Below, in pieces: positions 1 through 46,534 of a stretch of DNA of 46,534 nucleotides. Made by a program: the position numbers and the translations under genes. The stretch is from Isotricha intestinalis (Eukaryota > Ciliophora > Litostomatea > Vestibuliferida > Isotrichidae), in NCBI GenBank assembly GCA_023807065.1, contig JAJJLU010003606.1, forward strand, positions 1 through 46,534. The letters run 5' to 3'. Under the pieces are notes generated by a model that ran no database searches, was not told where the DNA came from, and saw nothing but the letters and a program-made list of their open reading frames with translations. The number at the start of each line of letters is the position of its first letter. Positions within the stretch are counted from its first letter, which is position 1.

Positions 1-467
1 AATCCCAATCCCCAAAAAGTCAAGATTAAATTTTTTTATTCTTTAAAATATATAAATTCATCTTATTAAATATAAATATAACTTTATTTTTTAATAATTT
101 AAAGTAATTTAAAGATTTAAATCAATTATTATAATTTTTAAAATAATTGAATTTTAAGGAATGAATGTTCATTTAAAGATTTGAGTTTTATTCTTATAAA
201 ATTTCAAAATATCTTATATCTTTTAATTAATTTTTTAATGTATTTTCCTATTGAATATAATGCTAAAAAAATAATTTAAAATTGGAGTGTCAAAATTTTT
301 TAAAAAAATAAAATAAAAAAATGACAAATTTTAATTATTAAAATTAAAGAATAAATTATTTGTTTTTTAATAAACCTAAATATTTATTTTTGTTTATATT
401 AAAAACATAAAGTATTTAAACTTTTAAACCCAAAAGATAAATATAAAATTATAAAACAATAATATAT
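1..467. other. left-edge non-coding region with telomere-like start
   Basis: No gene is seen. The first ~17 bases are unusually C-rich (AATCCC then AATCCCC) and resemble a CCCCAAT-like ciliate telomere repeat in the orientation expected at a left chromosome end. The rest is more than 80% A+T and holds no convincing open frame; it is the 3' flank of the channel gene that ends at 468. The telomere reading rests on under three repeat units. Confidence 0.4.
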
Positions 468-2498
468 TTAATCAAATGAAACTGAACTTGAATCCTTTAA
501 ATTCTCAGAACTTACAAACTTGCTTTCATTATTATTGTTATTTCCATTATTATAATTACTATCACTATCATTATAATTTTGAATTTGATTATTGTTTTGA
601 CTATTATCATCATTACTATTATAATCTTTATTATCATTATTATTGTTTTTATTATTATTATTAATGTAATCATCATTATCATTACTTTTTTCTTTTTTAA
701 CAGCATTATTTTCAAAAATAATATCATTGTAATGATTTTCATTAGAATTTTTAATATTATTATTTGTACTAGATCCAGTAAATTTACTATTAACTTCACT
801 TTCTTTTTCTTTTTCAATATCTTTATTATTATTATTTACATTCCCATTAATATTAGAAAATTTTTGCTTAGCTTTTTGTAACTCTAATGTAGAAACTGCT
901 TTTTTATGAGAAATTTCAGTAATTTTTTTTATATTTTTTACCCCTCCAACCATAGCTAAACATTTAGCTAAATTTAAACAACTTAACATAATATTTTTAG
1001 ATTCTTTACTGATATTAAATAAAGAATCATTAGTAGAAAAATAATCTTCTAAATTATCTTCTAAATCCCAAATACCTTGTAAACCTTGGATAATAGAAGG
1101 AATATGTTTATCAGCAGTTTCATTTAAATTTTTAACAAATTCTTGTTGAATATTTTTAGTTTCTTTCTGTTTATGTAATTGAATATTACATTCAGTTTTT
1201 TGTAAATTTCTTTGATATTTATCAATTATACAATCTAAATCAACTCTTTTAAATTTATATTTTACTCTAGTAACAATGATTTTCTTGATATATTCATCAA
1301 TTTTTTTTTTTTTACTTTCAGAAGTACCTAAATTTTTAATAGAATTATAAGCAACTAATTCATCAGAATCTAAATAAGTAAAAATAGTTAATGTTACAAC
1401 AATAAGGGATAAAACAACAACTCCAACTAAACAAACTATAACTCCTATGATTCTTCCTAAAACTGTTTTTGGAGTTATATCTCCATATCCTATAGTTCCC
1501 ATTGTAATTAATAAATACCAAAAATTATTTATTACATAATTAAATGGATTTGATTTATCATATTCGAAATATTCTAAAACTTTTAAAAGAAGTGAAAAAT
1601 ATATTAATGCACATAATCCTATGAAACTTAATGTTAGAAATCCTCTATCATCTAAATTTGCTTTTATTAAAAAAAAATTTGGATTTCCTTTACTTTCAAA
1701 ATATCTTAATATTTTCTTTGATCTTGGTGTAGAAAATAAATTCCAAGTTTTTATTATTTTTATTATATAATATAATCTAATAGTTGATAAAAAATATAAT
1801 ATCATATTTAAACTATATATTATAGGATTACCTAAAATTTCGATTTCAAATTCCCATTTTAAATAAGGGTAAGGCTGGAGAATATGAATAAACATTTCAA
1901 TAAATTTTTTCTTTTTTTCTAAACTCATTGCTTTTGGTCCAATACAAGTTTCAGATTTTGAATCTAATTCAACTAAAATTTTATTCGATTTATATTTTAG
2001 TTTATATCTACAATGCAATAATATTACTGTAAAAATAGATACAAATATAAAAAAAATTCTTATTATATTTTGGACTTTTGATAATTTTAATCCATTATCA
2101 ATGTATTCAAAATGATCATTATAAAAAAAACATACCGATGCAAAATTTATAAAACCAATTAAAAAGTCTAAAACTTTTACTTTTTTTGAATAACTTTGGA
2201 AATTCGTTATTTTTTCAAATAATATATTTTCATCCATTGTTTTTAAAAGTCCTCTTTTAAAGCTTGAAAGTGCTTTCATATTTTTATTTAATATTCTATT
2301 GTTATTGTTTTCATCTTCATATTCTTCTTCTTCTCCTTGTCTTAAAGAACTCGAATTTAAATTTTTAGTTTGAGAATGCTCTATATTTTTATCGTTTAAA
2401 TTATTTATCTTTATTTTTGGAATTTTTCCATCATCAACTATATAATTTTGTGATTGTGATTGAGAATAAGAGGAGTAGGAATTTTTTATTGAATCCAT
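468..2498 (-). CDS. SK-type (small-conductance, Ca2+-activated-like) potassium channel
   Basis: Membrane K+ channel of 676 residues from the ATG at 2498. A further in-frame ATG at 2558 adds 20 hydrophobic residues, but the A-rich context and ATGG at 2498 look like the true start. Visible features: a polar N-terminus with a Ser/Gln run; hydrophobic segments near residues 108-126 and 143-160 and further helices up to about 310; a pore loop with selectivity filter TMGTIGYGDITP near residues 333-344; a following S6 helix; then a basic helical stretch at about 390-440 where SK channels bind calmodulin. The tail from about 560 is Asn/Asp-rich low complexity. SK channels couple cytosolic Ca2+ to K+ efflux, a role used in ciliate membrane excitability. 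The channel class is clear from the filter and layout; Ca2+ gating is inferred. Stop is TAA. Confidence 0.85.
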   Translation of the reverse strand: MDSIKNSYSSYSQSQSQNYIVDDGKIPKIKINNLNDKNIEHSQTKNLNSSSLRQGEEEEYEDENNNNRILNKNMKALSSFKRGLLKTMDENILFEKITNFQSYSKKVKVLDFLIGFINFASVCFFYNDHFEYIDNGLKLSKVQNIIRIFFIFVSIFTVILLHCRYKLKYKSNKILVELDSKSETCIGPKAMSLEKKKKFIEMFIHILQPYPYLKWEFEIEILGNPIIYSLNMILYFLSTIRLYYIIKIIKTWNLFSTPRSKKILRYFESKGNPNFFLIKANLDDRGFLTLSFIGLCALIYFSLLLKVLEYFEYDKSNPFNYVINNFWYLLITMGTIGYGDITPKTVLGRIIGVIVCLVGVVVLSLIVVTLTIFTYLDSDELVAYNSIKNLGTSESKKKKIDEYIKKIIVTRVKYKFKRVDLDCIIDKYQRNLQKTECNIQLHKQKETKNIQQEFVKNLNETADKHIPSIIQGLQGIWDLEDNLEDYFSTNDSLFNISKESKNIMLSCLNLAKCLAMVGGVKNIKKITEISHKKAVSTLELQKAKQKFSNINGNVNNNNKDIEKEKESEVNSKFTGSSTNNNIKNSNENHYNDIIFENNAVKKEKSNDNDDYINNNNKNNNNDNKDYNSNDDNSQNNNQIQNYNDSDSNYNNGNNNNNESKFVSSENLKDSSSVSFD

Positions 2499-3091
2499 TT
2501 TATTTTTTTTATTGTTAACATAAAAATAAAAATTTAAAAAAATTAAATAAAAAAGCATAAGAAAAAAAAATTAAATTTAATTCAAATCAAACGCCAAAAA
2601 AATTATTTAAAAAAATAAATCAATTAAATGAAATATCATTTCCTTATATTGATAATTTCATTATAAAATATCACATAATTATAAATTTATGAATTAAATG
2701 ATTTTATATTTGATTATTTGATGAATGAAGAAAAAATATTATTAGTTAGTATTATTTTATTTATCAATTTTTATCATCTCTTTCTTCTGTTTCTTCATAT
2801 TATTTTTATTTTTAATTAAAATTTAATTAAACTTTTAATCTAAATTTATTATATTATATTTGATTTTTTTAATTCTGAATGAATGAACTTCATAAAAGTT
2901 TTTAAATATTTATGAAATAATCTTCATTTATTTTTTAAATTGTGTTTTTTTGTTTAATTGATTTAAAAATTTGATAATATTTAATTCAATTATAAAAAGA
3001 ATTATTGTCATTGATTATTATACAATTTAAATATGATAATATGTTAAAATAAAAGTTTTCTATGTATTATCAAATTTATTAACATATAAAA
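2499..3091. other. intergenic region between divergent genes
   Basis: AT-rich region between the divergently transcribed channel gene and the small gene at 3092, so it should hold both promoters. No open frame, RNA gene or repeat can be supported. Confidence 0.5.
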
Positions 3092-3334
3092 ATGGAAATT
3101 AATAAGGAATTACAAGAAAAAGGGGTATCAAATAATCAAATGTTTATGAATCTCAGTAATTTATTAGATTCAATTCCAGGATTTAAAGATAGTAATTTGA
3201 GGAATAATATTCATGGATTATACCATAGTTGGATAGGCAATTTAAAAGAAAATAATGGAAATTTAGAAGGAGCAAAAGCTGAGAGAGAAAGAGCACAATT
3301 CCAATATAATAGAGTAGATAATATAAATGATTAA
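3092..3334 (+). CDS. small orphan protein, 80 residues
   Basis: Complete short frame with an A-rich start context (AAAAATGG) and a TAA stop. The protein is hydrophilic and has no signal peptide or membrane segment. Its composition (Gly, Trp, Pro, Arg present, not just Lys/Asn/Ile) looks like real coding sequence. It holds the segments LLDSIPGF and LYHSWIGNL and a charged Ala/Glu/Arg helix near residues 57-72. I do not recognise the family. It is divergent from the channel gene and convergent with the kinase at 3490. Confidence 0.55.
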   Translation: MEINKELQEKGVSNNQMFMNLSNLLDSIPGFKDSNLRNNIHGLYHSWIGNLKENNGNLEGAKAERERAQFQYNRVDNIND

Positions 3335-3489
3335 TTTAAAATAATATTTTTTATATCATAATTATATCAAAAAAAAGTTATATTTTCAACATCTACCAAA
3401 TACATCATAAGAAAAAATTATTTAATTAATTAAAAATCAATAATTTTAAAACATTCAATTAAGCCAAGATGATAATTTATAAATTTACA

Positions 3490-6057
3490 TTAATTTTGAA
3501 AAAGAAAAGATTCCAATTGAATAAAATCAAATCTTTTCTTTTCTTCAATTTCAAGCATTTTTAATAAAATATCAATAAAATCATTAGAATATCTCGAAAT
3601 TAAATACTTTACTAAAATATCTTTTAAATTATCCATATTTTTTAATTGTCTAATACTAAATAAGCTTTTATAAGTTAAAGTACAACATTGAAACATACAC
3701 ATTCCAAGAGAAAAAACATCAGACTTATAAGGATTATGTAAAACTTGATTTCTTTTCAATTTAAAAGCTTTAAATAAAATTGGACTCATATATAATTCTG
3801 TTCCTCTTAAAGTATGAATTTGTTCTCCATATTTTATAGTTTTTGCTTCACTAAAATCTCCTATTTTATATTTATTATTTTCAAAAATTAATATATTTTG
3901 TGGTTTAATATCTCTATGACATATATTATTTTTTTGTAATTCAGAAAAAGTTTTCACTAAATTTTTTATAATTTCTATTAACTCTTCTTCATTGTAATAT
4001 TTATTTATTTTATTTCTTTCATTCAAATCCTTTTCCCAATCTATTAAAGCTAATTCCATTAAAAGATAATATAGAAATTGATTTTCATTAATTTGCTCTA
4101 TTTTGTCTCCATATATTTTAATTATTCCATCACATCCTGTTTCATTTATAAATCTCATTATTAAATTATATTCTTCTTTTAAATGTTCTATTTGAGTTTT
4201 TTTAGATAAAGTCATTTTTTTTAATGCATATTTCTTATTATTTTTTATCCAAGTAGTTGAAAATATTTTTCCAATACTTCCTTCACCTATTAGTTTATCA
4301 ATAATATATTCTTCAGGTTTTATATTTTCATTTGGTTCTATATTAAATGGTAATACTGTATTTAAAATATTATTAATATTAATATTTAAATTAAGATTTA
4401 AATTAACATTATTCATATTCATATTCATTCTGATTCCATTTATACTTTTTGTTTTTTGTCTTCTCGAAAGTGGATTTTCAATATTATTATTAATATCATT
4501 ATATTGAAAAATATTATTATTATTATTATGAATGGAATTATCAGTTTTATTAAATGAACTTAAATTTATAACTCCACTATTATTTTTTCTAAAATTCCCA
4601 TATGATTCAATAGGACATATACTTCTTCTATCACTTGAATTTACTCTAATATTCATTGGATTAAAAAGAATTGAATCTTGCGTTTTAAAAATTAAATTAT
4701 TATTACTATTAGTATTAGATTCCTTTAAATTAGAATTTCTAGATAATTTCTGATAATCAATACTTTTTTTTATCACCCCATTATTTCTTTTAGAAAGAAC
4801 TGGAGAAATTGGAATTGATTCTCTAAATGCATTTCTAATTTTTTGTCTTTGAGCATAATGATTTGGGCTTATATTTATTTTATAAATTCTATCTGTTGAA
4901 TCAATTAAAATATGATTATTATTTATTTTTAAATCCTTTTTTATTTTTCTTAATAAATTTGATACTGTTTGTCTTTTATTTACATATTTATCTAAATCAT
5001 TATCACTTTTTCCTTTTTGATGATTTATTTTTTTTATTATCGCACAAACAAAATTTTGATTACATTTAGGACATAACCATGAATAATTTTCTATTTTATT
5101 TATATCATAACATTTATCACAAACTAAAACTTTTTTTCTATTTAATATTCCATATATTAAATTCCCATCACAATCAATATTATGTTGAAACATTATATTT
5201 TTCATATCAAATTTACAACAAGAAATATTTTCTGGTTTAGCATAATTTTTATTTACTAAAGCATTTCTAATACAAATTTTTTCATTAATATTTTCTAATC
5301 TATTATATATTTTACAATTAGAATTAAATTTTTCATTACAATTACAACATATCCAAAAAGTATCAATTATTTTATTTTTCCAATTACAATTTAAACACTT
5401 TAAAATTTTTATTTTTTGACTAAAATATAAATCTTCATTACATCTTGGACATTTCATATTATTTTCCAATTGAGGTTTACAATGATATTTTTCCCATGTT
5501 GCTAATTCAAAGTCTCCATTTTTATTATCTTTTTCAATAATATTTGAATAATATTCCACTTGACATTTATCACAGTATAAATGAAGAAGAGAAGGATAAT
5601 AAATTTCATTACACTTCAAACATATTACATAATCATATTCTTCTGAATAATATATTATTTCTCCACATGAGTGATAAATTGTTTTACAATTTTTACAATG
5701 TGGAATTATTTTTTTTATATTTAATTCAATTAATATTTTAGTTTTATCTTCATGAGAATTTAGGTAATTCATAAATTTTTTTGATGCTTTTAAATCTTCT
5801 AAATAATATTTTGTTTGAAGTAAAGATTGAATTCTTGATAATGATAATTTTGAATATATTGTAAATTTGTTTTTTCCAAGTAATGATGATATATGATTAT
5901 ATATTGTATTAAATAAATTCTTTTCTGATATTTTTAAAATATTTTCAAACTGATATTCATAATCCTCAAAAAATAAATCAAATAATTTTTGTTCGTTGGG
6001 AGTTAATTTCATATTTTCAAAGTTGTCCCCAATATTATTAATATTTTGAGAATACAT
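3490..6057 (-). CDS. Ser/Thr protein kinase with N-terminal zinc-ribbon array
   Basis: 855 residues. The first ~350 hold many paired cysteines (CKNC, CLKC, CDKC, CPRC, CLNC, CCNC, CDKC, CPKC), giving a series of treble-clef or zinc-ribbon-like knuckles. A Ser/Asn-rich linker follows (about 390-570). The kinase domain spans about 585-855: glycine loop GEGSIGKIF near 590, Lys in YALKK near 608, catalytic loop CHRDIKPQN near 713, and KSDVFSLGM as the domain IX helix. DFG is changed to DFS (GDFSEAK), which keeps the metal-binding Asp, so activity is plausible. Targets are unknown; the ribbon array could bind proteins or nucleic acid. TAA stop. The kinase call is firm; the role of the ribbons is inference. 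Confidence 0.85.
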   Translation of the reverse strand: MYSQNINNIGDNFENMKLTPNEQKLFDLFFEDYEYQFENILKISEKNLFNTIYNHISSLLGKNKFTIYSKLSLSRIQSLLQTKYYLEDLKASKKFMNYLNSHEDKTKILIELNIKKIIPHCKNCKTIYHSCGEIIYYSEEYDYVICLKCNEIYYPSLLHLYCDKCQVEYYSNIIEKDNKNGDFELATWEKYHCKPQLENNMKCPRCNEDLYFSQKIKILKCLNCNWKNKIIDTFWICCNCNEKFNSNCKIYNRLENINEKICIRNALVNKNYAKPENISCCKFDMKNIMFQHNIDCDGNLIYGILNRKKVLVCDKCYDINKIENYSWLCPKCNQNFVCAIIKKINHQKGKSDNDLDKYVNKRQTVSNLLRKIKKDLKINNNHILIDSTDRIYKINISPNHYAQRQKIRNAFRESIPISPVLSKRNNGVIKKSIDYQKLSRNSNLKESNTNSNNNLIFKTQDSILFNPMNIRVNSSDRRSICPIESYGNFRKNNSGVINLSSFNKTDNSIHNNNNNIFQYNDINNNIENPLSRRQKTKSINGIRMNMNMNNVNLNLNLNININNILNTVLPFNIEPNENIKPEEYIIDKLIGEGSIGKIFSTTWIKNNKKYALKKMTLSKKTQIEHLKEEYNLIMRFINETGCDGIIKIYGDKIEQINENQFLYYLLMELALIDWEKDLNERNKINKYYNEEELIEIIKNLVKTFSELQKNNICHRDIKPQNILIFENNKYKIGDFSEAKTIKYGEQIHTLRGTELYMSPILFKAFKLKRNQVLHNPYKSDVFSLGMCMFQCCTLTYKSLFSIRQLKNMDNLKDILVKYLISRYSNDFIDILLKMLEIEEKKRFDFIQLESFLFQN

Positions 6058-6273
6058 ATTTTTATTTATTCTTTTAAATTATTTAATTGACTTCAAAGAA
6101 TAGAGAATAATTAAATTAAATTAAATATTATTATATTAATCTCTTAAATTATCAAAAATGATTTTAAAACAAAAACTTAAAAAAAAGTAATAATAATATA
6201 ACAATAAAAAATTAAATTATTTAATTATAAATTTACAATAATCAAAAAAAAACCCACATTCAAACTGACATTT

Positions 6274-7593
6274 TTACTTAGTATTCTTTAGTTCAATAAT
6301 TGCATTAAAATGCACTTTTTTCAAATTTTCAAGTCCATTAAATAAAGTATCAAAGTTTTGAGCATTATATAATATTTTCTGAGCAACTTTAATAATATCA
6401 TTTTCACTTTTTTGACTAATTTCACTTAATTTATTATTAAAATAATTATTAATATAATCTTCTTTATTAATTTGTTCACATATTTTAATAGCAACAAAAA
6501 TAGTAGAAGCAGCAAGTAAACTTGGTTTTTTTTGCATTAAATTATAATCATGACAATTCATTTTTGCTAAATATACACAAACATAATTTAATAAATTTAT
6601 CATATTTTTAGTATACAATTTATTTATTAGGTCAGAAAAATCCTTATCAAGAGAATTTTTCTTTTTATCAATAATATTATAATTTTCTAAAATAACACTA
6701 CTTTTAATATGATGATTATTACAGTTAACATAGAAAATTTCTTCAATGAAAAAATTAATAAAATCCCACATTGTAGGTTTTCCAATTGAATAATTTAAAA
6801 ATCTAGTAATTTCTTCTTCTTTTCTTTTTATTTCATCAGTACTTAATTTTCTATGAGCAATTTTCTCATGCATAATCTTTAATCTTAAAGGATAAATATC
6901 TTGATATTTACTTGCAATAAACATACAAGTAACACCAATTAAATGCAATTCCGCAGGTTGTAATATTTTTTTTTTAATATCACATATTTTGAAGTACCTA
7001 TCCATTAAATTTACACTTTCAAAATAAGTACTTTCATCACAATGATAATTTGATAATACTTCTATCATCCAATCAATCATTCTTGTTCTCATCCTTTCAG
7101 TTATTTTATGATTGGCTAAATAATTTTCATTTATTTCTTCATCAATTAATAATGAATTTATTATTGCATTTGAATATTCATCTCTTATATATTTTGAAAA
7201 CATTTCTCTATATTCTTCTGTTGTAAATTTATTTTTTTCTTTTAAGGATATATTTACTAACAAATTCTCCATATTTAAATTTGATTCTTTCTTTTCTTCT
7301 TTTTCTTTTTTTAAATCCAAAGAAAATGGAGTTGAATTATTATCGTTTGTGTTTGAATCTTCTTTTTCAAATAATTTTCTTTTAATATTACAATCATTTT
7401 TATCATTTTCATTTATTGTTTGAAGTGGGATTTTTGATTTTGCTTTATTTTCTAATCTCATTGTATTATTTGAAATTTTATTTTTATTTTTAGAATTTGA
7501 TTTTTTCACATATACTATTTTTGAAGAAATAGTTCTTTTAGGGTTTCTATTTGATAAAATATTTTCATTTAATTGCTGAACATTAGTAGACAT
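6274..7593 (-). CDS. A/B-type mitotic cyclin
   Basis: 439 residues. The cyclin box begins with MRTRMIDWMIEVL near residue 167, matching the MRxxLVDWLxEV signature of A/B cyclins. The first box continues through LIGVTCMFIASKYQDIYP to FLNYSIGKPTMWDFINFF, and a second, C-terminal cyclin fold follows (LLAASTIFVAIKI). The N-terminal ~110 residues are basic and low in complexity. I see no clean RxxL destruction box or KEN box there, which is unusual for a mitotic cyclin. It would partner a CDK in cell-cycle control. Start at the only good ATG; TAA stop. A second, unrelated-type cyclin lies at 13351-13950. Confidence 0.9.
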   Translation of the reverse strand: MSTNVQQLNENILSNRNPKRTISSKIVYVKKSNSKNKNKISNNTMRLENKAKSKIPLQTINENDKNDCNIKRKLFEKEDSNTNDNNSTPFSLDLKKEKEEKKESNLNMENLLVNISLKEKNKFTTEEYREMFSKYIRDEYSNAIINSLLIDEEINENYLANHKITERMRTRMIDWMIEVLSNYHCDESTYFESVNLMDRYFKICDIKKKILQPAELHLIGVTCMFIASKYQDIYPLRLKIMHEKIAHRKLSTDEIKRKEEEITRFLNYSIGKPTMWDFINFFIEEIFYVNCNNHHIKSSVILENYNIIDKKKNSLDKDFSDLINKLYTKNMINLLNYVCVYLAKMNCHDYNLMQKKPSLLAASTIFVAIKICEQINKEDYINNYFNNKLSEISQKSENDIIKVAQKILYNAQNFDTLFNGLENLKKVHFNAIIELKNTK

Positions 7594-7770
7594 TATTATT
7601 TAAACATCAAAAATTTACTCTTCTTAAATATAAGTTTAGTAGAATTCTGATCAGTATTATCAATTAATAGTTCGTAATTTTGTATATTAAATTTTAATTA
7701 TTTTTTTGAAAAAATAATTTAATTTATAAATTTATAAAACTTAAAAAAAAATAAAATAAAATTTTTAAAA

Positions 7771-8127
7771 ATGACTTCAGGAAAATCAAACACTAAATTT
7801 ATGCAAGAAATCCGAAGAGGAGATAAAGAAATTGATGAAATAAAAATAGAAATAGAATTTTGTAATATGAATCCGGAATTAAAAAGTAAATGTATTGAAA
7901 AAACAAGAGATGCAATGAAAACTACTTTAGAAAATAATTTTTCTTATTTTAAAATTTTAGCCAAAAAAATTAAATTAAGTTTAGAAGAAGGTAATGAAGA
8001 AATTTGGAATGTTGTTGTTGGGAGTGATTTTGGTGCTTGGATTAGTTTTGATAAATCTAATATGTTATTTTTTAGAATGGATGAAATTTATTTTATGATT
8101 TTTAGATTCGGTTATGATACTAAATAA
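7771..8127 (+). CDS. LC8-type dynein light chain
   Basis: 118 residues, about 28 longer than typical LC8 because of an N-terminal extension. The family signature is visible: ALEKY-like helix (CIEKTRDAMKTTL), IKLSLEEGNEEIWNVVVGSDFGAWISFD (compare W-x-C-I-V-G-x-x-F-G-S in LC8) and the final strands FFRMDEIYFMIFRFG. LC8 is a dimeric hub of axonemal and cytoplasmic dyneins that binds short linear motifs. This copy is divergent, as are the LC8 paralogues that ciliates carry in number. It is divergent from the cyclin gene, with only ~180 bases between starts. TAA stop. Confidence 0.85.
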   Translation: MTSGKSNTKFMQEIRRGDKEIDEIKIEIEFCNMNPELKSKCIEKTRDAMKTTLENNFSYFKILAKKIKLSLEEGNEEIWNVVVGSDFGAWISFDKSNMLFFRMDEIYFMIFRFGYDTK

Positions 8128-8484
8128 TGTGAAAAAAATTAAAAATGATTAATATATGTAAGTTACTAATTGAAATTAATAAATTTTTATTAAACATTTA
8201 TTTATTTAAATTTTAAATATTAAATTTTTTATTGATAAAATATAAATAATAATTTTTAACTTTAAAAGAAAATAAAAATACTTTTTAAATTACTATTTTT
8301 TTGTAAATTATTGGAGATAAATTTAAAAAATCTTCAATACATTCAATATTAAAAAAGAATATAGTGGATATTTAAATATTTAATATCAATTATTTCTTCG
8401 ATAGTTATAAGTACATATTCTTATATATGAAATTCTTAATTGTATTTTTAAAAGAAAAAAAAATTTAAAACATTTAAATTTATA
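8128..8484. other. intergenic region between convergent genes
   Basis: AT-rich sequence between the 3' ends of the LC8 gene (+) and the OFD1-like gene (-). Nothing beyond low complexity is seen. Confidence 0.5.
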
Positions 8485-11400
8485 TTAAAAACCACTTTCT
8501 TCACTATTATTTATTTCTTCTTTAATTTCACTTTCACTAATAGTTCGAACTTTATTATAAGAAGAAATATTACCAACAATCCCTTTATTCTTTAAAGTAT
8601 TTGAATTTTCAAAATCATTGTAACTTACATTATCACTTCCAATATTTTCTTCAATTTCACTGTTACTTTTTTTATTTGGAATTAATTTTTCAATATGAGT
8701 TCCAGTTAAACTATCTTTAACACTATTTTTAATAATTCCACTTAAATTTGCAATACTACCTTTATTATTACTTCCAATTTTTTTATCAATATTATCAGGT
8801 TTTTTGTCAAAATTTCCACTTATATCATATTCAAAATCATTATATTCTTCAATTTCTTCGTTTTCATCTTTTTCGTCCTTTAAATTATTACTTTCATAAT
8901 CCACATTTTGGAATTTATTAATGCTTTTATTTTCATTATTGTATTGTGATTTAGCAATACTCTCTTCAATTTCTTCTTGAATTGAATTACTGGAAGGTTT
9001 TTTAATGTAATTATTATTTTGATTTAAAATTCCTCCTATTCCACTTATTGGTTTATGAGAATTAGTATCTGAATTTACATTTAAATATATATTATCAATT
9101 GTATTCTTTGGGATTTCTCTTGATTCTATTGTAATATTCTTTACACTGAAATTATCACTATTTTTCATTTCATTTGTAGATGGTAAATTTTTTATACTTT
9201 GTGTTATTTCCTCCTTGTTTTGTTTTTCTTTATTTTTTGAGTTATTTATTTCATTATCATTATTATCATTAATATTACTATATCTTGTATTATTATTATA
9301 TTCTATACTATTTTTTTCTCTATAAATAGGTGTAAATTTATTTTGAGAATTATTCATTGTTTGATTACTATTTTCTACTGCTGATCTTTTTATATCATCT
9401 AAATATATTGATTGAGATATTTTTTCTTTGCTAAATTCTTTTGAATTTTTAATTAAATCTTTTTCAAGGTTTTTGTAATTTTGTTCGTAATCATTGTTTT
9501 CAATTATTTGATTATTTTCTTTATTCATTATAATCACATTTCTATTTTGTTCTTCTTTATTTGGAATTCTATAATTATTTCCTAAATTATCTTTATATTT
9601 AATTTCATCATCTTCTAAATTTTTGTAAATTAAATTATTATAAGTATTATTTTCTTTCATTTTGTCTATTGTTTCTTTATTAAGTATCACTACAGGAACA
9701 TTATCATTGACTAAATGTTTAAATTGAGTTCTTAATTCAGAATTTAATTTATATTGCTCTTTTTCTAAATCTTCTAAAACTTTTCTCCTATCTTTAAAAC
9801 CAGATAATTTTTTGGCCAAATTTGAAGTTAATCTTTTTGAAATTGGTTGATTAATATTATTTGATTTTTTTTTATTTCCTTCATTACTTTTTTTATTTAA
9901 AATTTCCGATTGTTGAATTGGCATTGTTCGATTTAAATTTTGAAAATTATCAGTGGAACTATAATTCATTAGATCATTATTATTACTTTTATTTTGTTTA
10001 TTATATTTCCCTCTTTTTAAGTCTTTTTGTAATTCATTTATAGTTTGTTTTAACATTGTTATTTCATTATTATTTTTTTTTATTATTTGTTTATATTCAG
10101 AAGGAATTTCACTATTTATTTTATTTAAATTTGATTTTTCCATTGATTCTCTTAATACAATAGATTTATTTATATTATCATAATTTTGATATATTGGAAT
10201 ATTTCTATTTATTTTATCTAATTTATCTTTTAACTCTACATTTTCATTTATTGTTTTTGAATATTGATTTTTTATATCATCAAACTCTTTTTTTAAATTA
10301 TTAATTTCACTTTTTAATTCATTTTCATCATTTTTATTATTGCCTGTTTCATTATTGTTTGTATCATCTTTGATATAAATATAATTATTTTTTTTTTCAT
10401 TTGAAATATTTTTAAAAAGACTTCTCTCATTATTTATTTTTTCTTTTTCTTTATTTAATTGTGATTCATAGTTATTCTTCATTTTCTCAATTTCATTTTT
10501 AATATGTGAATTTTGAGTTTCTTTCAAATAATTTAATTCTTGTTCTTTAAGTTTTAAAGTTTCTTTTTGAATTTTAATATCATCTAATTCATTTTTAATT
10601 TTAGTATCCATTAAATTTTCTTGATTATTCAAAAAGTTTATTTTATCTTCAATTTTCCTTCTATCATCATTTAATTTCATTTCATATTCTTTTTCTAATT
10701 TTAATTCTCTTTCTTTTAATTCATCTAATTGGTTTTTTAATCTTTCTTCTCTTTCTTTAAATTCTTTTTCAATTTCTTCCCTTAACTTTAATATTTTTTC
10801 ATTATATTTTTTATTTTCTTCAATCCTAACTTTACTTATTTCATTAACTTGAATTCTATTTATTTCATTTTTTAATTGCTCTTTATATCTTTTATCACAT
10901 TCTTCTTTATATTTTAAAAATTTATTTTCAGTTAATTGAGAAGAAAAAATTTTATCTAAATTTAATTTTTTATTATTTTTTTCTTCTATTTCTTTTAATT
11001 TTTCATCAATGTTTGAAAAATCATTTTTTTTAATATCATTATTAAATAAATTAGATTTTTCAATTGGATTTGTTAATAAATTTATTTCAGTTTGACATGA
11101 TTCTTCATTTTTAAAAAAAGAAGTATTTTTTTTTATCAAATAATAAATGAAGGTAGAACTAAAATTATATGAATTAATTGACATTGAATCTTTACTTTCT
11201 AATAAAATATTATTTTTTTCATTTTTAAATTCTAAGGCATTAATTTTTAAAAAATTAATTATTTCACTTTCAGTATAAGGAAGATTTGTATTATAAAGTA
11301 GATCTTTTGCTTCATTATAAAAAGATGAAATTGAATATGATAAATTCATTTTAGTTAAAAAATCTAATATTAAACTATAACTTAAACGTAATAAAGAATA

Positions 11401-11559
11401 AATATTTGAATTTTTATTTAAAGGTCCAGTTTTTATTAAGGAAGAAGCTGTTGTACTTTGACTTTTCAAAGTATCAAGAAGTTTATTTTGTAAATATGTT
11501 TTTGTTAAATTTAACATCCCATTTTTTTCTATTGTTTGAATTAATGGTGTTTCTGACAT
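8485..11559 (-). CDS. OFD1-like LisH/coiled-coil centriolar protein
   Basis: 1024 residues. The N-terminus matches the OFD1 layout: a short helix with LQNKLLDTLK near 20-33, a LisH-like segment (LILDFLTKMNLSYSISSFYNEA near 65-88) and a following ESCQTEINLLTN segment near 150. Long Lys/Glu-rich coiled coils occupy about 185-520. The rest is low-complexity Asn/Ser/Glu sequence. OFD1/FOPNL-type proteins sit at the distal centriole/basal body and are needed for cilia, which supports a ciliated host. The family call rests on the LisH plus coiled-coil order and local similarity; a different centriolar LisH protein is possible. TAA stop; next gene on the same strand starts at 13006. Confidence 0.65.
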   Translation of the reverse strand: MSETPLIQTIEKNGMLNLTKTYLQNKLLDTLKSQSTTASSLIKTGPLNKNSNIYSLLRLSYSLILDFLTKMNLSYSISSFYNEAKDLLYNTNLPYTESEIINFLKINALEFKNEKNNILLESKDSMSINSYNFSSTFIYYLIKKNTSFFKNEESCQTEINLLTNPIEKSNLFNNDIKKNDFSNIDEKLKEIEEKNNKKLNLDKIFSSQLTENKFLKYKEECDKRYKEQLKNEINRIQVNEISKVRIEENKKYNEKILKLREEIEKEFKEREERLKNQLDELKERELKLEKEYEMKLNDDRRKIEDKINFLNNQENLMDTKIKNELDDIKIQKETLKLKEQELNYLKETQNSHIKNEIEKMKNNYESQLNKEKEKINNERSLFKNISNEKKNNYIYIKDDTNNNETGNNKNDENELKSEINNLKKEFDDIKNQYSKTINENVELKDKLDKINRNIPIYQNYDNINKSIVLRESMEKSNLNKINSEIPSEYKQIIKKNNNEITMLKQTINELQKDLKRGKYNKQNKSNNNDLMNYSSTDNFQNLNRTMPIQQSEILNKKSNEGNKKKSNNINQPISKRLTSNLAKKLSGFKDRRKVLEDLEKEQYKLNSELRTQFKHLVNDNVPVVILNKETIDKMKENNTYNNLIYKNLEDDEIKYKDNLGNNYRIPNKEEQNRNVIIMNKENNQIIENNDYEQNYKNLEKDLIKNSKEFSKEKISQSIYLDDIKRSAVENSNQTMNNSQNKFTPIYREKNSIEYNNNTRYSNINDNNDNEINNSKNKEKQNKEEITQSIKNLPSTNEMKNSDNFSVKNITIESREIPKNTIDNIYLNVNSDTNSHKPISGIGGILNQNNNYIKKPSSNSIQEEIEESIAKSQYNNENKSINKFQNVDYESNNLKDEKDENEEIEEYNDFEYDISGNFDKKPDNIDKKIGSNNKGSIANLSGIIKNSVKDSLTGTHIEKLIPNKKSNSEIEENIGSDNVSYNDFENSNTLKNKGIVGNISSYNKVRTISESEIKEEINNSEESGF

Positions 11560-11659
11560 TTTATTTTATATTTTAAATAATTGTTTTTCAAATATAAAAT
11601 AAAAAACTAAATAAATATTATTAATTTATTTCATTATATATATTAATTAAATATTACAT

Positions 11660-13006
11660 TTATTTCTTTTTTAAAGATTTTCCATTTAAAGTAGAATTAT
11701 TGACACTTAAACTAGAATCTCTTTTTGATAAGCTACTATTATGATTAACATATGCATCTATAATTTTTTGCTTATATTTACTTCTACTTGTTGATGGAAA
11801 ATTATTAATTATATTATATAAAATATTACTATTATTTTGACTTTTACTGCTATAGGTTGGAGATTTTATTCTGTTTTTATATCTTAAAAGAATTAAGTCT
11901 TCTTTATTAAAAGGAATTTTAATTTTTGAATTATTTGGATTTGTAATGTTACTTTTTTTATTTTCATTATTATTATTATTATTATTATTATAATCATTAT
12001 AATTAATTTTAACATTATTAATATTACTGTTGTTAGTTGAATGTTTTGATAAAGTAGAATTTAAAGAAGATTTAATTAAATTATTATATGATTTATTAAA
12101 TGGACTTCCTATTAAATTACATTTTGATTTTTGGCATTGTCTAACTTGTTTCATATTTAAAACAATATTAGAATTTTTTTTATGTTTTTGATTTTTATTT
12201 TTTTTCTTAACTTTATTATTATTATTTATAGAAATAGAAGCACTTTTATTATTACGATGATTTGTTTTTTTATTATTTTCTTTTGAATAATTTTCATTAA
12301 TAGTTCTTTGACTATAATTATTGATTCTTCTTGTTATTGAAGATAACTGTTTAATTGTATTATTTTCTTTTGATTTTGATATATTTGAAGATTTATTTTC
12401 TTTTTCAGATGATAAAGTTGAATCTTTTGTATTTTCTAATTCTTTAATTTTTTTTTGTAGTTTATTTATTTTTTCTTCTTTTTCTTGTATTATTTTTTCA
12501 TATTTTTCTATTATTCCCTTTAAATTTGAATTTTCTGCTCTTAGTATTAATATTTCATTTTCTTTTCTCTCATTTTTTAGAAATTCCCCATCATCATATT
12601 TAAATTTTATTTTCATTTCTTCAAATTCATCTTCCATTTCCATATAAGCGGCAATTTCATTTTCTAACATATCAATTTTTGTTTTTTTTAAAAAATTTTG
12701 CTGAATATAATATTTTTTTCCTTGTTCTAAGTTTAATAAAGTTTTTTTAAATTGATTGTTTTCTCTTTCTATTATTTCATGAATGATTATATCAGTAGTT
12801 AGTTTAACATTTTTTATTAAAGTATTTAAATTATTAATTTCTTCATTTTTGATTTTATCTATATTTATTTCATATACATTATTAAAATTATTTATTATTT
12901 CTTTGTATATCTCTTTAAATATTCTAATATAATCTTTCGGATTTTCATCGTTTAGATTTTCATTATTTTCAAATTCAAAATTTTCAATTTCATCATTTTC
13001 ATTCAT
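11660..13006 (-). CDS. coiled-coil protein of unknown function
   Basis: 448 residues from the ATG at 13006; the frame is open two codons upstream only through a TTG. An acidic N-terminus (about 1-30) is followed by a predicted coiled coil (about 85-195; Glu/Lys heptads such as ENEILILRAENSNLKGIIEKYEKI), then a basic Ser/Asn/Lys-rich tail with short Asn runs. No catalytic motif, signal peptide or membrane segment. It lies just upstream of the OFD1-like gene on the same strand, and a cytoskeletal or basal-body role would fit, but that is guesswork. TAA stop. Confidence 0.6.
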   Translation of the reverse strand: MNENDEIENFEFENNENLNDENPKDYIRIFKEIYKEIINNFNNVYEINIDKIKNEEINNLNTLIKNVKLTTDIIIHEIIERENNQFKKTLLNLEQGKKYYIQQNFLKKTKIDMLENEIAAYMEMEDEFEEMKIKFKYDDGEFLKNERKENEILILRAENSNLKGIIEKYEKIIQEKEEKINKLQKKIKELENTKDSTLSSEKENKSSNISKSKENNTIKQLSSITRRINNYSQRTINENYSKENNKKTNHRNNKSASISINNNNKVKKKNKNQKHKKNSNIVLNMKQVRQCQKSKCNLIGSPFNKSYNNLIKSSLNSTLSKHSTNNSNINNVKINYNDYNNNNNNNNENKKSNITNPNNSKIKIPFNKEDLILLRYKNRIKSPTYSSKSQNNSNILYNIINNFPSTSRSKYKQKIIDAYVNHNSSLSKRDSSLSVNNSTLNGKSLKKK

Positions 13007-13012
13007 TTTCAA

Positions 13013-13350
13013 ATAATTAATTATTTTATAAAAATTAATAAGTTTAAATTTAAAAATTATAATGAAACAAAAAAAAAAAGATTCCTATGAAAAGATGAAA
13101 GATAGAAAGTATTTAGAGAAAATAATATAACATTTTATATTTTAATTGAAGATTAAGCATAAAATCAATATAATATATTAATATTTAAATTAAGAAATTT
13201 TATAAATTATTAAATTATTATTAACATAATAATATTTAAATTTTTAATTTTTTTAATATTAAAAATATAATTTTTAAATATATATATTATAGTAAATTAA
13301 AAACAAATTCTTTTAAATAATAAAACATTTGAAATACTAAATTTCCTAAA
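13013..13350. other. intergenic region
   Basis: AT-rich stretch between two minus-strand genes, holding the 5' flank of the coiled-coil gene and the 3' flank of the short cyclin. No other feature is visible. Confidence 0.5.
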
Positions 13351-13950
13351 TTAATCCCTAGTAAAATAAGCATAATACTTCCGATATATATCTTCATTCA
13401 CAATTAATTTAAAATTCATCATAACATAAAATTCATACTCTAATCTATTTAACAAATCAACAGAAAAATTAGCCATTTGAGCATAATAATCATTTCCAAA
13501 AGAAAAATCTTCATTAAATTTAATACTCAAAACACAACTGGCCATTAAAATTCTATGAATATTATTAATACAAAGAATATATCTATTGTTATCACAAAAA
13601 GTATCAATATATATGATTGCTATTATTAAGGTTGAAATATCAATTTTACTTAAATAAAAAATTCTTTTTAAATAAGATTCTAATGAGATTAATGGAAGAT
13701 GAAAACTATAAAATGGATCTCCTTTTCTATATGAATATTTAATATTCATTAAATTTTCATCAATTATTTCTTGGAGATTTATTGCAATTGATGAAATTAT
13801 TCTTGAGTTTATTGGTGAAATATAATAAAGTTTTTTTGTATTAAGTTTTTTTGCACATATTGACTTTTCTTGTTCTTTCTCTGATTCTTTAATTGAAGTA
13901 TTTATTTCTGTTTTTGCTGATCGGTTTAAATCTATTAATGGATCTTCCAT
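13351..13950 (-). CDS. PHO80/U-type cyclin
   Basis: 199 residues, close to the usual size of single-box P/U-type cyclins. Diagnostic segments: FYSFHLPLISLESYLKRIFYLSKID (compare F-x-S-x-x-P-x-I-S-x-x-x-Y-L-x-R-I), LIIAIIYIDTFC, NNIHRILMASCVLSIKFNEDFSFGNDYYAQMANFSVDLLNRLEYEFYVMMNFKL. These cyclins pair with PHO85/CDK5-like kinases in nutrient or morphology signalling and are numerous in ciliates and trypanosomatids. The N-terminal ~50 residues are variable. ATG at 13950, TAA stop. Confidence 0.85.
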   Translation of the reverse strand: MEDPLIDLNRSAKTEINTSIKESEKEQEKSICAKKLNTKKLYYISPINSRIISSIAINLQEIIDENLMNIKYSYRKGDPFYSFHLPLISLESYLKRIFYLSKIDISTLIIAIIYIDTFCDNNRYILCINNIHRILMASCVLSIKFNEDFSFGNDYYAQMANFSVDLLNRLEYEFYVMMNFKLIVNEDIYRKYYAYFTRD

Positions 13951-14928
13951 TTTATGAATTTATTTAAACATTTTTTTATTGAAAAATAAAATTTTCAATT
14001 TATGATGATAAATTAAATTATTAATCATATTATTTCTTTTTAATCTTATTTGTTGTTATCTAAAAATTTAATGAATTTAACAATCAATTATTAAATCTTA
14101 TAATAGTTTATCATTAAAATATAATAGTTCTTATATTGAAATAAGTATATTTTTTTATTAAACGTTAAATAAAATAAAGTATTATATTAAAGATATATTA
14201 TAAAAATGAAAAAACATCATAAATATATTTTTTAGGTGAAATATAAAACTTTCTCATATTTTAATTTAATCTACATCTTTTCATTAATTTTTTCTTCATT
14301 TCTTCAATTTTTGTATTTTTTTCAAAGATTATTTTTGTCTTTTTATAAATTTTTATTTTTCTCTTTTTTAGCCTACTACAAAATTTTTAATCATATTTTA
14401 AAATCATTAAATGTGAAGAACCAACGTTCAAATTTGATTTGCAGTGTAAAAATGATATATTCCTGATGGAGAATTTTCTAAACTTTTTATAATTGTAATG
14501 AGTATTAATTCATTCTTTTTTATGAGTTTAAATCTTTTTGGTCTTTTTATTAATCTCAAATAAACAATCTCAGAATAATTCAAAACATTATTATTTTACT
14601 GAATATTAAATTATTTAATTAATTGATGTTAATCAATAAAAGAAATATGAAATAATATTTTCAATTAAATTGTTCTTTAATATTTTTAAAATAAATTTCT
14701 TAAAAATTTACTTCTTTGAAGAATTTATCAAAGGAAAAAGTTTATTTTTAACTATTTTTTTAGAGTTTTCAAATATATATATAATTAACATATATAAATA
14801 TAAAAAAAAATTAGGTGAAAAAACTAGTTTTTTTAAGATTTTATAAAAATCAAGTTTATTTGAACTAAAAATTACAATATAAATAAAAGCAGAAAAATGT
14901 TTTGAAATGAAGTTTAGCTAAATTTGAA
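13951..14928. other. gene-free AT-rich region
   Basis: No supportable gene. A frame on the plus strand at 14236-14466 starts with GTG and is all Phe/Leu/Tyr/Ile from T-rich DNA; I regard it as chance. A 16-bp perfect palindrome (AAAAAACTAGTTTTTT) lies at about 14818-14833, just past the terminal exon of the kinase gene, and could affect 3'-end formation. The decamer TTAGGTGAAA occurs near 14233 and 14811. Confidence 0.45.
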
Positions 14929-17494
14929 TTATTCATGTTTATGTTTTTCTTTATATAATTCCTTCAAATTAATAAATATTTATCAAAATACTCCCTTCCA
15001 ATTATTAATATTTTACACACTTAATTATAAAAATTATTTTACTTCAGGCTTTTTTAATTTAATATAATACACACTATAGATTTATTTTAAATAAAATACT
15101 TTCTAAAATATTAAATTAATTTACTTCCTAATTATATTAAAGAAATAAAATACATCCTTCAAATTAAAGATTATAATACATCCTAATAATATTAATTTAT
15201 TTTATACTCCCTTTAAAATAATACAAAAAAATTACACACTAACATATAAATAATCTTTTTACAATCTAAAATATTAATCAATCATTAACATACTATATAA
15301 AAATTATATATTTTTATACATTCAAATGTTAAATATTATCTTACCAACTATAATTGTTAATGAATTATTATCTTTCTTTCTTTTTTTTATTATTATTAAA
15401 TACTCCCTAAAATTTATTTGATTATTGTTATACTTCCTATAAATTATAAATTTTTTTACATTCTTTTTAAATAATTTTTAATTTTACCCACTAATTCTAT
15501 CATTAAATTTATCTTATTTTCAATTGTGGTTTAAAAAGTTAATTATACCCACAATTATTTATAAGATTATATATTTTACCCACTTTTTTTAAATTAAAAA
15601 TTTACTTCCTTAAAATAATTTGCTTATTGTACTTCCTACTTTTTATTTTAATAAAAAACATCCTTAAATTATAAAAATTTTTGATTTACTTCCTAAAGAT
15701 AAAAAAACATCTTACCCATTCCAAAAATTATTTAAAATTTCAATTTACTATCTTAATTTAATTTATTTATAAGAATTACAGGCTATACTTTTATTAATTG
15801 ATAATACTTCCTTGAATTAAAAATTCAAAATACTTCCTATCCACAATCAATTATTTAAATACATCCTTTTAATTATAAAATATTTTTACTCCCTTTTTAT
15901 TAATAATTATTTATATACTGCCTTAATAATTAATAAATTTTTTTACCCACTTAAACAATAAAATCTTATATTCTTACAAACTAAAAAATATCTAATATTA
16001 TTTAACTTGCTAAAATAAATAAATAGAATTAACATGCTAAAAATATAAAATAAATATACTTTCTATTATTATATTAATTAATTTACGCACTTAATCAATA
16101 ATACATATCTTACTTTCTTTAATTAAAAAAAAAAATACTGACTTTTATTGTTAAATTTTAATTACACACTAAAATAATGAAAACTAATATACTCTAAATA
16201 TTAAAATGATTATTAACCTTAATTCCCAAACAAAATCTTTATTTTCTACTTTACTATTATCAATTCTTAACACAGGTAAAATAACATTTCCTTCTATTTT
16301 TAATCTTTCTTTAATTATAGAGAGACATTTTATAGTATATAATTTGAAATTATTTTGATTATCATTTCCAAAAATATTTGAATTTTCTTGAATGGTTCTG
16401 AATCTTTCGATAAATGTATATATTTTTTCTTTCGTTTGATTTATTTTATTTAAATAAATTTCTATTTCTTTTGTAAGTTCATCAATTTGTTTTAGTTCAT
16501 TTTTTGAAAATCCAATATAATTAAAAATATAAATTTTATGAGAATTTGTGGAATGTTCTTTCAAACAAGATTCACAAACATTTTTTTTACAAATAGAACA
16601 ATAACCAATGATATTTTTTGAATGATTTTTACATTCATTTATAAATGAAGGAAAATTTAATAAATCTAATTTATTAGAACTAACATTATTAGTAAAAAAA
16701 GGATGCTCAAAATATTTTTCCCATGAAATTCTTTTATTAACATTTATTTCTAACATTTGAGAAACTAAATCATTTAAATCTTTGTCATGAATTATATTTA
16801 ATTTTTTTTTTGATTCAATTTGTTTCAATATATTATATTCATTTCCAATATAAGGATATTCACGAAATAACAATTTATAAATTATTATCCCCAAACTCCA
16901 AATATCACTTTTTAATGAAATTAATTTATTATTTCCCTTTAACACTTCAGGAGCCATTGTATTAGGAGTTCCACTTATACTTAGATTTCCTATTTTACTT
17001 CCATCTATTAATTTACTCAAACCAAAATCAGAAAGTTTAAAACAAATTTCATCAATTCTTTTTTTATTTACTGATAATAAAATATTTGAAGGTTTTAAAT
17101 CACTATGAAAAATTTTTTTTTCATTCATTTCTTTAAAACATTTGTTTAAATCTATTAAGATTTTCCTAATTTCATCTATTGATAATGGATTTTCCCTTAA
17201 TTTTAAATAATTATCCAATGAAAATAAGCATAATTCCATTATTATATAATATGAATCAGGACTTTGGTATGTGTCTATTAATGAAATAGAATTTTGTGAT
17301 TCTAATTTTTTCATTATTTCTATTTCTTTTAAAATATTTGTTTCTGAAAAGGAAATCCTTGATTTTTTTATTTCTTTAATTGCAACATAATCTCCTGTTT
17401 TAATATTTTTTGCTTTATATACATCAGCAAATGTTCCAGAACCAATAATTTCTTTTTGTTCAAAAATTGACCATATATCAGTAATTTTTTTCAT
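14929..17494 (-). CDS. protein kinase with B-box and metal-binding-like tail, spliced from a microexon array
   Basis: Exon 1 is 17494-16193 (434 codons). Kinase domain: GSGTFADVY at 18-26, Lys40 in VAIK, catalytic loop HSDLKPSN at 130-137 (Arg of HRD is Ser), DFG at 156-158, APE near 181; probably active. A B-box zinc finger follows at 288-319 (CKNH, CSIC, CESC, H, H), then a coiled coil at about 330-370. The frame seems to end in TAG at 16186-16184, but a GT intron starts at 16192 and is followed by 43 microexons (16168 to 14992) and a terminal exon 14961-14929 coding 10 residues and TAA. The joined product is 488 residues. The piece 16217-16194 (24 nt, GT..AG, in frame) may also be an intron, leaving a 1-nt exon at 16193. 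Kinase and B-box are certain; the spliced 3' half is inferred from frame, phase and motif regularity. Confidence 0.7.
14962..16192 (-). other. array of 44 tiny introns and 43 microexons
   Basis: On the minus strand the motif AG-NNN-GT recurs throughout. Introns are 22-30 nt; 38 of 44 are GT..AG. Microexons, 5' to 3', by middle base: 16167, 16140, 16115, 16088, 16061, 16035, 16008, 15979, 15948, 15920, 15891, 15864, 15835, 15809, 15781, 15750, 15717, 15691, 15661, 15634, 15607, 15581, 15550, 15519, 15489, 15461, 15435, 15405, 15378, 15346, 15321, 15291, 15264, 15237, 15209, 15181, 15155, 15126, 15101, 15072, 15043-15048 (6 nt), 15018, 14993. Read in phase 0 there is no stop. The first nine encode C, S, K, C, K, H, Q, F, W; microexons 34, 40 and 42 encode Cys. 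Non-standard ends: donors AT at 15517 and GA at 15376; acceptors TG at 15552, 15521 and 15323 and AA at 15719. Confidence 0.75.
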
Positions 17495-17961
17495 TTTTTT
17501 ATAAATTAAATGAAATTATTATTATTTAAGTCAATATATTTTTTTAATATAATATATATTAAAGGCTTATTAATTCCATATAACTTGTTTTTTACTTTTC
17601 TGTATATAATATATAACTAATTATCAAAAAAAAATTAAAAAATTCATAAAAAGTTAAAATCCGGAAACAGTATAAATATACAAAAAAATTATTTTTGAAT
17701 TAAAATTAAACAATTTTTCATTTTCTCTTTAATAATATTTATTCATTTTCTTTGTATTTTTGAAATAATATCTTACAAATTGTTATCATCATAAATATTA
17801 TTTTTTATGAATAATAAACGTAATAATCAAAACAAAAAACTTATTAGAAACCACAAATGATGTAAAAGATTCGGAAAAAATAAGAGATTTTGATTGTTTT
17901 ATAAATTTATTTTTTTAAATATCTAAATAAATTATAATTACTAAGAAAACTATTCTAACAC
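17495..17961. other. intergenic region
   Basis: AT-rich sequence between the kinase/B-box gene start and the 3' end of the secreted hydrolase gene, both minus strand. It should contain the kinase promoter; nothing specific is recognised. Confidence 0.5.
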
Positions 17962-18519
17962 TTAACCAGTATAATGCAACCATTCATAATAGGGTTTATC
18001 TTTAATATGAGAATAAACTCTATCTTTCACTTCAGGTGAATGACCAGTAACCATAGCATTTTTCCCTCCAACAGTAACAAACATAGCATGAGTTTTACTG
18101 TCATCACAATCAGTTTTATGATAAATAATAACATCTCCTTTTTGAATATATGAAGGAGGAGGCATTTTTTTTCCACATTCTCTTTTCCATTTGAATTTCT
18201 GAGTTAGACATTTACTTAAATTTCTAGAACCTAATTGAACTCCACAACTAAAACTTTTACAAGGAGAACCTTTTAATATTTCATGACCCCCTTCAATTAG
18301 ACATTGACTTACAAAATTTGCACAATCTCCTCCTCCATGAGGATAATTACAAAATGAATTTCCATAATAACCATATGGAGTGCATTTATTTCTTCCACTT
18401 CCACATTTATGATTTATTTTTTTATAATGTTTATATGCATATTCTACTCCTTTGTTTCTGTCATATTTTGTTAATGATAAATTGAACAGTAATAAAGAGA
18501 GAATTATATGAAACTTCAT
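17962..18519 (-). CDS. secreted Amidase_6-like cysteine hydrolase
   Basis: 185 residues from the ATG at 18519, which begins a clean signal peptide (MKFHIILSLLLFNLSLT); an in-frame ATG at 18549 would put ten basic residues before it. The mature part opens with YDRNKGVEYAYKHY, then GGGDCANFVSQCL with Cys66 as likely nucleophile, GDVIIYHK, and THAMFVTV with His144. This order (YxRxxAVxYA, DCxNFVSQ, GDVI, HxxxVT) is the Amidase_6 pattern of the NlpC/P60-like papain fold, best known from bacteria. About nine further cysteines suggest disulfides. Secretion or lysosomal targeting plus this fold would fit digestion of bacterial wall peptides by a bacterivore, and bacterial ancestry is possible. Fold call good; substrate inferred. 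Confidence 0.75.
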   Translation of the reverse strand: MKFHIILSLLLFNLSLTKYDRNKGVEYAYKHYKKINHKCGSGRNKCTPYGYYGNSFCNYPHGGGDCANFVSQCLIEGGHEILKGSPCKSFSCGVQLGSRNLSKCLTQKFKWKRECGKKMPPPSYIQKGDVIIYHKTDCDDSKTHAMFVTVGGKNAMVTGHSPEVKDRVYSHIKDKPYYEWLHYTG

Positions 18520-18549
18520 TTTTTTAATAAAAAATTTTTTGATTTTCAT

Positions 18550-19000
18550 GTGTGTATTTTGATATGCTTCTAAAGCTTATTGTTTATTTTGTTTTTATAT
18601 AAATTTAATGATGAAAATAATTTCTGACTTAATCTCAATCATAATCTTTTAATGTTATTTTTGTAATTTTAGAGTTTCAACTTTTTCAAAAAATTCTTTA
18701 CCCTTATATTCAAATTTTTTTCTTAGTTTTTATTTTTTCTGAAAAGTTAATTTTTTTTATAATATATATAGATTTTCTTTTATTTGACGATATTCATTAT
18801 AACATTTTAAATCTTGTTTATAGAATTATCTAAATATATAAATTTCTTTTTTAATATATGATTAATAGAATAATATTATATATATTTAGTAATTTAAATA
18901 ACCTTTTAAAGATTTTTATAACATATTATTTATATTAAATTTTTAAAATATAATAAAAATAATATATTATTTTTATATTATTAATTTTATTTATCTAAAT
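18550..19000. other. intergenic region
   Basis: T-rich low-complexity DNA between two minus-strand secreted-protein genes. No feature can be supported. Confidence 0.5.
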
Positions 19001-19546
19001 CTAAAAATTACTTAAAATTGTGGTTATTCTATCCTTAATTAATTGTTGTAAAAATATTGAAATTCGACTTTTGAGTTCATTTATATCATTTTGGAAATCC
19101 TTAAAATATTTACTATACATTATATCATATGATTTAGATATAAAATTCTTAGAAATTTCAAATTCTGAAATTATAACTTTATTATCATTTACTTTTATTT
19201 TAATAAAATTAACATTAACCTCAATTAAAAAATCATTTATTTCATAACCTCCTTTAGAATGAATAATATCACAATTTAAATGTGATAAAATTGTAAAGAC
19301 TAAATTTTTAATATGAATTTCTTTCTCTAAATATCTAGGCTCTTCAGTAGCAACAGGCTTTAATAAAGTAATTTGATTTAAATAAATAAAATATCTATTA
19401 TATTCCAAATTAATTGTATTATTAGATTTTACATTGTAATTTTGAATTAGATTATTATAAATATCCTCTAAACTTGGAGAATTAAAATCTCCTTTAGAAA
19501 TAATAAAATGAAAAATAAACAAAATAACCAAATTAAACATAATCAT
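19001..19546 (-). CDS. secreted protein of unknown function
   Basis: 181 residues with an N-terminal hydrophobic signal peptide (MFNLVILFIFHFIIS; start at 19546, or at Met3, 19540). The mature part is a mixed alpha/beta-looking sequence with few cysteines (one, in LNCDII) and an ILSHLNC segment near residue 90; it ends in a helical stretch (LKSRISIFLQQLIKDRI). I do not recognise the family. It is the only gene here that stops at TAG rather than TAA. It is divergent from the RBR gene with only ~60 bases between starts, so the two probably share a promoter region. Confidence 0.6.
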   Translation of the reverse strand: MIMFNLVILFIFHFIISKGDFNSPSLEDIYNNLIQNYNVKSNNTINLEYNRYFIYLNQITLLKPVATEEPRYLEKEIHIKNLVFTILSHLNCDIIHSKGGYEINDFLIEVNVNFIKIKVNDNKVIISEFEISKNFISKSYDIMYSKYFKDFQNDINELKSRISIFLQQLIKDRITTILSNF

Positions 19547-19608
19547 TTAATTATAATTAAATTAATCAATTGAAATTTTAATTAAATTTTTCAATACTTG
19601 ATTTAAAC

Positions 19609-21219
19609 ATGATAAATGAAAATAAACTTCAAGATTTTAAATCTAAAACTTTTCAAGAATCAATTACCAATAGTGATAAAATTATGTTTCATTTTAAAAA
19701 GCCAAGACAAAATAAATCATCAGATAAAAATAAAACAGATATTTTTATTCAAGCTAAAGGGAAAATATTATCTTTTACTTTATATGGAAAAAAATTTGAG
19801 GATGTAACAAATTCTGGACATAACATTAAAAAATTTAAAGAACAACTTTTATTATTATATTCTCAAATTGAATGTAAACAAAAAAATTTTTCAAATCCTT
19901 ATAAAGAATCTTTTATTCAATTATTTAGTATGGATGATGAAATAGAAAAAAATTTTAAAAAAAAAAACACAATTTATACTCTTTATAATAAGAGTAATAC
20001 TTTTAATTCTAATTTATTAATTAATAATTTAAAAACTCAAATTTTGAAAGAAAATGAATTAGAAAATATAAAAATTATAAATGAAAATAATGAAATAAAT
20101 AATAATAAAATAAATCCATTAGAAGAAAAAAATTATTATGAAAAATCAATTAATACAAATAATCAATTATTTAAAAATTATACACAACAAATTTGTAATA
20201 TTTGTGATTTCTTAAAGCCTTCAAACAAATTTATTTTATTAGAAAATTGTAATCATACTTTTTGTTATAATTGTGCTAAAAATTATTATGAAAATTTAAT
20301 TGAAATGGGAGATGTGATTTTAAAATGTCCTTTTTATAAATGCAGTGTTGAAATAAAAAACAAAGAATTTTTAAAAAATATAATATCAAGTCATCATTAT
20401 CAAAGATTATTATATGGTAAATGTCATAATAATGATAATAAAAATAATCCAATAATAATTAAAGGGAAAACAACAATGTCATCATTAAATAAAGGTTCAA
20501 TTAAAAAATCTACTTTAAATTCTACTATAGGAAAAGGAATAAGTAAAGTAGAATTGAATTCTATTTTAAAAAAATATTCTAAAAAAAATGTTTTAATTGT
20601 TTCTCATAATGAAGAAGAGTTAATTATATATACATTATTTAAAGATACTGTTTGTCCTTGTTGTACATTACCTTGTTTATTTGGTAAAACATTAAGTAAT
20701 CATTTAAAGTGTTTAAATTGTCTAAAAAGAATTTGTAAATTTTGTTTTAAAGAAGTGGATACTGACCACTTTAATATTTATAATGATAAATGTTGTAAGA
20801 ATTATAGATTGTTTTTATGGAAAAATAAAAAGTCTTATAGATTTGATAGAAAAAAATTAATTAAAAATTGTGGAAATTTTGGATTTATCATTATTTCTTG
20901 TCTTATGACTTTAATTGTTATGTATGTTTTTCTTTTTTTATTTATTGATTATTTATTTCCTCATGAAAAAAACACTATTAAAATTAGAAATAATAAAACT
21001 CTTTACAATTTTAAAAGTCTAACTCTATCAACTGCTTATTTTAATAAAGTTGAAAAAAAAAGTAAGACATTTACAATTAAATATATGACAAATCTTTTTT
21101 TTAATATTTTTTTAAAGATATTTTTATTTTGGGTTCCATTACTTCTTTTCATAATTTTAATTCCTTATTTTCCTCTTATTCATATTATAATAGAAAATTT
21201 TATATGTCAAAATATTTAA
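19609..21219 (+). CDS. membrane RBR (RING-type) protein, RNF19-like, with Ser at the catalytic position
   Basis: 536 residues. RING1 is complete: C196, C199, C214, H216, C219, C222, C240, C245. A Lys/Ser-rich stretch (about 275-340) sits where the IBR domain should be and lacks its cysteines. A RING2/Rcat-like module follows: C349-P-x-C352, then LSNHLKCLNC with C368/C371, C376/C379, and H387. Two hydrophobic segments (about 426-446 and 500-530) come after it, as in RNF19/Dorfin ligases of the ER. In RBR enzymes the Rcat has G-C-N-H-M-x-C-x-x-C and that first Cys carries ubiquitin; here Ser363 takes its place. It could be inactive, a scaffold or an ordinary RING E3 acting through RING1. Domain order seen; activity inferred. 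Confidence 0.75.
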   Translation: MINENKLQDFKSKTFQESITNSDKIMFHFKKPRQNKSSDKNKTDIFIQAKGKILSFTLYGKKFEDVTNSGHNIKKFKEQLLLLYSQIECKQKNFSNPYKESFIQLFSMDDEIEKNFKKKNTIYTLYNKSNTFNSNLLINNLKTQILKENELENIKIINENNEINNNKINPLEEKNYYEKSINTNNQLFKNYTQQICNICDFLKPSNKFILLENCNHTFCYNCAKNYYENLIEMGDVILKCPFYKCSVEIKNKEFLKNIISSHHYQRLLYGKCHNNDNKNNPIIIKGKTTMSSLNKGSIKKSTLNSTIGKGISKVELNSILKKYSKKNVLIVSHNEEELIIYTLFKDTVCPCCTLPCLFGKTLSNHLKCLNCLKRICKFCFKEVDTDHFNIYNDKCCKNYRLFLWKNKKSYRFDRKKLIKNCGNFGFIIISCLMTLIVMYVFLFLFIDYLFPHEKNTIKIRNNKTLYNFKSLTLSTAYFNKVEKKSKTFTIKYMTNLFFNIFLKIFLFWVPLLLFIILIPYFPLIHIIIENFICQNI

Positions 21220-21333
21220 TTATATAAATAATGAATAATATATATATATATTAAAAATGTATACTCAAATTTATATAATTTCATAATTATTTTTTTAAAT
21301 AAATAATTAATTAATATTTACGAATATTTTAAA

Positions 21334-23001
21334 ATGTCAGAAACAAATGAGACTCCAAATGACGAAGAAAGATTTGATAAACTTGAAATTAAAGTCAAAG
21401 ATATAAATAACATTGAATATTTAGTATTATTTCAAGCATTAACAGATAAAATTGATATTACATGTACACAAATAAATGATGAAGATATTTTTTATAATAC
21501 TACATTAAACTTTGTTGATGTTAAAAATAAACATAAATATTTGAAAGGAGCTGAAAATTCTGAAGAAATACTTGAAGCTTTAAGTGAATTTTTAGATACA
21601 ATTAAACTTTTACATGAAGGAAAAAAAATAAAAATCATTTTTACTATTTTATATTTAAAAAAGAAAAGTGAAATTATTTTTCAACTTATAAAAAAAGATA
21701 TTTTCTCAGAAGATGAAGATGAAGAGGAAAATGAAAATGATGAAAAAAAAATATTAAAATTACAAAAAAAAGTAGAAATACTTACATTAAGTAATAATGA
21801 TTTAAATAAAAAAGTATTTAAATTAACTTCAATGAATAATGATATTGTTAACAAATTTCAAAATACTCAAAATCGAATAAATCAAATAGGAAATTCCATT
21901 CAAAATTTAGTAAAAAATATAGAAAATTTAACTAATTCATTATTCACAAATAGTAATATTAATAATCAAGAAGAACAATTTTCTAAAAATTCAATAACAA
22001 ATTTATCTAAAAATGATAGTGAGACAAAAGCAGAATCAAAAATTCAATCAAAAGAATTATTATATAAAACTCAAATGAAATTAAAAATCGAAGATTATAA
22101 TGAAGAAAATGTAATTTCTTCAAATCATTATAATTATTGTTTTACACAATTAAAAAATAGTAATATAGCAATTGGATTTAACTCAGGTTCAATAGGAATT
22201 TATGAAATAAAATACTTTAGTAGAGTAAATCAAATTAATTCTCATTCAAAAGATATAAGATGTATATTAGAATTATCAGATGGAAACATTGCTTCCTGTT
22301 CAAATGATAATAATATTGTAATTAATAAAATTATTAATGATAAATCATATATTGAAATACAAAAAATCGAATGTAATTCATGTGTATATAAAATAATAGA
22401 AATAAATCAATTTTTAATTTCTTGCAATTGTGAAAGTATTGATATTTGGGAGAAAAATGAAGATAATTTATATGAATTAATTCAAAGCATTGAAATTGGA
22501 GAAAATATTTATGGATTATTACAAGTTAATGATAAAACATTTGTTGCTCATGTTGCAATTGAAACTCTTCAATTTTATAATATTGATGATTTTTCTTTAA
22601 TTAAAGAAATAAATAATATTCCTACAAGATTATATAATAATTTATCTTTAATCAATGATGATGTTTTATGTATTGGATCAACTGGACAAATCTTTTTAGT
22701 TTCAATTTCAAAAATGGAAATTATTAATACTATTAATGTTGAAAAATGTGGAATTGAAAGTTTAACCTTTTTACCTAATAATACTTTAATTGCAGGAGTA
22801 ACTATTAATTCTAGTAATTATCCTAATTATTGTTTTATTCAATTTAAATTAAATGATGAAAATAATGATTTAATTGAAATTTCAAGGAAAAATAATGTTC
22901 ATGGATGGACTATATATGATTTAAAATGTGTTGTAATTAATGGGCAATATAAAATTGCCTCTTCTGGAAGTATGGATTGTAAAATAAAAATTTGGAGTTA
23001 A
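21334..23001 (+). CDS. coiled-coil WD40-repeat protein
   Basis: 555 residues. The first ~125 form an unassigned alpha/beta-looking domain (YLVLFQALTDKIDITC; NFVDVKNKHKYLKG; FLDTIKLLHEGKKIKIIF). An acidic patch leads into a coiled coil near 135-205. From about 255 to the end there are degenerate WD-type blades, e.g. NSNIAIGFNSGSIGIYEI, HSKDIRCILELSDGNIASCSNDNNIVI and the closing GSMDCKIKIWS, so a single seven-blade propeller is likely. Such proteins are scaffolds; the partner is unknown. Many anaerobic protists hold large families with this N-terminal domain plus WD40. TAA stop; ~110 bases after the RBR gene, same strand. Confidence 0.8.
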   Translation: MSETNETPNDEERFDKLEIKVKDINNIEYLVLFQALTDKIDITCTQINDEDIFYNTTLNFVDVKNKHKYLKGAENSEEILEALSEFLDTIKLLHEGKKIKIIFTILYLKKKSEIIFQLIKKDIFSEDEDEEENENDEKKILKLQKKVEILTLSNNDLNKKVFKLTSMNNDIVNKFQNTQNRINQIGNSIQNLVKNIENLTNSLFTNSNINNQEEQFSKNSITNLSKNDSETKAESKIQSKELLYKTQMKLKIEDYNEENVISSNHYNYCFTQLKNSNIAIGFNSGSIGIYEIKYFSRVNQINSHSKDIRCILELSDGNIASCSNDNNIVINKIINDKSYIEIQKIECNSCVYKIIEINQFLISCNCESIDIWEKNEDNLYELIQSIEIGENIYGLLQVNDKTFVAHVAIETLQFYNIDDFSLIKEINNIPTRLYNNLSLINDDVLCIGSTGQIFLVSISKMEIINTINVEKCGIESLTFLPNNTLIAGVTINSSNYPNYCFIQFKLNDENNDLIEISRKNNVHGWTIYDLKCVVINGQYKIASSGSMDCKIKIWS

Positions 23002-23424
23002 AAATTATATTTATTTTATTTAAATAGTAGAAAACCATATTTAAATAATCATATGATTAACAATAATTAATTTTTTGAATTATAATTCATATATTTAATT
23101 TTAAAATTAAAATTATAAAACAATGTAATAATCTAAAATAACAAAAATAATATTTCTTTTGATTATATAATATAAAAAAAAATTTTATTTATTTATTGAT
23201 AAAATAATAATGATTAAGATATATTAAATTTAAACTAGAAATATTCAAAAATAAAAACAAAGAAATTGAAAACAAATATAATTTAAAATCTCTAAAAGTG
23301 AACCTTTAATTTTCAAAATGAATATTTATTAAATTTCTTTTCAAATAAATGAAAAAAATTTTTAAAAATATAAAATTTATTATCATTTTTAATTTTTTAA
23401 ATTATATTCAATTTATTCTATTTA
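23002..23424. other. intergenic region
   Basis: AT-rich sequence between two plus-strand genes; presumably holds the pseudokinase promoter. No RNA gene or repeat is visible. Confidence 0.5.
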
Positions 23425-25224
23425 ATGTCTAAAGAATCAACTCAAAAAATTTCATTTAACACAGAAATTTTTTCAAACAGTGAAGAAGATAATATAATTT
23501 TAACTTTATTAAGAAATGAAAAATATGTTAATAACTTATATATGATAAAAGAAGAAGTAAAATTTTCTAAAAACATAAATAAAATTTATGCGATTACAAA
23601 AGAAAAAAATTTTGGAGTCGTTATAACAAAAATTCTAAATGTTTCTTTAGTTTCAAATCCAAATTTTAAAAAAAGATTAATTTCAACTGTTAAATTAATT
23701 GAAGAAAATTTATTACTAGTTGAAAATTTATGGTTAGAAGAAATAAATAAAGATTTATACAATTTATATATTAGTGAATATACAAAATCAACATATAAAT
23801 CTGAATTTAATTTACTAACTCTTTCATTTTATTTAAATGAAACTAAAGGAGTAGAATATAAAACAAATATTAAATTACTTTTAAACATTTTGAAAAAATT
23901 ACAAATTCTTCATAAAAAAATGCAACTTTCACATTTGAATTTAAATCCAAATAATATTTATTTTAGTACAAATTCATATGAAGTATATTTTGGTCCTTCA
24001 AAACTTTGTGAAAGTTCTTTTGAAGATAATTGTAATTTATGGTATATGAGCCCAGAATATTGTTATATTGAAAAAATAATAAATGAAGATTTACAAGCTG
24101 GAATTTATAATGATATATGGAGTATTGGTTGTATTTTATGTGAAATGTTTTTTGTTGTTTGTCCACTTTTTCAAGCTTTTTCTTTAAGAGAAAAAATGAA
24201 AAAAAATTTAGAAATTTTAGGAGTTCCACCTTATTCTGATGTTGATTATATGACTAGACAAGAATATTCTATTTTACAAAGCACTGATAATACTTTGAAA
24301 AATAAAATTAGATTATTGGATTTAATGAATAATAAAGACATTGATGAAAATGGAGTTGGATATAATTCAATGATAACTATAAAAAATAATATATTTAATT
24401 TAATGAATATGTGTTTAGTGTATAATAGGAAAAATAGAATTTCAATTGATGATTTAATTAAAGAAATTGTAGATCTTGATGATAGATATATTAAAGCAAA
24501 ACCAATGAAAAATGGAATTAAAACTATTATTAATAGAGAAAATTTATTACAAGCTAATGTACCTATTTCAAATGGAAATATCTCAAATAATAGAAAGGAA
24601 AAAACTTATAATATAACTAATCAAAATAAAACAATGAATAATTTTAATATAAATAATCAAATAAATAATACTTCTCAGTTAAATACAGTTGATAATAATT
24701 ATAGGCAAAATAATAAGAATGATAATTATGAAAATAATGATTATATTCCTTATAGTAAAACAACTAATTTAAATAAAAACAATATAATCATTAAAAAACC
24801 TAATAATGAATTAAATAATATTTCAGAATATTATCAAAGCATGAGAAATACACCAAATTCAACAATAAAAGATATGAAAAATTATGAATTTGATAATCAA
24901 AATATTAATTATAATATTTCTAATAAGTCAAATAATTCTCCTATTTCAATAAACAAATATTCAAAAAATAATAATAAATATAAACCAATAGAATATATGA
25001 GTGATAATATTGATAATTATGTTTATAAGCCTTTTAAAGAAAAAGAATATTTATCTAAACTTGGAATCAATAGTAATAATACACCTCAAAAAAATAATAA
25101 TAATAATTTATCTTTAAATGAAATAAATTCTAGAATACAAAAAAAGGATGAAGAAGAATATAATAGGTTAAATAATAAATTAGATGATTTAGTTAACTTC
25201 ATTAATAATATGCAAAACTTATAA
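23425..25224 (+). CDS. CMGC-like pseudokinase with Asn-rich tail
   Basis: 599 residues. Residues about 35-350 have a kinase fold most like CMGC/MAPK kinases: WYMSPEYCY in the activation segment and NDIWSIGCILCEMF as helix F. The key residues are lost: VAIK is VVIT (Thr68 at the Lys position), the catalytic loop is HLNLNPNN (172 is Asn, not Asp) and DFG is YFG (Tyr188). It should not phosphorylate by the normal mechanism and is better read as a scaffold or allosteric partner. The tail from about 370 is Asn-rich and unstructured with a short terminal coiled coil (LNNKLDDLVNFINNM). TAA stop. Fold call firm; inactivity inferred from three changed sites. Confidence 0.8.
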   Translation: MSKESTQKISFNTEIFSNSEEDNIILTLLRNEKYVNNLYMIKEEVKFSKNINKIYAITKEKNFGVVITKILNVSLVSNPNFKKRLISTVKLIEENLLLVENLWLEEINKDLYNLYISEYTKSTYKSEFNLLTLSFYLNETKGVEYKTNIKLLLNILKKLQILHKKMQLSHLNLNPNNIYFSTNSYEVYFGPSKLCESSFEDNCNLWYMSPEYCYIEKIINEDLQAGIYNDIWSIGCILCEMFFVVCPLFQAFSLREKMKKNLEILGVPPYSDVDYMTRQEYSILQSTDNTLKNKIRLLDLMNNKDIDENGVGYNSMITIKNNIFNLMNMCLVYNRKNRISIDDLIKEIVDLDDRYIKAKPMKNGIKTIINRENLLQANVPISNGNISNNRKEKTYNITNQNKTMNNFNINNQINNTSQLNTVDNNYRQNNKNDNYENNDYIPYSKTTNLNKNNIIIKKPNNELNNISEYYQSMRNTPNSTIKDMKNYEFDNQNINYNISNKSNNSPISINKYSKNNNKYKPIEYMSDNIDNYVYKPFKEKEYLSKLGINSNNTPQKNNNNNLSLNEINSRIQKKDEEEYNRLNNKLDDLVNFINNMQNL

Positions 25225-25465
25225 TTTTTTAAAAATGAAATAATTTAATTTTTTTATAAATATAAATCATTAAAAACTAATTTTAAGAGTTTTTATAATA
25301 GTTAAATTAATAAAAATTTAAATTTTTTAAATAAAACATTAAATGTTTTAGAATTTCAAAATTATCATTTTTGAGTAATTGTATTAATAATATATATAAT
25401 TGATTTTAATATTTTCAAAATCATTTATTTTTATTTATAATTTTCTAATTTATTATTTTTTTTTA

Positions 25466-26203
25466 ATGAAATGGTATATTATTGTAATAATTGGAGTTTT
25501 TATTCTTGATTTTATATATAAAAATTTTTTTGAAAAGAAAAAAAAAAAAATCACACTTAGAAGGAAATCAGATTCTTATTATGATCAAGTTGAAAATGAA
25601 TTTCAAAGCATTAATCATATAAATAATTTCAATAATTCAATAAATAGAACAAATAGATATTTAAACATTTCTCATATAATAGATTATGAATTAAAAGAAA
25701 AAAATATTGATTCTACTGATGATGATGATGAATTTAAAGATGTAATGCCTCAAAAAAAAAAAAAGGTAAATATTACAATAGTTTATGATCCTAAATTATA
25801 TAAAGATAAATTTATTGCATATTCAAAATATTTAGATGGTAATTATTCGTCGTTAAATATTTATGGTGTTGAATATGAAATTAGCAATTTCGATTATATT
25901 ATAGCAAAACTTTTATTAATAAATCAAATAAGTTTATGTTTATTTATAATGTTTTTTGATAAAATAGAAAGAATTAAAGTTCTTTTTTCAGATATATTAT
26001 TAAAAATGTTAACTCAAACAAGAATGATGTTAATAGGTTCAATATTTTTTATTCATTATTTTTTAATAAAAAGATATGAATGTTCTTGGGCTTTTGAAGT
26101 TTATTCAAATGGTGAATTAATTTATTCAGCTATTAATACTAATCATTTTCCTGGATATGGAACATTAGTTAAATTATTGAGTGATTTAAAGATAATTAAT
26201 TAA
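25466..26203 (+). CDS. selenoprotein T-like (Rdx family) protein lacking the redox motif
   Basis: 245 residues from the ATG at 25466; the frame opens earlier only through a TTG. The N-terminus is a membrane anchor (MKWYIIVIIGVFILDF), then a basic, polar linker. From residue 101 it follows the SelT pattern: a first strand (VNITIVYDPKLY), KFIAYSKYLDGNYSSLNIYGVEYE, a long hydrophobic hairpin (about 150-215), and the C-terminal WAFEVYSNGELIYSAINTNH-F-P-G-Y block that matches G-A-F-E-I-x-L-N-x-x-x-x-W-S-K-L-E-x-G-x-x-P of SelT. SelT is an ER oxidoreductase with C-x-x-U. Here the two redox positions fall on about Tyr107 and Lys110, with no Cys or Sec, so a redox role is unlikely. Family call good; loss of activity inferred. 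Confidence 0.75.
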   Translation: MKWYIIVIIGVFILDFIYKNFFEKKKKKITLRRKSDSYYDQVENEFQSINHINNFNNSINRTNRYLNISHIIDYELKEKNIDSTDDDDEFKDVMPQKKKKVNITIVYDPKLYKDKFIAYSKYLDGNYSSLNIYGVEYEISNFDYIIAKLLLINQISLCLFIMFFDKIERIKVLFSDILLKMLTQTRMMLIGSIFFIHYFLIKRYECSWAFEVYSNGELIYSAINTNHFPGYGTLVKLLSDLKIIN

Positions 26204-26922
26204 TAAATAAAGTATAAAAACTGTTAGATTATATAATAAAAAATTTAATATTAACTAATGAGATAGTTTTTATTTTCTTTTTTTCATTTTTTATTTCCTT
26301 TTTATTATCAAATGATTATGTATCTGAATTCAAAAAAAATAATTGTGTAAAGAATAAAGAATAGAATTTCTTGAATAATAATATTTTATATTAAAATAAT
26401 AGAAATAATGAATGACATAGATTAGTCTTTTTTTTGAAGAAGAAGAATTGATAAATATGAAAATGTATTTTAAATTTGAATTTTTGAAATATAATTAATT
26501 TGACTTGTTACCATATATGTAAAAGCCATTTTATTTATTTTACAATATATTAAGATATATAAATATTAATCAAAAGTTATAAAATTTGAATTTAGAATCC
26601 TTCACTTTATTTCAAATTCTTTTGAAATAATTTATCTCCATATTTTAATAATTTAATTTAATTATATATTTTTTTTATCATTATTAAACTTTCATATTTT
26701 ATTTGAATTATTGTTTTTCATTTAAAACAATTAAAAGATATTTTTATTTTTTACGATATTCATAAACTAATATTTTAATTTGAAAAGTTAATTGTATTTT
26801 AAATATTAATTAAAAAAGAATGATTAAAATTTTCAAGATTTTATATTCTTGTGTAAATAATCAAATTTTTATTAATTAAAAATAATTGATTAACTTGGAT
26901 TTACATCAAATTTATTCTAAAT
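26204..26922. other. intergenic region
   Basis: 719 bases of AT-rich DNA between two plus-strand genes. No open frame of note, no tRNA-like fold and no clear repeat; presumably promoter and untranslated sequence. Confidence 0.45.
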
Positions 26923-27798
26923 ATGTCAACTATAAATCAATATCCTTTATGTGTGATAATATATTTTACAACAATATTAACTGCATTAATATTAGATATT
27001 TATGTTTTTTATCTTTCAATAAAAAAAAAATCAAAAGAAAGTATATTTAATTTTTGTATTTTTCATATTATTTTCTCTAATTTATGTCATATTTTTTGCT
27101 ACACACTAAATTTCTTCCAATCATCTCCTTCAAATTCAAAAATGTGTATAATACAAGCAACTTTAATAAACTCGCTTCCAATATCTACAGATTTTTTTAT
27201 ATTATCTCTTTCAGTCACTTTATTTTCATCAATGATTTGTAATGTTGACTTTTCTGGGTCATCAAAGATAATAAAGAATATAATAATGATTATATTATAT
27301 ATAATTCCAATTATTCTTTTTAAATTGTTTATTAATCATAAAGAAGGAAAATCAGGTTTTAATGAAGTTTTTTGTTATTCTTCAGATGATAGTATAAATG
27401 AAGATAAAAGAAAAGTAATTATTTTAGGTTATGGTTTAAGAATAGTTGTAATTTTTATTACTTTATGTTCTTTTGTTATTTTTTATATATATATCAAAAA
27501 GAATAAAGCTAAACTTTCCTCTATTAAAATATTTTTTATTGAGTTTATTCAAATTTTTTTTGGTTTATTTCCTATTTCAATTAGAGTATGGCAATTTTTT
27601 CATTTTCAAACATATGAACCAAAAGCTAAAGAAATGTGGATTATTTGTTTTTCTTATTCTTTAGCAGGAATATGTTATCCTTTAGTTTTTGCTTATATTT
27701 CAGGTTTATTTCGTAAAGAAAAAAAAGAAAAATCCTCTCTTGCTGCTACTGACACTTCTTTTTTCGGTGAAGACTCAATTATTAACTATTTAGATTAA
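26923..27798 (+). CDS. seven-transmembrane receptor (cAMP-receptor/class E-like GPCR)
   Basis: 291 residues with seven hydrophobic segments near 10-33, 41-63, 77-104, 117-137, 164-190, 201-222 and 237-262. Cys75 at the head of helix 3 and Cys151 in the second outer loop are placed for the conserved GPCR disulfide. Helix 7 contains CYPLVFAYISGLF, like the end of cAMP-receptor-like (Dictyostelium CAR/GCR1) receptors, and is followed by a basic helix (RKEKKEK) and a short Ser/Thr tail. Ligand and G protein are unknown. The seven-helix topology is clear; the family is a best guess. TAA stop. Confidence 0.7.
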   Translation: MSTINQYPLCVIIYFTTILTALILDIYVFYLSIKKKSKESIFNFCIFHIIFSNLCHIFCYTLNFFQSSPSNSKMCIIQATLINSLPISTDFFILSLSVTLFSSMICNVDFSGSSKIIKNIIMIILYIIPIILFKLFINHKEGKSGFNEVFCYSSDDSINEDKRKVIILGYGLRIVVIFITLCSFVIFYIYIKKNKAKLSSIKIFFIEFIQIFFGLFPISIRVWQFFHFQTYEPKAKEMWIICFSYSLAGICYPLVFAYISGLFRKEKKEKSSLAATDTSFFGEDSIINYLD

Positions 27799-28880
27799 AT
27801 TTTATTTTAAAAATTTGAAAAAAAATTTGGTGAACAAATAAAATAATTGTTATTCATCTTTTTTAATCATTTAATAAATATGTTTATATAATAAAATATG
27901 TATTTCACAATTATAAGAAACATTATTTAAATTAAATATAATATATTATTCATCCTAATTTTCATATTAATAATTCTTTCTTCTATTAAAAGATAATAAA
28001 TTAATGATTTTTAAATAATTTATTTAATTGTTTTATTATCTTTAATAAAAAAATAATTTATATTCTCACTCATATTAGTTCTATTTTTATGAATGATTAA
28101 GGTTTTTTTTAACATCATAAATTCTATTATCTTTTTATCATTTTATGTTGATTTCTTTGAAATTGGTAAATAATTTAGTATTTTTTAGAAGATAATATTT
28201 GATTTTTAAGTTTTCATGAAATCTTTTAATATAAGATAAAAAGGAAAATTCTATTGTTTTACCTTTTTCATATTAATAAACACTATTTTTGTTATTTAAA
28301 TATGTAGAGCACCCGATTCAGATATTCAAATTATTCTTATTATTAAAGTACTAATAGATTCATATACCTAATTTTTGAGATTAAAGAATTGAAATTTCTA
28401 TATTTAAGGAAAAATCAAATAATTAAATATAAAAATTATATTTTAATGATTCTTTATTTGTAAATAAAAAATTAATCAAAAAAAAATTCTTTTATTTTAT
28501 AGTAAAATTAAGTGATGATGTTTTATTATTTAAATATTAAATAAAAGTCTTTGGTTAGAAAATTTAAATAATTATCTACATTTTTTTGAAATTATAAAAA
28601 TTTGAAAAAATATAACGATAACAACTACAATGGGTATATAACTTTTGAAATTATATGTAAAACTGCATTATTATGCTAATTTAAATTAATGAAATTTCAA
28701 AAAAGAAATGAGTGGAAATTTACAATCATTCTTTTAATTATAATATCTTTCTATTAAATTATATAGATTTGATATATCATTCTATAAAAATAATATTTAT
28801 TGATTTTTTTATAATATTAATTTTTGCTGATATCTCAATAATAAATATTTATTTTAAATTATTTGAATAAATTATATGAT
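27799..28880. other. intergenic region between convergent genes
   Basis: 1.08 kb of AT-rich sequence between the receptor gene (+) and the peptidase gene (-). The small GC-richer patch near 28307-28325 (GAGCACCCGATTC) does not fold as a tRNA by eye. Nothing else can be supported. Confidence 0.45.
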
Positions 28881-30779
28881 TTAATCTTCTTCTAAACTTA
28901 TTTTTCTTAAAGCTTCATCAACAGCACTAACGGCAATAGGATGATAAAAACTTTTATATTTCTCATAAGTTTCCAAAGCTAAGTCTTTATTAACTTTATA
29001 AAAATTTGTATATAATTCAACTAAATAAGTACTAATACCATATTCACTTAAAAATTCATTAAGTTCTTCTAGACAATCTAATCTTTTATTTTTTAACATA
29101 ATCTTTAAAAATTTATACCTAAGAGAAATATTTCCAATATTTTTCAACTTTAAACTATCCCTTAAATAATTATAATTATTATCACTTAATTGACTACCTT
29201 TTTCATCCTGAGATATAGAAGCTAAAAAGTAATTTTTAACTTTTGAATGCCAACCATTAAATTCTTTCACAAAATCATCTCCTAATTCTTCATTATAAAA
29301 TTTAATTAAATTTTTTTCAACTTCATCAAAATATTTATTAGAAAAATCATTTTTAATCTCAGGAATTCCAGGTTTATATAACCAATCATCCCATTTAATT
29401 TTTTCAATAATTTTAGTAGCATTTTCCTTATCAAAATTATTATAAATTTCCTCATACAAATAATTTTTAAAATCCTCACTTGAAATACTTTGACCTTCAA
29501 ATTTACTTAAATATCTTTTAAATATTAATCTAAATAAATCCTTTTCAGCTTTTTCATTAATTAATTTTTCAATATAATATAAAAAGTTAAATCCTTTTTC
29601 ATAAGGAACAAAACTATAAGCTTCATCAGGATTTCTCCCTAATAAATTAGGTACCATAGCAGAAAAACTTTTACTTTCTCCAAAATAATTAATATCTAAT
29701 AATAATTCATTATAACCAATCATAGCATCTAATTTACTTAAATCTTCATCATCAACTTGAGACATGATTTTTCTTTCTAAAAACATAGTAAAACCTTCAT
29801 TTAACCAAAAATTTTCCCAATTATTATTAGTAATTAAATTACCAGTCCATGAATGAGACATTTCATGAGCAATAGTACCAACTTCACTTCTATCACCTGC
29901 AATAATAGCAGGAGTTACAAAAGTCATTTGAGGATTTTCCATTCCTCCAAAAGGAAAAGAAGGAGGTAATATTAATAAATTATAATCACCCCATTTATAG
30001 GAATTAGTATATGATTCTGCTACTTGTAAATATAATTCAATATTTGCAAATTCAGATTTTCCTTTCTCTATATTTTCAACTTCTGAATATATTTTTATCC
30101 TATCTGATATTATTCTTTCTTCTATTTTACCTGCTGCTATTGCTATTAAATAAGATGGTATTGGAATTTTTTGTTCATAAAAATATGTTATTGTATCTCC
30201 ATTATCTATTTTATTTTGATATATTCCACTTTCAAGAGCTAATAAAGGCTTAATTACTGTTATTCCTAGATTTGTTGTGAATTTTATTTTTGGAGTGTCT
30301 TGAATTGGTAACATTTCCCTACAAAAAATTGATTGACATTGACTAAACATATATGGATGTTTTTTACCTAAAGTTTGCTCTTCTTTTAACCAACCAATTG
30401 CCTTTCCTTCTTTTGTTGTTTCATATAATATTAATATTTGAAATTGAGTATTTTTTTGGTATTCTTTATATATCTTTAAGGGAGTTCCTAAGGATTTTAA
30501 TGAAAAATAATTGTCATGTTCATATTTTAAATTTTCTCCTGTATCACAATCTATTATTGAATTTATTATTAAAGAATTTGAATCAAGAATTATTAATTCT
30601 CCGTCCATTGTAGCGTTGAAATATAATTTTATTTTTCCTTTTAATATTGAGTTATTAAAATCTATCATTAAATGTCCTTCTAAATGTGTATGATAGACTT
30701 GGAAATAGTTACTAAATGTTGATGGGTCTTCTTTTTGGATTGTTGTTATTATTAAAGTAATTAGAAGGAAAATATTCAT
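28881..30779 (-). CDS. secreted M1 zinc aminopeptidase, leukotriene-A4-hydrolase type
   Basis: 632 residues, near the ~610 of LTA4H. An N-terminal signal peptide (MNIFLLITLIITTIQ) suggests secretion or a digestive vacuole, unlike the cytosolic animal enzyme. The N-terminal beta domain ends before GGMENP (278-283), the M1 substrate-amine motif. Zinc site H305-E306-M-S-H309 with E328 in NEGF is intact, as is the family block FVTPAIIAGDRSEVGTIAHEMSHSW. A C-terminal helical domain (about 480-620) completes the LTA4H layout. It would remove N-terminal residues from peptides; epoxide hydrolase activity is not implied. ATG at 30779, TAA stop. Confidence 0.9.
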   Translation of the reverse strand: MNIFLLITLIITTIQKEDPSTFSNYFQVYHTHLEGHLMIDFNNSILKGKIKLYFNATMDGELIILDSNSLIINSIIDCDTGENLKYEHDNYFSLKSLGTPLKIYKEYQKNTQFQILILYETTKEGKAIGWLKEEQTLGKKHPYMFSQCQSIFCREMLPIQDTPKIKFTTNLGITVIKPLLALESGIYQNKIDNGDTITYFYEQKIPIPSYLIAIAAGKIEERIISDRIKIYSEVENIEKGKSEFANIELYLQVAESYTNSYKWGDYNLLILPPSFPFGGMENPQMTFVTPAIIAGDRSEVGTIAHEMSHSWTGNLITNNNWENFWLNEGFTMFLERKIMSQVDDEDLSKLDAMIGYNELLLDINYFGESKSFSAMVPNLLGRNPDEAYSFVPYEKGFNFLYYIEKLINEKAEKDLFRLIFKRYLSKFEGQSISSEDFKNYLYEEIYNNFDKENATKIIEKIKWDDWLYKPGIPEIKNDFSNKYFDEVEKNLIKFYNEELGDDFVKEFNGWHSKVKNYFLASISQDEKGSQLSDNNYNYLRDSLKLKNIGNISLRYKFLKIMLKNKRLDCLEELNEFLSEYGISTYLVELYTNFYKVNKDLALETYEKYKSFYHPIAVSAVDEALRKISLEED

Positions 30780-32912
30780 TTAAATTCTATGGTTTTTTAT
30801 TAAATTAAATATAAATAAAATTGAATTAATTAAAAAAGGAAATAAAAAATAAAAAAGTTAGATTTAATTTTCATTTATTTCTAATTTCAATATTTTCTAA
30901 AGGAATACCGTACATCACGAAATAATTCGAAAAAATATTATTTTTTCAGATATGTTTTTCTAGAAATTCTTATTGTTCGTGGAAATTAGAAAATCAAGAT
31001 AGATTTAAAATTCGAAAATTCGAATTATTTATGTTCAATTATTTAGTCAATTGCGGTATTACCTTATATTAAAGGATATCTATTAATCATAAAAATAACA
31101 GGAAAAAACATGAGTTTTTTTCAAAAAGAAAATTTAAAAATAAAAATTCATAAGGAAATATAATCTTTTAGTAAAAATTAATATTTTTTTCTTATTGATT
31201 TAACACAATTCTTAAATTTATTAATAAATTTTTATCTTTTTTTCATTTAAATCAATTGTATTTTCTTGTTCCTTTTGATTTATTAAAAAGTTATTATACC
31301 TTTGAAAAACAATTAATATTTTGTGAGAAAATTTATTCTATTAAGAACAAAGAATTCCATTAAATTTATGTAATATTGATTAACTTTTAATTAATTTAGC
31401 AACTTTTTTCCAATTTTATCCTTTATTATCCACACATGAAAGATATAATTCTTCATTAACATAAAAAATTAAATCAAAAACAATTATAAATTCATACAAT
31501 TTAAATATTCAATGATTTTTATCAAAGAATTGTGTTGAAAAATTATTGGGTAAAAGCTTTAATTATTTAATAAATCAATCAAACCATTTTTGAATTATCA
31601 TTAAAACTTACAATATATAGAATCAACCTAATTATCTTTTCATATTATCCTACTTTAATAGAATCTCTTTTTTTCTGTAGCTCATCTTTTCCAAATAATT
31701 AATTCCTATTTTGCATAAAGTCTTTCCTTGTCTTAATAACATTTTCTCCTTATTCACTAAAGAAATTTATTTAAAAAACAAGAAATTATTTTTATTATGA
31801 AATTAAAGAATTTATAATGAAAAAAAGTGAAAGATTTTGACTGGATTCTATCAAAATTAGTTTCCAAATTATCTCATTTTTCCAGTATAAGATGACATAA
31901 AGATAGTCAAAGATAATTCAATCATATTAAATATGAATGATAATATCAATATAAAATTATAGAAAAAAAATTAAAAGAAATTATTGAACATTAAAGCTTG
32001 ATATTTTCTTTTTAAAAAATTAATTGCTTATAAATTATTGGTTTTGTGAAAGGATTTAAATTATTGAAATTTTTTTCTAAATTTTCCTCCCTGATATTAA
32101 CTATTTTAATTTATTCTTATCATAAAATCTTCACAATGAGAATAAGAATAACTGTAAGATATATGAATGTTTTGAAAAATCTACTTTTTATTTATTAATT
32201 TTGATTTTGGGGATTATTCTTTTGTTATATAAATTAGAGAATTATATCCTAATCATAAAATTCTTTGTTTTAAAAAGAATTCTTAAATTAGATTTAATCA
32301 TTTTTAATATTCATTATTTTTAAACAAATTTCATATAAATAACATATTCCTAGGTTGATTCAGAATTTTTTATATTATTAATTTAAAAGTTGAAGATTTT
32401 AACTATATATAAATAAATTTAATGTTTAGTTTTTGATTTCTAACTTTTCTGTTTTTTCATTCTTTTTTTAAAATCAAACAATTTTTTTTATTTTTAAATT
32501 GTAATTTATTTTAGCACATTTTTTAAATCATTGTTCTTTATATTTAAAACTGTAATTAACCATTATTTACTTTAAATAACCTTAGACTATCAATTATTAT
32601 TATTTATGATGTCATAATTTTTATTCATATTGAATAATAAGTATGTGATATATAATGTATCATAATGTTTTCATTTTTAATCCAAAAGTGAAAAAAATAT
32701 TTACATTTTTAAACAGAATTATAGTTTAATTCACCTTCTTTCTATTTTCCTTTTTTTATCATTTCTTCACTATAATAAATATCTATTTTTTTTGAAGTTT
32801 CATTGAAAAAATGATTATTTAGATTTGTTTTAAATTTATATATATTAATTATTTATATTCATTTAGTTATTTTTTTTCTGATTTTTTCAAATATTATCTA
32901 TATGTTTTATAA
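30780..32912. other. gene-free 2.1-kb region with a diverged inverted repeat
   Basis: The largest gap in the window. No intact gene, tRNA or rRNA is visible. At 30898-31066 there is a nested inverted repeat (listed separately). Short plus-strand frames with coding-like composition, e.g. around 31700-31800, are broken by stops and could be relics, but this is weak. The right end is the 3' flank of the kinase/B-box gene that stops at 32913. Confidence 0.4.
30898..31066. repeat. nested inverted repeat, possible RNA fold or small element
   Basis: A perfect 12-bp pair (AAATAATTCGAA at 30920-30931 and its complement at 31019-31030) lies inside an outer pair AATACCG (30904-30910) / CGGTATT (31054-31060). 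More loosely, 30898-30933 matches the reverse complement of 31033-31066 over most of ~35 bases. The C/G content here is higher than in the flanks. It could be a structured RNA or the diverged ends of a small mobile element; no target-site duplication is clear. Confidence 0.4.
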
Positions 32913-33189
32913 TTAATTTTTAAATTCTAAAATGAAGTCAAAAAAGACATTTAAAAGTGGATATGGTTTTCCAGATTTTGATTTTAAATAATTTATAAAT
33001 TTTTCATTTAAATTGATTGAATTAAACTTTAGTTTTTTTACTCCATAATATTCAAATAACTTTAATGTAAAGATTGTATTTGTAAATTTATTAAGAGTAA
33101 ATTTTAAAATTCTTGTTTCCTCATTAAATGAAATAATATTAAAAATATCCGTTTCTTTATTTAAATGTTTTGAAATAAATTCTTTATTT
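32913..33189 (-). other. terminal coding exon of the kinase/B-box paralogue
   Basis: After an acceptor TTTTTTCCTAG at 33190, the minus strand is open for 91 codons to TAA at 32915-32913, with ordinary coding composition (e.g. GVKKLKF, GKPYPLL). There is no start codon near its head, so it is not a gene alone. Its first base completes a codon, which agrees with exon 1 ending after two bases of a codon. It shows that the array lies between two true coding exons. Confidence 0.75.
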
Positions 33190-34994
33190 CTAGGAAAAAA
33201 TTAAATATTATTTATACATCCTATTCATTATTATATATTAAACTCATTATCTTTTTATTATAAATATATCTTATGTTCTATAATTTGTTCTAAATATTTG
33301 TTACTCACTTTTGATTTATCATTAAATTTTACTTTCTTTCATTAATTAAGGTATATTACTCACTGTTTATTTAATTATTATAATATTAAATCTTAATCGT
33401 TCTTACTTCCTATTTATTAGTATAATAATTTTACTCACTATTTATTATTATTTATTATTTACTCTCTATTCTTTTACAAAATAAATCTTACTCACTATTA
33501 ATTTATTATTTATATTTTACTCACTATTTATTTATTATTTATGTTTTACTCACTATTTATTAATTATTTATATCTTTCTCACTTCTAATAATTACATATA
33601 TTTACTCACTGTTTATAATAATCTATATGTTTTACAAACAATTATTTATTATTTATATATCTTACATACTATTTTTAATTAATATTTTATACTCACTATT
33701 TATTTATCATTTAATATTTTTTACTTTCTATTATTTATTATAAATATTTTACTTCCTATTGATTATTTTATATCTTACTTATTATTCAATTATTAAATAT
33801 ATATCTTATGAACTATTCATTTTATATATATATATCTTATAATTCTATTTCAATTCTTTTGTTAATCAATTGTTTATATGCTGAATCATTTAAATCTATA
33901 AATTCTAATTCTTCTTCTATCATTACATTATTTTTTATATTTTCTAAATAGTTAATATAATAATTTTTGAAATTATTATCATCATCATTAACATAAATAT
34001 CTTTATTTTCTTTATTTTTATTCACCCGATCAAGAAATGAATTGATTTCTTTTTTTATCTTATTTATCTTTTTTAAATGTTTATCTATATCTTCATATAA
34101 TTTTTGTGTTTTATATATTTCCACTTGAGTCATTCCAATTTTATTTAAAGGAACAAATTTATGATTACAATGATAATGTAAGCACTTTAAACAAAAATTT
34201 TTTTTACAATCATTACAATATCCTTTAATTATTTCATCATCAATTTTACATTTTAATGGTTTTTCTTGAAAAAAACAATTATTAAAATAATCTTCCCAAT
34301 TAATTCTTTGATTTATATCAACACATAACATTTTATTCAATAAATCATTTAAATCATTATTATTAGTTTTCTTTAATTCTTTTTCTAAGTCAATATCTTT
34401 ATTTAATAAAATTTCTGTTTTACCATCAAAAGGATATTTTTTGAATAAAATATAATATATTATTATTCCTAAACTCCAAATATCATTTTTACTATTCAAA
34501 TTTTTTTCTTGTGTAATTTCAGGAGATATTGAAAATATAAAATCACTTAATTTAATTGTTATTTTATTTATTTTATTTAAACATATTAATATATTTGATA
34601 ATTTTAAATTACCAAAAATAATATCTTTATTTTTCAAATTTTGTAATGTATTATTTAGTTGGATTAATATTTCTTTTAATTCTTGAATTGATAATCCTTC
34701 TTTTCTTATTTTTATATAATCTCCTAAATTTATTAAACATAATTCCATCACGATATATAAATAATCTTCAGTATTTATTATTTCTATAATTGAAACTAAA
34801 TTTTCTTCGGAATTTAATAATTTCATGAGCTCTAATTTATATAAAAATTTATCATCAATTTTATATTTTAATTTATTAACTTTTTTAATTGCAACATAAT
34901 TTCCATTCTCTTTATTTTTTGCTTTAAATACTTCACTATAACTTCCTGAACCAATTTTACTGAAAATTTTATATTTTTTTAATTCATTTATCAT
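32913..34994 (-). CDS. pseudokinase with B-box, spliced through a microexon array
   Basis: Paralogue of the gene at 14929-17494. Exon 1 is 34994-33841 (384 codons + 2 nt): glycine loop GSGSYSEVF at 15-23, Lys37 in VAIK, B-box at about 249-278 (CKID, CNDC, CLKC, H, H) and a coiled coil at about 285-320. The catalytic loop is FGNLKLSN (127-134), without the HRD Asp, and DFG is DFI (151-153), so it is probably inactive. The continuous frame stops at TAA 33839-33837, but an array of 3-nt exons follows and leads to a terminal exon 33189-32913 (1 nt + 91 codons + TAA) that is open only in the phase set by exon 1. The joined product is about 496 residues with an acidic Asp/Glu/Asn linker. Kinase and B-box seen; spliced end inferred. 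Confidence 0.7.
33190..33840 (-). other. array of 21-22 tiny introns and 20-21 three-base exons
   Basis: Introns are 23-29 nt (one of 44) and each exon is three bases, centred at 33811, 33780, 33754, 33726, 33694, 33667, 33637, 33607, 33580, 33551, 33522, 33493, 33464, 33436, 33408, 33361, 33334, 33306, 33276, (33249) and 33219. Eight of these exons are TGA, yet in phase 2 (imposed by the two leftover bases of exon 1) they give GAT or GAA/GAG codons and no stop. The exon at 33248-33250 would create TAG, so 33274-33221 is better read as one 54-nt intron. Non-standard ends: donors AT at 33840, 33809 and 33274, GA at 33578; acceptors AA at 33782 and TG at 33639. Confidence 0.7.
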
Positions 34995-36400
34995 TTTTTA
35001 AATATATATTAAGAATTTTACTTAAAAAAGAACTAAAATAGTATATAATATTAGAATAATTTTAATTATAATTAATATAAAATATAAATTTTTTCTTTCT
35101 AAACAAGTGTTTAAAAAATCTTATTTTTTATTTTCTTGTTTTTAAATTAAAAGTGAAGTAGATAATGAATTTAAATGAAATTATATTCTAATCTAAAATA
35201 TATAATTAAGGAGTTTTATTTACATTAATCTTTCTTTGATTTGAATTGTTACTTCTTTCAGTAATTCATATAATGGAAAAATATCACCTTATGTAATTGA
35301 TGTTAATGGTATAAAGTGTGATATTACTAAATTTATTTGAATTTTGAGCATAAGATGGATTTTTTGAAAAATTTGAATCTTTTTCTGAAGTAAATAATAC
35401 TAAAATTAACCAAAATTCAATATGATTTGTTTTATTAATTTAACTTTCAAAGGATAGTAATAACGATAATTATATTATGTATTACATCAGAATTGTCAAA
35501 AGAAATTATGAAAAAAAACTGACATTTGAAGTATATAATTTAAAAAGAAAAAAATGAAAAATGTTTCTTAAATGAATTTGAATTATAGTATGAAAAAAAG
35601 TAAAACAAAAAAAGAGTGAAAAGGAAAAGATATTTTATTATTTTGAAAAATACAATTTGGTAGATTATTATTGTTCAAAAAAAATAAATTAAATATAATC
35701 ATGATAATATTATTTGATTTAAAAAATTTGTTTATTGAAAAATAAATCTTTCTTCAAAACAATTCAAAAATTTTTTTTATTAACTGAATCTTTTAAATAT
35801 TTATATAGTTATATTTATATTTTTTATTTTCCTAATTCCATTTTTTTTGTCAAAAACAACAGCCTAGCTTTTTTAATTATATAATTGAATATATATTTCA
35901 TATGTTTTTTGAGGAAAAGACTTTGAAAAAGTAACTTTTCTTCTTTTTATTCTTAAAAAATATATTTATCCTTTTTATTCTTTTAGATTTCTTGGTTGAG
36001 TAAACAAATATTTTTATAATAAATTCTAAATTATTTACTTTAATTCAAATCTAAGTAATTGAATTACAAATTAGAAACAAGAAATATTGTTGTAAAAATG
36101 AATATATATAAATTTATTAATTATCTTTATGTCTTTATATCAATCTTACAAATTTTTTTTCAAATATAATTAAAATATAAAAAAAATTTTAGATTTAATT
36201 TTGAACTTAAAATTGAATCTGATTTATTCTTCTCAATATTTTAACAAAAAAAATTAAATAAGTAATATTTATCTAATGATAATTATTTAAACAATTAAAT
36301 ATATTAAATTTCCCCTTATTTTCTATATATTATTCTATTTACATTAATTGAAAATCTTTTTTATTAAAAAATATTTACAACTTCATAATATTTTTAATTT
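34995..36400. other. intergenic region with a decayed gene
   Basis: 1.4 kb between two minus-strand genes. Apart from the pseudogene fragment at about 35248-35600 (listed separately) it is AT-rich sequence without a recognisable feature; the part next to 34995 should hold the promoter of the kinase/B-box gene. Confidence 0.45.
35248..35600 (+). pseudogene. decayed protein-coding fragment
   Basis: Three consecutive plus-strand segments have coding-like composition in different frames: 35248-35337 (includes NSYNGKISPYVIDVNGIKCD), 35354-35422 (includes DGFFEKFESFSEVNNTKI) and 35444-35554 (includes NYIMYYIRIVKRNYEKKL), each closed by TGA. Small introns could join the first two (GT at 35309 or so to AG near 35354), but no reading restores the whole, and no start codon is evident. 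I read it as a gene relic of unknown family. No restored version is proposed. Confidence 0.4.
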
Positions 36401-39400
36401 TTAATTTTGAAGAGTTTGATTATTATTCCCATTAATATTAGTTTTTTCCATATCTAATAATTTATCAATATTAGATAAATTAGCAAGAACTTCTTTTGGA
36501 ATAATAGAAAGCATATTTTTAGTTTTATAAATAATTGAATTTAAATTCCTAACAAATGGAATCCAAACAAGAATAAATCCACTAATAATAATAGAAATAT
36601 AAGCAATAATCATTATAATAAATTTAAAATAAGCATCATCTAAATATTTAGTTATAACATCAATAGTAATTTGTTTTAATTGAATAAATAAAGGAATCAT
36701 TAAACTTTGCATCATTATATTTAAATCAGCTACATTTTCTAAATTAAAAAAATCAATTGGATCATTTTTAAAATATTCTTCAATTTGTTCAGGTTCTTTT
36801 GGTAATCTTTCATAAAATTTATCAGTTCCTGTTAAAGTTAAATTTACTATTGGTGAATTAACATCTATAATAACATTATAAAGTTGTTTAACAAATCTAA
36901 TTTCTTCAATGAAATAAGAATTCATGACTAAATATCCATATTTAGTTGCTTGATTCATATATTCTGTACATTCTTCTTCATTTAAAAAATATTCTTCAGT
37001 TCTAAAATAACAAGGAGGCTTTTTTAACATATTATTATATTTAATTATGAAATTATAAGGTAATTGACTTCTTACTCTGTTCATATATGAAAAGGAGTTT
37101 TTTCTTATAACATAAATTTCTTCTAATAAATAATTTAATCTAGATAATGAATTTTCTGAATTTACTGTTGAATTTAGATCAAATAAATATTCTCTTAAAG
37201 CGTTAAAAACTTCATAAAATGCATTTTCTATTATTAATTCCTTTTGAAAATATGTCTCATTAGTTATTATTTTTTCTAAATAAAAATAAAATAAACAAAA
37301 TAAAACAGTAAAGAATGTCATTACTAAAGATAAAAAACCTCCAAAACGAATTTTAAATATTCTTGAAGATTGAAGTTTATTATTTCCTCTTTGGTATTTA
37401 TAACTATTATTAATATTATTATTTTCATTTGTATTTTCTTTTTTTATTAAAGGTTCTTCATTATTCTCTTCATAAAATAATAGTGAGCCATTAATATCAT
37501 CTTCTTCATTGTGTAATTTTTTACTAAAGTTTTCACATTTATCAAGTAAATTTTTTATTACTGAAGAACTGATTTCAAAAAAGACTTCAATGTAACTTTG
37601 TTTTTTTTTTGCTACTTTATTATATGCATAAATAATTATAAAATATAATAAAACGATAATTAAAAAAATACAAACATATTGGATTATCCAAAAAACTTTA
37701 ATCTTTTTAATAATAATATGTAATTCATCCATATAAGTTTCACCTATTTTTTGATATGATATACAAATAACATTTAAAGAATTTTTAAGATAAAAAAATG
37801 TATCTTGTTCAGTTGGAATGACATAATTTATTTTTTTTGTTGCAATATTAAATAAAGCAGTTATAGCTTCAATAAAAGTACTTTGCATTGTTGTTTTTAC
37901 AATTTTAATAGTTAAATCTGGAAAAATAATATTTTCAGTATCTATTAAATCTTCATATATAATTTTATAATTTTTTGAAGAAAACTTTAAATTAGTTGAA
38001 GTTGTAAAGGAAATTAATTTATGACTTTCTTCAAATAATTCCATTGTATGATTATAAATAGTTTCTATGTATTTTTCTCTATTTGATCTAGATGGTATTA
38101 AAGTATAATTTTCATTATTTAATAAAATTAATTCTTTTACATAATAAATACCCACTGAATTTAAAATTAATAATCTATAAGAATCTGTAATTAAATTTCC
38201 AATCACTTTTAATTTACTAGAAGTAGTTAATATATAAAATAAAGTAATAGAACCCATTCCCATTAATATAATAAAAACTAATACTGACATTTTATTTAAT
38301 AAAGAAATACTTTCTTGTGATTCTTCTTTTTTTAAAGCATATTCTATTTCTTTAATTAAAGGATTCTCTACCATATTTGAATCTAATCCAATTATAATAT
38401 TATTTATGTTTTGATTTGTATTTAATGAAAAATTCTGATTTAGATTTGTATTATCTTGATTATTATTATTATTATCTTCTCCTTCATTTTTTTTATTTTC
38501 ATGCATTCTTTTTTCTACTTGAGATATCTTTTCATAATCTTTTATTTCAATTAAAATATTTTTGGAATAATCATATTTCATAAATTTAATTTTTGAAGCA
38601 TTAACTTTATAATACTCATCTTCAACTTTAGGTTTATTAAATAAATTTTTAACATTACTACTAATATTATTAACAGTAATTTCTTTTTGAGGAATATTAT
38701 CATTAATAATTGAAGAACTTTGATTTGAATAATCTTCATCTTCATTATCTTCATCTTCTTCTTCTTCATCTTCTTCATCTTTTTTTTTTTTTAATTCCCT
38801 TCTTTTATTTTCTTCTTCAATTTCTCTCATTACTTGTTCTCTCATATATTCTCTTAAAGAATCATTTCCAATTTCATCAATACCAATATAAATTAAATCA
38901 TCTATATTTAATTTAAAATTAAATTTTGAATTTGGAATATAATTTGGATCAATGTCTAAATTTGATTTTGGGGTAATCGTAATATTATAATTATTATTAT
39001 TATTATTATTATTTAATGGATATGGCATTGATTCTTTTGATTCTGATTTATAATTTGAATTAGAATATTTAAAGCTTTTTCTTTGAGGAATTGGAGATAA
39101 AGGTAAACATTTAGTAGAATTAGTATTTGATATATGAGTTTTTTCAAATTTAAAAATATATCCTATTAATTTTTTATTTATTATTAAATCGTTAACAGTT
39201 AAACAAAAATAATCATCATTATAATTATTACCAATAGTTTTAGTTTTAGGAAAAATTGAACTTTTCAAATCAATAATTTTAGAAGAATTAAATTTTGAAT
39301 CATTTACTTCTGTTTTTCTCCATATAATATTAACAGGATTTTTAAATTTTTTATTTAAAATGTTTTTCTTTAAACATAGTTTTTGTTCTGGAGTTAATTG

Positions 39401-41873
39401 ACCATTTTCAATAGCAGCACGCAAGAAATCTTCGTAAAATTGTTTAATTAAATAAGTAATTTCAACATTATTATTAATTACTCCTGAGTTAAGACCAAGA
39501 TAAGAAATTGCATTAGCAGAAAAATTTTGAATAATTAATTTATTATTTGTCATTATATAACAAGTTTGTTCTTTATTAATAATATTATTTGTATGATAAA
39601 AAACATGTTCTTTTGAAATTGAAGCTGCAAAATATATTTCATGATTTTCAGTATGAATTAAAGTTGCTTTTAAATTTAATTCTATTAAATATTTTGATTT
39701 ATTTCTTCCAAATGTAATTATTTCTTTAGGTTCCTTTTTATTATGTGTTGATTCTTCTATATATTTTCTTTTAAATTCATTTACACAATTTTTTAAAACT
39801 TTTTTATGTTCTTTATGAAAAATTTCAGGGATTATTATATCTACGTTTTTACCAATTAATTCTCCATATTCAAAACCAAAAATTTGGGTAACACTTAAAG
39901 AAATATTAGTAATTATTCCAAAATTATCTTCATTTCCAGAAGCAATGATATATTGATATTTATCATTAAGATTTAAAGTATTTAAACTATTACTATCAAA
40001 TTCATTTGATGAAGGAACATCAATTATATCACCTAATTCATTTAACATTAATTTATATTTTAATCCTTTTTCCTTATCATTTAAAATATCATTTATAAAG
40101 TCAGAATATATTTTAATAGTGTCATAATCATTGTTTTTAATTTTTTGCATTTTTCCAAATATATCATTAATTTCTTTAACTTCTTTATTTATTTTAGTTC
40201 CACATTCATTTAATTTTGTTAAATCTTCAGAACCACTAGAATGAGAAGATAATAATTGACTCCAAAAATCAATATATAAATTTGAAGCATTAACAATAGA
40301 ATTTTTAAATCTCATATTTAAATTTTTATATTCTAATTCTCTAACAATATCTAAATTACCAGAATTTTCCCCTATTAAATCTGTTAATTCATCTTCTATT
40401 AATTTTTTACATCTAAAAATAGTGAATTCTTCTTCTAAAGAAAGATTTAATTCTTCAATATCTTTTAATAATTCATTTGCATGTTTTCTTTTATTCATTT
40501 TTTGTAATAAAAATAAAGCATAGGAAAACCTTGCTTCAATGGAATTTGGAAATTTAGATAAACAAATAGAAAAAAGTAATTCAATATGTTGAAATAAAAA
40601 AGCTTTTCCATCATTTCCATATTTAATTGAATTATTATATTTTTTTAAAGGACAATCTTTTAAAGTACATCTTTCTTCGAATAATGTGATATAACCTTTT
40701 AAAGTAACATAACAATTTCTATCATAATCTTTATGATCAATTAAATAAATAAGTGTTTTTATTTCCTGTAATAATTCAGAAGGAGATGTAACTAAAGTAG
40801 AAACATTATTAATCGAATAATGAATATTTTTATTACTTTTTAACAATATTATAAAACAAAATATTGGTTCTGTTACAAAAAAAATTCCCATACAAGCATC
40901 AAAATCACTATTTCTTGTTAATTTCCCTATTAATAAAATAAAAGAAGCCCACCATAAAGTAAAAGATAAAAATTGATTCATAAAAATTAATATAACTTCA
41001 TTAAATCTTGGATAATAAAAATTTAAACACATAGAAATAAAAGTAAATAAATTACAAGTGATTATTAATATATAATGAATATCTTCATCACCATCTAAAG
41101 CAACAAAAATAACAGTTACAAATATTTTTGTCATTGCAAAAAATACATCTGGCTTTGAAGTAGTTTTAGAAAGAATATTATTTGTTTCTCCTAAAGAATA
41201 TTCATAAAATATTGATACTGCTACTAAATTTACTGAAATAAATAATAATAAACTTATAAAGGCTATTCCACAATTAATATAATATATTAAAGAACCACAT
41301 TTTAATTCATCTGTATATAAATTTGTATTTTTTTTTGTACAATCAAATGCACTCATTAAAACAAAAAAAATAGGAAGAAAAAAAGTTTTAGAAGTTAAAG
41401 GAATTATTGCTCTAACAATTTTTAAAGGAAAATTTATTACTGTATATTTTTTCCTTGAATGATGAATTGCTACATTAATAATAATTAAAAATATTACTAA
41501 ATTTAAAACAACACAAAAATAAAATATTGTTAAATACATTGATTTATTTCCTTTTGAAAAAGTTACTATTAAAAAATAACAGATTATTGCACTTATTTCT
41601 TTAAATCTTTTATGCTTTTTCCATTCAACATCAAACTAAATAAAAAATTATTTTATATTTTACATATCCATCAAAAGGATAATATAAGATTTGAATATAT
41701 TCAACTAATAAACCTAAACATTCAATTAATAAATTTGTTCTATAATCTTTTAAGAGGACAAAAAACATATTAAATATAATGTTTTTTATGTGTCTTTTGA
41801 ATTTTGAAAATTTTCTTTCTCGTTCAGAAAGATGAAATTTAAGAAAAATTGGATTTGATTCTGGATTTGACAT
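36401..41873 (-). CDS. giant multi-pass PAS-domain protein, ciliate 'tiny macrocysts' (TMC) type
   Basis: 1814 residues from two exons: 41873-41664 (70 codons, ATG) and 41635-36401, joined over a 28-nt GT..AG intron. About eight N-terminal membrane helices (residues ~30-330) are followed by a helical-repeat-like region (NSIEARFSYALFLLQ), a PAS domain near 650-760 (GIITNISLSVTQIFGFEYGEL; IGKNVDIIIPEIFHKEH), an acidic Glu/Asp run, then four more membrane helices, the last ending FILVWIPF near 1770. This order is the ciliate TMC/PAS family, large and abundant in Tetrahymena, Paramecium and relatives. PAS domains sense ligands or redox state, so a membrane sensor is likely; the signal is unknown. 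The start at 41539 seen without the intron would drop the first helix. TAA stop. Confidence 0.85.
41636..41663 (-). other. 28-nt spliceosomal intron
   Basis: Between codons for GGA-TAT and TTT-GAT on the minus strand lies a GTAAAATA...TTTTTTATTTAG segment of 28 nt, phase 0. Without its removal the first exon runs into TGA at 41633-41631; with it, 70 codons join the 1744-codon second exon with no stop. Its size and ends match the introns of the two microexon arrays. Confidence 0.85.
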
Positions 41874-42093
41874 TTAAAATTGTATATTTTATTTTATTTA
41901 TATTTTAATATCCTTTTATTATTTTTTTATAATTAATTATTAATAAAAGAATTTATATTTATATCATAAAATATTATAAGAAATGTAAAAATGAATGAAT
42001 TAATTAACAAAATAATTTTTTATAATTTTTTTTATTTTAAGATTTATTTTTTACTTTTATTTTTAATCAATAAAATAATTTTTGAAATTTATA
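41874..42093. other. intergenic region
   Basis: Short AT-rich spacer between the PAS gene start and the ZZ gene stop; must hold the PAS gene promoter. No specific motif recognised. Confidence 0.4.
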
Positions 42094-45024
42094 TTAATTT
42101 ATCTTATTACAAATTTTCATAATAAGTAAATTTTGTTTAGTAATATTAATTTCATTCATATATTTTTGAAATTCTTTTTTATTAAAGCAATTTTCACAAA
42201 CGAAAACTTCATCAAATTTCCCATTAGAATTATTATCTAAATTATTTTTAAAATGAGAAATAACAACATTTAACCAAGTATTATCATTATAAATATAATT
42301 GTCACAAAAAGGACATAAGCAAATATTTTTTCTTTTCTTTTTAATATTTTTAAAGTTATCATATATATCTTTAAAATAATAAGTATTAAAAGTTTTATTA
42401 TAATTATAAACAAAAATAAGAGGATGTTCATGAAATAATTTTTTATTATTTTCATCTGAATTTTTTTTTTCTTTTTCTTTATTCATTATTAAACTGGATA
42501 ACATAAAATTATCTTCAAATGTTTCTTCAGTATTATAACATAATTCATTATAGCAGTTATTACATATTGTAAATTTATCTTTACATTCTTTACAAATAAA
42601 AAAAGAATTATTTTCAATGTTTATTCCTTTTTTACACATTGAACAATTAAAATTTTTGATATTTAAATTTTTAGTTTTTAATTCATTTATATTAAATGAA
42701 AATATATTTGGATATTTTCTTTCTTTTTTTTTACATTCTGTAATTAAAGAATTTAATTTAAATTCTTCTTTTAATGTATCTTGAAATGAAAAAAAAATAT
42801 TAAATCCAATACAATCAATTTTATATTCTGAGAAATTATTTTGATTTGTAAAAGACATATTTTTTTCATATGTAATTTTTAAATTAGTATTTGTAAATAT
42901 TTTATTTTTATTTATTTCTGTTAAGTAATTTGATTCTGTAAAAAGATTAAAATATTTTTCTTTTGAACTCTTGTAATCAAAATTTTTATTTTCATTTGAA
43001 ATATCATTTAAATTTGCCCAATAAGTAATTAAATCAATATCATTTTTATAATTTAAAATACTAAAAGTACTAATTTTATCCATATCAATAAAATTTATTA
43101 AATGACTATTTTCTAAATTAATTTTTAATATTTTAAAAGTAATATCTTCTGAATAATAAGAAAAGAAAGAATAATTCTCAATTAAAGAAGAATTAATATA
43201 AATAAAGTTAAAATCATAATAATCATCAGTAAAATTTTCTAATATTAAAGGTTTATAATTTAAATATCTTAATTTTTGAGCATCTAATTCACTATAAGAA
43301 AAAATACAAATAGTAAATTTATTATTTTTTAAATTTAATAATTCAAAAACTTTAATAATTTTTTCTTTTTCTTTTTCCCCATTTACAAAATAATTTGGGT
43401 TTAATAAAATAACAATTTCATCTTCTAATTTATAATCTATTTCTTTATTATTTTCTTCATAAGTAATTTGATCATTTTTATTTTTAAATAATTTAATTAG
43501 TTTACATTTAATATGATGAATTTTTAACTTAGCATCTTTTTGAGGAATAATTGAATAACCAACTCCTAAATTTGCGAAATGAGGATTATTATATAAATTT
43601 GAAGAAAATATATTTAAAATTTTATCAAAATTTTTATAATCTTCTCTAAATAATTTAAAGTTAAGACAATATTTTTTTTTCTTTATATTTCCAAGAAAAG
43701 CTTCTATTGAACTATTTAAAATATAATTTTCTGAATTTGTTTTAAATTTATTTTTAATGAAAATATTATTAATATAATTAAAAGCTTCTATCATTTCTCC
43801 TTTTAATTGTTTTTTTTCATAAACTGATATAAAAAATTTTTTTAAATTATTATCTAAATCTTTTGTTATTTTCTTTAATAAATTTTTCCCATTTTTTTCA
43901 TCTTTTGAATTATACATATAATGAAAATGAACAGGATATTTTTTATTTTCAATTTCTTTAAATAATACTTCAATTAAAAAGTCATGTTTAAAATTTTCAA
44001 TATATTTTTTATAATCATCATTCTTAAAAATATAAGTAATTTTATCTTTTGCTTTTTCTTCAAAATAATCATTTTCAAATTCTGATTTTCTTGTATTTAA
44101 ATAGAATTCTATTATTTCAATTGTTAAAAATTGAATATTATTATTTAATATAAATGCTATTTCACTGTTTTTATTTATTATTACTACTTTTGATTCTGTT
44201 AAACAATCTAATTGAAATAATTTTATATATGAATTATTTTTTTGATTAGATAAAACATAACAATCATTTAAACCTGAAATTTCTAAAAAATTTGCTTGTG
44301 AGTTTAAATTATCTTTATCATTAAAGAAAGCATTTAAAATTGGGAAAAATAAAAAATCTTTTTCTTTTCCTTTATTTTGATTATGATATTTTTTAACTTC
44401 CTTTATTTTTTCAATAGCAATATTTGATAAAATATCGAAAAAAATTATTAAAATGGGTTTATCTAATTTATTAAAATCAAAAACATCAAAATTCCCATTT
44501 TTTAAACTTCTTAACTCAATTTTAAATTTATAATTTTGATGAATAACTTGAGTTATATTTAAATTAAAAGGTTGAATAGAAGAAATTTTATTAGAAATAT
44601 TATCTTTAGTTTTTGCTTTTGATAAATTAGATTTAATTAACATAAAATTATGATTTTCATCAATATTTCCAATCATAGGATTAATTTCATTTAAACATTT
44701 AATAAATTGTTCTTTAGATTGAATTGCAATTACACTTGTATTTTCTTGAGAAGATAAAATTTGATATTTTGATAATGTAGATAATTGAATTCCTTTTGAA
44801 TTTCTATATTTAGAATTAAATTGTTTTATTATATCTATTTGTTCTTTTGTTAAATTTGGATCTTCTAATACTTTTTCATCCACACTTTTATTATGTTTTT
44901 TAGGAATAATATAATCATTATTACTTAAATTATAATCTGAAGCTATTCTAGAATTTGAGTTGTCATTAAATTTTTTATTATTTCTTTCATTATCTGGAAC
45001 AATATCAGAAGATGTACATCCCAT
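42094..45024 (-). CDS. N-myristoylated ZZ-type zinc-finger protein
   Basis: 976 residues. The start MGCTSSD is a strong N-myristoylation signal with an adjacent Cys for palmitoylation, so it is probably tethered to a membrane. Residues ~175-310 look like a thioredoxin-type fold (KPILIIFFD, then KVVIINKNSEIAFIL) but have no C-x-x-C. At about 790-870 there is a ZZ finger: CSMC, CKEC, CNNC and the HEHP pair. A second cysteine cluster (CLCPFC ... CENC) follows near 905-955. ZZ fingers bind N-terminal residues or tails of proteins. The middle region is unassigned and partner is unknown. ATG at 45024, TAA stop. Myristoylation and ZZ are clear; the thioredoxin reading is tentative. Confidence 0.7.
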   Translation of the reverse strand: MGCTSSDIVPDNERNNKKFNDNSNSRIASDYNLSNNDYIIPKKHNKSVDEKVLEDPNLTKEQIDIIKQFNSKYRNSKGIQLSTLSKYQILSSQENTSVIAIQSKEQFIKCLNEINPMIGNIDENHNFMLIKSNLSKAKTKDNISNKISSIQPFNLNITQVIHQNYKFKIELRSLKNGNFDVFDFNKLDKPILIIFFDILSNIAIEKIKEVKKYHNQNKGKEKDFLFFPILNAFFNDKDNLNSQANFLEISGLNDCYVLSNQKNNSYIKLFQLDCLTESKVVIINKNSEIAFILNNNIQFLTIEIIEFYLNTRKSEFENDYFEEKAKDKITYIFKNDDYKKYIENFKHDFLIEVLFKEIENKKYPVHFHYMYNSKDEKNGKNLLKKITKDLDNNLKKFFISVYEKKQLKGEMIEAFNYINNIFIKNKFKTNSENYILNSSIEAFLGNIKKKKYCLNFKLFREDYKNFDKILNIFSSNLYNNPHFANLGVGYSIIPQKDAKLKIHHIKCKLIKLFKNKNDQITYEENNKEIDYKLEDEIVILLNPNYFVNGEKEKEKIIKVFELLNLKNNKFTICIFSYSELDAQKLRYLNYKPLILENFTDDYYDFNFIYINSSLIENYSFFSYYSEDITFKILKINLENSHLINFIDMDKISTFSILNYKNDIDLITYWANLNDISNENKNFDYKSSKEKYFNLFTESNYLTEINKNKIFTNTNLKITYEKNMSFTNQNNFSEYKIDCIGFNIFFSFQDTLKEEFKLNSLITECKKKERKYPNIFSFNINELKTKNLNIKNFNCSMCKKGINIENNSFFICKECKDKFTICNNCYNELCYNTEETFEDNFMLSSLIMNKEKEKKNSDENNKKLFHEHPLIFVYNYNKTFNTYYFKDIYDNFKNIKKKRKNICLCPFCDNYIYNDNTWLNVVISHFKNNLDNNSNGKFDEVFVCENCFNKKEFQKYMNEINITKQNLLIMKICNKIN

Positions 45025-45175
45025 TTTAAATTTAATCTTAATTGTTTTTTTTTAATTATTAAGAAAAATATTTTTTTTAAAAAGTTTTTTTATTTTTTAA
45101 ATATGGTTATAACTTTATATTTTTATTCTTTTTATAATAAAAAATATATTTTAAACTATTAAATGAAATTATATT

Positions 45176-46534
45176 ATGAAAAATGAAAAGCCAAAATGGT
45201 ATTTTAATAAATTCTTAAAAGCAAAATATGATAATAAAAAAAAGTTTAATTTGATAATAAAAAACAGTGAAAAAGATAAAGTAGGATATAATTTATTAGT
45301 AAAAGATAATCAAATGCATAAAATTTTAAAAGATAAAAGAAAAATAGAAGATGTTCAAAATCAATTAAAATTATTTACAATAAATAGAGAAATAACAAAG
45401 GAATTAAAAGAAGAAAATGATACTTTTTTAAAAAAGCTTTCAAATATGAAAAGATTTAAAAAAATTTATTCAAAAAATCACGATGAAAATTTTGATATAT
45501 ATCAAAAATTAGAAGAATTAATATTAAAATATAAACAAAAAGGATACAATAAAATTCCTAAACTAAATGAAAATGTGAATAATATTTTTAAGCAAGAACC
45601 TATTTTATCTAAATCAAATGTAAAAGAAATGTTTGAAAGTGTACTTTTCAATCCTAAATCAAGAAAAAATTTGTTGTTTTTAAAAAAAATAAAAACTTAT
45701 ATAGACGATTTAATACAAAACATTGAAAATAAAAATAATAAAAAGGAAAATTTAAAAGTTAATGAAATCGAAAAAGAAAATTTACAAAGAAAAAGAAGAA
45801 GTTATACTAAAATAACTAATAATCAAATATTAAATAATTCAAGAAGTAAATCAATGAGTAATGTAACAATAAAAACTGATTATACTTTATTAAATAAAAA
45901 TCAAGAAGAAAAGAAATTAATAAAAAAAAAATTATTTGAAAAAAACATTCATAATGTTTCAAAAAAAAATTATGATTCTTATATTAAAGAAAATGAATCA
46001 AGTTTTATTAATGGAATTAGATATTATAATGAAGAAGAAAAAAAAATTATATTAGAAATAAATGAATTATTAGATAATATTAAAAACGCAGAAAATGAAA
46101 TTTTAAATAATCAAAAATTTCAATCTTTAAAAAATTCCTTTTCTCCAATAAAACAAGTTAGAAGAAAATCTTTAGACATTAATTTTGATAAAAAACTTTT
46201 TAAAAGAAATTTAACACTTGAAAAAATTAAAATAAATAATCAAATAAGTAAAAATTTAAATTATAATCTAAAAAATAAAAATGATAAAATTAATATTATA
46301 AATAACAAAGAAGATGTAAAACTTCCTTTTATTAATCAAAATATGAAAAATAAAATGTTATTAAAGTTTGAAGCTTTTCAAAATGAAGAAGAATTTTTTA
46401 ATTATGCTTTTGAAGAAACAAAAAAATATGAAATAAAAAATGTGTTTTATATGCTTAAATTATTTTTAGAAAAATTTAGAAATTTATCAATTGAAGAAAT
46501 AGATAAAATAATTAATTTAGAAGATAAAAATCCT
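45176..46534 (+). CDS. partial coiled-coil protein, runs off the window
   Basis: The frame is open from the ATG at 45176 through the last base, 453 codons without a stop, so the gene continues beyond the edge. The protein is Lys/Asn/Glu-rich and largely helical, with likely coiled coils near residues 60-90 and 290-320 and basic Ser-containing stretches (RKRRSYTK near 205; VRRKSLD near 330), possible phosphorylation sites. No catalytic motif, signal peptide or membrane helix is seen. It is divergent from the ZZ-finger gene, with ~150 bases between starts. Family not recognised. Confidence 0.6.
   Translation, partial: MKNEKPKWYFNKFLKAKYDNKKKFNLIIKNSEKDKVGYNLLVKDNQMHKILKDKRKIEDVQNQLKLFTINREITKELKEENDTFLKKLSNMKRFKKIYSKNHDENFDIYQKLEELILKYKQKGYNKIPKLNENVNNIFKQEPILSKSNVKEMFESVLFNPKSRKNLLFLKKIKTYIDDLIQNIENKNNKKENLKVNEIEKENLQRKRRSYTKITNNQILNNSRSKSMSNVTIKTDYTLLNKNQEEKKLIKKKLFEKNIHNVSKKNYDSYIKENESSFINGIRYYNEEEKKIILEINELLDNIKNAENEILNNQKFQSLKNSFSPIKQVRRKSLDINFDKKLFKRNLTLEKIKINNQISKNLNYNLKNKNDKINIINNKEDVKLPFINQNMKNKMLLKFEAFQNEEEFFNYAFEETKKYEIKNVFYMLKLFLEKFRNLSIEEIDKIINLEDKNP

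Follow-up and report, generated by a model that had tools for sequence, protein, structure and literature searches.

The microexon genes (MEGs) of schistosomes contain exons of 6 to 36 bp, according to the part of the source cited here (PMC5825161). In the Arabidopsis gene APC11, a constitutive 1-nt exon can be spliced, and 3-nt exons are known as alternative exons (PMC4674806, in the portion cited). Exceptionally small spliceosomal introns are described for Stentor, a ciliate, in the cited excerpt of PMC9505925. Tiny introns and micro-exons are known, then; protein domains encoded by successive one-codon exons appear to be new as far as our searches went, and no earlier report of arrays of one-codon exons was found in the open-access literature. 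Here, we analyze arrays of tiny exons in a 46,534-nt stretch of DNA, referred to as the window, and in related genes of the assembly. Judging from sequence, the first of these arrays (array 1) very probably consists of about 45 likely spliceosomal introns, whose single-codon exons would join a kinase/B-box exon to a short last exon.

Arrays in the window

Array 1 follows an exon that encodes a protein kinase domain and a B-box (Table 1). This exon ends with ...WEL-AG, and intron 1 splits the codon begun by AG. The array is composed of AT-rich pieces split by triplets, mostly as AG-NNN-GT units, and positions 14929-16218 contain 37 minus-strand copies of the strict motif, mostly at a spacing of 25 to 31 nt. 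Across the whole window, runs of at least four such motifs at 20- to 40-nt spacing are found on the minus strand only, at array 1 and at 33.4 to 33.8 kb. A sequence-only three-unit model scanned over the window found two arrays and nothing else.

Arrays were delimited with a trained parser that permits GT, GC, GA, or AT donors and AG or TG acceptors and is biased toward 3-nt exons; a variant without AT donors splits several arrays. Array 1 obtained a score of 328, and the highest score among 100 order-1 resamples was 25.5. Within the 286.5 kb examined, 19 chains scored >30, the lowest at 43.5, and one resampled copy reached 16.2. Because the parser favors 3-nt exons, the spacing between an AG and the GT that next follows it was also measured independently of the parser. 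In 12 arrays, this distance was exactly 3 in 574/1,287 cases, 2 in 7, and 4 in 6, while reversed sequence gave a distance of 3 in 42/806; codons starting with AG would account for the 93 cases at distance 1. A chance AT-rich repeat is ruled out by the resample scores and the peak at 3. The regular minus-strand AG-NNN-GT series with pieces of 22 to 30 nt, first described in an earlier note on this DNA, is borne out by the parse, the resamples, and the parser-free distances.

As parsed, array 1 has 42 exons of 3 nt, plus GAATGG and CCTGAA, each 6 nt long. Homology favors reading the first parsed 3-nt exon as a 1-nt exon, A, which phase 0 also needs, and the count with homology becomes 41 exons of 3 nt, with a pair of 6-nt exons and a single 1-nt exon. 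The 42 exons of 3 nt and one of 6 nt given in the earlier note are right to within one or two units. GT or AG ends are missing from 6/45 pieces, with four TG acceptors, one GA donor, and one AT donor. Joined in phase 0, the exons contain no stop and run into the TAA-terminated last exon, as had been claimed; the other two frames contain 2 and 6 stops. The predicted product of array 1 is (R)CSKCKHQFWAGDEEPIEWEDEEWWKWNEGKLNYICGDDEKCPECG, and HQFWAGDEEPIEWEDEEWWK is an example of a tryptic peptide predicted to span array codons. Left unspliced, the kinase frame stops at 16186-16184, within the array. Adjoining the kinase gene is a minus-strand Amidase_6 protein (PF12671, 2.8e-14; window positions 17962-18549) with a hydrophobic N terminus.

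The second array of the window (array 2) lies downstream of a paralogous open reading frame whose B-box, at 20.2 bits, falls under the 24.1 cutoff. Its parse is less clean than that of array 1, with odd lengths in 2/19 exons, and it contains 8 stops in frame 0, 1 in the phase-2 reading, and 1 in the remaining frame. The TGA triplets of array 2 were considered as stops, which is ruled out by the long last exon being open in phase 2 only; in phase 2, TGA-TGA is read as GAT. By reading of the parses, related last exons follow the arrays of the loci C506, C519, C545, and C1149. The phase varies among arrays, and the length of the one-codon exon is constant.

TABLE 1 Positions of the array genes of the window and of the longest array read
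Feature	Position	Strand	Description
First exon, protein kinase + B-box	16218..17494	-	Pkinase 4.9e-57; zf-B_box 25.7 bits (cutoff, 24.1)
Array 1	14962..16217	-	45 intron-like pieces (22-30 nt) around 44 tiny exons
Predicted 1-nt exon A	16193..16193	-	Completes Arg codon AG-A; AG-A-GT at the matching place in paralogs
6-nt exon CCTGAA	15043..15048	-	Pro-Glu of CPEC; 6-nt exon also there in C741, C1946, C924, C148, and C826
Last exon, ELYKEKHKHE-stop (TAA)	14929..14961	-	Phase 0 open; alignable with the final exons of C741, C826, C1946, and C148
Paralogous kinase/B-box open reading frame, upstream of array 2	33840..34994	-	Pkinase 3.2e-36; 5′ junction approximate
Array 2, as parsed	33190..33778	-	20 pieces; 19 exons, of which 17 are 3 nt long (many TGA) and two have odd lengths; phase 2
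Last exon of gene 2	32913..33189	-	91 codons after one codon-completing base
Array of C1849, longest read	9234-13031 (C1849)		128 pieces, 125 one-codon exons

Conservation of codons and pieces among paralogous arrays

In the 57.3-Mb assembly, a kinase/B-box query had 134 matches, with some of them being parts of one gene. Arrays were present in 13/51 kinase/B-box stretches (49 fetched and 2 in the window, some ended by contig ends). Family members with LRR-like, WD40-like, or MORN-like tails, as read from their translations, have long open frames and lack the array. In total, arrays were read at 16 loci of the assembly.

Six arrays, namely that of the window (W1) and those of C741, C1946, C924, C148, and C826, share WEL, then a codon split around the predicted 1-nt exon A, and then Cys. 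The same six encode CxxCxxQ(F/Y)(W/Y)xGxxxP ... ICxDxxxCPxC and can be aligned codon for codon, with P-x of CPxC forming a 6-nt exon in 6/6 and with length differences that amount to whole codons, save for a few odd parses. Individual splice sites vary: C741 has GA as its first donor, and in C1946, a GAG acceptor precedes exon A, and the Cys codon TGC lies between a TTG acceptor and a GG donor. A seventh array, C1616, has no WEL yet starts with AAG-A-TGT, as in the W1 type. The last exons of W1, C741, C826, C1946, and C148 share one open phase and can be aligned; that of C924, outside the last-exon alignment, is by reading likewise open in phase 0. Several parses hold odd-length exons, and C924 and C546 were each parsed as two chains.

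CxxC and CPxC motifs occur in the encoded tail, and the product of array 1 is predicted to be a zinc-ribbon-like tail. The best zinc-ribbon match was Zn_Ribbon_1 (E value of 0.0065; 16.7 bits against a cutoff of 25), and no Pfam model scored above its cutoff on the encoded tails. Searches of a protein collection returned no homologs of these tails, and genome searches returned no uninterrupted copy of them; the informative one among these returned C826's own last exon alone. No related loci were found in the viral contigs scanned.

Five arrays, giving ten pairs, were compared in both codons and pieces across their first 15 codons, with one mis-parsed C148 exon excluded. Identity at codon positions 1, 2, and 3 was 0.70, 0.82, and 0.60, respectively, and exon identity was 70.5% for homologous versus 32.2% for nonhomologous exons. 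In piece interiors, the corresponding values were 0.142 at matching places and 0.099 elsewhere, a slight residue that is far below the exon signal. C515 is a copy, 93% identical, of the final part of the C826 array, and both single-base indels fall in pieces; 12/15 exons are identical, and of the three that differ, two lie outside the motif and one is the x of ICxD.

Stops were also counted by frame. Nine phase-0 arrays contain 0 stops in 534 codons, compared to 30 and 77 in the other frames, and seven phase-2 arrays contain 3 stops in the phase-2 reading, compared to 28 and 12 in the others, under a phase grouping that was made with the frames in view and that homology and last exons support for the W1 type only. 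Three short phase-2 arrays (C545, C506, and C1149) each decide no frame by themselves. Piece lengths modulo 3 are distributed 251/240/208, and 674/683 parsed exons have a length that is a multiple of three, a length class that the parser favors. From these comparisons, selection appears to act on the codons and not on the pieces. Because codons, not pieces, are conserved between the compared gene copies, these genes are predicted to have dozens of tiny introns removed by splicing, 128 of them in the case of one gene (C1849).

Splice signals and the spliceosome

Among the 699 pieces of the 16 arrays, 653 start with GT, 28 with AT, 16 with GA, and 2 with GC, and 675 end with AG and 24 with TG; these counts come from a parser trained on such ends, and the parser-free distances agree with them. 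AAG occupies positions +3 to +5 in 25/46 non-GT donors versus 60/653 GT donors, as if a stronger donor compensates for the missing GT. Parse errors or decay probably account for some of the TG acceptors and odd exons. Branch sites would be difficult to recognize in pieces this rich in A and T. The AT donors take the form ATAAG (28/699; for example, in C826, in C148, and at window positions 15547-15521), often with similar following sequence, and are possibly one mutated unit that spread.

The genome encodes spliceosome components, with U6 at two places (108 bits) and PRP8 with a PROCN domain (762 bits) in a 2473-aa frame that is open under the standard code. The earlier reading of the AT-rich pieces as introns and of the triplets as phase-0 one-codon exons is supported by the codon-by-codon match of paralogs with near-unalignable pieces. 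Further backing comes from the frames, the codon-position pattern, the whole-codon length changes, the more frequent AAG at non-GT donors, U6, and PRP8.

Array genes across the genome

To cover the whole assembly, a pattern of two triplets around an A/T piece of 24 or 25 nt was searched, with the reversed pattern as the control. There were 77 matches to the 24-nt pattern versus 0 reversed and 63 matches to the 25-nt pattern versus 2 reversed. These matches group into 66 places, 33 of which have at least two matches within 2.5 kb. In the arrays read, 45 pattern matches represent ∼746 pieces, so the genome may hold ∼2,300 such pieces. On the basis of the pattern searches, the architecture seems to be present at several dozen places, and parts of at least a dozen genes are cut into single-codon fragments.

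Three of the arrays read have upstream exons unlike the window kinase. The upstream exon of C1849 reads like a putative ADP-ribosyltransferase. On the minus strand of C546, next to a telomere, the gene is cut into one-codon exons from the fifth codon onward, and the third, C94, is a phase-2 array. Neighboring pieces differ in their likeness from array to array: in C826 and C1616, adjacent pieces are alike far above shuffled sequence and adjacent codons are rarely identical, and in C546 and C94 the pieces show no resemblance.

The minus-strand array of C1616, which reaches past the contig start, contains 25 pieces that are ≤2 mismatches from one 27-nt sequence, while the codons between them differ. 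A genome-wide intron family was considered as the source of these introns and is ruled out for the one intron tested, all 25/25 genome matches to which (≤2 mismatches) fall in the C1616 array. The combination of near-identical introns and differing codons suggests that array introns are multiplied or homogenized locally while the codons stay distinct. C1616 also encodes 30 consecutive codons without a charged residue, Asn, Gln, or His; its best 19-residue window has a membrane-helix-like hydropathy of 2.1, and a helix is predicted.

Ordinary genes and genome context

Conserved ordinary domains were used for comparison. No internal stop was found in 148/150 Ras domains scored (from 621 candidates) or in 13/14 proteasome matches, in a domain search that puts whole domains first and may therefore undercount interrupted ones. 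These domains are almost uninterrupted, and the arrays do not represent the extreme end of a genome that is rich in introns throughout. Two Ras domains (C1380:10498-11019 and C771:12232-12753) are ∼39 nt longer than usual and have internal stops; the extra sequence is perhaps ordinary introns. The sequence examined yielded two to four weak candidates for ordinary introns, not exceeding dinucleotide controls.

GGGGATT/AATCCCC repeats are present at 4/19 contig ends viewed (one partial and one irregular) and at the end of C546. The window is an entire contig, and its positions 1-20, AATCCCAATCCCC, are telomere repeat with one irregular unit. Telomere-capped contigs span 12 to 46 kb and look macronuclear. 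For comparison, the litostome Muniziella has a (CCCCAAT)n telomere, the standard code, and introns of ∼100 bp at 0.62 per gene, as given in the cited part of PMC11316547. The standard code is consistent with the open PRP8 frame and Ras domains here, and the telomeres and general features likely fit a litostome ciliate, with the gut as its likely habitat.

Discussion

If array 1 is spliced, the spliceosome would remove each 22- to 30-nt piece one by one, and removal would proceed by intron definition, with a donor recognized just 3 nt past the previous acceptor. The same codon conservation would be expected from any precise removal, including removal from DNA, whereby the pieces would be short ciliate internal eliminated sequences and the assembly would include germline or unprocessed copies. 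The organism is probably a ciliate, as this explanation supposes, but the piece ends follow GT...AG with donor-like compensation and the telomere-capped contigs have a macronuclear look. Moreover, a pointer-type repeat would place the opening dinucleotide of a piece again just behind that piece, yet 0/44 exons of array 1, the array checked, begin with GT. DNA elimination is for these reasons very unlikely. Any mechanism that ignores the pieces would likewise conserve the protein, and ribosomes might skip them in translation (bypassing) with the RNA left uncut. Bypassing elements are known from mitochondria and have other signatures, however, whereas the pieces here match spliceosomal signals at their ends in a genome that encodes a spliceosome, and we regard bypassing as extremely improbable.

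Two further explanations would deprive the triplets of a coding role. The kinase frame reaches a stop at 16184 and some splice sites look degraded, which would suit a noncoding relic, either retained with a premature stop or excised whole, as a single large intron between the WEL exon and the last one. Such a relic is very unlikely in view of the codon conservation between paralogs, the codon-position pattern, the absence of stops in the phase-0 arrays, the nonpolar run of 30 codons in C1616, and the interruption of C546 starting at its fifth codon. Tandem Repeats Finder reports weak periods of 25 to 29 nt at array 1, and units within array 2 and C1616 are similar, as in an AT-rich minisatellite or protein-binding array with incidental AG-NNN-GT spacing. 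Yet the triplets are the conserved part between paralogs, the resamples score far below the arrays, and the reversed patterns are nearly absent from the assembly, leaving this explanation with the least probability of all, close to none.

Under the preferred reading, one-by-one splicing of the pieces, arrays may gain and lose whole units, because recombination or slippage between neighboring AT-rich introns would add or drop one codon and keep the frame. The arrays could have originated either through duplication of units whose codons diverged later or through introns being copied or converted locally while the codons between them were kept. Taken further, protein domains might be built from single-codon cassettes, with intron recombination or copying inserting, deleting, or swapping exactly one amino acid; the arrays would then act as engines of evolution, safe from frameshifts, in the tails of gene families that are expanding, and the ∼2,000 introns that they may hold would be a large share of the genome's introns. 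We put this broader proposal forward tentatively and consider it possible but rather doubtful.

If the arrays are spliced, each gene would require tens to >100 consecutive correct splicing events across one-codon or one-base exons, which would be a test of the minimum exon size and of whether intron definition suffices alone. Gene models of such ciliates would also be too short: the public kinase homologs mostly stop at or soon after WELR, with 7/8 homologs of the window kinase ending in it or ≤20 residues past it and the eighth having WEYR.

Introners are near-identical intron copies dispersed through a genome. C1616 resembles introner families in its near-identical intron copies but differs in that its intron is confined to its own array; with near-identical introns between different codons, it would, if spliced, offer a natural system for studying intron multiplication. 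Noncanonical GA donors are reportedly common in Eurytemora, which is said to use GA and GG donors (PMC5714493), while GA donors are a minority here (16/699), beside the AT donors (28/699). The Stentor paper, in the excerpt cited, concerns intron size and spliceosome parts and mentions no one-codon exons (PMC9505925), the feature of the arrays here. Unlike the isolated micro-exon of APC11, as presented in the portion cited (PMC4674806), the tiny exons of these genes form arrays. A secreted or exposed product and alternative splicing are features of MEGs; the window's gene encodes a kinase. The arrays are like MEGs in that much of the coding region comes from many short exons with lengths that are multiples of three, as the cited part of PMC5825161 describes, and unlike them in that 655/683 parsed exons are 3 nt long, tens to >100 of them are consecutive, and the introns are ∼25 nt.
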